Below are positions 1-53,846 of a DNA stretch of 53,846 bases, piece by piece; within the stretch, counting starts at the first letter, position 1, and each line of letters begins with the position of its first letter. The notes beneath the pieces are model-generated. The model worked only from the letters and a program-made list of their open reading frames with translations, was not told the DNA's origin and searched no databases. The DNA is taken from NCBI GenBank assembly GCA_003141455.1, contig PLMA01000034.1, forward strand, positions 54,701 to 108,546, given 5' to 3'. Source of the stretch: Chloroflexota bacterium (GTDB taxonomy: Bacteria; Chloroflexota; Limnocylindria; Limnocylindrales; CSP1-4). A program made the translations under genes and the position numbers.

Positions 1-1103
1 AGAAGATGTCCAAGACCAAGGGCAACTCGGTGGATCCGCTCGAGACGATCGACGAGGTGGGCGCCGACGCGCTGCGCTTCGCCCTCGTGAACGGCACTGC
101 TCCTGGCAACGACTCGCGCCTAGGCGCCGAGAAGCTCGAGAACTCGCGCAACTTCGCCAACAAGCTCTGGAACGTGGCCCGGTTCGTTCTGGGGGCACGG
201 CCCGCCTCCGTCCCGGCCGATGCTCCGCGTGAGCGGCCCGACCGCCGACACGCCGGCCCGGGTGATCGGTGGATCCTGTCAAGGGCCGCGGCCACGGTTT
301 CGGCCGTGGATCAGGCCATGGCTGCGTATGGCTTCGGCGATGCCAGCCAGATCCTGTACGAGGCCATCTGGAACGAGTACTGCGACTGGGCCGTGGAGCT
401 GGCCAAGATCCGACTGACTGACGAGCGCCTGGGCGACGACGAGCGCGAAGCTACCTGGTGGACACTCGTCGACGTGCTGGACACGTACTTGCGCCTGCTG
501 CACCCGATCATGCCGTTCATCACCGAGGCGATCTGGGCGAGGTTGCCCCACGTCGCCGCCGATCCGCGGCTGCTGATCGTGGCCGACTGGCCGACGGCGA
601 GGGCAGAAGCCGCCGACGTCGCCGCCGAAGCTGAAGTGGCGGCCGTCTTGGATCTGGTTCGGGCCGTTCGGAATGCGCGCTCGGAGGCTCGGATCGAACC
701 CGCGGCGTGGCTGCCGGTGGACGTGTACGTGCCCGAGCCGCTCGGCGCCTCGTTCGAGTCGCTCCGCCCGGCTATCGAACGGCTCGCCCGGGCGCGGCCG
801 CTCACCCGGGAGCCGGGCCCCGATCCGATTCGACGGGGAGTGGAGGGCGGCCTATCGGTCATCGCGGGCGAGATCGAGGCGGTCGTCCGTCCCGCCGTCC
901 AGGATGGCGCCCAGGAGGCACGAGATCGTGCCCGCCTGGAGCGCGAGCTGGCCGAGGCGGAGGGGATGCTCGCCGCTGCCCGAGGCCGCCTGGGCAACGA
1001 AGCTTTCGTCTCGAGAGCGGCGCCGGCGGTAGTGGAAGGCGCCCGGGTACGTGCCGCCGAGCTGGAGGAGCTGGTCGGGCGCCTGCGCCAACGTCTGCGC
1101 TAG
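1..1103 (+). CDS. valS: Valine--tRNA ligase, C-terminal part (5' truncated by window)
   Basis: Charges tRNA-Val with valine in the cytoplasm. The visible part opens with the class I signature KMSKTKGNS (the Lys codon is at 3-5), followed by VDPLETIDEVGADALRF and GNDSRLGAEKLENSRNFANK, which are characteristic of ValRS. A helical anticodon-binding region follows. The last ~65 residues are charged and predicted coiled coil, as in the ValRS C-terminal tRNA-binding arm. The reading frame is open from base 3, so the catalytic Rossmann fold and editing domain lie upstream of the window. It ends with TAG at 1101. Only the extent of the missing 5' part is unknown. Confidence 0.95.
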   Translation, partial: KMSKTKGNSVDPLETIDEVGADALRFALVNGTAPGNDSRLGAEKLENSRNFANKLWNVARFVLGARPASVPADAPRERPDRRHAGPGDRWILSRAAATVSAVDQAMAAYGFGDASQILYEAIWNEYCDWAVELAKIRLTDERLGDDEREATWWTLVDVLDTYLRLLHPIMPFITEAIWARLPHVAADPRLLIVADWPTARAEAADVAAEAEVAAVLDLVRAVRNARSEARIEPAAWLPVDVYVPEPLGASFESLRPAIERLARARPLTREPGPDPIRRGVEGGLSVIAGEIEAVVRPAVQDGAQEARDRARLERELAEAEGMLAAARGRLGNEAFVSRAAPAVVEGARVRAAELEELVGRLRQRLR

Positions 1104-1194
1104 GGAGCGCCGGCCTGGCGTTCGCGCCGGGGATGAGCCGATCGGCGGCCGCACGAACGCAAAGCGGACCGGGCAGACCATGCGAGGGCGCTGC

Positions 1195-1200
1195 TAGGAT
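1195..1200 (+). promoter_or_regulatory. Candidate -10 box (TAGGAT)
   Basis: TAGGAT lies 36 bases before the GTG at 1237, with a good GAGGAGG ribosome-binding site between them. No convincing -35 hexamer was seen, so this is a weak prediction. Confidence 0.3.
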
Positions 1201-1236
1201 ACGTGTAGGTCAGCCGTCCATTTCGAGGAGGGACTT

Positions 1237-1968
1237 GTGCCGCTCTTCGGCAAGACCCGCCGGTCGGGTCAACAGAAGGAGACGACTCCGCAGCCTCTGT
1301 TCGAGGAGGTGACTTCACAGGAGTTCTCGCTGAAGCTGTCATATTCGGCGAAGAGCTCCGAAGGCGTTCGCCTCAAGGCCGGCCCGGCCCTGGTCGCGCG
1401 GCTGGCGAGCATGCTCGACGGCTACGTCAAGGGCTTGCCCGAGCTCGTCGAGCCGTTGCCGCCGGAGATGGTCTCCGCCACGCCGTTCATAGCCCGCATG
1501 CCCGGCAGCGCCCAATGGCTCCAGTACCACCACAAGCGCAATCCGGTCACGCGCCACTCGCTGGTCGTCCTGGAGTCGGTGGACGCCGTCGATCTTGCTT
1601 TCGAGACACTTGTCTGCGGCATGCTCGACGGCGAGACGGACACGTTGGGCTATCCCGAGTACAACGCCATCATCGGCGGCGTGGCCTCCCACTGGGATGA
1701 GATCACGGGCGACATGATCGTCAGAGCGGTGGTTGGATGGGGCGGAAAGGGCGCTCGCGGCGACACGGATCGCAACGCCGCGCACCTGCTGGCCGGCCTC
1801 TTCAACAACGTCAGTGCCGATGCCAACGCCATTGGGACGGTGGCTGCGGAGCGGCCGGTCGCTGCAGCTGGTCCGGGCGGAGCGATATGCGGCCACTGCG
1901 GGTTCGACTCCGGCCATGAGCGCGTCTTCTACTGTCTGAAATGCGGCATGCGCTTGCAGCGCGGTTAG
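1237..1968 (+). CDS. Hypothetical protein with C-terminal zinc ribbon
   Basis: Unrecognised 243-residue protein. The GTG start is chosen because GAGGAGG stands 5-6 bases upstream and nothing upstream looks coding. Residues ~1-195 form a mixed alpha/beta domain with no motif I can name. The last ~25 residues hold CGHCG and CLKCG pairs about 15 residues apart, a four-cysteine zinc ribbon. An Ala/Gly-rich linker separates the two parts. It lies between valS and an FmdB-type zinc-ribbon gene on the same strand, 20 bases before the latter, so the two may be co-transcribed. Presumably cytoplasmic; no signal peptide or membrane segment. Function unknown. Confidence 0.75.
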   Translation: MPLFGKTRRSGQQKETTPQPLFEEVTSQEFSLKLSYSAKSSEGVRLKAGPALVARLASMLDGYVKGLPELVEPLPPEMVSATPFIARMPGSAQWLQYHHKRNPVTRHSLVVLESVDAVDLAFETLVCGMLDGETDTLGYPEYNAIIGGVASHWDEITGDMIVRAVVGWGGKGARGDTDRNAAHLLAGLFNNVSADANAIGTVAAERPVAAAGPGGAICGHCGFDSGHERVFYCLKCGMRLQRG

Positions 1969-1988
1969 CGAGAGCTCCGGGAGGCCAG

Positions 1989-2273
1989 GTGCCGTTTTAC
2001 GATTACGTCTGCGAGGCCTGCGGCTACGAGATGGAGGTAGTGCACTCCGTCCACGAGCACGGTCCCACCGAGTGCCCGAAGTGCCACGGCCACATGCGAA
2101 ACTCCATCTCGGCGCCGGCAGTGCACTTCAAGGGGACCGGCTGGGCCCGAAGGTTGCCGAAGGCCAAGGCTGGTCGAGCCGATGCGAAGGAGCCCAAGTC
2201 GAGCTCAACCGAGGGCGCGGCCCCATCCTCAGACGCAACTTCGGGTGCGTCGCCCTCCAAGGATCCGGACTGA
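1989..2273 (+). CDS. FmdB-family zinc ribbon protein
   Basis: 94-residue protein beginning PFYDYVCEACGYEMEVVHSV, the typical start of the FmdB/putative regulatory zinc-ribbon family. The CxxC pairs are CEAC and CPKC. The conserved tail of the domain, around FKGTGWARR, is present. It is followed by a disordered Lys/Ser/Ala-rich C-terminus. GTG at 1989 is chosen because family members start at this residue; GGGAGGCCAG just upstream can serve as ribosome-binding site. Members are small cytoplasmic proteins of unclear, possibly regulatory, role. The stop at 2271 is four bases before the next ATG, suggesting one transcript with the helix-turn-helix gene downstream. Confidence 0.85.
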   Translation: MPFYDYVCEACGYEMEVVHSVHEHGPTECPKCHGHMRNSISAPAVHFKGTGWARRLPKAKAGRADAKEPKSSSTEGAAPSSDATSGASPSKDPD

Positions 2274-2276
2274 TAG

Positions 2277-2519
2277 ATGCCGAAGCCACCGTCCGACTGG
2301 ATCTCTTTGGCGGAGGCGTCTGACCTTCTGGCGTCCTCGAACGTGAAGTTCGCTCCGTCCACCATCGGACGATGGGCCCGGGCGGGACAGCTTCAGAGCA
2401 TCAAGGTAGGGAACCGTCGCTTCGTGCGCCGAGCGCAGGTTCGGTCGCTCCTGCGGCCTCACGGCTCGGTCCGCGAAGAGGATCTCCAGCCCGGCCTCTT
2501 CGAGGATATCGGCGGCTGA
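2277..2519 (+). CDS. Small helix-turn-helix (excisionase/MerR-like) DNA-binding protein
   Basis: 80 residues. WISLAEASDLLASSNVKFAPSTIGRWARAGQLQSIKVGNRRFVRRAQVRSLL has the layout of the HTH_17 (excisionase/MerR-type winged helix) fold: a helix ISLAEASDLL, a recognition helix with STIGRWARAGQL, and a beta wing KVGNRRFV. No integrase or phage gene is nearby, so a recombination directionality role is unlikely. A small DNA-binding regulator fits better. It starts four bases after the FmdB-like stop. Targets cannot be deduced. Confidence 0.75.
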   Translation: MPKPPSDWISLAEASDLLASSNVKFAPSTIGRWARAGQLQSIKVGNRRFVRRAQVRSLLRPHGSVREEDLQPGLFEDIGG

Positions 2520-2621
2520 GTCAGCTGGCACCACCTGCGACGGCGGGGCTCGAGGCGGCGGCGGAGCCGATGAGCTCGCCGACTGTCATCCGTCTCGGTT
2601 GGAAGGCGCCGCAGGCTCGCT

Positions 2622-4697
2622 TCAGGCCTGCTTGGTGCCGCACCGGCGACAGAACCGCGCCTGGGTCGAGACCGGCAGGGCGCAGCGATGGCAGACCCGA
2701 ACGGACCCGCGGTTGAGGACTTCCTGCGCCGATTGTGCCCACATCCCCGCCAGGACCGGGAGCGCAGCCTCTCTGGCCACCACTGCGGCCGGCACGGACG
2801 GAGCTTCCGGGCCCGGCCACGGTGCGCCTGGGGTTTCTCTTGCGGGCCAGCTGGCTCCGATGGGGGGCCAGGCTGCGGGTGCCCGAGGCGCCCGGTAGAG
2901 CGGAGGTGCCTCGAGGGGCAGAGCCGGGCTGGGCGCGGCCATTGGCGGAGTCGGCTTGGGCAGGAGTTCGGCGACCTCGGCGTTGGCGTCCGGCGCGGCC
3001 GCGGCCTCCAGGCTTTGTTCGCCGGTGAAGTCGTCGATGGCTGGGGCGGCGTCGAAGAGAGTCTGCTGACCCGCCGAGACGGGGACGTGCTCGTAGAGGG
3101 GCAGCGGAGGAAGTGGCGGCGCGGCGGCCACTCTGAGCGGCTCGACGAAGTCGACGCTCCGGACGTCGTCGGCCAGCGGCGCGGGCGCGCTGGACACTTC
3201 GGCGCTCGGTTCCGCCGCCTGGGTCGCGAGTTCGGGCTCCGGTTCGGGCGGCAGCGGCGCCGTCGTGGCGGCAGCGTAGGCCGTGTCGATCTGGGCGATC
3301 TCCGGTTCGGGCGGCAGCGGCGCCGTCGTGGCGGCAGCGTAGGCCGTGTCGATCTGGGCGATCTCCGGTTCGACAACCGTCGGGTTCGCGTCCGCGAAAT
3401 AGTCGTGGGCCTGGATGGGGCGCTGGGACCACTTGGTTGCATGAGGCCAGGAGGCGGCGGCTTCGGTTGGGAGGGCGGCCTGCGCGGGACTGCGGAGCGA
3501 AGAGTCGCGGCGCAGCGAGAAGCGGCCAAGAAGGCGGGTGATCGCCGGTACGTGCTCCTGGGCGGGGGTCGGGCTCGGTGGCGGAGCCATATCCGCAAAC
3601 ACCGGCGGCATGCCCGGCTCCTCGGCCGGGGTGGGGCTCGGTGGCGGCGTCATGTCCGCAAACACCACCGGGACGCCAGGCTCCTCGGCCGGGGTGGGGC
3701 TCGGTGGCGGCGTCATGTCCGCAAACACCGGCGGCATACCCGGCTCCTGGGCGGGGGTCGGGCTCGGTGGCGGAGCCATATCCGCAAACACCACCGGGAC
3801 GTCAGGCTCCTCGGGCTGGACGGGCTCAGGGCCGGTGGCCTGATCTAGCCGATCACCAGCAGTGGCGCTGAGCGACTCGACCGGCTGGGCGGGTTCGTCG
3901 GCCGTGGCGCTGAGGAGAACCCGGGTGTCGACTTCTGGCAAATCCGGAAGGGCATCGGGCGGAGCTGCCTCGTGGACAGCGGCAGCACTCTCGGCCTGCT
4001 CTTGTGCGAGCTGAGCCTCGATGAGCACCATCTCCGCGGGCGTCAGTGTCATCTCCGGGGCGATCTCGTCGGCGATGGGCCAGACGCTCCAAGCCTCCCG
4101 GTCTTCCGAATCGCGAACGAGTTGGTCGTGACCCCCCTTTCCGGTGCTGCCGGAGCCGGCTTCGGGAGCCGAAACGCGGAGATCCTGCACAGGCCAGGCC
4201 GAGAGGAGCGGTTGAGCCTCCGCGGCGGACTCGCCTTCGGTTTGGAGGATGTCCGGGAACAGCGCCCAATCGTTGTCTCCACGCGCTACCGGAGTGCGCA
4301 CGATCAGGTGGCCCTCGGGCTCGACCGGCCCGAGCCCCGGCTCCGGAGCGCACGTCAGGCACGCCCCCTGGTGAGGGTTCCAGCACTTGTCGCAGGCGTA
4401 CTGACGGCACGTCATGCAGAAGTTGAACGTGCGGTGGAACGCCTCGGTCATCCGAGTCGTGCTTTCGTGCTCGTCCGCCTCACGCGCGAGGGCCATGGAG
4501 TCGTTCAGCGACTGACCGTCGGTGAGCACGAAGTTCTTGAGGCCCTTGGCCAGGACCCGCGCCCCCTTCAGCGACAGCGTCCTAGACGCGTTCGCATTGA
4601 ACGCGTAGCGGGTGCCGCACCGCTCGCAGTACAAGTCGGTATTGTCGAGCATTGGCGCTCCGTAGTCGTGCTGGCAGGCCGGGCATCTCCGGCGCAA
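2622..4697 (-). CDS. Large Zn-ribbon protein with tandem Pro-rich repeats
   Basis: 691 residues, unrecognised as a whole. Order of parts: N-terminal zinc ribbon (CPAC...CERC, residues ~5-30); a conserved ~100-residue region ending in a Cys-rich knuckle CMTCRQYACDKCWNPHQGAC; a long acidic, Ala/Pro-rich disordered stretch; four 21-residue repeats of the type EPGMPPVFADMTPPPSPTPA; two identical 21-residue repeats beginning EPEIAQIDTAYAA; and a C-terminal zinc ribbon (CHRCALPV...CRRCGTKQA). TTG at 4697 is needed to include the first CxxC, and an in-frame stop lies two codons upstream. It is divergent from the MoxR operon. The architecture suggests a scaffold or multivalent binding protein; no enzyme domain is visible. 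Confidence 0.75.
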   Translation of the reverse strand: MRRRCPACQHDYGAPMLDNTDLYCERCGTRYAFNANASRTLSLKGARVLAKGLKNFVLTDGQSLNDSMALAREADEHESTTRMTEAFHRTFNFCMTCRQYACDKCWNPHQGACLTCAPEPGLGPVEPEGHLIVRTPVARGDNDWALFPDILQTEGESAAEAQPLLSAWPVQDLRVSAPEAGSGSTGKGGHDQLVRDSEDREAWSVWPIADEIAPEMTLTPAEMVLIEAQLAQEQAESAAAVHEAAPPDALPDLPEVDTRVLLSATADEPAQPVESLSATAGDRLDQATGPEPVQPEEPDVPVVFADMAPPPSPTPAQEPGMPPVFADMTPPPSPTPAEEPGVPVVFADMTPPPSPTPAEEPGMPPVFADMAPPPSPTPAQEHVPAITRLLGRFSLRRDSSLRSPAQAALPTEAAASWPHATKWSQRPIQAHDYFADANPTVVEPEIAQIDTAYAAATTAPLPPEPEIAQIDTAYAAATTAPLPPEPEPELATQAAEPSAEVSSAPAPLADDVRSVDFVEPLRVAAAPPLPPLPLYEHVPVSAGQQTLFDAAPAIDDFTGEQSLEAAAAPDANAEVAELLPKPTPPMAAPSPALPLEAPPLYRAPRAPAAWPPIGASWPARETPGAPWPGPEAPSVPAAVVAREAALPVLAGMWAQSAQEVLNRGSVRVCHRCALPVSTQARFCRRCGTKQA
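3238..3363 (-). repeat. Two perfect 63-bp tandem repeats
   Basis: Bases 3238-3300 and 3301-3363 are identical by eye and in frame. They encode two copies of a 21-residue unit beginning EPEIAQIDTAYAA. Perfect identity suggests recent duplication. Confidence 0.9.
3555..3806 (-). repeat. Four 63-bp tandem repeats, mosaic pattern
   Basis: Units start at 3555, 3618, 3681 and 3744, with a partial fifth at 3807. Each encodes a 21-residue segment containing VFADM and PPPSPTPA. In the first half of the unit, copies 1 and 4 match each other and copies 2 and 3 match. In the second half, 1 pairs with 3 and 2 with 4. This implies past recombination or gene conversion between units. Confidence 0.9.
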
Positions 4698-5061
4698 CGC
4701 TCATGGCTGAGCGTACGCCGATCTGTACGTCCCGGGATCATGCCCGCTTGTACTCGTCAACGGGTCCGAAGGTCCCGTGAACTGCAAGGTTAGTCGCAAG
4801 GAAGCCGTCATGGTGGCGACTTGCCGAACAACCGGGACAAGATCGGTTCGTCGCTGGCAAGGATGCGCGTCCGTCTTCATCTGGACCGGGCGGCGGGAAA
4901 CGCTCGACTCGATACAGCCGGGAGGCAACGAGAAGCATCAGGTCATCTGGGCGTAGTATTTGGCGACCTTCGGCTCGTCCTGGCCGCGGGTTTCGAGGAC
5001 CCAAGAGGCTCTGCGAGTCGCTCGCGGGTCACCATCCGCCTCGAGTCCACAAGAGAGAGTG
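4698..5061. other. Divergent intergenic region (364 bp)
   Basis: No supported gene. It separates the Zn-ribbon repeat protein (minus) from the MoxR operon (plus), so it should hold both promoters, but no clear -35/-10 pair was found. A short imperfect hairpin (7 of 8 pairs, GAA loop) lies at 4760-4778. An open frame extends upstream of the MoxR start to 4960 but does not resemble the family. Confidence 0.5.
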
Positions 5062-6093
<1,032 letters not shown>

Positions 6094-6114
6094 TCGGCCG
6101 GGGAGTCTTATCTC

Positions 6115-7344
6115 GTGATCCGGCGTCTCCAGTTCCTGGTCGTGGCGGTCGTGCTGCTGATCGCGGCCTTCTCGACCGGACTGTCCTTCCTCTTCTACGT
6201 CGTCTACCTCGGTCTGCTGGCGATCGGAGGTAGCTACGTGCTGACCAGATTCGGTCTGGCGGACCTGGAGGCCGGCTATCGGGTCGATCACCGCCAGGCC
6301 CACGTAGGCGACGACCTGCGGACGACATACAGCATTTCGAACGCGAGCAACCTGCCGAAACCCTGGCTCGAGGTCTACAACCCCACGGACCTGCCCGTTC
6401 CGCTGCCCGGACGCGCTCTTGGGCTGCGGTCATGGGCGCAACGCTCATGGGTCGCCATCGTGCCGTTGACGAGGCGCGGAACATTCCGGGTCGAGCCGAT
6501 GATCGTTCGCACAGGCGATCCGTTCGGGTTCTTCGAGGCGGCGGCAACGGTCGGCCGGCCCACGATGGTCACCGTCTTCCCACAGGTCGTTCCGCTGCCC
6601 CGTTGGCGGCTTCCGAACGCGAATCTGGAGGGGAGCCACTCGGCTCCGGAGCGGACACTCCAGACCACGCCTCTCGCGACCACCGTCCGGCCCTATGCCC
6701 CCGGTGACAGCTTCAACCGCATCCACTGGCGAAGCACCGCGCGACTGGGCGAGATCCAGGTCAAGGAATTCGACCTCGAGCAGACGGCCGACGTCTGGCT
6801 CTACGTCGACCTCGAAGCACCGGTGCAGGGAGGCGAGGGCGACGTCTCGACAGTCGAGGAATCGTTGCGCGTCGCGGCCTCCATCGCCCACGATGCCTTC
6901 CTCGAGAATCGTGCAGTGGGCCTGACCACCAGCGGTCATCGCCTGGTCTCGATCCCCGCGGACCGAGGCCCCAGGCAGCGTCAGAAGGTCATGCAGCTGC
7001 TCGCTGCCGTCGAGGGCGACGGCATGACCCCGCTCGCCGAGGTTCTGCTTACCGGCTTGCCCAAGCTGCGCCGCGGCATGACGGCCGTGGTGATCACTCC
7101 GTCGCGGGAAAGGGTCTGGATTCGGACTCTGACCACGCTGCGGGGTCGCGGCGTGACGGCAGCCGTGGTCCTCCTCGATGCCCCGAGCTACGAAACCGCA
7201 GGCCGCCGGCATACCAAGAGTGGGGAGGGAGAGGATGATCTCGCCATGCGGGAGCAACGGGCGCTTCGATTCGCGCTGGCCGAATACGACCTGAAGTCCT
7301 ACGAAGTGAGAGCCGGCGACAATCTCGGGGCGGTGCTCGCATGA
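6115..7344 (+). CDS. DUF58 domain membrane protein
   Basis: 409 residues. Two N-terminal membrane helices (~5-22 and ~25-43) are followed by an extracytoplasmic or cytoplasmic beta-rich part. The DUF58 hallmark RPYAPGDSFNRIHWRSTAR lies at 192-210, then a vWA-like region. DUF58 proteins are the usual partners of MoxR ATPases; the molecular role is unproven but often linked to envelope or wall functions. GTG at 6115 follows the MoxR stop by 21 bases. The next gene starts 12 or 45 bases downstream, so the three form one transcription unit. Confidence 0.92.
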   Translation: MIRRLQFLVVAVVLLIAAFSTGLSFLFYVVYLGLLAIGGSYVLTRFGLADLEAGYRVDHRQAHVGDDLRTTYSISNASNLPKPWLEVYNPTDLPVPLPGRALGLRSWAQRSWVAIVPLTRRGTFRVEPMIVRTGDPFGFFEAAATVGRPTMVTVFPQVVPLPRWRLPNANLEGSHSAPERTLQTTPLATTVRPYAPGDSFNRIHWRSTARLGEIQVKEFDLEQTADVWLYVDLEAPVQGGEGDVSTVEESLRVAASIAHDAFLENRAVGLTTSGHRLVSIPADRGPRQRQKVMQLLAAVEGDGMTPLAEVLLTGLPKLRRGMTAVVITPSRERVWIRTLTTLRGRGVTAAVVLLDAPSYETAGRRHTKSGEGEDDLAMREQRALRFALAEYDLKSYEVRAGDNLGAVLA

Positions 7345-7389
7345 GCGCTCGTTCGGTTGCCCGACTCTGCCTCGATTGGTGGTGCTGAG

Positions 7390-9825
7390 ATGGCGACGGC
7401 AGGCTTAGTACCTCACGGCAGGCCCGAGGTATTCCGACCCAGGGGCGCGGACCCGGGATTCGACGACCGCAATGTCATAGTCCGGGCGATCGACCGAATG
7501 CGCCCCGACGAGGGCATAGCCAGCCTTCCGCTCGTCATGATCCTCACGGCCACGATGGCCTGGTCCATCGCCGATGGCCGCTGGATCCTCGGCCGCGACG
7601 AGTTGAGCAGCTACCTCATCTGGATCGCCCTGGCGGCGACGCTGTGGGGTTACCTGAGCTCCCGCCTGGGCATCTCGCCGTGGCTGGCTCATGCCCTCGG
7701 CTGCACCATTGGAGCCTTTGTGATCATCGAGGTCGTTGGGTCGGGGCTGCCCGGCGCCACGCCGAGTCTGGGTGGTTGGTTCCAGGCGACCGCCAACTCA
7801 GTGACCCAGGCCTACCTCGACCTGACGTGGCGCCATCAGCTGAGTACGCTGCAGTTCGGCCACTACGGCCTTGTCCTGGGAATCCTTGTCTGGGGCACGG
7901 CCCAGGCAGCTTCGTACGACGTGTTCGGCTACCACCGCGCCGTGAACGGCGTCCTGCTCCTTGCCGTCGTGCTGATCGCCAGCATGTCCCTGACTCTGCA
8001 CGACCAGTACCCCGTTATCGTGCTGTTCAGCGCGGCGGGGCTTGCGCTGCTGCTCCTGTCGCACGCCGCCGACGAGCGCTCCAACTGGCTGCGCCATCGG
8101 ATCTGGCGGGGCAGGGACTACCGGACGCCCAATCTCCAGGGCGGCCTGGCCTTTGCCGCGCTTGCGGTCTGCGGATCCCTCGTTCTGACGATGGTGGCCA
8201 GCTCGGCTCCATTGGCAGGACCCTTGCAGGACGCCGGCCGCAACATCGGCGATTCGCTAACCGGGCTGAGTGGCTACTTTCCCTCCGGAGGCGCCAGCCG
8301 ATACAAGCCAAGCTCGGACTTCGGAGACACGACCTTGATTGCGTCCTCGTTCAAGGCCAGCCCTAGCAACGTCTTCACGGTTCGGGCGTCGACCGGCCAG
8401 GTTGGCTTCCACTGGCGCCTGGTGGCGTACGACACGTTCCAGTCCAGAAGTTGGTCGGTTGGTCGGTCGCGCCAGGATCAAGTGCTAGCGGGCGGCACCC
8501 TGGACTCGGGAACGCTCGATCTCGTCGACTCTTCGACACTGGGTCGGAGCCAGGTGTCTCTCACCGTCCATGTCCAGGACAACTCCATCAAGCACGTCGT
8601 CGTTGCCAACGAACCAGACTCGGTCAACGTCGACTCACAACGCACGGTCATCGGCAACGGATCGACGAGCGCAAATGTTGCCTCCCTGTCCACCAGAGCG
8701 ACGGACTACGTGGTCTCTGTCCTGGTCCCGAACATCGATCCGGCCGGCGGGGGCCTGACCGAGTCGCGTCTGCAACAGGCCGGTGCGGACTACCCTCCGG
8801 GGCTGCTGGAGAGATTCACTCAGGGTGCCAATCTTGTCGGTAGCGGCGGACGGGCAATGTTGGATCAGATTTCCGCCTGGGCCAAGTCTCAGGGCAACAC
8901 GTTCGGCAACGAATACGACGTGGCCAAGGCCATTCAGGACTATCTGGGTTCCACCCGATTCTCCTACACGACCGACATCACTGCGGATATGCCGAAGTGC
9001 ACCGGACTATCCATGGTGGACTGCTTTGCGCTGATCAAGAGGGGCTTCTGTGAGCAGTACGCCACGACCATGACGATGCTGATGCGGATGGCCGGATATC
9101 CGGCTCGCTATGTGCTCGGCTATCTGCCGGGTACGATCGCCCAGAACACGTTGGTCTGGCAGGTCACCAGTCAGCAGAGCCATGCCTGGGTAGAGGTGTA
9201 CTTCCCATCGTTCGGATGGATTCCGTTCGATCCGACGGGAGGCTCGATAGGACAGCCGACGGTTCTGCCGCGCGGTAGCCCAGGCCCCTTGACCTCCATC
9301 CCGCTCGCCACCAATCCATTTCCCCGGAGCAGCGGCAGCCAGGCGGATGAGAACACCGGCGGGACGGGCAAGGGCTCGTCGGGTGGATCAAGCCTTCCGG
9401 GCGGGCTTCTGATCCCGTCCGCCGTGGGGGGATTCGGTGCTCTTGCACTTGTCCTCCTGTGGTTCCGGCGACCCACCCGCCTGGAGAGACCGGACATCGT
9501 CTACCGGAACGTGGTGAAGCTGGCAAGTCGCGTCGGATACCGGCCGCGGCCGACACAGACCGTCTACGAGTACACGGGGATGCTCGCGGAGATCGTGCCA
9601 AGGGCGCGCGACCCGCTGGGAGTCGTGGCGACCGCCGCCGTCGAGGCGACGTACGGAAGGCGCCAGCTCGGAACGGCGCGCCTCGTCTCTCTGTCAGCTG
9701 CGCATCGCCTCGTCCGGCAGGCTCTCCTGCGCCTCGCCTTCAGGTGGCCCAGGCACCGCGGGCCGAAGCCTCGATCCGGCGGACCGGGTGCTACGGGCGG
9801 GAGTGGAACGGTCCAGCGCCGCTGA
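7390..9825 (+). CDS. Transglutaminase-like membrane protein (TgpA type, DUF4129 tail)
   Basis: 811 residues from ATG 7390; an in-frame TTG at 7357 is the alternative start. There are several N-terminal membrane helices (~45-270), a large extracytoplasmic region, then a transglutaminase core. Its Cys554 lies in GFCEQYATT, His598 in SHAWVEV and Asp614 in FDPTGG, the canonical Cys-His-Asp triad. A Gly/Ser-rich linker, one more membrane helix (LLIPSAVGGFGALALVLLWF) and a DUF4129-like cytoplasmic end follow. Such proteins are predicted envelope proteases or crosslinking enzymes and nearly always accompany MoxR and DUF58. Substrate unknown. Confidence 0.9.
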   Translation: MATAGLVPHGRPEVFRPRGADPGFDDRNVIVRAIDRMRPDEGIASLPLVMILTATMAWSIADGRWILGRDELSSYLIWIALAATLWGYLSSRLGISPWLAHALGCTIGAFVIIEVVGSGLPGATPSLGGWFQATANSVTQAYLDLTWRHQLSTLQFGHYGLVLGILVWGTAQAASYDVFGYHRAVNGVLLLAVVLIASMSLTLHDQYPVIVLFSAAGLALLLLSHAADERSNWLRHRIWRGRDYRTPNLQGGLAFAALAVCGSLVLTMVASSAPLAGPLQDAGRNIGDSLTGLSGYFPSGGASRYKPSSDFGDTTLIASSFKASPSNVFTVRASTGQVGFHWRLVAYDTFQSRSWSVGRSRQDQVLAGGTLDSGTLDLVDSSTLGRSQVSLTVHVQDNSIKHVVVANEPDSVNVDSQRTVIGNGSTSANVASLSTRATDYVVSVLVPNIDPAGGGLTESRLQQAGADYPPGLLERFTQGANLVGSGGRAMLDQISAWAKSQGNTFGNEYDVAKAIQDYLGSTRFSYTTDITADMPKCTGLSMVDCFALIKRGFCEQYATTMTMLMRMAGYPARYVLGYLPGTIAQNTLVWQVTSQQSHAWVEVYFPSFGWIPFDPTGGSIGQPTVLPRGSPGPLTSIPLATNPFPRSSGSQADENTGGTGKGSSGGSSLPGGLLIPSAVGGFGALALVLLWFRRPTRLERPDIVYRNVVKLASRVGYRPRPTQTVYEYTGMLAEIVPRARDPLGVVATAAVEATYGRRQLGTARLVSLSAAHRLVRQALLRLAFRWPRHRGPKPRSGGPGATGGSGTVQRR

Positions 9826-9914
9826 TCCGAGCGAGCGGACGAGGTCGGCCGCTCGGCAGACAAGGCTTGGGGCGGGATCCCTCAGAACGGCTCCGGAGGG
9901 AGCGTCGAGCCGGC

Positions 9915-10763
9915 TCAGAGGGCTCCGCTGGCGTCGCGCGCTGCCGCATCGGCGGCGATCCGTTCGGCCTCCGGACCGAGGTGCGCGTCGAGGTTGAGGG
10001 CACGCACGACGGCCCTACCGGCTCGGATCTCGACGACCGAGATCGCTGCCAGGCCGAAATCGAAGTTCCAGAAATGCTCCAGCGGGAGCCCGAGCAGGAG
10101 GCAGATCACGACCCGGAAGACACCGCCGTGGCCCACCACGAGAGCCCAGCGGCGCCGGTCGGCCGACTCGTCTTCGTATCCGAGGACCTGATGCCGGTCG
10201 AGGGTGCCACGCTCGCCGCCTTCGGCAAGCTCGCCCAGCAGCCTGGTCAGGGCTCCTTCGACGCGGCCGGCCACCTGGTCGAGGCTCTCGCCGCCGGGAG
10301 CGTGGTAGCGGGTCGGCCAGCGTCGCCAGGCCGCCAGTGAGTCGCCGAACCGGGCGCTGATCTCCGAGTCCTTGAGCCCTTCCCACTCTCCCTGCGCGAT
10401 CTCCGACAGGCCCGGCTCGGGGCGGAGTGGGGGAGAGACACGGCCGGCGGCGGCCAGAGCTTCGGCCACGTACTCCGCGGTGCGACGGGCCCGTCCCATA
10501 GGCGAGTGAACGATCGCGAACGGCGCTGCATCGGGGATCGGCAGCGGCGGATGGGCCCGGGGGGACGCCAGGCGGAATCCGGCAAGGCGGGCCTGCAGCT
10601 CCCCGGCTCTGCTCAGGGGCGCCTCCATCTGACCCTGGAAGCGCTTCTGGACGATGAACTCGGTCTCTCCGTGGCGCAGCAGGACGAGGATGGCGTCCAG
10701 GCCCTCGGGAATGAGTGGAGCGGCCCCGGAGGGCCGGGTTTCCCCGGCGCGAGGCCGCTCCAC
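9915..10763 (-). CDS. Histidine phosphatase (phosphoglycerate-mutase-like), possible phosphoserine phosphatase
   Basis: About 282 residues. LVLLRHGETEF gives the catalytic RHG (R30-H31 from this start). SEIAQGEWEGL carries the conserved acid, and VVGHGGVFRVV the second His. The family covers dPGM-type mutases and phosphatases. The gene follows serA closely on the same strand, and some members (iPSP of Hydrogenobacter) are metal-independent phosphoserine phosphatases, so that role is attractive here. Start uncertain: GTG 10763 lies just after the serA stop, while ATG 10811 would overlap serA by 31 bp. A cofactor-type mutase or alpha-ribazole phosphatase remains possible. Confidence 0.85.
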   Translation of the reverse strand: MERPRAGETRPSGAAPLIPEGLDAILVLLRHGETEFIVQKRFQGQMEAPLSRAGELQARLAGFRLASPRAHPPLPIPDAAPFAIVHSPMGRARRTAEYVAEALAAAGRVSPPLRPEPGLSEIAQGEWEGLKDSEISARFGDSLAAWRRWPTRYHAPGGESLDQVAGRVEGALTRLLGELAEGGERGTLDRHQVLGYEDESADRRRWALVVGHGGVFRVVICLLLGLPLEHFWNFDFGLAAISVVEIRAGRAVVRALNLDAHLGPEAERIAADAAARDASGAL

Positions 10764-10780
10764 ATCCCGCGGAGAGAAAG

Positions 10781-12364
10781 TCAACGATCCGTGGCGGCGC
10801 GGATCACCCATACGTCGAGAACCGCGGGGTGATTTCGGATCGCCGTTGCAACTGCGTCTGGGATCTCGTCGTCGACGGCCAGCAACATCAGGGCGTCTTC
10901 ACGCGGCGCCGTTCGCGCCAGGTGCATTGCGCTGATGTTCACGTCCGCCTCGCCGAGCATGAGACCGATGCGGCCCATAGTGCCAGGCTTGTCCTGATGG
11001 CGCGTGACGAACATCAGAGGGGTCGGCGCCATGTCGAGCCAGTTGTCGTCGATCCGGACCAGGCGCGGTTCGCCGTTGGCGATGGTGCCAGCCACGACAG
11101 CCTTGCCCTTGTCGCCCTCGATGGTGAGGGTGACAAGCGAGGCAAACGTTCCCGTGTCCGAGTTCTTGCTCTCGTTCACGGCAATGCCCCGGTTCTTGGC
11201 CAGGAATGCCGCGTTGATCAGGTTGACCCGCTCGGTCGTCGCGTTTTCGAGGATGCCCCGTAGTGCAGCTGCCGTCAGCTGGGAGGCATCGTGATCGGCC
11301 AGGTCGCCCGCGACCTCCACCGTGAGAGTCTTGACGGCGTGGCGGAAGTACTGCGCCGCGATCCGGCCGAGCATCACCGTCAGGGGTAGGTATGGGGTGA
11401 TCGCCCGGGCCGTTTCCGGTGTCAGCAGCGGGGCGTTGACGGCATATCGGGCGGACCGGCCGGCCAGTACGTCGATCACCTGCTCGCAGGCTTCCTCGGC
11501 GACGCGGAGCTGAGCCTCGGCCGTCAGGGCGCCCAAATGCGGGGTGAGGACCGTGTTGGGGGCCTTCAGAATGGGCGAGTCGACCGGCGGCTCGGGATCG
11601 TAGACGTCGAAGGCTGCGCCGGCCAGCTTGCCGTCGGTGAGGGCCTGGGCCACGGCCGCCTCGTTGTAGACGCCGCCGCGGGCCACGTTGACGAGCATGA
11701 CGCCGGGCTTCATCCGTGCGATCTGCTCGGCCCCGACGATGTCCCGGGTCGCCTTGTTGAGCGGCACGTGAACGGTAATGACGTCCGACTGCTCGATGAT
11801 GGCATCGAGCTCGACCAGGGTCACGCCGTGCAGAGCGGCCTGCTCGGCGGTCACGAACGGGTCGTAGCCGATCACGTTCATCTCCAGGCCGGCGGCCCGA
11901 TCGGCCACGGCCTGGCCTATCTTGCCCAGGCCGATGATGCCCAGGGTGCGGCCGCGTAGCTCGACGCCCGTGTAGTTGCTGCGCTTCCACTCGCCCCTGC
12001 GCATCGACGCGTCCGCGGCGGCGGTCTTGCGGGCAAGGGCCAGCATCAGGGCGATCGTCTGCTCGGCGGCCGAGACGGTGTTCCCGGTTGGGGCATTCAC
12101 GACCACGATGCCGGCCTTGGTGGCGGCCTCCAGGTCGACGTTGTCGACACCAACGCCGGCCCGGCCGATGACGACCAGGCGTGTGGCGTGGGCCAGGATG
12201 GCGGCCGTGACCTTGACCTGGCTACGGACCAGCAGAGCGTCGTATTCGCCGATGATCGCGGCGAGCTCATCGGGCGAGAGGCCGATCTTCTCGTCGACCT
12301 CATGATGGGCGCGCAGGATCTCGAGGCCCGACTTGGCCAGGGGCTCGGCAACGAGGATCTTCAC
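10781..12364 (-). CDS. serA: D-3-phosphoglycerate dehydrogenase
   Basis: 527 residues, the full length of type I PGDH. An N-terminal substrate domain is split by the NAD(P) domain (GLGKIG near residue 150). Catalytic residues sit in NVARGG (Arg), DVYDPEPP (Glu) and LTPHLGA (His). The intervening allosteric substrate-binding domain follows, then a C-terminal ACT domain (FVTRHQDKPGTMGRIGLMLG). It oxidises 3-phosphoglycerate to 3-phosphohydroxypyruvate, the first step of serine synthesis; the ACT domain suggests serine feedback. The ATG has AAGGAG 5-6 bases upstream and lies 10 bases after the aminotransferase gene, so the two are co-transcribed. Confidence 0.97.
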   Translation of the reverse strand: MKILVAEPLAKSGLEILRAHHEVDEKIGLSPDELAAIIGEYDALLVRSQVKVTAAILAHATRLVVIGRAGVGVDNVDLEAATKAGIVVVNAPTGNTVSAAEQTIALMLALARKTAAADASMRRGEWKRSNYTGVELRGRTLGIIGLGKIGQAVADRAAGLEMNVIGYDPFVTAEQAALHGVTLVELDAIIEQSDVITVHVPLNKATRDIVGAEQIARMKPGVMLVNVARGGVYNEAAVAQALTDGKLAGAAFDVYDPEPPVDSPILKAPNTVLTPHLGALTAEAQLRVAEEACEQVIDVLAGRSARYAVNAPLLTPETARAITPYLPLTVMLGRIAAQYFRHAVKTLTVEVAGDLADHDASQLTAAALRGILENATTERVNLINAAFLAKNRGIAVNESKNSDTGTFASLVTLTIEGDKGKAVVAGTIANGEPRLVRIDDNWLDMAPTPLMFVTRHQDKPGTMGRIGLMLGEADVNISAMHLARTAPREDALMLLAVDDEIPDAVATAIRNHPAVLDVWVIRAATDR

Positions 12365-12374
12365 GTCAGGCTCC

Positions 12375-13541
12375 TTACTTGGCCAGGCCGAGGGCTCGCA
12401 GGGCGGCTACCTGGGCGGCCTCGACGGCAGCGCCCGGCTTCACCGGCCGATCGAGTTCGATGAGGGTCTGCTCCAGGACGGCCATGGCGTTGAGGATGGC
12501 CGGGACGGTGACGTGACCCAGGTGCCCGATCCGGAAGATCTTGCCCTTGAGCGCGCCCTGGCCGCCGGCGACAACGAGGCCGAGCTTGCGGAGCTTGCCG
12601 TTGAAGGCTTTCCAGTCGAGATCCTCCGGCAGCCACGCACCGGTGACCGTGTCGGAGGCGAAGGCGGGATCGGCCAGGAGCTTGAAGCCCAGGGTCTGGA
12701 GACCCGCGCGGACGGCCGCACCGACCGCGGTGTGGCGCTTCCAAATCTCGGGCAGGGTCTCCTGTTCCATCATCTCGAGGGCGACGTCGAGCTGGAACAT
12801 CACCGCCACGGCCGGCGTCCAGGGCGTCTGGCCCGACTCGGCACTGGTCTTGTGGGCGGCCAGGTCGAAGTAGAACTTCGGCATCTTGGCAACGGCCGCC
12901 GCCTCCCAAGCGCGCGGCGAGACCGCCACGAATGAGAGTCCGGGAGCCACCATCCACGCCTTTTGGGAGCCGCTGACGACGACGTCGAGGCCCCAGGCGT
13001 CGGTCTCGAACGGGACGGCCCCGAGGCCGCTGATGGCGTCCACCAGGATCAGGGCGTCCGGTGCCGCGGCCTTCACGGCGGCAGCCAGCTCGGCGATCGG
13101 ATTGGTGACGGCAGTGGAGGTCTCGTTCTGGGTGAGCAGCACGGCCTTCCAGGGCCCGCCGGCGGCGAGAGCCTCGGCGACCTTGGCCGGTTCGGCGGCC
13201 TTGCCCCACTCATAGGACTGCTTCGTCACGTCCGCGCCGTACACCGTGGCGATCTTCGCGAACCGATCTCCGAACGCGCCGATGGTGACTGCCAGGACCT
13301 TGTCGCCGGGGGACAGGAAGCTGACGATGGCCGACTCGAGCCCGCCCGTGCCCGCGGCGGTCACGATGAGGACGTCGTTCTGGGTCTTGAAGAAGGTCTT
13401 CAGCCGATCGATGATTCGGTTCTGCAGGACGGCGAACTCGGGCCCTCGATGGTTGACCATCTGCCGAGCGCCGGCCTCGCGAACCGCGTCCGGGAGTGAC
13501 GTTGGGCCGGGGATACGAAGGTTGGGCTCGAAGCGGTTCAC
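12375..13541 (-). CDS. Class V aminotransferase (alanine-glyoxylate / serine-pyruvate type)
   Basis: 388 residues. It begins with LRIPGPTSLPDAVREAG, typical of the alanine-glyoxylate aminotransferase group. The PLP lysine is in VSGSQKAWM, TAAGTGGLE forms part of the cofactor phosphate cup, and VDAISGLGAVPFETD carries the Asp that contacts the pyridine nitrogen. GTG at 13541 is chosen because AGAGGTGG sits 5 bases upstream. Placed directly before serA, it may act as the phosphoserine aminotransferase, as some archaeal class V enzymes do. Serine-glyoxylate or alanine-glyoxylate transamination is the alternative. Confidence 0.9.
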   Translation of the reverse strand: MNRFEPNLRIPGPTSLPDAVREAGARQMVNHRGPEFAVLQNRIIDRLKTFFKTQNDVLIVTAAGTGGLESAIVSFLSPGDKVLAVTIGAFGDRFAKIATVYGADVTKQSYEWGKAAEPAKVAEALAAGGPWKAVLLTQNETSTAVTNPIAELAAAVKAAAPDALILVDAISGLGAVPFETDAWGLDVVVSGSQKAWMVAPGLSFVAVSPRAWEAAAVAKMPKFYFDLAAHKTSAESGQTPWTPAVAVMFQLDVALEMMEQETLPEIWKRHTAVGAAVRAGLQTLGFKLLADPAFASDTVTGAWLPEDLDWKAFNGKLRKLGLVVAGGQGALKGKIFRIGHLGHVTVPAILNAMAVLEQTLIELDRPVKPGAAVEAAQVAALRALGLAK

Positions 13542-13605
13542 GGGTGCCACCTCTATGCGTTTGCGGGATGTTGGGATAGTAGCGGCGCCCGGCGCTTCGC
13601 CAAAG

Positions 13606-13621
13606 TGTGATATATATGACA
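13606..13621. promoter_or_regulatory. Candidate antitoxin operator (inverted repeat)
   Basis: TGTGATATATATGACA is a 16-bp inverted repeat with 7 of 8 base pairs matching. It ends five bases before the antitoxin ATG and covers the expected -10 region. A second palindrome, GCATATGC, spans the start codon. RHH antitoxins commonly autorepress through such sites. Inferred from sequence only. Confidence 0.55.
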
Positions 13622-13625
13622 GCAT

Positions 13626-13877
13626 ATGCAGAAGCGCACTACTCTCCTGGTCGACTCGGACCTGCTGGAACGGCTCGACCGCTTCGCTGCCAGGAATGGC
13701 ACCACCAAGACCTCGGTCATCACCGCGGCGCTGGAGTCGTACCTGGAGTCGCACGACACCGCGCCGGATCTGCCGTTCCTTGCCGTGGGGCGGAGCGATC
13801 ACGGACGGCTATCTCTGGATGGGCGGTCGATCGCTCGGCGCGAGGCCGGTCTGCGGCCCGGGCCGGACGAGGTCTGA
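13626..13877 (+). CDS. Ribbon-helix-helix antitoxin (CopG/VapB-like)
   Basis: 83 residues. The N-terminal RTTLLVDSDLLERLDRFAARNGTTKTSVITAALESYLES has the beta-strand, helix, helix pattern of RHH DNA-binding antitoxins. The C-terminal ~40 residues are polar and probably fold onto the toxin. It ends three bases before the PIN-domain toxin gene, the classic antitoxin-first order. The palindrome upstream fits autoregulation. No Shine-Dalgarno is evident; the AT-rich TATATATG a few bases before the ATG could be a -10 box, which would make the transcript nearly leaderless. It lies between housekeeping genes with no transposon visible. Confidence 0.85.
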   Translation: MQKRTTLLVDSDLLERLDRFAARNGTTKTSVITAALESYLESHDTAPDLPFLAVGRSDHGRLSLDGRSIARREAGLRPGPDEV

Positions 13878-13880
13878 GTC

Positions 13881-14294
13881 GTGGCCGTCCTGCTCGACTC
13901 GAGCGCTGTACTCGCCGCGGCCGACCAGTCCGACCTGAATCACCGGGCGGCGCTGGCGTGGTTCGGCCGGGTGAATGAGCCGCTGATGATCGGGGCGCTG
14001 ACATTGGCCGAGCTTGACCTGCTGCTCCAGCGCGAGCTCGGGGTACGGGCGACCTTCGCGCTCCTGCAGTCGATAGGCAGCGGCGCCGTCAAGGTAGTCG
14101 CGCCCACGACCGCCGATCTCGTCCGGGCCGCTGAGCTGATGCACGAGACGACCGAGTACAGGCCCCGCCTGACCGATGCCGTTCTGGTAGCCACTGCCGA
14201 GCGCCTGGGAGTGACACGCGTGGCCGCGTTCGATCGCCGCCCGATCGCAATCTTCAGGCCGCGTCACGTGCGCGCTCTGGACCTGGAACCCTGA
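13881..14294 (+). CDS. PIN-domain ribonuclease toxin (VapC-like)
   Basis: 137 residues, the normal VapC size. PIN acidic residues are visible: D6 in LLDSSAV, E44 in TLAELDLLL, D99 in RLTDAVLVATAE and D118 in AAFDRRP, enough for a metal-dependent active site. VapC toxins cleave specific RNAs, commonly tRNA or rRNA, and are neutralised by the cognate antitoxin just upstream. The GTG start follows the antitoxin stop by three bases, implying coupled translation. Activity looks intact; the target RNA is unknown. Confidence 0.88.
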   Translation: MAVLLDSSAVLAAADQSDLNHRAALAWFGRVNEPLMIGALTLAELDLLLQRELGVRATFALLQSIGSGAVKVVAPTTADLVRAAELMHETTEYRPRLTDAVLVATAERLGVTRVAAFDRRPIAIFRPRHVRALDLEP

Positions 14295-14374
14295 TCCGAC
14301 GCACAGGTCGCCGGCGCCCCGAGTCGGACGACCGGATCCCGAAACCGGGACTGTAGAACCCCAGAGCGTCCGCG

Positions 14375-15907
14375 TCAGGCGTCGGCCGGGGGGTCTTTGG
14401 CGGAGTTGTCGGCCGCATCGCCTCGCTGCCCTTCGGCCATCTCCCGCATGCTCTGCCGGCGGCGCCGCATCCCTTCGGACCCGGCGGACATCGGGTCCAC
14501 GTCTTCCTGGCCCTGGGTCGGCGGTTTGCGACGCTGCGGCTGGCGTCGCCCTTCCCCGAGCCGTTCGAGCCTTTCGCCGATCCTTGCCTCCATGCCCTGG
14601 CCGCCGGGCAAGTAGTAGCGGCGACCGACCAGCTTGTCCGGGAGGTACTGCTGCTCGACGTCGTCGCCTTCGAAATCGTGCGGGTAGCGATACTTGCTCC
14701 TGCCCGACCCGCTCGAGCGCAGGTGCGCCGGGACCGGCAGAGAGCCGTGGCGCAGGACGTCGTCCATCGCGGCGAAGTAGCCACGGCCAGCTGCGTTGCT
14801 CTTGGTCGTGACCGCGAGCATGACCGTGGCCTCGGCCAGGTTGTACTGGGCCTCGGGCAGCCCGACCCAGTCGAGGGCCCGAGCGGCGGCGACGGCCACC
14901 TCCAGTGCTCTCGGATCGGCCAGCCCGATGTCTTCAGAGGCGGAGATGATGAGGCGCCGGGCGATGAAGCGGGGATCCTCGCCGGCCGCGATCATCGCCG
15001 CCAGCCAGTACAGCGCCGCGTCCGGGTCGTTGCCCCGAATGCTCTTGATGAAGGCGCTGACGGTGTCGTAGTGGCCGTCTCCGGCGCGGTCGTAGGCCAG
15101 GGCGCGCTGCTGTGCGGCGGCCTCGACGTCGCCCAGGCGCGGTGCCACACGGCCGGCCGCGTCGCGGATGCCGTCCGAGTCGGCGATCGAGACGGCACCC
15201 TCCAGGACGTTGAGGGCCTGCCGCGCGTCGCCTGCCGAAAGGCCGACGAGGTGCTCGAAGGCGTCGTCGGCGAGGGCTACTCCGCCCGTCGGACCGAGAT
15301 CTCCCGCAAGCCCGCGCTCCGCGTCGGTCAGGGCCCGCCGGACCACGATGGCGACTTGCTCGTCGGTGAGCGGCTCCAGGCGATACACCCTCAGGCGCGA
15401 CAGGAGCGCCGAGTTGACCTCGAAGTAGGGGTTCTCGGTGGTGGCGCCGACCAGAGTTACCGTTCCGTCCTCGACGTGCGGTAGCAAGGCGTCCTGCTGA
15501 GCCTTGTTGAAGCGATGGATCTCGTCGATGAAGAGCACCGTCTGGCGGCCGTGGAGGCTCAGGCCATCTCGCGCTTCGGCCACGATGGCTCGTACTTCCG
15601 CCACGCCGCTCATGACCGCCGAGATAGTCACGAGCTGGGCGCCGACCTCTTCGGCCAGGACCCGGGCCAGGCTGGTCTTGCCGCTTCCCGGAGGTCCCCA
15701 GAAGAGCAGCGAGCCGAGGTGGCCGCGTTCGAGAGCGCGGCGCAGCGTCCCGTGCTCTCCGATGAGCTGCTCGTGGCCGACGACCTCGTCCAGGGTGCGT
15801 GGTCGCATCCGGGCGGCCAGCGGCTTGCGACCTGCCGGTGGAACGAAGACCGGCTGTTGCTCGCCTTTGTCGGTGGGCGGCCTGTGGCTGGTGCGGCGTG
15901 TTGCCAT
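14375..15907 (-). CDS. rarA: Replication-associated recombination protein A (MgsA/RarA AAA+ ATPase)
   Basis: 510 residues. The RarA family opening [16 protein letters not shown] is followed by Walker A GPPGSGKT (71-78), Walker [18 protein letters not shown] (127-143) and sensor region [19 protein letters not shown]. The C-terminal tetramerisation domain includes [12 protein letters not shown]. It acts at stalled replication forks and is related to clamp loaders. The C-terminus carries an unusual ~60-residue charged tail (Arg/Gln/Pro-rich) beyond the family core. Transcription is probably leaderless: TAGCAT lies 6 bases before the ATG on the minus strand. Confidence 0.95.
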
Positions 15908-16232
15908 GCTGCGATGCTACAGGCTGGCTCGGCCTTCAGCCGTCTCGCGACGGGTGAACCGACAGTCGAGGATCACGTGCTCGCCCTCGCGGACGGGCTG
16001 GTGCTGCCGCCGCCGACTCGTGCCGACCGCGCGAAGTCTGGCTCCTGGACCGGGCGCTGCTCGTGGAGCACCCGAGGACGCGTCTAGCGAACGGCGGAGT
16101 CGGGAGACGTAGTCGCGCTCGTCGTCGCGACGCCGCCGTCCGCACTGAGCTAGTTGTGCCGTCGCGCCCGCCGGGTCCTGGACCGACGGCGGGATCCGGC
16201 CCAGGCGACGACCGACCCTTTGATTGGGCGCT
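15908..16232. other. 325-bp stretch without a confident gene
   Basis: Lies between the divergent rarA start and the 3' end of a minus-strand membrane gene. Bases 15914-16087 form a 57-codon plus-strand frame starting [16 protein letters not shown]. An adjacent frame continues from about 16024 with [16 protein letters not shown]. Joined by a frameshift they would make one longer product, so a decayed or mis-sequenced gene is possible. No RNA gene or repeat was recognised. Confidence 0.35.
15914..15919 (-). promoter_or_regulatory. Candidate leaderless -10 box for rarA
   Basis: TAGCAT on the minus strand, separated by 6 bases from the rarA ATG. No Shine-Dalgarno and no good -35 hexamer were seen. 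Confidence 0.45.
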
Positions 16233-16628
16233 CTACCCGACCGTCACCACGTGGAGGACGTCGACCAGGATGTAGATGACGGCCAGCGCCGCTGCCAGCG
16301 ACCCTCCGACCTGGACTATCCGCCGGACGTCCCGCACGACGTAGGCGTACTCCTCGGCGGCTCGAGCTGCCAGGAGTCCCTGACCGCGGGCGCGGCCCGG
16401 CCGCTCGACTTCCGCAGTCCGAGCCCGTTCGCGAGACCGAGCCCGGCCGGCCTCCGCTACCCGCTCCTGGGCGACGATCTGGGATTCGATCTCTGCTGCT
16501 CGGGCCTCTTCCTCGGCCGATAGTCCGCCGCTCGGGCTGCCTGTCGGGCGCGACTGCGGCCTCGCGGGAGCGCGTTTGTCGGCATGACGCTGGCCGGGAC
16601 GGTGTGAGCCGCGAGTGCGCTTGGCCAT
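16233..16628 (-). CDS. Small basic protein with C-terminal membrane anchor
   Basis: 131 residues, unrecognised. The first ~45 residues are very basic (MAKRTRGSHRPGQRHADKR). Residues ~45-95 are an Arg/Glu/Ala-rich probable helix or coiled coil. The last ~25 (GGSLAAALAVIYILVDVLHVV) form one membrane helix, making it a likely tail-anchored protein with its basic part in the cytoplasm. The open frame runs far upstream, but this ATG is chosen because the sequence beyond it overlaps the divergent DUF4446 gene. GGAGG lies 13 bases upstream, rather far for a ribosome-binding site. Function unknown. Confidence 0.65.
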   Translation of the reverse strand: MAKRTRGSHRPGQRHADKRAPARPQSRPTGSPSGGLSAEEEARAAEIESQIVAQERVAEAGRARSRERARTAEVERPGRARGQGLLAARAAEEYAYVVRDVRRIVQVGGSLAAALAVIYILVDVLHVVTVG

Positions 16629-16835
16629 CTTGGTTGAGGGGCCTCCGCTGAGTGTTGCTGGGCAGTCGCGGGGCCTGCGCTGCCTGTCGTTCTGAAGCTT
16701 TCGCTCGTGTCGGAGGATATCATCCCGCTTCGTCGCGCCGGCGTCGCCATCGGCGCAGCGTCGTGGCTCCTGCGAGCTGGGGAGCAACTCACCGGTGTCG
16801 GCTGGTAGACTCCGAGCCACCGAGCGGAGGAAGTC

Positions 16836-17852
16836 GTGAATTCCATTACGGACAATATGGGCGCAATAGTGCTGGTCCTGGTGGGCCTGTGCCTGGTGTT
16901 GATGCTGGTGCTTCAGGCGATGCAGATCAGCCGGCTCAGGCAACGACTGGACCAGCTGACGCGCGGCTCCGATGGCGACAGCCTCGAGGCGGTCTTCGAT
17001 GCCCACTTGGAGACGGTCCATCAGGTCGGTCGCGATCTTGACGAATTGACCGCCAGAACCGCGGTCCTGGAGAGCTCGGCACGACACCACTTCGCGCGTC
17101 TGGGTCTGGTCCGCTTCAATCCGTTCGACGACACGGGTGGCAACCAGAGCTTCGCCCTGGCCCTGCTGGACGAATCCGAGGAAGGATTCGTGGTCAGCAG
17201 CCTGCATTCCCGCACCGGGACTCGCATCTACGCCAAGGCGATCGTGGGTGGAAAGGCCGACACGTCGTTGTCCACCGAGGAGACCGAGGCGATGGGATTG
17301 GCCCGAACCAGGAAGACGGTCCGGCCCGCCCAGGCGGTTACTCGAGGGGCCGGAGGAAGGGGCGCCAGCCTGCCGGCCGACGCGACCTCCGCCGGTGCTC
17401 CCGCCGGAGCGAGCATGGCAAAGGCTGCGGTTGCCGCAAGTCCGAAAGCTGTTCCCGCCCCGGCTCCCGCGCCTGCCAAGGCTCCGGCTGCGGCCAAGGT
17501 CGCGGTCCCGGCCAAGCCCGCGGCTTCGGCTGGTGGCGTGGCTCCGGCTGCGGCCAAGGCCACGGCTTCGGCTGATGCCCCTGCTCCGGCTGCGGCCGAA
17601 GTCGCGGCTCCAGTCAAGGCTCCGGCTCCGGCCAGGGCGCCGTCCGCGGGCGGTGCGTCCGATCGGAAAGTCGCCGGCGGAAGCGAGACGACCGACCGGA
17701 CTCTGGCTGCCAAGGGCCAGAGCAAGGGCGAAGAAGCCGTAGCCGCGGACTCAAGCTCCGAAGCGGACTCCGAGCGTATCGGTCGCAAGCCTGGGAGGCC
17801 GGCTGCCGCCGAGCCGATCCCGGCCCAGAGGACGGATACGCCGGGCTCGTGA
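16836..17852 (+). CDS. DUF4446 membrane protein with Ala/Pro/Lys-rich tail
   Basis: 338 residues. An N-terminal membrane helix (~9-28, AIVLVLVGLCLVLMLVLQAM) is followed by a coiled coil and then a compact domain with LGLVRFNPFDDTGGNQSFALALLD and the family ending SRTGTRIYAKAI. This matches DUF4446, common in Firmicutes and Chloroflexota and often near parB or chromosome genes. From ~residue 165 the protein becomes a low-complexity histone-H1-like tail of Ala, Pro and Lys (PAKAPAAAKVAVPAKPAAS), ending in an acidic Ser-rich part. GTG at 16836 has GCGGAGG five bases upstream. TAGACT at 16806 may be its -10 box. The tail could bind nucleic acid or be a flexible linker. Confidence 0.8.
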   Translation: MNSITDNMGAIVLVLVGLCLVLMLVLQAMQISRLRQRLDQLTRGSDGDSLEAVFDAHLETVHQVGRDLDELTARTAVLESSARHHFARLGLVRFNPFDDTGGNQSFALALLDESEEGFVVSSLHSRTGTRIYAKAIVGGKADTSLSTEETEAMGLARTRKTVRPAQAVTRGAGGRGASLPADATSAGAPAGASMAKAAVAASPKAVPAPAPAPAKAPAAAKVAVPAKPAASAGGVAPAAAKATASADAPAPAAAEVAAPVKAPAPARAPSAGGASDRKVAGGSETTDRTLAAKGQSKGEEAVAADSSSEADSERIGRKPGRPAAAEPIPAQRTDTPGS

Positions 17853-17889
17853 CACGTGAGATGTCACTGCCGCCGGCGAGCCTCACCAG

Positions 17890-20800
17890 ATGACGCGCCA
17901 GAGCCGCAGGACATCGACACACGAACCGACCCCGCTCGAGCAGATCCCGGTCTGGTGGTCTGCGCGCCAGGATGACGCGGCAGACGCGGCAGACGCGGCA
18001 GACGCGGCAGTCGCGGAAGGCAAGGACGGATCGGAGGCCCTGCTCTCGGGACTGAACGCCGAACAGCGTCGGGCCGTGTGCCACGGCGAGGGCCCGCTTC
18101 TGGTGGTCGCGGGGGCGGGCACCGGCAAGACCCAGGTGATCACCCGGCGCATCGCCTGGCTGATCGCCTCGCGGCGCGCGCGGCCCTCGGAGATCCTGGC
18201 CCTCACCTTCACGGACAAGGCCGCCGACGAGATGCAGGTCCGAGTCGACCAGCTCGTCCCCTACGGGTATACGGACTCGGCGATCTCCACCTTCCACTCG
18301 TTCGGGGATCGGTTGGTCCGCGAGTTTGCGCTCGAGCTCGGCCTGCCGACGGATCTGCGCGTATTGTCCCGACCCGAGGTCGTCATCTTCCTCCGCGAGC
18401 GGCTATTCGCCTTCGAACTGGACGAATACCGGCCTCTGGGCGATCCGACCCGCTTCCTCGGCGCTATGGCGACTCTCTTCAGCCGCTGCAAGGACGAGGA
18501 CGTTGGGCCCCAGGCTTACCTGGACTTCGCGGCGAATCTGGCGGCTAGAGCCGCGGAGGCCCGGACCGCGAACCGGGAAGGTCGCCAGTCGACCGAGAGC
18601 GATGCCCTCGCCGCGGTCGAGGAGGATGCCAGGCGACACGGGGAGCTGGCTCGAGCGTACGCGCGGTACCAGTCGCTCCTGCGGGAGTCCGGTCTCATCG
18701 ACTTCGGCGACCAGGTGAGCCTTGCCCTGCGCTTGCTCCGCGAGTCGGCGGCGGCTCGGCAGGAGCTGCAGCGCCGGTACCGCTACGTGCTGGTGGATGA
18801 GTTCCAGGACACGAATCGGGCCCAATCCGAGCTGGTCGAGCTGCTGGCGGCTCAACACGGGAACGTCATGGTCGTCGGCGACGACGACCAGTCCATCTAC
18901 AAGTTCAGAGGCGCCGCCATCAGCAACATCCTGGAGTTCAAACGGCGGCACCCGCGGGCGCGCCAGATCGTGCTTCGGCGCAACTACCGCTCCCACACGC
19001 CGATCCTGGATGCCAGCTACCGGTTGATCCGCTTCAACGATCCGGATCGACTGGAGGTCCGCAACGGCATCGACAAGCGGCTCGTCGCGGAGCGAGGAAT
19101 CGCGGAGCGCGGCGGTGTGGAGCGGCCGGTTCGGCACCTGGCCTTCGCCACCGGCTCGGAGGAGGCCGATTGGGTCGCCCGCGAGATAGCCGGCCGCGTC
19201 GCTGCCGGGGCCAGGCCGCGCGATTTCGCGGTCCTCGTGCGGGCGAACGCCGACGCGGATTCCGTGCTGCGAAGCCTCAATCTGGCGGGTGTCCCCTGGC
19301 GGTTCTCCGGAACGTCCGGTCTCTATGCCCGTCCCGAGATCAGGCTGCTTCTGGCCTTCCTGAGGGCCATCGCGGATCTCTCGTCCAGTGTCGACGTGTA
19401 TGCGCTGGCCGCGTCGGAGGTCTACGGCCTCGGCGGGCCGGATCTGACGGCGATCGTCAACAGCGCGCGTCGCCGCAACCGCTCGGTCTGGGACGTGGCC
19501 GAGGAGTTGACTCGGCAGCCCGGGCTGCTGCGCCTTACCTCCGAGTCGCGCGCGGCGCTCGACCGGCTGGTGGCGGACCTGCGCCGCTTCACAGAGCTCG
19601 CGCATGAGCGGCCCGCGGGCGAGGTCCTCTACCAATTCCTGCGAGACAGCGGCATCTTGCCGAGTCTCGCTTCAACGGACTCCGTGGCCGCCGAGGAGTC
19701 CCTGCAGAACATCGCTCGCTTCTTCGAGATCATCAGGGCCCAGTCCGATCTGCTGGCCGACGACCGGGTGATCTTCGTGGCGCGGCACCTGCAAACTCTC
19801 ATCGACGCCGGCGACGACCCTGCTACCGCCGAGATAGACGCGGACGCGGACGCGGTCGCGGTGTTGACGGTGCACAAGGCCAAGGGCCTGGAGTTCCCGG
19901 TCGTCTTCATGACTGGCCTGGTCGACGGCCGCTTCCCGGCTCGAACTCGCCGCGAGCCACTGGCCATGCCGTCGGAGCTGGTGCGGGAGACGCTGCCCGA
20001 GGGCGATGCCCACGTGCAGGAAGAACGCCGCCTTTTCTACGTTGGGATGACTCGCGCCCGTGACGAGCTGGTCCTCACCCATGCCGCGGACTACGGCGGG
20101 CGACGCACCCGGCGGGTCTCGCAGTTCGTCCTGGAGGCTCTCGATCTGCCGGCCGTCGCCGCTGCCGGCGGGGTAGTGGAGGGTGCTGCGCACGCGCCGC
20201 TGGAGCGGCTGGCCGCGTTCGAGCCGAAGGTGGAGGCGCCAGGAGCGGCCCGAGACGGCGAGGTCGAGGGACCGCTTTCGCTGAGCTTCTACCAGGTGGA
20301 CGACTACCTGACCTGCCCCCTCAAGTACAAGTACGTCCATGTCCTGCGCGTGCCGATCGCCCCGCACCACTCGATCGTGTACGGGGCCGCTTTGCATCAA
20401 GCCGTGCAGGAGTTCCATCGCCGCCAGGCGCGCGGCTACCTGATGCCCGAGGACGAGCTGCTGGCGGCCTTCGATCGGGCCTGGTCCAACGAGGGTTTCC
20501 TGACCCGCGAACACGAGGAGGCGCGACTGGCGGCCGGCCGGGCTGCGCTGCGCGGTTTCCGGGAAGGGCAGCTCCAGCCCGGGACGGTCGCGCCGGCGTA
20601 CGTGGAGCGCGATTTCAGCTTCACCCTGGATGGCGATCGGATCCGCGGCCGGATGGACCGCGTCGACGTGGAGCGGGTCGCTCCCGAGTCTGCCCGCGAC
20701 GCGGCAGGTGAGGAGCAGCTCGCCGACACCGTCAGTCCTGCGTTGCCGGGACTCTATCCGGAGCGCGTGACCATTACAGACTACAAGTCGAGCGACGTCC

Positions 20801-21093
20801 GCGACCCGGCTCGGGCCCGCGAGAGAGCCCGGGAGTCGCTACAGCTCCAGATCTACGCCATGGCCTATCAGGCGGAGACCGGACGGCTTCCGGATGCTCT
20901 GCAGCTGTGGTTCCTGGAATCCGGCCTGATCGGCCGAACAGATGTGGACGAGAAGCGCCTGGACAAGGCTCGGGAATCGATACGTCGCGCGGCGTCCGGG
21001 ATCAGGGCCCGCCAATTCGGGGCCAGTCCCGACTACTTGTCCTGCAGCTACTGCGCCTTCCGCGACATCTGCCCGGCGAGTGCGGTCAAGTGA
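17890..21093 (+). CDS. UvrD/Rep-type helicase with C-terminal Fe-S PD-(D/E)XK nuclease
   Basis: 1067 residues. Superfamily I helicase motifs: GTGKT (77-81), LVDEFQDTN, VVGDDDQSIYKFRGA, LRRNYRS, VLTVHKAKGLEF and FYVGMTRARDELVL. The C-terminal ~270 residues form a RecB-type nuclease: His in GAALHQAV, Asp in RMDRVD, D964 and K966 in ITDYKSS. Four cysteines (C809, C1052, C1055, C1061) have AddB/AdnAB/Cas4 iron-sulfur spacing. Role: ATP-driven unwinding and resection of DNA ends for recombination. A 4x9-bp repeat encodes an Asp-Ala-Ala run near residue 30. No AddA/RecC-like partner is adjacent, so it may act alone or with a distant subunit. Start not certain. Confidence 0.92.
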   Translation: MTRQSRRTSTHEPTPLEQIPVWWSARQDDAADAADAADAAVAEGKDGSEALLSGLNAEQRRAVCHGEGPLLVVAGAGTGKTQVITRRIAWLIASRRARPSEILALTFTDKAADEMQVRVDQLVPYGYTDSAISTFHSFGDRLVREFALELGLPTDLRVLSRPEVVIFLRERLFAFELDEYRPLGDPTRFLGAMATLFSRCKDEDVGPQAYLDFAANLAARAAEARTANREGRQSTESDALAAVEEDARRHGELARAYARYQSLLRESGLIDFGDQVSLALRLLRESAAARQELQRRYRYVLVDEFQDTNRAQSELVELLAAQHGNVMVVGDDDQSIYKFRGAAISNILEFKRRHPRARQIVLRRNYRSHTPILDASYRLIRFNDPDRLEVRNGIDKRLVAERGIAERGGVERPVRHLAFATGSEEADWVAREIAGRVAAGARPRDFAVLVRANADADSVLRSLNLAGVPWRFSGTSGLYARPEIRLLLAFLRAIADLSSSVDVYALAASEVYGLGGPDLTAIVNSARRRNRSVWDVAEELTRQPGLLRLTSESRAALDRLVADLRRFTELAHERPAGEVLYQFLRDSGILPSLASTDSVAAEESLQNIARFFEIIRAQSDLLADDRVIFVARHLQTLIDAGDDPATAEIDADADAVAVLTVHKAKGLEFPVVFMTGLVDGRFPARTRREPLAMPSELVRETLPEGDAHVQEERRLFYVGMTRARDELVLTHAADYGGRRTRRVSQFVLEALDLPAVAAAGGVVEGAAHAPLERLAAFEPKVEAPGAARDGEVEGPLSLSFYQVDDYLTCPLKYKYVHVLRVPIAPHHSIVYGAALHQAVQEFHRRQARGYLMPEDELLAAFDRAWSNEGFLTREHEEARLAAGRAALRGFREGQLQPGTVAPAYVERDFSFTLDGDRIRGRMDRVDVERVAPESARDAAGEEQLADTVSPALPGLYPERVTITDYKSSDVRDPARARERARESLQLQIYAMAYQAETGRLPDALQLWFLESGLIGRTDVDEKRLDKARESIRRAASGIRARQFGASPDYLSCSYCAFRDICPASAVK
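17974..18009 (+). repeat. Four perfect 9-bp tandem repeats
   Basis: GACGCGGCA occurs four times in frame, giving repeated Asp-Ala-Ala in the helicase N-terminus before the first motor motif. Likely prone to slippage in multiples of three codons. Confidence 0.9.
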
Positions 21094-21890
21094 CCGGACT
21101 GGAGGCGATCACCTTCGACTTCGGGAATACGCTGGTGCCTTTCCCGGCCGCGCCCATGGCGGACGTTCTCAGCTTGACGGCGGAGCGCGCGGGCTCTCGG
21201 GTGGGGTTTCGAGCGGACGACTTCGCTCGGGTCTGGAGCGAGGAGAGGCTCAGGCAGTTCGACGAGGATGTACCCGCCGGCCACGAGGCCGACATGGACG
21301 TGCGCGTGGTCCGGGTCCTGGCCAGGCTCCGTGGCTGCTCGATGCCGGGCGTCGGGGAGCGGTGGGACGACGTGGCCGCCGCGGGTTTCTCGGAGCCGCC
21401 CGAGGTCGCATCGATTCTCGACACCTACGCCGAGGCCTTCGTGGAGACGACACCCGTTCCGTCCGAAATCGAGCCGATGCTCGAACGGCTTGCCCGGCGC
21501 TACGAAGTCGGCATCCTGTCGAACTGGCCTCTGGCTCTCGCCATCGATCGCTACATCGAGGCTGCGGGCTGGTCGCGTCACCTCAGCGCCGTCGTCGTGT
21601 CGCAGCGGGTTGGATTCGTCAAGCCCCGGCCGGAGATCTTCGAAGTGGCGGCACGCGAGCTCCGCGTGGTGTCGGGCCCCGCAATCCTGCATGTGGGCGA
21701 CGATGCGGGTGCCGATGTGAGGGGCGCCCAGCGGGTGGGTTGGCGCGCGGCCTGGGTTCGAGTCAAGCCGGAGGATTCGCCTCTGCCCACCGCCCCGCCG
21801 GCCCCGGATGCGCTCCCGGAGATCGTCATCGACTCGGTTCTTGACCTCGAGGCCGCCGTCGGCCTGCGAGGCGGCGCCACGACTACGTAG
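21090..21890 (+). CDS. HAD-superfamily hydrolase
   Basis: 266 residues. Motif I is ITFDFGNTLV, in which the second motif Asp is Gly, as in several FDFGNT-type members. Motif II Ser is in ILSNW, motif III Lys in VGFVKPRPEIF and motif IV acids in HVGDDAGADVRGA. A helical cap domain lies between motifs I and II. Probably a cytoplasmic small-molecule phosphatase or dehalogenase-like enzyme; substrate unknown. GTG at 21090 overlaps the helicase stop in a GTGA junction, so translation is coupled. Confidence 0.88.
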   Translation: MTGLEAITFDFGNTLVPFPAAPMADVLSLTAERAGSRVGFRADDFARVWSEERLRQFDEDVPAGHEADMDVRVVRVLARLRGCSMPGVGERWDDVAAAGFSEPPEVASILDTYAEAFVETTPVPSEIEPMLERLARRYEVGILSNWPLALAIDRYIEAAGWSRHLSAVVVSQRVGFVKPRPEIFEVAARELRVVSGPAILHVGDDAGADVRGAQRVGWRAAWVRVKPEDSPLPTAPPAPDALPEIVIDSVLDLEAAVGLRGGATTT

Positions 21891-21893
21891 ACT
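21888..21893 (+). promoter_or_regulatory. Candidate leaderless -10 box
   Basis: TAGACT, 7 bases before the ATG at 21901 and overlapping the stop codon of the HAD gene. No Shine-Dalgarno. Confidence 0.4.
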
Positions 21894-21900
21894 GGCCTCG

Positions 21901-22275
21901 ATGGAATCGAAGGATCGAATCGGCAACACCCTGTTCATCGGCGCCGCCGTGGTCGTCTGGCTGATGGTGGCGCAGATCGTGACGTCCACCTACCCGCGCG
22001 AGAACCCGACAGCGGGTCTGGTAGGCGCGGGCGCCATAGGCCTGGCCAGCGGGCTGACGACCGTCCCGCTCTTCTGGCTGGTCTCGTTCGCCCGACACCG
22101 CCGCATCGCGCTCAACGGCGACTGGTCTCGAGCCATCAGGCGCGGGGCATGGGTTGCCATGGTAGTGGCGCTGTTCGTGGCGCTCCGCATCCAGGCGGTC
22201 TTGAGCCTCCCGATCGCGGTCTTCGTCGTCGTCCTGGTCCTGCTGGCGGAGATAACCCTCTCGATCGAACGCTGA
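21901..22275 (+). CDS. Small integral membrane protein
   Basis: 124 residues, unrecognised. Hydrophobic segments near 10-30, 40-65, 85-102 and 104-120 suggest four membrane helices separated by a basic loop (FARHRRIALNGDWSRAIRRG). The ATG is chosen because upstream codons overlap the HAD gene and a -10-like TAGACT precedes it. It may be an independent transcript between the HAD and methyltransferase genes. No function can be inferred. Confidence 0.72.
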   Translation: MESKDRIGNTLFIGAAVVVWLMVAQIVTSTYPRENPTAGLVGAGAIGLASGLTTVPLFWLVSFARHRRIALNGDWSRAIRRGAWVAMVVALFVALRIQAVLSLPIAVFVVVLVLLAEITLSIER

Positions 22276-22361
22276 GCCTGCTCGCCACGCGAAGAGCAGA
22301 CGCGAGGATCGGGGTCCCGCGAACGGAGGTGCCTCCCCAGTCGCGGCGAGTCCCGACGCGT

Positions 22362-22367
22362 TAGGCT
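22362..22367 (+). promoter_or_regulatory. Candidate leaderless -10 box
   Basis: TAGGCT, 7 bases before the methyltransferase ATG at 22375. No Shine-Dalgarno in the gap. Confidence 0.42.
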
Positions 22368-22374
22368 TGACCCG

Positions 22375-23190
22375 ATGACCCAACCGCATCGCGATCCCAG
22401 GACCGCCGCAGCGCTCGCCCGGCTCTACGACGTCGACCTGACGGAGGATCCGGGCGACGTCGACCTGTATCTGGCCCTCGCCGCGCGCACCGGCGGGCCG
22501 ATCCTGGAGATCGCCGCCGGCTCGGGCCGCCTGGCGGTGCGCCTGGCCGAGGCCGGCTACGAGGTCACCGCGGTCGACATCGATCCGGCGATGCTGGCAC
22601 GGGCCGGGAAAGCCGTCGCGAAAGCCGATCCCGGCGTTCGGAGCAGGCTGGAGCTGGTCGAAGCCGACCTCGTCAGCCTCGGTTTGCCTGGAGGACCCCG
22701 CTTTCGGCTCGCCATCCTGGCTCTGAACTCGATCCTGCTTCTCGCGACGAGGGGCCGCCAGCGTGATGCCCTCGAGACGATGGCTCGCCACCTGGCGCCT
22801 GACGGTGTCGCGGTCGTGGACGTGTGGATCCCGAGCGCCGACGAGCTCGCCCGGTACGACGGCCGGATGAGCCTTGAGTACGTGCGCACTGACCCGGAGA
22901 CAGGCCTGCTGGTCACCAAGATGGCAGCGGTCCAGTACGAGCCCGTGTCCGGGCAGATCGACCTGACGACCATCTACGACGAAGGCGAGCAGGGTGAGCC
23001 GCCCTGCAGATGGGTCCGCGAGGATCGGCTGAGACTGCTCAATGCCGAGGACCTGCGCGTCCTCGCGGAGTCCGTGAACCTGGAAGTTGAGGTCCTGGCG
23101 GGCGACTACGACCTCAATCCGGTCGGCGCTCATGACGAACGAGCCATCCTGGTAGCGCGGAGGCGGAGCGGGTCCGCTTCCCGACCTTGA
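22375..23190 (+). CDS. Class I SAM-dependent methyltransferase
   Basis: 271 residues. ILEIAAGSGRLAVRLAEAG is the glycine-rich SAM-binding motif I, followed by VTAVDIDPAML (acidic residue contacting the ribose) and LAILALNSILLL in the motif IV region. The overall pattern resembles methyltransferase domain 25 proteins acting on small molecules. Substrate not predictable; neighbours give no pathway. The stop precedes the CpaE-like gene by 12 bases, which contain a -10-like TATAGT. Confidence 0.88.
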   Translation: MTQPHRDPRTAAALARLYDVDLTEDPGDVDLYLALAARTGGPILEIAAGSGRLAVRLAEAGYEVTAVDIDPAMLARAGKAVAKADPGVRSRLELVEADLVSLGLPGGPRFRLAILALNSILLLATRGRQRDALETMARHLAPDGVAVVDVWIPSADELARYDGRMSLEYVRTDPETGLLVTKMAAVQYEPVSGQIDLTTIYDEGEQGEPPCRWVREDRLRLLNAEDLRVLAESVNLEVEVLAGDYDLNPVGAHDERAILVARRRSGSASRP

Positions 23191-23196
23191 TATAGT
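23191..23196 (+). promoter_or_regulatory. Candidate leaderless -10 box
   Basis: TATAGT, 6 bases before the GTG at 23203. No Shine-Dalgarno. Confidence 0.48.
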
Positions 23197-23202
23197 CGGC
23201 CC

Positions 23203-24345
23203 GTGGCGAGCCCCAGCTCAATTCGTCTGCTGATCGCGGAAGATGTCCCGCAGGTCAGTCAGCACGTCCGAAACCTGCTCAGCGTCCAGTCACAGGTCAA
23301 ACTACTCGAGGTCCTGAGCGACGGCGCAAAGGTCCTCGATGCAGCGAAACAACTCCGACCGGACGTGATGATGGTCGATCTGCTGCTACAGGGCAAGATC
23401 AAGGGGCCCCAGCTGATCGAGAAGATCCGCGACTCGGGTCTGGAGATCCCGGTCGTGGTCCTCACGGTGCCGCAGCATCCGCTAGCCCGGGACCCGACTC
23501 GCGGCATCGATGCGGTCCTGACGCTGCCGTTCAGCGGCTTCGAGCTGGTCAACACGTTCAACCACGTCCTCGCGGACCGGCTGGCCCGCGCTGCCGGCTC
23601 ATGCCGTGTGGTCGCCATCTTTTCGCCCAAGGGCGGAGTGGGCAAGACGACGATCGCCTTCAACCTGGCCGTCGCGCTCGGACAGTTGGGATTGGCAACG
23701 GCCTTGATCGACGGCAGCCTCCAATACGGCGATCTGCGGTCTTTGCTGAAGGTTCCGAGCGACGTGCCGTCGATCCTGGACCTGCCCACGGATAGGGTTC
23801 AGGAGTCGGACGTGCGGGACGTGATGTGGCGCGACCCCTCGGGCGTCGACATCCTCCTGGCACCGCCTCGCGTCGAAATGGCCGAGATGATCTCGGCTCG
23901 CGACGTGGAGAAGACGATGTCGCTCCTTCGGCGGCTGTACCAGGCCATCGTGATCGACACGCCGACGTCGCTCTCCGAGGTGACGCTGGCCTTTCTCGAC
24001 TCCAGCGACGTCGTGCTCTCGATCGTGACCTACGACTCGACCACGATCCACAACACGATCGCCGTGGGGGAGGTGTTCGCCTCGATCGGCTACGGGCCCG
24101 ACAAGATCCACTACCTCGTGAACCGGGCCGATTCGAGTGGCGGTCTCGATCGGGACGAGATGGCTCGGGCCCTGGGTCGAAGGCCCGACTTCGAGGTGGT
24201 CTCCGACGGGCGACTGGTGGTTCAGGCCAACAACGAGGGGATGCCTTTCGTCGTTTCGAGTCCCGACGCTGTGGTGAGCCTGGACCTGAGGCGAGTCGCC
24301 GCGACGATCGCCGGCCGCGCCGCCGGCGCCGCGGTGAGACACTGA
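23203..24345 (+). CDS. CpaE/TadZ-like protein: pseudo-receiver plus ParA/MinD-type ATPase
   Basis: 380 residues. Residues ~8-120 are a response-regulator receiver fold with the phosphoacceptor position kept (D59 in MMVDLLL), but the conserved Lys is replaced by Leu108 (TLPFSG). An ATPase domain follows: deviant Walker A SPKGGVGKTT with both lysines (K143, K148), and IVIDTPTSLSEVT for Walker B. This is the CpaE/TadZ layout, which localises type IV/Tad pilus machinery or other polar complexes. No tad/cpa pilus genes lie in the window. A second copy is at 49127. The transcript may be leaderless. The murI GTG follows four bases after the stop. Confidence 0.88.
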   Translation: MASPSSIRLLIAEDVPQVSQHVRNLLSVQSQVKLLEVLSDGAKVLDAAKQLRPDVMMVDLLLQGKIKGPQLIEKIRDSGLEIPVVVLTVPQHPLARDPTRGIDAVLTLPFSGFELVNTFNHVLADRLARAAGSCRVVAIFSPKGGVGKTTIAFNLAVALGQLGLATALIDGSLQYGDLRSLLKVPSDVPSILDLPTDRVQESDVRDVMWRDPSGVDILLAPPRVEMAEMISARDVEKTMSLLRRLYQAIVIDTPTSLSEVTLAFLDSSDVVLSIVTYDSTTIHNTIAVGEVFASIGYGPDKIHYLVNRADSSGGLDRDEMARALGRRPDFEVVSDGRLVVQANNEGMPFVVSSPDAVVSLDLRRVAATIAGRAAGAAVRH

Positions 24346-24349
24346 GGCC

Positions 24350-25270
24350 GTGTCTGACCCTCGTCCTATCGGGGTTTTCGATTCCGGAGTTGGCGGCCTG
24401 ACCGTCCTACGCGAGATTCTCCGGCGGCTGCCCTTCGAGTCGACCATCTACCTGGGCGACAACGCCCGAGCGCCCTACGGAGTCCGCTCCGACGACGAGG
24501 TGCGTCGATTCAGCATGCAATCCCTCGACGCGCTGGTGCGGCGCGACGTCAAAGCCCTCGTCGTGGCCTGCAACACCTCAACGTCGGTGGCCCTTGCCGA
24601 TTTTAGGCGCAGGTACGACCTGCCGGTCCTGGGCGTCGTGCGTCCGGGCGCCGCGGCTGCCGCGCTGGCCACCCGCACCCGACGAGTCGGCGTCATCGCA
24701 ACGCCGGCAACGGTGAGGTCTCACGCGTATTTCAACGCGATAAAGGACGAGAACCCGGCGATCGAAGTCTACGAGCACGCGACGCCGGCGCTGGTTCCGC
24801 TGGTGGAGGCCGGGCGGCTGGCGGGCCCGGAGGTCGCGGAGGCGGTCCGCCGGGCGGTGGCGCCGCTCCTGGGAGAGCGGAATGAGGATGGCGAGTTCAT
24901 CTTCCCGCTGCCGCCGTCGGCTCGGATAGACACGCTCCTGCTCGGCTGCACTCACTACCCGCTGCTGGCCGCAGTACTGAGGGAGTGCGTCGGCGATAGC
25001 GTGGCGATAGTGGATTCGGCGACGGCCACGGGATCTTCACTGGCCGAGCTGCTCTCCGTCAACGCGCTCGAGGCACCGGGCACCACCCGAGGAACGGCCG
25101 CGGACGCCGGAATGGCCGGTCACGAGCCGCCGGACGAGATTGCTACGCCACCAACTCATCGCCAGCTTACGACCGGAGACGTGGCGGTCTTCCGAGCCGT
25201 CGCCGAGCGCATGTTCGGCCGCGAGTTCCCGGAGGTCGAGCCGGTCGATCTGGAAGCCGGCCCGGCATGA
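24350..25270 (+). CDS. murI: Glutamate racemase
   Basis: 306 residues. IGVFDSGVGGLTVLREI is the family start. Catalytic cysteines C74 (VACNTST) and C200 (GCTHYPLL) are both present. It converts L- to D-glutamate for peptidoglycan, implying a peptidoglycan-containing wall. It is longer than usual (typical ~265) owing to an insert before C200 (GERNEDGEFIFPLP) and a loop of ~40 residues after SSLAELLSVNA. GTG start four bases after the CpaE-like stop; the end overlaps the next gene by ATGA. Confidence 0.96.
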   Translation: MSDPRPIGVFDSGVGGLTVLREILRRLPFESTIYLGDNARAPYGVRSDDEVRRFSMQSLDALVRRDVKALVVACNTSTSVALADFRRRYDLPVLGVVRPGAAAAALATRTRRVGVIATPATVRSHAYFNAIKDENPAIEVYEHATPALVPLVEAGRLAGPEVAEAVRRAVAPLLGERNEDGEFIFPLPPSARIDTLLLGCTHYPLLAAVLRECVGDSVAIVDSATATGSSLAELLSVNALEAPGTTRGTAADAGMAGHEPPDEIATPPTHRQLTTGDVAVFRAVAERMFGREFPEVEPVDLEAGPA

Positions 25271-26550
25271 GCGGCGCCTCGCGCGGACGAGACTCGAAGC
25301 GGGGCACGGGTTCGAGCTCCGGCTCGTCGAGGCCCGGCTCCCGGTCGGGACCGTCGAGTCCCGGTTGGAAGCGCGACACGTTCCTCCAGGCGGGCCTTCT
25401 CGTAGGGGCGGCACTGGGGGCCGCCGCGACCGTCTTCGGCCGTCGCATCGAGCGATCTGCCCGACGGGGCCTGGTTGATTGGGGAGTGGCGGAGCGGGTG
25501 GCCGTGAGGCGGGTCCGGCGCGCTCCCGGCAGGCTGGAATCGGTCGAGCTGAAGCAGGCGGCCCCCATCTACGCCTCGGCCATGGCAGAGATCGTTCCGG
25601 CGCTCGCGAGAGCCCTGGAGACCGAGCTGCCGGGCGTCGTGGAGCGGAGTGGCGTAATCGATCGGGAGACGTGGATCCACGACAACATCGCAACCTTCGC
25701 GCGGCTGATCGCCACGGTCGAGGGGGGCCTCGTCGACGAGGTGATGCCGCCGGGTATGGGCATCGCGAAGGCGACGATGGCGATCGTAAACCGCCAGGTG
25801 ACTAGCCGGCAGGTCGGATACCTGCTGGGCTTCCTGGGGCAGCGCGTTCTGGGCCAGTACGACCTGGCGCTGCTGTCGGCGGAGACCGAGCCCGGCCGGC
25901 TGGTCTTTCTCGACGAGAACATCCGGGCCACCGCGGCCGGGCTGGCAGTGCCGCTCAACCCATTCCGGACATGGATCGCGCTGCACGAGACGACGCACGC
26001 CTTCGAGTTCGAAGCCCACCCGTGGCTTCGGCCGTACCTTGCCTCGCGGCTCGAGCACCAGCTCGTCTCGCTGTCGAGCGGCGTCTCCGTGATGAGTCGA
26101 GGCGCGGTCGCCAGCCTTCGCCGGGCGCTTCGTGGAGCGAGTTCCGGCGAGCACTGGATGGAAGGCTTCATGAGCCCGGATCAGAAGCGTGAGTTCCGCG
26201 AGATCCAGGCCATCATGAGCCTGCTCGAAGGCTACGGGGACTACGTCATGGACGAGGTCGGGCGGGACCTGGTCCCGGATGTGGAGACGATCAGCGCCCG
26301 GTTCCATGCGCGCCGAACGCAACGCACCGGTTTCGAGCGGGCGATGATGCGGCTCACCGGGATGGACCTCAAGATGGAGCAGTACAAGAAGGGCGAGGAG
26401 TTCGTCTCTGCAATCGCCGGGGCGCGAGGAGCGGAAGCTCTGCGAGCGCTCTGGCTGAGCCCTGAGACCCTGCCGTTGCCGGATGAGATCGATACACCGT
26501 CACGTTGGGTTGCCCGGGTCATGCCGGCGCCCGGATCCGGAGCCGTCTGA
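25267..26550 (+). CDS. DUF2342 zincin-like metalloprotease family (F420-associated)
   Basis: 427 residues. A disordered basic N-terminus (~35 residues, Ser/Gly/Arg-rich) and one hydrophobic segment (~40-58, LQAGLLVGAALGAAATVFG) come first. A helical domain contains WIALHETTHAFEFEAHPWLR, an HExxH-type zinc site (H240, E241, H244). This fits the DUF2342/zincin family seen mainly in Actinobacteria and Chloroflexota, whose subset is annotated as coenzyme F420 biosynthesis-associated. Proteolytic activity is not proven. The start overlaps murI by four bases (ATGA), so it is translationally coupled. Confidence 0.85.
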   Translation: MSGASRGRDSKRGTGSSSGSSRPGSRSGPSSPGWKRDTFLQAGLLVGAALGAAATVFGRRIERSARRGLVDWGVAERVAVRRVRRAPGRLESVELKQAAPIYASAMAEIVPALARALETELPGVVERSGVIDRETWIHDNIATFARLIATVEGGLVDEVMPPGMGIAKATMAIVNRQVTSRQVGYLLGFLGQRVLGQYDLALLSAETEPGRLVFLDENIRATAAGLAVPLNPFRTWIALHETTHAFEFEAHPWLRPYLASRLEHQLVSLSSGVSVMSRGAVASLRRALRGASSGEHWMEGFMSPDQKREFREIQAIMSLLEGYGDYVMDEVGRDLVPDVETISARFHARRTQRTGFERAMMRLTGMDLKMEQYKKGEEFVSAIAGARGAEALRALWLSPETLPLPDEIDTPSRWVARVMPAPGSGAV

Positions 26551-26565
26551 AGAGAGGGGACGCCC

Positions 26566-27597
26566 ATGAACGCCGATAGCCTCGGATTGGTAGGGCCGGG
26601 TCACGGCCCCGGTGGCTCGCCGCTGGCGATTGCCATCAGCCCGGTTCTGACGGGCCGCGACGCGTTCGGGTCGATGCGCGACAGGATCCTCGAGGCCGCC
26701 CCCGGCGCGCGACTCATCCCCATATCCGCGGAAGGCGTTGCGGACGAGCCGGTCGACGAGGTCGAGGTGCTGCTGCGCGGCTGGTCGCTCGGCAGCGATG
26801 CGCTGGATCGGCTCGTCGGCCGAGCCCCCAAGCTGCGCTGGATTCACTCGGTGTCGGTAGGCGTCGAGTCGATGATGACGCCTTGCGTTCGGCTGCGCGG
26901 CCTGACCGTGACCAACGGTCGCGGGGTCTTCAGCGTGCCGATCGCCGAGTACGTCATGACGATGATCCTGGCGATCTGCCGGAGGCTGCCGCAGCTGATG
27001 GAGCTGCAGCGTGAGCGGACGTGGCAGCCGATCGAGGCCCTCGAACTGGCCGATGCCACGATCGGGCTCCTCGGCGTGGGGGACATCGGCCGCGAAGTGG
27101 CCAGACTGGCGGGTCCTTTCGGGCCGAGGATCGTGGCCGTGCGACGCCGCCCCAACGCGGCCCCCGTGCCCGGCGTCGAGGTGCTCGGCGACCTACAAGC
27201 CATGCCGGAGCTGCTGGCCGTCTCCGACTTCGTCGTTCTGGCTTTGCCGCTGACCGGTGAGACCGAGACACTCATCGACGACGATGCCCTGGCGAGCTTC
27301 AAGCCCGGAAGCTGGCTCATCAACGTGGCCCGTGGAGCGCTCGTCGACGAAACGGCGCTGCTTCGAGCGCTGCGTGGCGGGCGCATTGGCGGCGCGGTCC
27401 TGGACGCGTTCCGCGAGGAGCCGCTGCCCGAGACGTCGCCGTTCTACCGGCTTTCCAACTGCATCGTCACGCCGCACACTTCCTGGTCCAGCGCCGCTGT
27501 CCTGGGCCGCACTTTCGACGTCTTCTGCGACAACCTGCGCCGCTACCGCGCAAGCGAGCCGCTCGAGTACGTCGTGGATCTGGCCGCGGGTTACTGA
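26566..27597 (+). CDS. D-2-hydroxyacid dehydrogenase, NAD-binding
   Basis: 343 residues. The NAD-binding motif GVGDIGREVARL is followed by the family catalytic set: Arg in INVARGALVDE, Glu in DAFREEPLPETSPFY and His in VTPHTSW. It lacks the C-terminal regulatory domains of SerA. Closest by pattern to the CtcP/ghrA-like group; substrate undefined. ATG with GAGAGGGG 8-9 bases upstream. It follows the zincin gene by 15 bases and may share its transcript. Confidence 0.9.
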   Translation: MNADSLGLVGPGHGPGGSPLAIAISPVLTGRDAFGSMRDRILEAAPGARLIPISAEGVADEPVDEVEVLLRGWSLGSDALDRLVGRAPKLRWIHSVSVGVESMMTPCVRLRGLTVTNGRGVFSVPIAEYVMTMILAICRRLPQLMELQRERTWQPIEALELADATIGLLGVGDIGREVARLAGPFGPRIVAVRRRPNAAPVPGVEVLGDLQAMPELLAVSDFVVLALPLTGETETLIDDDALASFKPGSWLINVARGALVDETALLRALRGGRIGGAVLDAFREEPLPETSPFYRLSNCIVTPHTSWSSAAVLGRTFDVFCDNLRRYRASEPLEYVVDLAAGY

Positions 27598-27607
27598 GCC
27601 CGTCCGG

Positions 27608-27613
27608 TAAGAT
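27608..27613 (+). promoter_or_regulatory. Candidate -10 box (TAAGAT)
   Basis: TAAGAT 43 bases upstream of the YchF-like ATG, which has its own GTGGAGG ribosome-binding site. No clear -35. Confidence 0.3.
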
Positions 27614-27655
27614 CTGCCGGCGCACGAACGCAGCCCTAGTGGAGGTCTTGAGCAC

Positions 27656-28759
27656 ATGCAGATCGCCATCGTCGGGCTGACCGGCTCGGGGAAGACCACC
27701 GTCTTCAACACCCTGACGCGGGGTCACGCCCAGACAGGCGGTTACGGCGGCATGGAGCTGCACGTGGGGACGGTCAAGGTCCCGGACGAGCGGCTCGATC
27801 GTCTAGCCGAGATCTTCAAGCCCCGCAAGATCATCCACGCCGACGTCACCTACTTCGACCTCCCGGCGCCTCCGGCGTCGAGCGAAGGACGAGTCGGTAC
27901 CGAGGAGCTTCCTGCCGACCAGCTGGCTCGATTGCGGGAAGCCGACGCTCTGCTGCACGTGGTGCGGGCCTTCGAAGACCCGGCCGTGCCGCACGCGGAG
28001 GGTTCGGTCGACGCCTGGCGCGACCTGGAGCGACTCGACCTGGAATTCATCCTGGCCGACCTTTCGGTCATGGAGAAGCGCATCGAGCGTCTGCACGGCA
28101 GCGGCCACCACGGAACGCCGGCGGAACGAGACGCGAACGATCGCGAGCTGGCGCTGCTGATCAGACTGCACGAACCGCTGCTGGCGGGCCGGCCGCTGCG
28201 CGACGAAGCCATCGATCCCGAGGAGGAGAAGTCGATCCGGGGGTTCCGCTTCCTGACCCAGAAGCCCGTTCTGGTCCTGCTCAATGTCGGCGAGGCCGAT
28301 CTCCCGCGCGAGGCCGAGATAGTGGCCGGGATGAGCGCGCGGTATGGGCATCAACACACGCTGGTGGACGCCCTGTCGGCCAAGATCGAGATGGAGCTCG
28401 GGGAGCTCGAGCCGGACGAGGCCGCGGCCTTCATGGACGAGCTCGGCCTGCACGAGTCGAGTCTCGACCGGGTGATCCGCCTCAGCTATCGGCTGCTCGG
28501 CCTCATCTCGTTCCTGACAGCCGGCCCGGACGAGGTTCGAGCCTGGCCCGTTCCGGACGGCTCGTCATCCGTGGACGCCGCCGGGGCCATCCACACCGAC
28601 CTTGCCAGGGGCTTCATTCGAGCCGAAGTCGTTCCTTACGAAGACCTGCTGGCCCTGAAATCTATCGCGGAGGCGCGCAAGCACGGCAAGCTTCGATCGG
28701 AAGGGAAGACCTACACGGTCCGGGACGGCGACGTGATCGAGGTCTTGTTCAGCAAGTAG
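27656..28759 (+). CDS. YchF/OBG-like GTPase family protein
   Basis: 367 residues, about the YchF length. The P-loop is IAIVGLTGSGKTTVFNTL, where typical YchF has GLPNVGKS. Switch II region is TYFDLPAPP. VLLNVGEAD matches the modified G4 motif (NxxE) that gives YchF its ATP preference. The C-terminal TGS-like end LKSIAEARKHGKLRSEGKTYTVRDGDVIEVLF is intact. Members bind ribosomes and modulate stress responses. The altered P-loop sets this protein apart from canonical YchF, so it is either a divergent paralogue or a lineage variant. RBS GTGGAGG lies 12 bases before the ATG. Confidence 0.85.
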   Translation: MQIAIVGLTGSGKTTVFNTLTRGHAQTGGYGGMELHVGTVKVPDERLDRLAEIFKPRKIIHADVTYFDLPAPPASSEGRVGTEELPADQLARLREADALLHVVRAFEDPAVPHAEGSVDAWRDLERLDLEFILADLSVMEKRIERLHGSGHHGTPAERDANDRELALLIRLHEPLLAGRPLRDEAIDPEEEKSIRGFRFLTQKPVLVLLNVGEADLPREAEIVAGMSARYGHQHTLVDALSAKIEMELGELEPDEAAAFMDELGLHESSLDRVIRLSYRLLGLISFLTAGPDEVRAWPVPDGSSSVDAAGAIHTDLARGFIRAEVVPYEDLLALKSIAEARKHGKLRSEGKTYTVRDGDVIEVLFSK

Positions 28760-28766
28760 TGAGCCG

Positions 28767-29120
28767 TCAGTTGGGGCGGTTGTCGTCGCGGAGCAGGTCC
28801 ACAAAGATGCCCTTGTAGTCGGGCAGGTCCTCGTCCTCATCGTCCGGATCCAGCTCGGCCAGGTAGTTGTCGTCATCGATCTTCGAGACGTTGACCGACG
28901 CGGAGAGCCGTTCGTCGGAGATGGCGACGAACTGATGGTCGCGCTCCAGCTCTTCCGCGATGGCCTCGATCAGCGTGTCCTGCACGAACGAGTTCTGGAT
29001 GCGAAGGCGGATCGACTGCACGAGCTCGAAGAAGGAGTCAGGGTCCATCTCCTCCTCGCGGAGAAGGAGCACGTCGGCGAAGATGTTGTTGTCGCCCTCG
29101 CGAAGTTCGTAGAAGAACAC
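28767..29120 (-). CDS. Small acidic hypothetical protein
   Basis: 117 residues, unrecognised. It starts MFFYELREGDNNIFADVLLL and has helical LVQSIRLRIQNSF and IEAIAEELERDH, ending in a very acidic stretch (LDPDDEDEDLPDYKGIF). No membrane segment. GTG at 29120 has TTGGAG upstream. It is divergent from the PfkB kinase gene with only 22 bases between start codons, so their promoters must overlap the coding regions. Its codon use resembles real coding sequence and its composition is unlike the neighbouring shadow frames. Confidence 0.72.
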   Translation of the reverse strand: MFFYELREGDNNIFADVLLLREEEMDPDSFFELVQSIRLRIQNSFVQDTLIEAIAEELERDHQFVAISDERLSASVNVSKIDDDNYLAELDPDDEDEDLPDYKGIFVDLLRDDNRPN

Positions 29121-29142
29121 GGTTCGACTCCAAGGGAGATGG

Positions 29143-30111
29143 ATGCCCGAAGCGCGCCGAGTATACGCTGGACCGCCGATCGGACCGGCCCGGTCGGAGG
29201 CTTCCCCGGCGGACGAGACCGCGCCCGCGGAACCGCCCGATCTGGTGGTCGTCGGCGCGGCTTCCCGCGATCTGACGGGCAGCGACCCGAGAGGCTGGCG
29301 GCTCGGTGGATCGGCGGCCTACTGCTCGCTTGCGGCGGCTCGCCTGGGGTTGCGCGTCGGCTGCCTGATGGGCGTCGACGATCTGGCGGCGAGCGCCGGC
29401 GAGCTGGACTGGCTGGCGCTCTCCGGAGTTCAGCTGCGTCGGGTGGCGCTGGAGCGCGGCCCTGTATTCGAGAACATCGAGACGGATGGTCACCGGCGCC
29501 AGCGGTGGCTTTCTATAAGCGACTCTATCCCGCTCGCGGCGCTACCCGGTGAGTGGCGTGGCGCGAGGGGCTGGCTCCTGGCCCCGATCGCCGGAGAACT
29601 GCCCGACGATTGGGCCGCCTCGGCCCCGGCCGATGCGCGCGTAGGCCTGGGCTGGCAGGGGTTGTTGCGGGACTTCGGTGCGGATGGCTGGATGAAGCGG
29701 AGAAGGCCCGCGGCCTCGCCTCTCGCTCGCCGCGCGGGTCTGGTTTGCGCGAGCGTGGACGACCTGCCGCCGGACTTCGATCTCGCCGAGCTCCGGCGGC
29801 TGGCGGCTGCGGCGATGATCGTGGTGACGGCCGGAGCCCACGGCGGGCTGGCGATCGAGGGGTCGCGCCTCATCCGGTACCGCGCCCTGGCCGCCGACGC
29901 GGTCGAGGACGCCACGGGGGCCGGCGACGTCTTCCTTGCCGCCCTGATGGTCGCGTGGTTGGCCACCGGGGATCTGGCCACGCCGCGGAGTCTGCTCTTC
30001 GCGGCGGCTGGTGGCTCCCTGGCGGTCGAGGGAGTGGGATTGGCCGGAGTCCCGTCGATGGCGGCGGTGGCATCCCGCCTGGGCCGAGGCGCCGCCCGAG
30101 ATCGAACCTAA
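29143..30111 (+). CDS. PfkB-family carbohydrate/nucleoside kinase
   Basis: 322 residues. The PfkB C-terminal signature is DATGAGDVFLAALMVAW, with catalytic Asp and anion-hole Gly residues. The N-terminal glycine motif is LGGSAAYCSLAAARLGLRVG. Probably phosphorylates a sugar or similar hydroxyl compound with ATP; the substrate cannot be named. ATG with GGGAG 5-8 bases upstream. The first ~35 residues are Pro/Ala-rich and may not belong to the fold. It ends two bases before the convergent exonuclease gene. Confidence 0.88.
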   Translation: MPEARRVYAGPPIGPARSEASPADETAPAEPPDLVVVGAASRDLTGSDPRGWRLGGSAAYCSLAAARLGLRVGCLMGVDDLAASAGELDWLALSGVQLRRVALERGPVFENIETDGHRRQRWLSISDSIPLAALPGEWRGARGWLLAPIAGELPDDWAASAPADARVGLGWQGLLRDFGADGWMKRRRPAASPLARRAGLVCASVDDLPPDFDLAELRRLAAAAMIVVTAGAHGGLAIEGSRLIRYRALAADAVEDATGAGDVFLAALMVAWLATGDLATPRSLLFAAAGGSLAVEGVGLAGVPSMAAVASRLGRGAARDRT

Positions 30112-30112
30112 C

Positions 30113-31432
30113 CTAGGGCGCCCGGCGCTCCAGCCGGCGAGCGAGGCGGGCGCGGCGCTTGGATATGTCCGCTTCCAGGCCGCGGCGAAGCATCGCCGAG
30201 CCATATCCGCGACTTCGGTACAGGGCCAGCAGGGCCTCGTCCGTGGCGGCCCATGCCTCCGCCAGATTGCGCTCGCGATGCTCACGCTCCTTCGCCAGCT
30301 CAATCCAGCCGAGGGCGGCCAGGGGACCGCTCGCCGCAACCAGGCGGCTCCACGCCCGGCCCGCTTCGGCCAGGCGACCCATGCGGCGGAGCAGTCGCGC
30401 CAGTTCAACGGTCGCAACGGCAACGTCCGGATCCTCGGGCGTCACCGCCCCACCGGCCGTCTCCAGGCAGGCCAGGGCCTCGTCGAACCGAGCCTCGTGG
30501 CGGAAGAGACGAGCCAGCCGGACGAGATCCCCCGGGGGCGCCCAGCGCCGCACGTCCCCCTCGCCGTATCCGCGCTCCAGGTGCGCCAGGATCCGCCCGA
30601 GAGTGACCACGTCCTCGGCGTTGTGGCGGGCCACGACGCGGATGGGGCCGGCCGGGCCGCCGCGCAGGAACGAGTGGTAGACGGCGGGAATCTCCCAGGA
30701 TGGGATGTCCGGGGCGCGGTGGCGCCGGAGGAGGTGCCGTTCGACCGTTTGGAGGCGAGCGTCGGGCAGGCGATAGCGGAAGAGGCGCCGTACGAGCAGG
30801 AGCAGGTCGAGGTGCCCGGAGACGGGAGGTGGCAACCTGCGGCCCATGCGATAGCGCGTCTCCAGGAGTGGCCAGTCAAAGCTCCGGCCGTTGTAGGTGA
30901 CGAGGCAGGCCTCGGGTGGCACCGAGTCGGTCAGCGCATCCAGGAGCGCTCCCTCTTCAGAGTGGTCCGGCAGGACAAGCTGCAGGAGCCGGAGCCGATC
31001 GTCTTGCCACCAGCCGATGCCGACGAGGAAGGCAACCGTTCCGGCGGCGCTGCCGAGGCCTGTCGTCTCGGTGTCGAGGCAGAGCAGGGGAGTGCCGGCA
31101 GGGGGCATCCCGGGCAGGCCCGCCAGACGTGCCCGATCCAGCGGCAAGTAGACGGGCCGGAGCTCCCGTCGGACGTACCAGCCGTGAGGTGTCTCGACCG
31201 CGTCGCCATCCAGGCCCTGGGCCATCCGTCTCGCCAGCGACTCGCGGTCCAGCGCCGGGAGGTCCCTCCAGACCGGTTGAGGCGGACCGGCCGGTTCGCC
31301 CGCGGCCACGATCGCCGCGATCGCCCGCCGGATATCCTGGTCCGCTCCTTCGCGATCCGTAGAACCGGCGGCCGGTCGATCCCGGCGCAAGTCATCAAGG
31401 CGGCGCCGAAGCCGAGTTCCATCGACGCTCAT
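30113..31432 (-). CDS. RNase H-like exonuclease, MrfB/YprB-like
   Basis: 439 residues. The exonuclease core has LCLDTETTGLG (D120, E122), TYNGRSFDWPLLETR and RHNAEDVVTLGRIL, the DEDD-type acidic set of the YprB RNase_H_2 family. The preceding GWYVRREL segment is also typical. The C-terminal ~120 residues look like TPR-type helices. In Bacillus subtilis, YprA and YprB (MrfA, MrfB) repair mitomycin C damage together. Here the gene starts inside the end of the MrfA-like helicase gene (4-bp overlap), supporting the same partnership. Assignment to DNA repair is by family and context. Confidence 0.88.
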   Translation of the reverse strand: MSVDGTRLRRRLDDLRRDRPAAGSTDREGADQDIRRAIAAIVAAGEPAGPPQPVWRDLPALDRESLARRMAQGLDGDAVETPHGWYVRRELRPVYLPLDRARLAGLPGMPPAGTPLLCLDTETTGLGSAAGTVAFLVGIGWWQDDRLRLLQLVLPDHSEEGALLDALTDSVPPEACLVTYNGRSFDWPLLETRYRMGRRLPPPVSGHLDLLLLVRRLFRYRLPDARLQTVERHLLRRHRAPDIPSWEIPAVYHSFLRGGPAGPIRVVARHNAEDVVTLGRILAHLERGYGEGDVRRWAPPGDLVRLARLFRHEARFDEALACLETAGGAVTPEDPDVAVATVELARLLRRMGRLAEAGRAWSRLVAASGPLAALGWIELAKEREHRERNLAEAWAATDEALLALYRSRGYGSAMLRRGLEADISKRRARLARRLERRAP

Positions 31433-33747
31433 GCCGCCGCCACCGGTGCCGATCCGGTCTCCGTGGCATCAACCGCCAGAGCCCTGAGCAAGCGCAGCGC
31501 GAGCGCCCTGGCGTCGACGCCGGCCTCCAGGCGAGGGCCGGTGCAGGCCGGGCAGCCGCTTTCGCAGGCGCATTCGGCGATGAGGTCGGCGGCACCCGCG
31601 ACCAGCTCCTCGTGGCGTTCGAAGAGACGCTCCGAGAGCCCGACACCGCCCGGGACCGCCTCGTAGAGGTAGACCGTCGGCGACTGGTTGTGGGGAGAGC
31701 GCACCTGGCTGACCAGCCCGAGGTCGCGCGGATCGACCATCAGCAGCACCGCGGCCACGGCCTGCATCGCCCGGCCGACGCCGAGCAGCGCCACGTCCAG
31801 GTCCGCTCGCCGCCAGCCATCCGCGGCGGCGCCGAGCATGAGCCAGTAGGCGGTCGTCTGGAGCTCTATCTCCGGCAGGTGGACGGGACCCCAGCCCAGG
31901 TTCTCGTCGGTCCCGAACTTGAGTTTCTTGAACATGCTCACGAGGCTCGAGACCATGACCTCACCATGGGCCCGCTCTCCGCCGGTGGCCGCCGCGGAGG
32001 CGAACGTCTCGAGCGGCTTCAGCGTCACTGCGCGATCGGCATAGGTGTAGTGATCGACGTCGACGCGCCGGACGTAGGCCTTGCGCTCGTCCCAGTCGAG
32101 CTTGTCGACGTGGAATTGGACCGACTCGTGCAAGTAGATCGCGTCTTCGTGGACGAGTGTCTGTGCGGCGAAGATGTCGATCTCGCCGATGACGCGCGGC
32201 CGGTCGGGAGTCGTGTCGATGATCACCACGTTCTCTTCGGCCGCGGCCCGAAGCGAAACGGACGAGGCTGGGAAGTTGTCGCTGGACCAGTACCAGCGGC
32301 CGTCGCCGGCCAGGCGGACGTGGCCCTCTTCGGCAAGGAACGCAAGCAGGGGCTCCGCCTCCGACGGGCCGAAACGCTCACCTGGCTCGAACGGCAGTTC
32401 GAAGCAAGCGGCCTTGAGGTGACCCAGCAGGACGTGGAGGTTGTCCGGATCCAGCCGAGCTTCCTCGGGCGCGGAGGCGAGAAGGAACTCCGGGTGTTCG
32501 ACGACATAGCGATCGACCGGCCCGCCTCCCGCGATGAGGACCGAAACGCTGGTCCCGGCCCGCCTGCCGGCGCGGCCCATCTGCTGCCACGTTGCGGCGA
32601 TCGAGCCCGGATAGCCGGCCAGGATCGAGACATCCAGCTGACCGACGTCCACGCCCAGCTCTAGCGCGTTGGTGCTCACCACGCCGAGCAGCTCGCCGTC
32701 GCGCAGGCCGCGTTCCACGGCTCGCCTTTCGGTGGGGAGATATCCGCCGCGGTAGCCGCGAATGCGGCTGCGCGGACCGTCGCCGAGGCGCAGGGCCTCG
32801 CGCAAGTTGGAGAGCATCAGCTCCACTCCGACTCGCGAGCGGCCGAAGACGAGGGTCTGGCGGGCGGCCCGAAGGAACGGCAGCGCCCATCGCGTGGCAA
32901 GCGTCGTGGCCGAACCGCGAGCGCCGGTGGCGGGGTCGAGGAGGGGCGGCTGGACCAGAAGGACGTGGCGCTGGCCGGATGGGGCACCGTTCCGATCCAC
33001 CAGCCGCGACGGGCGCCCGGTCAGCATGGCCGCCAGCTCCGCCGGATTGCCGATCGTGGCCGAGCAGCACACGATCACGGGATGCGAACCGTAGTGGGCG
33101 CAGATGCGCAGCAGGCGGCGAAGGACGTTGGCTACGTGGCTGCCGAAGAGGCCTCGGTAGGTATGCAGCTCGTCGATGACGATGATCTGGAGCTGCTCGA
33201 AGAGCTGGAACCACTTGGTGTGGTGCGGCAGGATCGCGGCATGGAGCATGTCCGGGTTGGTGACAACGACTTGCCCGGCCGACCGGATGGCCGAGCGGAT
33301 CGGGTTGGGCGTGTCGCCGTCGTAGGTCGAGGCGTTGATGTCGAGGCCGGCGGCGCGGCTCAGCTCACCGAGCTCGGCTACCTGATCCTGGCCGAGTGCC
33401 TTGGTGGGAAAGAGGTACAGGGCCCGAGCCGTCGGATCGTCGGCCAGGGCCTGAAGCGTGGGCACGAGGTAGCACAAGGACTTGCCCGAGGCGGTAGGCG
33501 TGACCACGACGACGTCCTCGCCCTTGCGGACCGCATCGATGGCCTCGGCCTGGTGCCGGTACAGTCGTTCCACTCCGCGCGCCGCGAGGCCGGTGCGAAG
33601 GCGCGGGTCCAGCCAGTCCGGCATCGGCACGAAATCGGCCGGTTTGGCCGGGATGAGGGCGTGGTGGACCACGCCGCCGGATAGCGAGGGCTCGTTCATC
33701 ATCCGATCCAGAACGGCCTCGACGCCAGCCGGTTCGTAGTAACGCAT
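31429..33747 (-). CDS. DEAD/DEAH-box helicase with DUF1998 zinc domain, MrfA/YprA-like
   Basis: 772 residues. Motifs: Walker A TPTASGKS (83-90), DEAH-variant IVIDELHTY, VVCCSATIGNPAELAAM, and helicase C-terminal STNALELGVDVG and QQMGRAGRRAG. The C-terminal DUF1998 region ends in a cysteine cluster (CACESGCPAC), a Zn or Fe-S site in this Hrq1/MrfA family. Predicted 3'-5' helicase for DNA crosslink or adduct repair. ATG at 33747 is preferred over TTG 33759 because GAGGTG lies 5-6 bases upstream. Its stop overlaps the MrfB-like start. Confidence 0.93.
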   Translation of the reverse strand: MRYYEPAGVEAVLDRMMNEPSLSGGVVHHALIPAKPADFVPMPDWLDPRLRTGLAARGVERLYRHQAEAIDAVRKGEDVVVVTPTASGKSLCYLVPTLQALADDPTARALYLFPTKALGQDQVAELGELSRAAGLDINASTYDGDTPNPIRSAIRSAGQVVVTNPDMLHAAILPHHTKWFQLFEQLQIIVIDELHTYRGLFGSHVANVLRRLLRICAHYGSHPVIVCCSATIGNPAELAAMLTGRPSRLVDRNGAPSGQRHVLLVQPPLLDPATGARGSATTLATRWALPFLRAARQTLVFGRSRVGVELMLSNLREALRLGDGPRSRIRGYRGGYLPTERRAVERGLRDGELLGVVSTNALELGVDVGQLDVSILAGYPGSIAATWQQMGRAGRRAGTSVSVLIAGGGPVDRYVVEHPEFLLASAPEEARLDPDNLHVLLGHLKAACFELPFEPGERFGPSEAEPLLAFLAEEGHVRLAGDGRWYWSSDNFPASSVSLRAAAEENVVIIDTTPDRPRVIGEIDIFAAQTLVHEDAIYLHESVQFHVDKLDWDERKAYVRRVDVDHYTYADRAVTLKPLETFASAAATGGERAHGEVMVSSLVSMFKKLKFGTDENLGWGPVHLPEIELQTTAYWLMLGAAADGWRRADLDVALLGVGRAMQAVAAVLLMVDPRDLGLVSQVRSPHNQSPTVYLYEAVPGGVGLSERLFERHEELVAGAADLIAECACESGCPACTGPRLEAGVDARALALRLLRALAVDATETGSAPVAAA

Positions 33748-33818
33748 CGCGCACCTCAAACAGAACGCCCGTGCGAAAGTGCTGACAGTGTAGCAGCGTG
33801 ATCAAGCGTCGACTCGTG

Positions 33819-33847
33819 TTGACACGTCAGCTGCGCACAGCTACGAT
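33819..33847 (+). promoter_or_regulatory. Sigma-70-type promoter, leaderless
   Basis: TTGACA (33819-33824), 17-base spacer, TACGAT (33842-33847), then 6 bases to the ATG at 33854. Transcription would begin at or next to the A of the start codon. No Shine-Dalgarno. The best promoter in the window. Confidence 0.75.
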
Positions 33848-33853
33848 TCAGCA

Positions 33854-34312
33854 ATGCACGGACGCGCGTTCGAGCCCCCGCCGGAAGACCTCGGAGCTCG
33901 ATCGCCGTCGGAAGGGGGCGCGACGCTTCCCCTCACCAGGCGCCGTCTTGCGCTGCTGGTGGCCGGCTTCTTCGCCCTGTGGCTGGTCGGAGTCTTCGCC
34001 CGGCAGGTGGGGGACGCCTCCGCGGCGGCAAATCAGGCCGATCAGATGCGGGCCCGAAACGCGGCCATGCAACGCGACATCATCTCGCTGGATGCGGAGC
34101 TGAAGCTGATCAAACAGCCGGCGTTCGTCTCGCAGATAGCTCGCGGATACCTCCTTGGCGCGCCGCGGGAGATCCCATTCACGGTCGACTCGAATGCACC
34201 GCCGCTGCCGTCCGATGCACCCGGAGCGGTTGGCATACGGCCCGACACACAGCCGCAGGTGGATGGGCCGCTGGACACCTGGCTGCAGGTTCTGTTCGGA
34301 TCGCAGCCTTAG
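33854..34312 (+). CDS. FtsB/DivIC-like septum-formation initiator protein
   Basis: 152 residues. A short cytoplasmic part, one membrane helix (~30-48, LALLVAGFFALWLVGVFA), a coiled coil (ANQADQMRARNAAMQRDIISLDAELKLIKQ) and then FVSQIARGYLLGAPREIPF, which matches the conserved end of septum-formation initiator (FtsB/DivIC) proteins. The coiled coil would lie outside the membrane and bind FtsL/FtsQ-like partners of the divisome. A Pro-rich C-terminal extension follows. Start fixed by the leaderless promoter directly upstream. Confidence 0.85.
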   Translation: MHGRAFEPPPEDLGARSPSEGGATLPLTRRRLALLVAGFFALWLVGVFARQVGDASAAANQADQMRARNAAMQRDIISLDAELKLIKQPAFVSQIARGYLLGAPREIPFTVDSNAPPLPSDAPGAVGIRPDTQPQVDGPLDTWLQVLFGSQP

Positions 34313-34323
34313 CCGTCCCACGC

Positions 34324-34329
34324 TACGAT
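34324..34329 (+). promoter_or_regulatory. Candidate leaderless -10 box
   Basis: TACGAT, 6 bases before the ATG at 34336; same hexamer and spacing as for the FtsB-like gene. No good -35. Confidence 0.48.
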
Positions 34330-34335
34330 TCGGCC

Positions 34336-35271
34336 ATGAGCATGAACGTGACCGGGGGCAGCCGTGCCATCAAGATCGGAATCCAGCTGCCTGAGATCGA
34401 ATGGCCGGTTCGGTGGCCCGATCTGGCGACGATGATCCGGAGGATCGAGGAGCTGGGGTTCGATTCGATCTGGACCGGCGACCACTTCCTGTATCACACG
34501 CCGGACGGCAAGGCCTACGCGCCCTGGGACGCGTGGTCGGTGCTGGCGGCCGCGGCGGCGCTGACGTCACGCGTGGAGCTGGGGCCGCTCGTGACGCCGG
34601 TCGGCTTCTACAACCCGGCGGTTCTGGCCAAGAAGGCGGCCACCGTCGACGAGATCTCCGGCGGGCGGCTGATCCTGGGGCTAGGCGCCGGCTGGAACGA
34701 GGTCGAGTTCCGTGGCTACGGCGTTCCGTTCGACCATCGCATCTCGCGGTTCGAGGAAGCATTCACGATCATCCGGACGCTTCTGCAGGAGGGCGAGGTG
34801 GACTTCGAGGGCGAGTACTTCAGCGCTCGCGACTGCCAGCTCGTGCCCAGGCCTCGGCCCGGCGGTCTACCGCTGATGATCGGGTCGGTGGGTGAGCGCA
34901 TGCTCGACATCGCGTTGCCCTACGTCGCAGCCTGGAACGTCTGGCACAGCGACACGCACAACAGCCCCGAAGGCGTGGCGCCGCTCCGAGCACGGGTGGC
35001 CGCCGCATGCGAGAAGGTGGGCCGCGACCCATCCACCGTGGACGCCACGGTCGTCGTTCTGGTGCGAATGCCAGGCGGCAAGGGGCGCTGGCAGGGCGAC
35101 GGCCTGGATAGGACGCCGAATCCGGTCGAGGGCCCACCCGAGGTGATTGCCGAAGAGCTGCGGGACTACGCCCGGGCCGGCGTGAAGCACGTCCAGCTGG
35201 TCGTGGACCCCATCACTATTGAGTCGCTGGAGGGCCTCGCCCCCGTCCTCGAGCTGCTCGACCGCGGCTGA
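34336..35271 (+). CDS. LLM-class, probably F420-dependent oxidoreductase
   Basis: 311 residues, a luciferase-like TIM barrel. IKIGIQLPEIEWPVRWPD is the family start; SIWTGDHFLYH, LGPLVTPVGFYNPAVLAKKAATVDEISGG and LGLGAGWNEVEFRGYGVPF are hallmark LLM segments. Proteins of this type use reduced F420 or FMN to reduce diverse substrates. F420 use is inferred from the subgroup and from the DUF2342 gene elsewhere in the window; no F420 biosynthesis gene is visible. Likely monocistronic before the tRNA. Confidence 0.88.
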   Translation: MSMNVTGGSRAIKIGIQLPEIEWPVRWPDLATMIRRIEELGFDSIWTGDHFLYHTPDGKAYAPWDAWSVLAAAAALTSRVELGPLVTPVGFYNPAVLAKKAATVDEISGGRLILGLGAGWNEVEFRGYGVPFDHRISRFEEAFTIIRTLLQEGEVDFEGEYFSARDCQLVPRPRPGGLPLMIGSVGERMLDIALPYVAAWNVWHSDTHNSPEGVAPLRARVAAACEKVGRDPSTVDATVVVLVRMPGGKGRWQGDGLDRTPNPVEGPPEVIAEELRDYARAGVKHVQLVVDPITIESLEGLAPVLELLDRG

Positions 35272-35375
35272 TTCGGACCCGGGCGCAACCCTCGCTCGTC
35301 GTGCTCGGCGAGCCGGCAGGAGGGCCGCTCGTCGTGGCCTCGTCCGAGTGCATCCGGTACACTACGCCGCGCCAC

Positions 35376-35450
35376 GGCGGAGTAGCTCAGTGGTAGAGCA
35401 GGGGACTCATAAGCCCTTGGTCACTGGTTCAAATCCAGTCTCCGCTACCA
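35376..35450 (+). tRNA. tRNA with CAU anticodon (tRNA-Met; Ile-CAU not excluded)
   Basis: 75-nt cloverleaf. Acceptor 35376-35382 pairs with 35440-35446 (first pair G-U). D arm GCTCAGTGGTAGAGC, anticodon loop CTCATAA and T arm ACTGG-TTCAAAT-CCAGT are clear, and CCA is encoded at 35448-35450. The anticodon stem has an A-G mismatch at its last pair and a G-U at its first. Not an initiator by its acceptor pairing alone; elongator Met is most likely, but lysidine-modified Ile-CAU cannot be excluded. Confidence 0.9.
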
Positions 35451-35461
35451 ATGTCCTCTCC

Positions 35462-35488
35462 GACGGCCCGGGCGACCCCCGGGCCGTC
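35462..35488 (+). terminator. Hairpin terminator after the tRNA
   Basis: 11-bp perfect stem (GACGGCCCGGG with its complement), 5-base loop CGACC, starting 12 bases after the tRNA CCA. No long U-tract follows, so it may act as an RNA processing or terminator structure. Confidence 0.7.
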
Positions 35489-35623
35489 CCTGTCAGGTGC
35501 GGCACAGGACGACCACGAGCCCCTAGGTATTCGGAGGCGTGCACCCGGTGCGCGGGTTGAGGCACGTCGCCCGATCTGTGCGGCGGGCGAACATCCGCTG
35601 CCCTTGAGGGGTCTTGACATGTG

Positions 35624-35648
35624 AGGTGTCGCGCGCTTCGCGACGCCT
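35624..35648 (+). promoter_or_regulatory. Hairpin in ftsH upstream region
   Basis: AGGTGTCGCG pairs with CGCGACGCCT (10 pairs, one G-U) around a CGCTT loop. It follows a TTGACA at 35614. Function unknown. Confidence 0.4.
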
Positions 35649-35671
35649 CGGTTCGGGCTCACGTTCCGAGA

Positions 35672-35689
35672 GTGGCTCCGGGGAGCCAC
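35672..35689. promoter_or_regulatory. Perfect inverted repeat at the ftsH -35 region
   Basis: GTGGCTCC-GG-GGAGCCAC, 8-bp arms. It ends 14 bases before the -10-like TATACT (35704-35709), so it covers where a -35 box would sit. A repressor operator is plausible; it does not match CIRCE. Confidence 0.5.
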
Positions 35690-35703
35690 ACCTCCCTCGG
35701 GCG

Positions 35704-35709
35704 TATACT
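35704..35709 (+). promoter_or_regulatory. Candidate -10 box for ftsH
   Basis: TATACT, 55 bases upstream of the TTG start; GGAGG at 35748-35752 lies between them and the start. The -35 position holds an inverted repeat rather than a consensus hexamer. Confidence 0.45.
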
Positions 35710-35764
35710 GCGGCGGCGGATCGAGCCCTGACCGACCGCCCAGATCCGGAGGCTCCGTTACACC

Positions 35765-37702
35765 TTGAACACGCGTTTCATGCGCAACGGGATCGTCATG
35801 CTCGTTCTCGTTGCCGCCACCGCAGCCCTTCTTTACGCGCTCATCCAGCCAAGCCAGCCCGCCAGCAAGTCCTATTCGGACTTCGAGTCGGACGTCAAGG
35901 CGGGCTTGGTGAGCACCGTCGTTCGCCAGGACACCACCCTGACGGTTACGAAGAACGACGCGAACAAGTCCACCTACACCGTCCAGTCGGATTCGCCCGC
36001 GGCCGGCGAGTCTGCCGTGATCGAATTGTGGAATCCGTCCGGCCCCAAGATCGACTACACGGTCCAGAAGCCGGCCGACACCGGCTGGATCGTGCTTATC
36101 GCCACCACCCTCGTGCCCGTAGTTATCGTCGTCCTGTTCATCGCGTTCTTCATGCGCCAGGCACAGGGCACCAACAACCAGGCAATGAGTTTCGGGAAGA
36201 GCCGGGCACGCATGTTCCTGGGCAATAAGACAGTCGTGACATTCGCTGACGTGGCAGGCGTCGATGAGGCAAAAACGGATCTCCAGGAGATTGTGGAGTT
36301 CCTTAAATACCCTGAGAAGTTCAACTCCCTGGGCGCTCGAATCCCACGTGGAGTGCTTCTCGTGGGTCCTCCGGGAACGGGCAAGACCCTCCTGGCTCGA
36401 GCCGTGGCCGGCGAGGCGGGCGTTCCCTTCTTCTCCATCTCTGGCTCCGAGTTCGTCGAGATGTTCGTCGGCGTCGGCGCCAGTCGCGTCCGAGATCTGT
36501 TCGACCAGGCCAAGCGCAACTCGCCCTGCATCGTCTTCGTCGACGAGATCGACGCGGTCGGCCGTCAGCGTGGCGCCGGCCTCGGTGGCTCGCATGACGA
36601 GCGCGAGCAGACCCTCAATCAGATCCTCGTCGAGATGGACGGCTTCGACACGAACACCAACGTGATCGTGGTCGCCGCCACCAACCGGCCCGACGTTCTG
36701 GATCCGGCTTTGCTGCGGCCCGGGCGCTTCGACCGGCAGGTCATCCTGGACCGGCCGGACCTCCGCGGCCGCATGGCCATCCTGAAGGTCCACACCAAGG
36801 GCAAGCCGCTGGACAAGACGGTGGATCCGGAGAAGCTGGCCCGCCAGTCTCCCGGTTTCTCCGGCGCCGATCTGGCCAATCTGGTCAACGAGGCCGCCAT
36901 CCTGGCCGCGCGGCGCAACCGCAAGACCATCGGCCAGCAAGAATTCAACGAGTCCCTGGAACGCATCGTCGCCGGACCTGAGCGTAAGAGCCGGATCATC
37001 TCCGACGCCGAGAAGCGAATCATCGCCATCCACGAAGGCGGCCACGCCGTCGTGCAGCGCGTACTGCCCAAATGCGATCCGGTGAGCAAGGTCACGATCA
37101 TCAGCCGCGGCATGGCGCTCGGCTACACGATGGCCCTGCCCACCGAGGATCGCTACCTGCAGTCCAAGACCGAGTTCGAGGACAAGATCGCCGGCCTGCT
37201 CGGTGGCAACGCCGCGGAGCGTCTGATATTCGGCGACACCACGACGGGCGCCTCCAACGACATCGAGAAGGCGACCGATCTGGCCCGCCGGATGGTCACC
37301 GAGTGGGGTATGAGCGACAAGCTCGGCCCGCTCGCCTTCGGCAAGCACGACGAGATGATCTTCCTGGGCCGAGAGATCGGCGAGCAGCGCAACTACTCGG
37401 ACGACGTGGCCAAGCTGATCGACGAAGAGGTCCGGGCCATCGTCGAGAGCGGCTACGCCCTGGCGACGCAGACCCTGACTGAGCACAAGAGCAGGCTTCT
37501 GGCCCTTGCGGACAAACTCATCGCCGAGGAAAGCGTCGAATTCGAAGAATTCGAGAAGCTCTTCGCCGATCTGCCGCCCAAGCTGAACCTGCACGGTATA
37601 TCCGGGCTTACGCCGCTGGGCGGCCCTCCGACCCCGGCGCCGTCGCCGAGCGCGACGCCTCCTCCGGCCGTCAGCCCGAGCCCCAGCCCGAGCCCCTCCT
37701 GA
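35765..37702 (+). CDS. ftsH: ATP-dependent zinc metalloprotease FtsH
   Basis: 645 residues. A first membrane helix (~6-26), a short extracytoplasmic domain and a second helix (~107-128) precede the AAA+ module: Walker A GPPGTGKT (201-208), Walker [41 protein letters not shown]. The M41 zinc site is HEGGH (H423, E424, H427; usual form HEAGH). Degrades misfolded or regulatory membrane and cytosolic proteins. The C-terminus carries a Pro/Ser-rich tail ([20 protein letters not shown]). TTG start with GGAGG 12 bases upstream. Probably regulated through the upstream inverted repeat. Confidence 0.97.
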
Positions 37703-37723
37703 GAGGGAACCCAGCACGAGATT

Positions 37724-37757
37724 GAGAACCGGGCGGCCTGCAGACTGCCCGGTTCTC
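37724..37757 (+). terminator. Intrinsic-type terminator after ftsH
   Basis: 11-bp perfect stem: GAGAACCGGGC (37724-37734) with GCCCGGTTCTC (37747-37757), 12-base loop. It starts 22 bases after the ftsH stop. Only a short TTA follows the stem. Confidence 0.8.
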
Positions 37758-37841
37758 TTATCCCGTTGGAATTGTCTTGGACGTGCAGGAGGGCGGCCGC
37801 TCGATACAATCGATCGAAGGCAGCCACACGGGGAGAGCCTG

Positions 37842-39248
37842 ATGCCGGACGAAATTGCCAACGCCGCCACCGACGCGGCACTGGAGCGATTCCTGGCCGA
37901 GACAGCCGAGGCCCGCCTGGAGTCGTTCGAGGCGCTGCTCAGGATCGCCAGCATTTCGGGGATTCCGTCCCATGCCGGCGACTGCCGGGCTGCGGCCGAG
38001 TTCGTGGCCGCGGACCTGCGGGCCGTGGGCATGGACCACGTCGAGGTCTCCGAGACGGCCGGCCACCCCGTTGTGTACGCGGACTGGCTGCACGCCGCCG
38101 GCCGCCCCACGGTGCTGGTCTACTGCCACTACGACGTCCAGCCGGTGGACCCGCTGGACCTGTGGGAATCGCCCCCGTTCGTGCCCGTCGTCAAAGACGG
38201 GAAGATGCTTGCCCGCGGCTCATCGGACGACAAATCCCAGCTTCACATGCACGTCCGGGCGATCGAGGCGCTTCTGAAGACCCGCGGGAGTCTCCCGATC
38301 AACATCCGCGTGGTGTTCGAGGGCGAGGAGGAATCGAGCTCGGTCCATCTCGACGCCTGGCTCGAGGCCAACCGGGAGCGCCTCCAGGCCGACTTCGCCG
38401 TGATCTCCGACACCAGCTTCTTCGAGGGCAACCTGCCCTCGATCACGGTCGCCCTGCGCGGCCTGGTCTACTTCCAGCTGGACGTCACGGGCAGCACGGT
38501 GGATCTCCATTCGGGCGGTTACGGCGGCGCCGTGGACAACCCCGTCAACGCCTTGTGCCACATCGTGGCCGCGCTGAAGGACACGGCCGGACGGATCAAG
38601 GTGCCCGGCTTCTACGATGACGTGGCCGCGCTTACGCCGCTGGACAAGGCCGCCTTCGCCATGCTCCCGTTCGACGAGGAGGCCTATCGCGAGTCGCTGG
38701 GTGTGCCGGCGCTGGTCGGCGAGCCCGGCTACACGACTCTCGAACGACTGGGAGCCAGACCCACATTGGACGTGTGCGGCATCTGGGGCGGTTTCGAGGG
38801 CGAAGGACCCAAGACGATCATTCCGGCCCATGCGCACGCCAAGATCAGCTGCCGGCTCGTCGCCAACCAGGATCCGGAGAAGATCTTCTCGCTCGTGGCG
38901 GCACATATCGACCGGGTTGCGCCGAAATCGGTGCGGTACTCGATCCAGCGTCTCGGCGCCGGCAAGGCCAGCCTGACGCCGATCGACAACCCGGCCACGC
39001 AGGCGGCCGCACGGGCCATCGAGACGACCTTCGGTGTCGAGCCGCTCTACATTCGTGAGGGAGGATCCGTCCCGGTCTGTGCGAGCTTCGAGTCGATCCT
39101 GGGGCTCTCGACCGTGCTCCTGGGTTTTGCGCCGCCGAACGGGCAGTTTCACGCTCCCAACGAGTGGATGTCCATGGCCAACTACGAGACCGGGATTCGG
39201 GCGATTGCCCGTTACTGGGACGAAGTAGCCGAGCTGGATCATGTGTAG
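37842..39248 (+). CDS. M20-family metallopeptidase (dipeptidase)
   Basis: 468 residues. VLVYCHYDVQPVDPLDLWESPPF carries the first zinc His and the Asp, ARGSSDDKSQ the bridging Asp, and EGEEESSS the general-base Glu pair. SGGYGGAVDNPVNAL begins the dimerisation insert, and a C-terminal His is in FHAPNEWM. Typical of the cytosolic nonspecific dipeptidase/CNDP-like branch, hydrolysing short peptides. ATG with GGGGAGAG upstream, and TACAAT at 37805 may be its -10. Preceded by the ftsH terminator, so an independent unit. Confidence 0.93.
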   Translation: MPDEIANAATDAALERFLAETAEARLESFEALLRIASISGIPSHAGDCRAAAEFVAADLRAVGMDHVEVSETAGHPVVYADWLHAAGRPTVLVYCHYDVQPVDPLDLWESPPFVPVVKDGKMLARGSSDDKSQLHMHVRAIEALLKTRGSLPINIRVVFEGEEESSSVHLDAWLEANRERLQADFAVISDTSFFEGNLPSITVALRGLVYFQLDVTGSTVDLHSGGYGGAVDNPVNALCHIVAALKDTAGRIKVPGFYDDVAALTPLDKAAFAMLPFDEEAYRESLGVPALVGEPGYTTLERLGARPTLDVCGIWGGFEGEGPKTIIPAHAHAKISCRLVANQDPEKIFSLVAAHIDRVAPKSVRYSIQRLGAGKASLTPIDNPATQAAARAIETTFGVEPLYIREGGSVPVCASFESILGLSTVLLGFAPPNGQFHAPNEWMSMANYETGIRAIARYWDEVAELDHV

Positions 39249-39402
39249 CGGGATGGGCGACGCGGCGGCGGGTTGGCAGCGCCGCGCCCGTTCATCGAAG
39301 CGAAAGCGGGTGGACGTGTGCAGTTTGAGTGAGTACCGTGGCTGGAAGTCGCTGATACGATTCCCATCGCTGCGCTCTTCCTAGGATTGGCTGGAGGCAC
39401 CC

Positions 39403-40491
39403 GTGACCACAAAAGATCGCGCGCCCGACGCCGATGCCACTCCGGCTCAGCTGACCTGGCGACTGGACACCGACAACGGCAGCCTCGTTCCGCGTTCGGC
39501 CCTGGACGTGCTGGTGGACCTGAACGACAACCTGGCCAGCGGCCGCTTCGGTGAGTACCAGGCGATTCCGCTCGGGTTCGGGATGCTGGATAAGACGATC
39601 GGCGGCGGCCTGCGAGCGGGCGAGCTCATGCTCATCGGCGGAGCGCAGGGCACGGGAAAAACCACGATGGCTCTCCAGATGTCACGCAACGTGGCATCCA
39701 GCGGCCAGGCCAACGTGCTGTACATCTGCTTCGAACACGAAGAGCAGTACCTCCTGAACCGACTCGTCGCCCTCGAGTCGGCGCTTGCCCACCTGCCCCA
39801 GAAGACCGGCGCGATCAAGATCCAGGACGTCCGCAAGGAGATCATGGCTTCGTGGATGGCCGAGGGCGCCGGCGGTGCCGGCCTGACCGCGAACCAGAAG
39901 CTGCGCCCCAGCCTGGACCGCATCGCCCGCTACGGACAGAACCTCTACCTGATGCGGGGTTCGCAGACGGCGAGCACGGTCGACAACATCCGCAAGCTCG
40001 TCCAGCAGCACCGCGTGCTCTCCGGCGATCGGCGGCTACTGGTCGTGGTCGACTACTTGCAGAAGGTGCCGATGCACCCCGAGCCGACCACTGAAGCCGA
40101 GAAGGTCACGTTCGTCGTCAACGGCCTCAAGGACATCGCTCTCTCGGAGCAGGTGCCGATGATCGCAATCGTGGCCGCCGACAAGGAGGGTCTCAAAGCC
40201 CAGAGGCTTCGCAACCACCATTTGCGGGGTTCGTCGGCGATCAACTACGAGGCCGACATCATCCTGATCATCAACGAGAAGTACCACATCGTCGCCAAGG
40301 TCAACATCGAGTTCAATCCGTACCAGGCACAGCGATTCCGCGACTGGGTGATCGTGACCGTCGAGAAGAATCGCGGCGGCCAGGACAACGTGGATCTCGA
40401 ATTCGAGAAGCACTTCGCGTACTCGTGCTTCGATCCCAACGGCCGAACGGTCCAGGAGAAGCTCATCGAAGAGCGCCTCTACAACGAGTGA
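39403..40491 (+). CDS. DnaB-core-like RecA-fold ATPase
   Basis: 362 residues. IPLGFGMLDKTIGGGLRAGELMLIGGAQGTGKTTMALQ is the start of the DnaB C-terminal motor with K86 in Walker A. LLVVVDYLQKV is Walker B; the region near INYEADIILII and VEKNRGG corresponds to the conserved DnaB H4/arginine area. It lacks the DnaB N-terminal primase-interaction domain, so it is not the main replicative helicase by itself. RadA/KaiC-like or accessory helicase roles are possible. GTG start with CTGGAGG 6 bases upstream; TACGAT at 39356 may be the -10. Followed 16 bases on by thpR. Confidence 0.82.
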   Translation: MTTKDRAPDADATPAQLTWRLDTDNGSLVPRSALDVLVDLNDNLASGRFGEYQAIPLGFGMLDKTIGGGLRAGELMLIGGAQGTGKTTMALQMSRNVASSGQANVLYICFEHEEQYLLNRLVALESALAHLPQKTGAIKIQDVRKEIMASWMAEGAGGAGLTANQKLRPSLDRIARYGQNLYLMRGSQTASTVDNIRKLVQQHRVLSGDRRLLVVVDYLQKVPMHPEPTTEAEKVTFVVNGLKDIALSEQVPMIAIVAADKEGLKAQRLRNHHLRGSSAINYEADIILIINEKYHIVAKVNIEFNPYQAQRFRDWVIVTVEKNRGGQDNVDLEFEKHFAYSCFDPNGRTVQEKLIEERLYNE

Positions 40492-40507
40492 CCCCGAGGC
40501 CGGCTCG

Positions 40508-41212
40508 ATGAAACTCGGGGGAGACGGCGTTCTCTCGGGGCGAGGAGGCCGGGCCGGCGACTACGGAGGCTCGATCCGGTTGGGCAGGCCCGGCGGCTTC
40601 CGGCGGCTCGAGGACGATCCAGCCGGAACGAGCCGGCTGTTCATTGCTGTACCGGTGGCAGACGACGTGCGCGCCGCCGTCGGCGAGTTGATGGCCGGCG
40701 TGGCCGGAGCCTCGATCGAGGAGCGGGCGTCCGGGCAGCCGCGCTGGGTCCGAGTGGACGGTCTGCATGTGACCCTGCGCTTCCTGGGGGCCATCCTCGA
40801 CGAACGCCAGCCGGAAGTCGTCGCCGCGGTCGGAGCCGCCGCCGGGGGAGCGGCGCCGTTTGCGATCGCGCTCAATGGTGGCGGCGCCTTCCCAAACGCC
40901 TACCGGCCACGCGTGTTGTGGATCGGCATCGACACCGGGGCCGGCGAGCTGGCCGGTCTCGCCAGTCGGCTGAACGACGAGCTGCGGACTCTCGGCTGGC
41001 CGTCGGACGACCGCCCCTTCCAGGGTCATCTGACGCTCGCACGGACCGACGGCGTGGCCGGGGCCGACGAGTATGCCCGCCGGTTGATGGAGGCGGCCAG
41101 GGACGTGCGCTTGACGTGGCAGGCCGACCGGCTGGTGCTCTACAAGAGTCTTCTGGGCCGCGGTCGCGCACGATACGAAGCTCTGGCCGAGGCCCCGCTC
41201 CGATCTTTCTAG
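40508..41212 (+). CDS. thpR: RNA 2',3'-cyclic phosphodiesterase (2H superfamily)
   Basis: 234 residues. Two HxT motifs define the 2H fold: HVTLRFLG (H87, T89) and FQGHLTLAR (H174, T176). SRLFIAVPVADDVRAAV is the usual N-terminus of ThpR, here preceded by ~42 extra Gly/Arg-rich residues, so the true start may lie downstream of the ATG at 40508. Opens 2',3'-cyclic phosphates at RNA ends. Located 16 bases after the DnaB-like gene, probably co-transcribed. Confidence 0.88.
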   Translation: MKLGGDGVLSGRGGRAGDYGGSIRLGRPGGFRRLEDDPAGTSRLFIAVPVADDVRAAVGELMAGVAGASIEERASGQPRWVRVDGLHVTLRFLGAILDERQPEVVAAVGAAAGGAAPFAIALNGGGAFPNAYRPRVLWIGIDTGAGELAGLASRLNDELRTLGWPSDDRPFQGHLTLARTDGVAGADEYARRLMEAARDVRLTWQADRLVLYKSLLGRGRARYEALAEAPLRSF

Positions 41213-41341
41213 AGAGGATGCGCGGGCCGCGGTCGCGCGGAGTGAACTTGCCCGATTGACCTTGCACGGCCTGCCTGCCAGCCGGTAGGCTTGCGCGGTC
41301 ACAGTCGTGTTGGGGCGACGGCGGCATCGAGCAGCTTAGGT

Positions 41342-41357
41342 CGCCGGTTGGCCGGCG
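41342..41357 (+). promoter_or_regulatory. Hairpin just before the trpB2 ribosome-binding site
   Basis: CGCCGG-TTGG-CCGGCG, 6 perfect pairs, immediately followed by GGGAGGAG. An upstream GGCGAC (41314-41319) is complementary to GTCGCC at 41340-41345, which overlaps the hairpin's 5' arm, so two folds compete. A candidate promoter is TTGCAC (41262) with TAGGCT (41286), spacer 18. Confidence 0.35.
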
Positions 41358-41368
41358 GGAGGAGTCGG

Positions 41369-42724
41369 ATGGTCGAACGCACCCGTTTCACGCTGGACGA
41401 GAAGCAGATCCCCAAGTCCTGGTACAACATCGCGGCCGACCTGCCGGTCCCGCAGGCGCCGCCACTGCATCCCGGGACGCACCAGCCCCTCGGCCCTGCC
41501 GATCTGGCGCCGCTCTTCCCGATGGCACTGATCATGCAGGAGGTCTCGGCCGAGCGCGAGATCGAGATCCCAGAGCCGGTGCGCGCCCTGTATGCACAGT
41601 ACCGGCCGAGCCCGCTCGTCCGCGCCCTACGGCTCGAGAAGGCGCTCGATACGCCGGCTCACATCTACTACAAGTACGAAGGCGGAAGTCCGGCCGGCAG
41701 CCACAAGCCCAATACGGCGATCCCGCAAGCCTTCTACAACAAGGAGGAGGGGATCAAGCGAATCGCGACCGAGACCGGCGCCGGCCAGTGGGGCAGCGCG
41801 CTGGCCTACGCGGGCGCGATGTTCGGGGTCGAGATCAAGGTCTACATGGTGCGGGCCAGCTACGACCAGAAGCCGTATCGGCGTCTAATGATGGAGACCT
41901 ACGGCGCGAGCGTCGTCGCCAGTCCGAGCATGGACACCGAGGCTGGACGGGCCATCCTGGCCGAGCATCCGGACAGCCCGGGCTCGCTCGGAATGGCCAT
42001 CAGCGAAGCGGTCGAGGACACGATCAAGCGAGAGGACACGCACTACTCGCTCGGCTCGGTCCTGAACCACGTGATGCTTCATCAGACCGTCATCGGCGAG
42101 GAGTCGATCCTGCAGATGGAGATGGCCGGCGAGGAGCCGGACGTCATCATCGCCTGCGCCGGCGGCGGCTCCAACTTCGCAGGGCTGTCATTCCCGTGGT
42201 TGGGTCGGACCTTCCGCGGAGGTCGCAAGTACCAGGTGATCGCCGTGGAGCCCGAGGCTGCCCCGAGCCTGAGCCGCGGACGCTATGCCTACGACTACGG
42301 CGACACGGCCAAGCTCGCCCCCATGGTGAAGATGTACACCCTGGGTCACGATTTCGTGCCCGAGCCGATCCACGCCGGCGGTCTCCGCTACCACGGCATG
42401 TCACCGCTGGTCAGCCTGCTCAAGCACCACGACTTCATCGAGTCCCGGAGCCTCCACCAGCGGCCGTGCTTCGAGGCCGGCGTCCAGTTCGCTCGGACCG
42501 AAGGGATCATCCCGGCGCCCGAGTCGACGCACGCCATCAAGGCCGCGGTCGACATAGCTTTGGAAGCCAAGAAGAGCGGCGAGAAGAAGGTCATTCTCTT
42601 CAATCTCTCCGGCCACGGCTTCTTCGACCTGGGCTCGTACCAGCGGTACCTGAGCGGCCAGCTCGAGGACTACGAGTATCCGGCTGCGGAAGTCAAGCAC
42701 GCCCTCGAGGCAGTCGAGGCGTAA
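41369..42724 (+). CDS. Tryptophan synthase beta chain, TrpB2 type
   Basis: 451 residues, longer than TrpB1 (~400). The PLP lysine is K113 in [13 protein letters not shown]; the phosphate-binding loop is [21 protein letters not shown] is the hallmark of TrpB2-like enzymes. It condenses indole with serine, often as a stand-alone enzyme because TrpB2 does not pair tightly with TrpA. No other trp gene is nearby. ATG with GGGAGGAG 4 bases upstream, chosen over an in-frame codon at 41291 that lacks homology. A strong terminator follows. Confidence 0.94.
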
Positions 42725-42742
42725 CCGCCGTCATCCAGCGCT

Positions 42743-42772
42743 CGAGAGCCGCGCCGCGAGGCGCGGCTCTCG
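42743..42772 (+). terminator. Strong hairpin terminator after trpB2
   Basis: 13-bp perfect GC-rich stem (42743-42755 with 42760-42772) and GCGA loop, starting 18 bases after the stop. No U-run follows. Confidence 0.78.
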
Positions 42773-42865
42773 GATTCCGGGCGCGGCGCAGACGACCGGC
42801 GGAATCGCCCCGGGGGAGCAAGCCGACCCGAAGACAAGGCCACCTGCCGGCAGGCCCTTGTCGCG

Positions 42866-42893
42866 TTGAATGCCGCCGGCGATGGCGTACGAT
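42866..42893 (+). promoter_or_regulatory. Leaderless promoter
   Basis: TTGAAT (42866-42871), 16-base spacer, TACGAT (42888-42893), then 6 bases to the ATG at 42900. No Shine-Dalgarno. Confidence 0.6.
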
Positions 42894-42899
42894 GGCCTC

Positions 42900-43136
42900 A
42901 TGCCTCGACTAGCCTGTTTCGCCTGTGGACGAACGATCTGGGCCACGGTCCCACTGGCCGGGCTCTTCGCCGAGGAGCGGCGGTGCCCACGCTGCGGGGC
43001 CGCTCTCCGCGACGACCGGCGGGTGATGGACCGGCGGACTCTCCTTTCCCGGCGGGAGGTCAAGACGGGCGTTCCACCAGGCGATGAAGAACGGCACGAA
43101 GAGCGCAGAGTGCACCGGCGAAGACGACCGGCCTGA
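42900..43136 (+). CDS. Small zinc-ribbon protein
   Basis: 78 residues. CFAC near residue 6 and CPRC near residue 29 form a two-knuckle zinc ribbon (CFACGRTIWATVPLAGLFAEERRCPRCGAAL), followed by a highly basic, Arg/Glu-rich tail. ATG at 42900 is chosen over 42870 because a TACGAT box sits 6 bases before it. Small proteins of this sort may bind nucleic acid; no specific role can be given. Convergent with the response regulator downstream. Confidence 0.7.
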   Translation: MPRLACFACGRTIWATVPLAGLFAEERRCPRCGAALRDDRRVMDRRTLLSRREVKTGVPPGDEERHEERRVHRRRRPA

Positions 43137-43175
43137 GGCTTCCGGGGCGCTCGAGTTCGAGGATCGCTGGCGGGC

Positions 43176-43871
43176 CTAGAAGAGGTTGTCGTCCGACTTG
43201 GGTGGCTCGACGAGGCGGTGGCGCAGCGCGAACGCGACCGCTTCCAGTTTCGAGTGCACCCGCAGCTTGCCCATGATGTTCTGGACGTGCGTCCGCAGCG
43301 TGTTCGGGGCGATGTAGAGCCGCTCGCAGATCTCCGGCGTGGCGAGACCTTCGGTCAGAGCCTTGAGTACTTCGAGCTCGCGCGGGGTGAGGGGCTCGAT
43401 CTGGCGGCGCTCGACGCCACGGTCCCGGGCGGCGGCGACCCGTTGGGCGATGCCTACGATCACGGATCGCGGCAGGAGAGTCTCGCCGGCATAGGCGGCA
43501 CGGACGGCGCTGACCACCTCCTCGATCGCCCGGTCCTTGGTCAGATAACCGTCGGCACCCGCCTGGATGGACTCCAGGACGGTCTCATCGTCGGTCAACG
43601 CGGTCAGCATCACGACTCTGGCGGCCGGCCAACGAGCCTTGATCGCGCGCGTGGCCTCGGCTCCGGTACCGTCCGGCAGCCGGTAATCCATCAGAACCAC
43701 ATCGAGGCGCTCGCGAGCCATCGCCTTGGCCTCGGCAACGGTCCCGGCCACGCCCGCGACGACGATGTCTGGCTCGCGGCTCAACATCTGAGACAGCGCC
43801 CCGGTCAGGAGCTGGTGGTCGTCGACGAGAAGGACTCGGATCGGTCGTGTCTCGCCGTACGATTCGGTCAT
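43176..43871 (-). CDS. NarL/LuxR-family two-component response regulator
   Basis: 231 residues. The receiver has an acid pair D17-D18 (LLVDDHQ), phosphoacceptor D62 (VLMDYRLPDGTG) and K112 (GYLTKDRA), all intact. The C-terminal LuxR-type HTH starts at LTPRELEVLKALTEGLATPEICERLYIAPNTLRTHVQNIMGKL. A sensor kinase is not in the window, so it is an orphan here. ATG at 43871 has GAGAGGA 8-10 bases upstream. On the minus strand TAGAAT (43954-43959) may be its -10. Confidence 0.93.
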   Translation of the reverse strand: MTESYGETRPIRVLLVDDHQLLTGALSQMLSREPDIVVAGVAGTVAEAKAMARERLDVVLMDYRLPDGTGAEATRAIKARWPAARVVMLTALTDDETVLESIQAGADGYLTKDRAIEEVVSAVRAAYAGETLLPRSVIVGIAQRVAAARDRGVERRQIEPLTPRELEVLKALTEGLATPEICERLYIAPNTLRTHVQNIMGKLRVHSKLEAVAFALRHRLVEPPKSDDNLF

Positions 43872-43899
43872 GTCTCGATTGTCCTCTCGATGGCGCCGA

Positions 43900-43930
43900 G
43901 GCCGGCAGCTGGCCGGCAGCTGGCCGGCAG
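43900..43930. repeat. 11-bp tandem repeat, 2.8 copies
   Basis: GGCCGGCAGCT repeated in the leader of the response regulator gene (43872-44167, 296 bp without a gene). Nothing else was recognised there except -10 candidates at both ends. Confidence 0.75.
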
Positions 43931-44155
43931 GCGACGGACGGCCGCCGTATCGCATTCTAGTCGAGCTTTCAACGGACGCGACGGTCTATTCGAGGGTAGC
44001 CTCGATCTCGGGCCGTACGAACCCAGGGCGGCGGGAGGCGTAGCGGCGCTGCCGAGCCGTCGTAGCGCAAGCCGAGCGATCAGGAATTCGGCCGCGAGAG
44101 TGGTCTCCGGCCACGATCAGGTCCCTGGCGGTTCCTGGCGGGAAGGCCACCCGGC

Positions 44156-44161
44156 CATAAT
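44156..44161 (+). promoter_or_regulatory. Candidate leaderless -10 box
   Basis: CATAAT, 6 bases before the tyrA GTG at 44168. No Shine-Dalgarno. Confidence 0.42.
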
Positions 44162-44167
44162 GGCGTC

Positions 44168-45055
44168 GTGCGACTCTCCATCCTCGGCTTCGGTCTGATC
44201 GGCGGTTCGATCGCCCGCGCCCTTCACGAGCGAGGCGAGCCCGGCCAATGGCACGTTACCGCCTGGAGCCGTAGCCGGGCGCCGGTCGAGCAGGCTGTGA
44301 CGGACGGAGCAGTGGCGGTCGCTGCCGCCACACTGGACGAAGCCGTCCGCGACGCCGAGGTGGTCGTTCTCGCCGCGCCGCCTTTGGTCTGCCTGGACCT
44401 CATCGACACGCTGGCTGGGCCGCTGCGCGGCTCCCTGCTCGAGGACTGCACTGTGACAGACGTGGCCAGCGCCAAAGGGCGGATCTTGGCCAGGGCCGAC
44501 GCGGCCCATCTGCCCTTCATCGGTGGCCACCCGATGGCGGGCCGAGAGGTGAGCGGCTACGCCGCAGCCCTGCCCGATCTCTTCGTGGAACGGCCGTGGG
44601 TAACGGTTTTGGGCCGCTACGCGCGGCTCTGCGACGGTGAACGGATCGGCGAGCTGATCGAGGCCTGCGGCGCGATTCAGATCCCGATGGACGCGGATAC
44701 TCATGACAGCGCCGTGGCGGCGATCAGCCACATGCCGCTCGTCGTATCGGCGGCGCTGGTGGAAGCGATCGCCGGCGGACCGGGTGAGCCAGAACGCGAG
44801 GACTGGGGCGCGGCCGAAGCTCTGGCGGCAACCGGCTGGGCGGGCATGACCCGCCTGGCCCGCGGGGAGCCTGCCATGGGGGCAGGTATCGCGGCCACGA
44901 ATGCCGAGGCCATCGCCGCTCGGCTGCGAGACCTGAGAGACGTGCTGGATCGATGGCTGGCCGAGCTGGAGCGCGACGGAGATCCGGACGAGGTGGCCCT
45001 CCTGGCCCGTTTCTCGGCCGCCCGCCAGCGGCTTGTGGAGTCGGACCACCCATGA
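44168..45055 (+). CDS. tyrA: Prephenate dehydrogenase
   Basis: 295 residues. NAD(P)-binding LSILGFGLIGGSIARAL at the N-terminus; VTDVASAKGRIL and GGHPMAGREVSGYAAALPDLF are the TyrA catalytic segments, the latter with the catalytic His; SHMPLVVSAALVEAIA lies in the dimerisation helices. Converts prephenate to 4-hydroxyphenylpyruvate for tyrosine. No ACT domain. It opens a run of genes coupled by 4-bp overlaps (tyrA, Nudix-like, ECF sigma, NfeD-like). Confidence 0.94.
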   Translation: MRLSILGFGLIGGSIARALHERGEPGQWHVTAWSRSRAPVEQAVTDGAVAVAAATLDEAVRDAEVVVLAAPPLVCLDLIDTLAGPLRGSLLEDCTVTDVASAKGRILARADAAHLPFIGGHPMAGREVSGYAAALPDLFVERPWVTVLGRYARLCDGERIGELIEACGAIQIPMDADTHDSAVAAISHMPLVVSAALVEAIAGGPGEPEREDWGAAEALAATGWAGMTRLARGEPAMGAGIAATNAEAIAARLRDLRDVLDRWLAELERDGDPDEVALLARFSAARQRLVESDHP

Positions 45056-45690
45056 GCGAGGATGCCCAGGAGCTCGTGTATGCGGTGCCGCGAGAGACTC
45101 TCTTCTACGGCGTGGCCGCCTGGCGAGGCGTCCGGCGCGAAGATGTGGCGGGGATTCTGCGCCGGGTCGATGAAGCTGGGACGTACGTCCCCAGAGCGGA
45201 GGCCGAGAGGGACCGAACGCTCAAGCAGATCATCCCGTACCTGGTCCTTCGCGACGGCGGCCGGATCTTCCTGATGAAGCGGACACGGGCCGGTGGGGAC
45301 GCTCGCCTGCACGATCGCTACTCGATAGGCATCGGAGGGCATCTCAATCCGGGCGACGACTCGGCCCTGAGCGGTCTCGAGCGCGAGTGGCATGAGGAGC
45401 TGGACGCCGGCTTCGTGCCGCCGTTCGAGTTCGTCGGCCTGCTCAACGACGACACGGTCGACGTCGGAGTCCATCACCTCGGGCTGGTGTATCTGGCGGA
45501 GGCCTCCGGTCGACCGGTTGGAGTGCGCGAGACGGACAAGCTGAGTGGCTCCTTCGAGCGGATCGAGGTCGTGCGCGCGGTCTACGATCTGATGGAGACC
45601 TGGAGCCAGCTGGCGCTCGACGCGATCGACGGACCGGACTCCGCACTTGGGGAGAAGTTGCGTCCGTCGGGCGGGGAAGCTCACCGGTGA
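45052..45690 (+). CDS. Nudix-like hydrolase
   Basis: 212 residues. The Nudix region is GIGGHLNPGDDSALSGL followed by EREWHEELD. The REUxEE part is present (REWHEE), but the first Glu of the box is Asp and the spacing to the Arg is 8 rather than 7. Upstream IIPYLVLRDGGRIFLMKRT is a typical Nudix strand. Likely cleaves a nucleoside-diphosphate-type bond; substrate unknown. The start overlaps the tyrA stop by ATGA, and the end overlaps the sigma gene by GTGA. Confidence 0.8.
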   Translation: MSEDAQELVYAVPRETLFYGVAAWRGVRREDVAGILRRVDEAGTYVPRAEAERDRTLKQIIPYLVLRDGGRIFLMKRTRAGGDARLHDRYSIGIGGHLNPGDDSALSGLEREWHEELDAGFVPPFEFVGLLNDDTVDVGVHHLGLVYLAEASGRPVGVRETDKLSGSFERIEVVRAVYDLMETWSQLALDAIDGPDSALGEKLRPSGGEAHR

Positions 45691-46325
45691 ACCGATCGCT
45701 CAGACGGCGAGTCACACTCATGAGCGACCCGCCCGGGCCGCCACAAGAGCGTGGCATGTTCGTCAAGGAAAGCTACCTGGGAGCGCAGGCAGTTCGCGCC
45801 TCCACAGCGCCGTCCGCCGTACGGGACCGCGCTATCGACACCGTTTTCGTGGCTGCTCTGGAGGGCGAGCTCTCCATGGCATACCGCCTTGCCGGCTACC
45901 TGCTGGCGGACGCTGCAGACGCGCAGGACGCGGTCCAGGAAGCGTCCGTCCGGGCCTGGAGGGGCTGGGCCGGCCTGCGCGAGAGAGACCGGTTCCACGC
46001 CTGGTTCAGCCAGATCCTCGTCAACGTCTGTCGGACGCGGCTGCGCCAGCGAAGCCGGCGACGGACCCTCGACGTGGACGACTTCGACCTCGAGGGCGGC
46101 GATCCGTTCCGAGCCGCTCTGGCTCGGGACGTCATCGGCCGATCCCTCTCGGCTCTCAGCCGCGAGCTGCGGATGGTCGTGGTTCTGCGGTACTGGGGGG
46201 ATCTATCGCTGGCTGAGATAGCCGATTGTCTGCGCATCCCGATCGGCACCGTCAAGTCGAGACACCATGCCGCGCTGCAGGCGCTTCGCCGCCGGATCGA
46301 ATCGGCGGAAGGGGGCACCAGATGA
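45687..46325 (+). CDS. ECF-type RNA polymerase sigma factor
   Basis: 212 residues. The region 2 segment LAGYLLADAADAQDAVQEASVRAWRGW contains the core-binding and -10 recognition helices. The region 4 segment LSRELRMVVVLRYWGDLSLAEIADCLRIPIGTVKSRHHAAL is the -35 HTH. The first ~45 residues are unusual and may be an extension; ATG at 45720 is an alternative start. GTG at 45687 overlaps the Nudix-like stop. Its stop overlaps the next ATG, a position normally held by an anti-sigma gene. Confidence 0.93.
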   Translation: MNRSLRRRVTLMSDPPGPPQERGMFVKESYLGAQAVRASTAPSAVRDRAIDTVFVAALEGELSMAYRLAGYLLADAADAQDAVQEASVRAWRGWAGLRERDRFHAWFSQILVNVCRTRLRQRSRRRTLDVDDFDLEGGDPFRAALARDVIGRSLSALSRELRMVVVLRYWGDLSLAEIADCLRIPIGTVKSRHHAALQALRRRIESAEGGTR

Positions 46326-47932
46326 GCGATTCCGATATGGAGAACGGATCCGACGTCGAGATGGAGGGCCGCCTGAGACGGCTCGCCGCCGAGAGCGGGA
46401 CACCGCCCCTGCCGGACGAGACCGCGGCGCTGCCCTGGACTGTGCAGCAGGAGCGCGCTCGAGTCGGCGCCTTCGACTTCGCGCCGGCCCTCGCGGGTGG
46501 AGTAGGGTCGCTGCGGCGGTTGGCCTTCGCGTTGGCCAGGCTGGCGGCCACTCTGCTCGTTGCCGGAGCCTTTCTTGGGCTCGTGGGCATGGCCAGGACC
46601 AGCGGCGGTGGAGGTGGAGCCGCCATCGTGCAGTCTCCGCCCACGCCGCGGCCGACCGGCGCAGTTGCGGCGCCAGCCGGTCCCGAGGTGGTCGTCGTCC
46701 CTACGAGTGGCGTCGTCGATGAGGTCATGGCCGACCACGTGGCCGGGGCGATTCACCGGGCCGAGTCCGACGGGGCCGCCGCCGTGATCATCCAGCTCGA
46801 CACACTGGGCGGCAGCGAAGATGCGATGCTGCGAATCGACGCCGCGTTGCACTCGAAGATCCCCACCATCGTGTGGGTCGGCCCTTCCGGCGCCAAGGCG
46901 GCCAGTGCGGGCACGTTCATCACGCTCTCGGCGAACCTGGCCTACATGGCCCCGAGCACCAACATAGGTGCCGCATCGCCGGTAGCGGCGGGGGGCGCGG
47001 ACATCGCAGCCGCGTACGGGCAGACCGAGGCCGACAAGGTGATGAACGACGCCATCGCCACGATGCGGAGTATCGCCCAGGAGCGGCATCCCGACGCGGT
47101 GGCGTGGGCTGTCTCGACGGTCGAGCAGGCGAAGTCATACACGGCCCAGGAAGCCGTCGATGCCCATGCCGTCAACGGCATCGCCACCAGCATCGACGCC
47201 GTGCTGAGCCAGATTGACACCAAGACCGTCACCACGTCGGCGGGGTCGGTAACGATCAACACCAAGGGTGCGACGACGGTATCGATCGGCGAGGACCCGA
47301 TCCAGTGGTTCCTCCACAGCTTGGACGACCCGAACATCGCCTTCATCCTGCTGGTGATCGGCGTTCTGTGCGTGCTGATCGAGTTCTTCCATCCCACGCT
47401 GCTGATGGGCCTGGTTGGAGCGGTGTCGCTGGCGCTCTCGTTCTACGGAGCGGGCAGCCTGCCCCTCAACATCCTTGGGGTGGTGCTGGTCGTGCTGGGG
47501 ATCTTTATGCTCGTCTTCGAGTCGACCGTCCCCAGCCACGGCCTGCTGACCGTCGGCGGCCTGGCCAGCTTCCTGGTCGGGGCGGTGGCGTTCTACGGGT
47601 CGCCCGGTCCGTATCTGCCGGGCGTCGCCGTGGCCTGGCCGATCATCATCACGATGACGGTGGCCGCGGCCCTGTACGGCCTGGTCCTCGTGCGGACCCT
47701 GCTGCAGATGCGCCATCTGGCCGTTCCGGCCGGGTCGGGGATGATCGGCACCATCAAGCTCGTGGGTGAGACGGGCGAGGTCCAGGCGGATCTGGTCCCG
47801 ACCGGCACGGTGTACGTTGGCGGCGAGTCGTGGACGGCTCGGACCTCGAACGGCCAGAGCGTAGCCCGCGGGTCACATGTTCGAGTCATCAGACAGGAAG
47901 GCCTGACGCTCATCGTCGAGCGGGTGGAGTAG
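46322..47932 (+). CDS. NfeD-type membrane serine protease with extra N-terminal cytoplasmic region
   Basis: 536 residues. Residues 1-66 are polar and Leu/Arg-rich without a signal peptide. A membrane helix (~72-91) and a Gly/Pro linker follow, then a ClpP-like domain (VVVVPTSGVVDEVMADHVAGAI, LDTLGGSEDA, GAKAASAGTFI with S195, and K239 in ADKVMNDAI; Ser-Lys dyad expected). Four or five membrane helices follow (~345-470), and a C-terminal OB-fold NfeD domain ends it. Translational coupling to the ECF sigma gene (ATGA) and the cytoplasmic N-terminus suggest an anti-sigma function fused to the protease. A stomatin-like partner follows 68 bases downstream, as in classical NfeD-stomatin operons. 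Confidence 0.88.
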   Translation: MSDSDMENGSDVEMEGRLRRLAAESGTPPLPDETAALPWTVQQERARVGAFDFAPALAGGVGSLRRLAFALARLAATLLVAGAFLGLVGMARTSGGGGGAAIVQSPPTPRPTGAVAAPAGPEVVVVPTSGVVDEVMADHVAGAIHRAESDGAAAVIIQLDTLGGSEDAMLRIDAALHSKIPTIVWVGPSGAKAASAGTFITLSANLAYMAPSTNIGAASPVAAGGADIAAAYGQTEADKVMNDAIATMRSIAQERHPDAVAWAVSTVEQAKSYTAQEAVDAHAVNGIATSIDAVLSQIDTKTVTTSAGSVTINTKGATTVSIGEDPIQWFLHSLDDPNIAFILLVIGVLCVLIEFFHPTLLMGLVGAVSLALSFYGAGSLPLNILGVVLVVLGIFMLVFESTVPSHGLLTVGGLASFLVGAVAFYGSPGPYLPGVAVAWPIIITMTVAAALYGLVLVRTLLQMRHLAVPAGSGMIGTIKLVGETGEVQADLVPTGTVYVGGESWTARTSNGQSVARGSHVRVIRQEGLTLIVERVE

Positions 47933-48000
47933 CGTTCTGCCGGGCGATCGGCAGCTAGCTGTGGCGCTTTGGAAGCGAATACCGACTGGAGGTTCAGGGG

Positions 48001-48900
48001 ATGGAAGCTGGGTCTGTGGCCCTGGTCGCGTTGATCGTCCTGGTGATCATCGTGATCTTCTTCTCGGCAATCTCGTTCCGTGTGGTTGCGCAATGGGAGC
48101 GCATGGTCGTCAAACGATGGGGCCAGACGAATCCCGGTCTCGTTCGGGAACCGGGCCTGCGCTTCCTCATTCCGATCGTCGATCAAGGGATCAAGGTGGA
48201 CTTGCGCGAGCAGTTCATCGAGGTGCCGCGCCAGACGGCAATCACCAAGGACAACGCCCCGCTCAGCGTCGACTTCCTGATTTACTGGAAGATCGCGGAC
48301 GCCCTGATGAGCATTGTTAACGTGGCCAACTTCCCCGGTGCTCTCCAGGGCGTGGCGGCGACATCGCTTCGCTCGGTAATCGGCGACATTCCGCTTGATG
48401 ACGTCCTTTCTCAGCGCGAGAGGATCAACGAGACGCTCCGCATCAAGCTCGACGAGGTCACCGAGCGCTGGGGCGGGAAGGTAACCACCGTCGAGATTCG
48501 CGAGATCCTGCCGCCGCCCGCGGTCCAGGAGGCGATGAACCGGCAGCTCTCCGCCGAGCGGACCCGGCGTGCCGTCATCACCGAGTCGGAAGGCACCCGG
48601 CAGGCCACGATCAACGTTGCCGAGGGCGACAAGCAGTCGGCCATCCTCCGAGCCGAGGGCGACAGGCAGGCGGCGATCCTTCGGGCTCAAGGCTTCAGCG
48701 AGGCGCTTCAGACCATCTTCCAGGCCGCGCGCGGTATCGACCAGAAGACGATGACGCTGCAGTACCTGGATGCGTTGAAGGCTCTGGGCAGCGGTCCCGC
48801 GACCAAGTTCGTTATTCCCGTCGAGTTCACGCAGCTGCTCGGGCCAGTCAGTTCGATGATTCAAACGGGCATGAGCAAGAGCCCAGAGGGCAAGTCCTAG
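48001..48900 (+). CDS. SPFH/band 7 stomatin-like protein
   Basis: 299 residues. One N-terminal membrane helix (~6-28), then the band 7 domain: VVAQWERMVVKRWGQT, PGLRFLIPIVDQGIKVDLREQFIEVP, SVDFLIYWKIADA, GDIPLDDVLSQRERINETLR. A coiled-coil flotillin-like stretch rich in Ala/Glu (RAEGDRQAAILRAQGF) follows. Forms oligomeric membrane scaffolds and is a known partner and substrate of NfeD proteases. ATG with GGAGG 10 bases upstream. Immediately follows the NfeD-like gene. Confidence 0.95.
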   Translation: MEAGSVALVALIVLVIIVIFFSAISFRVVAQWERMVVKRWGQTNPGLVREPGLRFLIPIVDQGIKVDLREQFIEVPRQTAITKDNAPLSVDFLIYWKIADALMSIVNVANFPGALQGVAATSLRSVIGDIPLDDVLSQRERINETLRIKLDEVTERWGGKVTTVEIREILPPPAVQEAMNRQLSAERTRRAVITESEGTRQATINVAEGDKQSAILRAEGDRQAAILRAQGFSEALQTIFQAARGIDQKTMTLQYLDALKALGSGPATKFVIPVEFTQLLGPVSSMIQTGMSKSPEGKS

Positions 48901-48926
48901 TACCCTGCGCTGGGGCGACGTGCGCG

Positions 48927-48941
48927 GCGAAGGCGGCGTGC
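48927..48941 (+). repeat. 15-bp inverted repeat, left arm
   Basis: GCGAAGGCGGCGTGC; its exact complement is at 49076-49090. The pair brackets a 134-bp interval between the stomatin-like and CpaE-like genes. Confidence 0.85.
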
Positions 48942-49031
48942 GTCGGCAACTCGAATCGAACGGCGTACCCTGCGGAACTGCGCTGCAGGTGGGCGTCTCC
49001 ACGGCCGATGTCTCCTGCGCGATGAGCCGCC

Positions 49032-49037
49032 TATAAT
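49032..49037 (+). promoter_or_regulatory. Candidate -10 box (TATAAT) for the CpaE-like gene
   Basis: Perfect consensus TATAAT 89 bases before the ATG at 49127; -35 is weak. The transcript would have a leader containing the right arm of the inverted repeat. Confidence 0.5.
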
Positions 49038-49075
49038 CTGGCGGTTCGTCTCGGTCTGTGCTTCTTGGGGCGGCT

Positions 49076-49090
49076 GCACGCCGCCTTCGC
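49076..49090 (-). repeat. 15-bp inverted repeat, right arm
   Basis: GCACGCCGCCTTCGC, perfect complement of 48927-48941; lies between the TATAAT and the start codon. Confidence 0.85.
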
Positions 49091-49126
49091 TTCGTGAGCG
49101 GTTGAGCCGCGCAACCAGGTGCAGTA

Positions 49127-50338
49127 ATGGCCGTCAAGATCCTCGTGGTCGATGCCGATCCGACCGTGCAGCGAGCGCTGAGCAACGCACTCGCGCAGGT
49201 TGGATTCGAAGCCATCGTATCCAGCGAGGGATCAGATGCGCTCCGCCTGGCGCGATCCGAGAGGCCGGCCCTGGTGCTGGTGGCGGCCAACCTGGCGGGG
49301 ATCGACGGGTTCACAGTTGTGTCCCGCCTGCGGATGGAGGACGGCCCGTCCACGCACACTCCGGCCATCCTGCTTCTGACCGAGAACCAGGCGGAGGGGC
49401 GCAGCAAGGCTCTTCGCTCCGGGGCGGACGACTATCTGATCAAGCCGTTCCATCCGGCCGAGCTTATGGCCCGGATGCGCAGCCTGCTGGCGCGCTATCA
49501 GCCTTCCGAGCCGCTCGTGCCACTGAGCCGCGAGGTGGCGATCTCGCATCCGGTGGCCCCCAAGAAGCGCGGCCCGGCCCGGGTCATCCTGTTCTATGGC
49601 GCCAAGGGCGGTGTGGGCACGACCACGATCGCCATCAACGTCGCGATCGCGCTCCGCAAGGAGCTCGATCAGCGGGTGTGCCTGATCGACGCGAATCTCC
49701 AGTTCGGCGACCACCGCGTCTTCCTCGATCTTGGACTCGATCGCCCCAGCGTGGTCGATCTGGCTACAGCGCCGGCGGTGGATATCGATCTGACACGTCA
49801 GATCCTCGTCAAGCACGAGTCCGGGATCGAGTTGCTGCTGGCGCCGCCGTCGCCGGAGACGGCCGAGCTCGTCAACAGCGACCACCTTCCGGAAATCATC
49901 GGCCTGCTGGCCAACGATTTCGACTACATCGTCCTCGATATCGACAAGCGCCTCGACGAGATAAACCTGCGGCTGATGGATGTCGCTCAGATGATCTACG
50001 TCGTGCTGACGGCGGATCTCCCGTGCCTCAAGAACGTCAGGCTGGTCCTGGAGACGATCAATCACCTCGGCTACTCGGACCAGAAGGTCAAGCTCATCCT
50101 CAACCGATCGAACGCGTTCACCGGCATCAACGTCAAGAACGCGGAGAGCGCCCTCAAGCGCCGGATCGACTACCAGATCATCAACGAGTACCGCTCCGCG
50201 ATCGGCGCGCTAAACAGCGGCGCGCCGTTCATGTACACGAAGGTGGATTCTGCCCTGGGCCGGGACGTTCTCGACTTTGTCAAGGCCCTGGACAAGGATC
50301 TCGCGGAGCACCCGGCGCCACTGAAAGAGGTCCCGTAG
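49127..50338 (+). CDS. CpaE/TadZ-like protein, second copy: pseudo-receiver plus MinD-type ATPase
   Basis: 403 residues. The receiver fold (~3-120) keeps the acid pair (VVDADPT) and Lys (K106 in LIKPFH), but the phosphoacceptor Asp is Ala53 (LVLVAANLAG), so phosphorylation is impossible. The ATPase P-loop is AKGGVGTTT: the signature Lys is kept (K160) while the catalytic P-loop Lys is Thr165, as in many CpaE/TadZ proteins. LDIDKRLDEINLRLMD is near Walker B. Likely a positioning factor for pilus or secretion machinery. Opposite residue losses from the copy at 23203. Start ATG; promoter TATAAT upstream. Confidence 0.88.
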   Translation: MAVKILVVDADPTVQRALSNALAQVGFEAIVSSEGSDALRLARSERPALVLVAANLAGIDGFTVVSRLRMEDGPSTHTPAILLLTENQAEGRSKALRSGADDYLIKPFHPAELMARMRSLLARYQPSEPLVPLSREVAISHPVAPKKRGPARVILFYGAKGGVGTTTIAINVAIALRKELDQRVCLIDANLQFGDHRVFLDLGLDRPSVVDLATAPAVDIDLTRQILVKHESGIELLLAPPSPETAELVNSDHLPEIIGLLANDFDYIVLDIDKRLDEINLRLMDVAQMIYVVLTADLPCLKNVRLVLETINHLGYSDQKVKLILNRSNAFTGINVKNAESALKRRIDYQIINEYRSAIGALNSGAPFMYTKVDSALGRDVLDFVKALDKDLAEHPAPLKEVP

Positions 50339-50406
50339 CCGACTTCCGGCCGCAGTGATCGTCCTTCGGCGAACCGGCCGATAAGCCGGAGTTGATCGAC
50401 GTGCCC

Positions 50407-50412
50407 TAGGGT
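50407..50412 (+). promoter_or_regulatory. Candidate leaderless -10 box
   Basis: TAGGGT, 6 bases before the GTG at 50419; no Shine-Dalgarno. Confidence 0.4.
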
Positions 50413-50418
50413 CGCGTC

Positions 50419-51987
50419 GTGCTCGCCTCACTTCTCTCGGCCACCCTCCAGGGTCTGGACGGACGCCCGATTCGCGTCGAGGTGGACGTGGCCCCAGGCT
50501 TGCCCGGCTTCACCATCGTCGGGCTGGCGGACACGGCCTTGCAGGAGGCTCGGGAGCGGGTCAGGGGCGCCATACGGAACAGCGGCTACGAGTACCCGCC
50601 CCGGCGGATCACGGTCAACCTGGCACCGGCGGACATGCGCAAGAGCGGCGCCTCCCTGGATCTGGCGATGGCGCTGGGCATCCTGGTCGGGTCCGAGCAG
50701 GTGCGGGCGAGCGGCCGCTGGGCCGTCCTGGGTGAGCTCTCCCTGGGAGGTGAGCTGCGCCCCATCCCCGGTCTCTTGCCGATGGTGGCGGCCCTCGCTC
50801 GGCGCCACGTGCGGCGGGTCGTGGTCCCCGTCGGGGGAGCGGACGAGTCGCGTCTCGCGGGCGGGATAGACGTGGTTCCGGCGGCCACGCTCGCGGAGGC
50901 GGCTCTGCTTGTGCGTGAGAGCAGCCGGGGCCGCGCACGCAACCGGCCGCCTCGGGTCGAAATGGCGGCCGAAGTAGGCGACGAACCCGAGACGCTCCAG
51001 GCTGGAATCGGACGCGAGAATGCCGGACCCGATTTGGCCGACGTTCGCGGCCAGCTCGAGGCGCGACGGGCTCTGGAGCTGGCACTGGCCGGCGGGCATT
51101 GCATGGTCATGGTCGGCCCACCGGGTTCGGGCAAGACCCTCCTGGCCCGAACCGTGCCGGGACTTCTCCCGCCCCTGGATGACGAGGAGGCTCGCGTCGC
51201 CACGATCATCGCCTCCGTGGCCGGCTCGACTCAGATTCGCGGGCTGGTTCGCAGCCGGCCGTTCCGAGCTCCCCACCACACCATCTCCTACGCGGCCATG
51301 GTCGGGGGTGGTCCTCGCATGTCGCCGGGCGAAGTGACCCTCGCCAACGATGGCGTTCTCTTCTTGGACGAGTTACCGGAGTTCGATCGAGCCACCCTGG
51401 AGGCGCTCCGCCAGCCGCTCGAGGATGGGTACGTGGCGATCGCCAGAGTCGGTCGGGCGGCCGTCTTCCCGTCTAGGTTCCAGCTCATCGCGGCCATGAA
51501 CCCGTGCCCGTGCGGCCATGCGGGCGAGGGCGATGGCCGATGCCGCTGCCAGCCGGCGGTGGTCGACAGATACGCGGCCCGGATCTCCGGGCCTGTGCGC
51601 GACCGCGTCGACCTGTGGGTTCATATGCCGCGGGTCAAGGCCAATGAATACGTCCGGGCCGCGGCTCCCGAGGGCTCGGCATCCGTGGCCCGGAGGATCG
51701 CGGAGTCGCGGGGGCGCCAGATCAAGCGTGGCGGATGCTGTAACTCGAGGCTTACGGGGCGAGCGCTCAGGGCGGCCTGCGCGTTCGGCCCGGCCGAGCA
51801 AGACCACGCGATCCGGCTCGCCGAGATGGAAGGCTGGTCCGCCCGTGGCATTGAGAGGTTGCTGCGGGTGGCGCGGACCGCGGCCGACCTGGACGGGTCC
51901 GCGCGAGTCGAAGCCGTCCACCTGGACGAAGCGGCCCGGTTCCGCTCCCCATCGGGGTGCCGGTCCGGGTTTGCGGCGGTGGTCTGA
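50419..51987 (+). CDS. comM: YifB/ComM-family Mg-chelatase-like AAA+ ATPase
   Basis: 522 residues. The N-terminal Lon-like ChlI domain has FTIVGLADTALQEARERVRGAI and KSGASLDLAMALGILV. The AAA+ core has Walker [21 protein letters not shown] and Walker B LFLDELPEFDRATLEALRQP. The conserved Cys cluster MNPCPCGHAGEGDGRCRC is present, followed by a C-terminal Mg-chelatase-like lid. In Vibrio and Haemophilus ComM is a branch-migration helicase for natural transformation. Placement directly before dprA supports a DNA-uptake or recombination role. GTG start; possibly leaderless. Confidence 0.94.
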   Translation: MLASLLSATLQGLDGRPIRVEVDVAPGLPGFTIVGLADTALQEARERVRGAIRNSGYEYPPRRITVNLAPADMRKSGASLDLAMALGILVGSEQVRASGRWAVLGELSLGGELRPIPGLLPMVAALARRHVRRVVVPVGGADESRLAGGIDVVPAATLAEAALLVRESSRGRARNRPPRVEMAAEVGDEPETLQAGIGRENAGPDLADVRGQLEARRALELALAGGHCMVMVGPPGSGKTLLARTVPGLLPPLDDEEARVATIIASVAGSTQIRGLVRSRPFRAPHHTISYAAMVGGGPRMSPGEVTLANDGVLFLDELPEFDRATLEALRQPLEDGYVAIARVGRAAVFPSRFQLIAAMNPCPCGHAGEGDGRCRCQPAVVDRYAARISGPVRDRVDLWVHMPRVKANEYVRAAAPEGSASVARRIAESRGRQIKRGGCCNSRLTGRALRAACAFGPAEQDHAIRLAEMEGWSARGIERLLRVARTAADLDGSARVEAVHLDEAARFRSPSGCRSGFAAVV

Positions 51988-51990
51988 GGG

Positions 51991-53505
51991 ATGCTGGGCG
52001 TGCAGAGCCTGGGTCCGCTGCCGCCGCGACGCATCGCGGAGGGTGTCGTCCGGGAGAACCCGCGAGGAGTGGTCGAACCGCTGCCCGTCGACGACGACGC
52101 CGAAGCGAGGTCCGAGCGGGACGCCTGGGTCACTCTGCTCGCCGTGCCGGGCCTGGGGCCGATCACGTTCGCTGCGCTACTCGCGGCTTTCGGGTCGGCT
52201 CGAGCGGTGCTGAATGTGGCTGCGCAGCCTGCGGGGGCCTCCCGCCTACGCGAGGCGCTTGCCGGGGCCGCCGTCGACACCTCGGATCAGGCCGACGACG
52301 GTGCAGTAATGGACACGCGCCGTGACCTGGAGACGGAGGCCGGAGAGGCGCCGTCTGCCGGGACTGCCCGAACCGGATCGCGGGGACGGTACGTGCGGCG
52401 GGCGGGGCTCGGTTCCGACCTCGCTCGTCGCATATGTGAGTCGGTCGAATTCGGCGCACGAGCGGTGGAGCAGGTCAGGTCTCTTGGACTAGCCGTGGTC
52501 ACGCTGGACGACCCAGCCTACCCGGAACGGCTGCGGCGGGTGGACATGCCGCCACCGCTCCTGTTTGTCAGAGGTTCGGTCGATTGCCTGGGGGCAAGCC
52601 ACTCGATCGCCGTGGTCGGGACGCGCTGGCCTTCGGACAAAGGGCGGCTGTTCGCCGGCTGGATCGGCTCCGGCCTGGCTCGCGCGGGGGCGGTGGTCGT
52701 CTCCGGACTAGCCGTGGGGATCGATGGAGCGGCGCACGCGGCCGTCGTCGGCGAGGGGCTGGCGACGGTGGCAGTGCTGGGAGGCGGGCACGCCCGGCTG
52801 TTTCCTCGGGCCCATGAACGCCTAGCGGATGCGATCGTGGCCGCGGGAGGTGCGGTCGTGGCGGAGCTGGCGCCGGAGACACCGGCTAGTCGAGGCACGT
52901 TCCCTCGCCGCAACAGGCTGGTGAGCGGGCTCGCCGACGCTACGGTCGTGGTCGAGGCGGGTCGTCGGAGTGGTGCGCTCATCACCGCCGGCTGGGCCCT
53001 CGAGCAGGGTCGGGAATGCTTCCTGGTGCCAGGTCCGATGGACTCCCCAACGAGTGCCGGATGCAACGCCTTCTTGCGAAGCTTCCCGGGTCAGACCCGG
53101 GTGGTGTGCGGCGTCCCGGAACTGATCGAGGATCTGGAGTTGGGCGCCGCGAATGCCGCGGGCGCCGAAGATACGGCGGGGGGCTCGGGCGACTCGTTCG
53201 GACCGGCCCTCGCAACGAGCCGAGCCGGCTCTTCTCGGGCGCCTTCTGCGATGGCAGCCGGGGCCGGCAGGGGGGCTGTCATGGCTTCGTTGGGACCGGT
53301 GGAGCGGATGCTGGCCGAGGCACTGGTGCATGGCCCGGCCACGGCCGACGATCTGGCCGCTCGGACTTCGCTGCCGGGAGCGGCCATCCTGAGCGCGTTG
53401 ACGCTCCTCGAATTGAGGGGATTGGTGACCGGATCCTACGGCCGGTACGGTCCCGCGGGACTCCTCGCCCGGCGGCCCGACGACCACCGCCAGGGGCGCG
53501 CCTGA
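51991..53505 (+). CDS. dprA: DNA-processing protein DprA
   Basis: 504 residues, longer than most DprA (~300-380). An N-terminal helix-hairpin-helix segment (VPGLGPITFAALLAAFG) and a ~60-residue low-complexity insert precede the Rossmann-like core: VVGTRWPSD, VVSGLAVGIDGAAHAA, VAVLGGGHARLFPRAHERL, FPRRNRLVSGLAD and RRSGALITAGWALEQGR. A C-terminal winged-helix DprA domain follows another Ala-rich linker. Loads RecA on incoming single-stranded DNA. ATG at 51991, three bases after the comM stop. Confidence 0.95.
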   Translation: MLGVQSLGPLPPRRIAEGVVRENPRGVVEPLPVDDDAEARSERDAWVTLLAVPGLGPITFAALLAAFGSARAVLNVAAQPAGASRLREALAGAAVDTSDQADDGAVMDTRRDLETEAGEAPSAGTARTGSRGRYVRRAGLGSDLARRICESVEFGARAVEQVRSLGLAVVTLDDPAYPERLRRVDMPPPLLFVRGSVDCLGASHSIAVVGTRWPSDKGRLFAGWIGSGLARAGAVVVSGLAVGIDGAAHAAVVGEGLATVAVLGGGHARLFPRAHERLADAIVAAGGAVVAELAPETPASRGTFPRRNRLVSGLADATVVVEAGRRSGALITAGWALEQGRECFLVPGPMDSPTSAGCNAFLRSFPGQTRVVCGVPELIEDLELGAANAAGAEDTAGGSGDSFGPALATSRAGSSRAPSAMAAGAGRGAVMASLGPVERMLAEALVHGPATADDLAARTSLPGAAILSALTLLELRGLVTGSYGRYGPAGLLARRPDDHRQGRA

Positions 53506-53672
53506 GGTCCTCGGGAGACGGGCAGATGGTCTTCGCGAGGGCGGCCGAATGACGGCCGCCGGGAAGGCGGCGCGACCCCTGGGGCATTTGCCCGATCTCG
53601 GAAGGCGGTGTTACCCTGCCTCCGAGACGTCAGCAAGGGCCAGTGGCCCCCACCGCCACGGGAGACGAGCTT

Positions 53673-53846
53673 TTGCGGAAGCCAGCGGCCATTGCGATGG
53701 CCACGCGGACCCGGAGCGCACCTCGCGCCAGCCGCAAGCAAAGTCGATTCGGCGCGATACAGCTCCTCATGGTGGCCGTCGCGGTCACCAGTGTGGCGGG
53801 CCTCTTGCTCGTGGCCCTGCCGTCCAAGCAGGTGGTGGCGGGTGAG
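53673..53846 (+). CDS. Membrane-anchored protein, N-terminal part (cut by window end)
   Basis: 58 codons visible, open to the last base. The TTG start has GGAGACGAG 5 bases upstream; an in-frame ATG at 53697 is the alternative. A basic N-terminus (ATRTRSAPRASRKQSR) is followed by one strong hydrophobic segment (LLMVAVAVTSVAGLLLVAL), i.e. an uncleaved signal anchor or signal peptide. The rest of the protein lies beyond the window, so it cannot be identified. Confidence 0.6.
   Translation, partial: MRKPAAIAMATRTRSAPRASRKQSRFGAIQLLMVAVAVTSVAGLLLVALPSKQVVAGE

Follow-up and report, generated by a model that had tools for sequence, protein, structure and literature searches.

The DNA analysed here (the window, 53,846 nucleotides) comes from a peatland bacterium belonging to the Chloroflexota. 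On the minus strand, between positions 13541 and 9915, it carries in order the genes for an SGAT/AGT-like class V (PF00266) aminotransferase (AT; 12375..13541), a full-length D-3-phosphoglycerate dehydrogenase (SerA; 10781..12364) and a histidine phosphatase of the PF00300 family (PHOS; 9915..10811). AT has a GTG start at 13541, which matches the start in relatives, ends at 12375 and encodes 388 amino acids; serA also starts with GTG (527 amino acids), while PHOS starts with ATG (298 amino acids). The gap between AT and serA is 10 bp (12365-12374), and PHOS begins inside serA with an overlap of 31 bp. A longer AT, with the frame open to 13802, was rejected: it overlaps a divergent RHH gene and is not conserved, and relatives align with AT from their own first residues only at VNRFEPNLRIPGPT and beyond. 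The first-pass annotation had placed a class V aminotransferase, SerA (10-bp gap) and a histidine-type phosphatase consecutively on one strand, and the open reading frames as well as the Pfam and NCBIfam assignments agree with this. No Rfam riboswitch was found in the window, where the sole Rfam match is a tRNA (35376-35447). The promoter scan returned no site, and the single terminator-like site scored no better than shuffled sequences.

SerA scores 625.4 bits against TIGR01327 (cut-off 454) with a match spanning residues 2-521 of 527, and has the catalytic, NAD, intervening and ACT domains (PF00389, PF02826 and PF19304 together with ACT). AT matches PF00266 at 62.9 bits (gathering cut-off 21.5); its best PDB match is 2dr1, a "hypothetical serine aminotransferase" (E 6.7e-60), and many AGT/SGAT enzymes are found among its PDB relatives. 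It does not reach the cut-off of either SerC model, i.e. TIGR01366 (43.8 bits, cut-off 401.65) or TIGR01364 (cut-off 443.6), which has no match anywhere in the genome. Its best curated aminotransferase model is BhcA (L-aspartate--glyoxylate aminotransferase, NF045640), at 302.3 bits and under the cut-off of 650. Since AT lies far under the cut-off of every curated aminotransferase model, with BhcA as the best, a role in glyoxylate metabolism is compatible with its sequence, and knowing its fold would not tell phosphohydroxypyruvate and glyoxylate apart as substrates.

PHOS matches PF00300 over the gathering cut-off (153.1 bits) and has the RHG catalytic motif; R46-H47-G48, R107, E137 and H228 are invariant among 24 sequences. 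In all sequence, profile and fold comparisons the first PDB relative is iPSP1 (PspA) from Hydrogenobacter thermophilus (4ij5) or its mutant 4ij6. The AlphaFold model of PHOS (pLDDT 86.6) superimposes on 4ij5 with a Z score of 29.7 and an rmsd of 1.3 Å over 211/211 residues at 32% identity, and the alignment runs through the C-terminus to model residue 297. The two proteins have the histidine phosphatase fold in common, but PHOS has an extra N-terminal segment and a loop, and Gln at the position of iPSP1 His85, a reported specificity residue that is also reported to be needed for activity. Gln is found at this position in 43/47 PHOS sequences of the same family (f1) and 10/11 of family f4. Hence, the suggestion that PHOS is of the iPSP type holds for the fold and the nearest relative and not for this one specificity residue. 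PHOS scores 85.1 bits against the NCBIfam model for PspA, the metal-independent phosphoserine phosphatase (NF045917, cut-off 350), and reaches no NCBIfam equivalog cut-off. The C-terminal N-x3-H-L motif common to PHOS and iPSP1 was discarded as diagnostic, as a paralogue elsewhere in the genome (L020) has N-D-V-S-H-L.

Searching the genome itself (92% complete) for canonical SerB and SerC gave no SerB over the cut-off (TIGR00338, 144.15) and no SerC with TIGR01364, TIGR01366 or PF00266. Of the three sub-threshold SerB matches, one is ThrH; the other two, with lengths of 914 and 865 amino acids, we read as cation ATPases. No SerB over the cut-off was present in any of the 121 genomes sampled from the class, by a cut-off strict enough that only 7/14 control genomes passed it. 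Sub-threshold SerB-like proteins were seen in a few relatives (G065:C40, 62.8 bits; G106:C116, 64.5 bits; G091:C5, 45.6 bits). Among the 13 PF00266 matches in the genome, the top six are five cysteine-desulfurase-like proteins and AT, the remaining seven score at most 37.3 bits, and AT is the sole TIGR01366 match (approximately 43 bits). With SerC absent, AT is the only phosphoserine aminotransferase candidate found among the class V proteins of this genome. The earlier statement that the pathway lacks classical SerB stands in so far as nothing passes the SerB cut-off, and needs correction in that the genome encodes elsewhere a ThrH, whose family has members able to dephosphorylate phosphoserine.

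The distribution of these genes was followed in the class sample, which includes 59 genomes of family f1 and 12 of the genus; the genomes are related, so the counts are not independent. AT was counted as present where the best match in a genome had at least 42% identity, which gives 52/59 f1 genomes. With a looser criterion (E <= 1e-20), 99/121 genomes have a match; G008, G062 and G083 are then gained, only through paralogues of approximately 30% identity. The seven f1 genomes without AT (G008, G062, G082, G083, G087, G108 and G110) are spread over three genera and all have SerC (three SerC_1 and four SerC_3, one of the latter a contig-end fragment), whereas among the 52 with AT, SerC is absent from 47 and present in five (Fisher p 2.3e-6, with genomes treated as independent despite their relatedness). 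AT and SerC are interchangeable within f1, a natural swap in which two SerC types take part.

Linkage of the three genes is also kept. AT, SerA and PHOS are contiguous in 46/52 AT-carrying f1 genomes, and five others stop at a contig edge. Leaving out the genome studied here, 45/51 AT neighbourhoods of family relatives (L068-L118) have the same order and strand, which argues for an arrangement beyond chance. SerA and PHOS remain adjacent in all seven f1 genomes without AT. Outside f1, AT is paired with PHOS in 11/15 f4 loci, within the same RarA...TgpA block as in f1, and with SerA in 22/28 f3 loci and the one f5 locus; no PHOS match was found in f3.

We consider it very probable, on the basis of comparative sequence data, that AT, serA and PHOS make up a single operon encoding the phosphorylated pathway to serine, with AT in place of SerC and PHOS in place of SerB. 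SerA would oxidise 3-phosphoglycerate to phosphohydroxypyruvate, which AT, with glutamate or another amino donor, is predicted to convert to O-phosphoserine, and PHOS, as a putative metal-independent iPSP-like phosphatase, would remove the phosphate to give serine; the three genes are presumably co-transcribed. The proposal that these genes provide all three steps is strongly supported by the comparison, i.e. the absence of SerB and SerC, the swap and the pairwise linkage.

A different assignment of the last step would make ThrH the working phosphoserine phosphatase, with PHOS acting on another substrate and merely travelling with serA. The ThrH of this genome is over its curated cut-offs (NF010109, 299.6 vs 133 bits; TIGR02137, 291.9 vs 223.4 bits), resembles Pseudomonas aeruginosa ThrH (PDB 1rku, E 6.3e-76), for which phosphoserine phosphatase activity is stated in the available text of Price et al. 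2018 (PMC5764234), and the Gln in PHOS points in the same direction. However, ThrH is restricted to the genus (12/12 genomes; 0/109 others in the class) whereas the SerA-PHOS linkage is family-wide, thrH lies in the hom-thrC locus at the position of thrB in relatives, and PHOS is retained in the genus despite ThrH, which makes this reading unlikely. That PHOS is a generic dPGM-like phosphatase for another metabolite, e.g. a 3-phosphoglycerate derivative or alpha-ribazole phosphate, appears distinctly unlikely: PF00300 is a broad superfamily in which PHOS reaches no equivalog cut-off, and structures of PhoE, glucosyl-3-phosphoglycerate phosphatase and a riboflavin-pathway phosphatase come close behind iPSP1, but iPSP1 heads the sequence and fold comparisons among solved structures and three distinct gene arrangements link PHOS with AT, SerA or both. 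Finally, an AT acting as an alanine-, serine- or aspartate-glyoxylate aminotransferase in glycine synthesis or glyoxylate disposal, near serA as serine and glycine are linked, would fit the BhcA match and the numerous AGT/SGAT relatives, but is highly improbable given the distribution of SerC and the lack of another candidate among the class V proteins; AT may have dual specificity for phosphohydroxypyruvate and glyoxylate.

Returning to the serine operon, in this genus ThrH probably draws off part of the phosphoserine, transferring its phosphate to homoserine with release of serine. ThrB over the cut-off is found in 0/12 genomes of the genus vs 89/109 others, in a search that covered this one type of homoserine kinase. 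All nine genus loci examined have hom-thrC followed by an inverted thrH, while all 12 examined in family relatives have thrC-thrB-lysC, with hom upstream in 11. Being confined to the genus and located where relatives have thrB, which is missing there, ThrH most likely replaced ThrB, and its distribution and gene position suggest a role in threonine synthesis. It belongs to the same family as P. aeruginosa ThrH by the curated cut-offs, but differs in taking the place of thrB. It is somewhat probable that the threonine pathway now obtains its phosphate from the O-phosphoserine of the operon, with one serine freed per phosphohomoserine. If so, homoserine phosphorylation would use no ATP directly and serine synthesis would be tied stoichiometrically to that of threonine, leaving to PHOS only the serine needed in excess of the threonine-linked release. 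The apparent exchange of thrB for thrH is more surprising than the serine operon.

Related systems have been described in other bacteria. In the available text of Ashniev et al. 2022 (PMC9026213), SerC3-SerA and SerB2-SerA clusters are predicted in gut bacteria, and in Peptoniphilus a PF00300 phosphatase that adjoins serA is 32% identical to the Hydrogenobacter enzyme; these clusters are from human gut bacteria, and none described in that text combines a PF00266 substitute with serA and PF00300. The phosphoserine pathway of Synechocystis, with aminotransferase P74281 and phosphatase slr1124 (Klemke et al. 2015, as cited in the accessible parts of PMC9026213, PMC12077085 and PMC11257934), is similar by description: its phosphoserine transaminase is a PF00266 protein that falls outside SerC1, and its phosphoserine phosphatase is annotated as phosphoglycerate mutase. 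A literature search found no work with the word Limnocylindr-.

With SerC and SerB missing by family models, genome-based predictions would show gaps in serine synthesis here. Homoserine kinase was of low confidence in 29/148 organisms according to the available text of Price et al. (PMC7311316), and substitutions of this kind therefore bear on a recognised annotation gap. If the replacement of ThrB is confirmed, the genus would be a case of ThrH as the only homoserine-phosphorylating enzyme found, joining two amino-acid pathways via phosphoserine. The predicted operon would fill the serine gap across an uncultured Chloroflexota family, in which AT and SerC represent a clean natural swap testable in E. 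coli.

The three genes are consecutive on the minus strand and encode a class V aminotransferase (AT; 388 aa, positions 13541-12375), D-3-phosphoglycerate dehydrogenase (SerA; 527 aa, 12364-10781) and a histidine phosphatase (PHOS; 298 aa, 10811-9915); in the window sequence 10 bp separate AT and serA, and PHOS starts inside serA. Coordinates and family models hence confirm the arrangement described in the first-pass annotation, which proposed that the three products make up the whole phosphorylated serine pathway, with AT and PHOS standing in for SerC and SerB. Specifically, SerA scores 625.4 bits against the equivalog model TIGR01327, whose cut-off is 454, and carries both the intervening and the ACT domain. 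PHOS passes PF00300 only, and AT passes only the broad PF00266 and stays under all curated models (highest BhcA, 302 of 650 bits). Among solved structures AT is nearest to 2dr1, annotated as "hypothetical serine aminotransferase", and to 6pk1, a serine--glyoxylate aminotransferase. The operon's divergent neighbour (13626-14294, plus strand) is a VapBC-like pair in which a PIN-domain gene (PF01850) comes after an RHH-type one (PF01402).

The genome carrying the window (G000; 3.07 Mb, 68 contigs) is 92.4% complete, so an absence in it alone is weak evidence. The analysis was therefore widened to the class, with 121 genomes in all: family f1, to which G000 belongs, supplies 59 (12 of them from its own genus, G000 counted), f2 supplies 11, and f3-f5 together 51. 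Close relatives appear in named records as "Chloroflexi bacterium" MAGs with the prefixes fen_, GL140_ and Chersky; in the wider family the name "Candidatus Limnocylindrales bacterium" also occurs. The search for canonical serB and serC called for in the first-pass annotation gave neither over cut-off in G000. SerB was over cut-off in 0 of the 121 genomes, the cut-off being a strict one passed by only 7 of 14 control genomes; G000 has three SerB matches below it, namely ThrH and two frames (914 and 865 aa) that from their sequences we read as cation ATPases. The class V profile PF00266 has 13 matches in G000; of the top six, AT is one and the remaining five are of cysteine-desulfurase kinds. 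Eight of the 121 genomes have SerC_1 over cut-off and seven SerC_3, and a further SerC_3 fragment of 329.6 bits lies at a contig end (G082). In f2, whose 11 genomes measure just 1.0-1.2 Mb (G011, G023, G056, G074, G080, G093, G101, G105, G111, G113 and G116), AT is present in none and SerC_3 in four; the other seven may obtain serine from outside or by another route.

AT, scored as the best match of a genome at at least 42% identity, is present in 52 of the 59 f1 genomes, and all seven that lack it have SerC, either SerC_1 (G083, G087, G110) or SerC_3 (G008, G062, G108, G082). Neither SerC type is found in 47 of the 52 AT-bearing genomes, the other five (G044, G070, G072, G078, G098) also having SerC_1 (Fisher p 2.3e-6, relatedness ignored). 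The losses of AT are spread over three genera (g3, g12, g16) and two SerC types, and SerA-PHOS adjacency is kept in 7/7 AT-less genomes. This swap is the pattern expected if AT does the job of SerC.

The order AT-SerA-PHOS on one strand was present at 45 of 51 loci fetched around AT in f1 relatives (46/52 with the window added); five others are cut off by the end of the contig or of the fetched stretch (four showing AT-SerA, one AT alone), and a single locus (L116, G089) has AT-PHOS. In L090 (5720-6679, G020) and L113 (G085) the operon SerA is short (about 310-320 aa), that of L090 having PF00389 and PF02826 without intervening or ACT domain, which suggests that feedback control has been lost. 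In f4, AT-PHOS without SerA was seen at 11 of 15 loci and AT alone at four. PHOS of f4 shares only some 29-36% of its residues with that of the window; since RarA (14/15 loci) and TgpA (13/15) lie within the stretch, as around the window genes, it is probably the positional orthologue. Family f3 has AT-SerA without PHOS at 22 of 28 loci (L135-L162, in a class where SerB is nowhere over cut-off) and AT alone at six, and the single f5 locus has AT-SerA. Beyond the class, among 80 loci, most of those from other Chloroflexota (Dehalococcoidia, Tepidiforma and Thermoflexaceae records) have AT-SerA, and one Anaerolineae record (L249) has a weak PHOS match after the pair. The AT-SerA pair thus occurs broadly across the phylum, and the third gene is largely particular to this lineage.

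By sequence, the top solved-structure match of PHOS is 4ij5, phosphoserine phosphatase 1 of Hydrogenobacter, the metal-independent type (iPSP), with E 3.5e-18 for the single sequence and 4.4e-42 for a profile of 24 sequences. The AlphaFold model (pLDDT 86.6) ranked 4ij5_A (E 9.3e-19) and its mutant 4ij6_B (5.3e-19) first in Foldseek, and VIA-align to 4ij5 gave Z 29.7, rmsd 1.3, 211/211 residues and 32% identity, ahead of PhoE (Z 27.0, rmsd 1.8). The C-terminal tail region and His85 reportedly matter for the phosphoserine activity of iPSP, a finding ascribed to Chiba et al. 2013. The alignment of PHOS extends into this tail, but at the His85 position Gln is found instead, both in the window's PHOS and in most relatives (43 of 47 f1 and 10 of 11 f4 sequences; one f1 sequence has His). 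The relation to iPSP put forward in the first-pass annotation stands for sequence and fold, with a difference at His85; we infer that PHOS works like an iPSP, though it is no strict member of the type. The PHOS C-terminus (window 9915-9950) ends in -GAL in 34 of 47 f1 and -PLAL in 9 of 11 f4 sequences, and this conserved tail may cover the active site as a lid.

Within the genus, phosphoserine could also be hydrolysed by ThrH, of the phosphoserine:homoserine phosphotransferase family. G000 encodes one on contig C24 (NF010109 299.6 of 133 bits; TIGR02137 291.9 of 223.4) that matches 1rku, which we take to be P. aeruginosa ThrH, with E 6.3e-76. ThrH is found in 12 of 12 genus genomes and 0 of 109 others; it competes with PHOS as a candidate phosphoserine phosphatase in the genus but not in the rest of the family, from which it is absent. 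ThrB shows the opposite distribution, over cut-off in 0/12 genus genomes vs 89/109 others. The hom-thrC loci were compared in genomes picked for usable contigs, nine from the genus (out of 12) and 12 from the rest of f1 (out of 47). The f1 relatives have hom-thrC-thrB...lysC (no hom match in one, L282), and the genus has hom-thrC and then an inverted thrH, as in G000 (L182, C24, 7059-10316); lysC comes next in the seven of nine genus loci whose contigs extend that far. As ThrH is restricted to the genus, ThrB is missing there and thrH occupies the thrB position, ThrH most likely took over from ThrB at this very locus. The reaction of ThrH, given as phosphoserine:homoserine phosphotransfer in the title of a paper cited by PMC5764234 (Singh et al. 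2004), would consume the product of the window's AT.

A narrow literature search on replacement of ThrB by ThrH, judged by titles, gave no paper on Chloroflexota, and unexplained SerB and ThrB gaps are listed by GapMind (PMC7311316). In Ashniev et al. 2022 (PMC9026213), PF00266 substitutes for SerC are predicted in operons with serA, and a PF00300 substitute for SerB is predicted next to serA in Peptoniphilus. The authors also cite a PF00266 enzyme of Synechocystis that has been characterised as a phosphoserine transaminase; Slr1124 is the phosphoserine phosphatase of Synechocystis, as cited in other papers. Each substitution is therefore already known singly, and what is added here is that both substitutes occur with serA in one conserved operon, together with a natural swap between AT and SerC.
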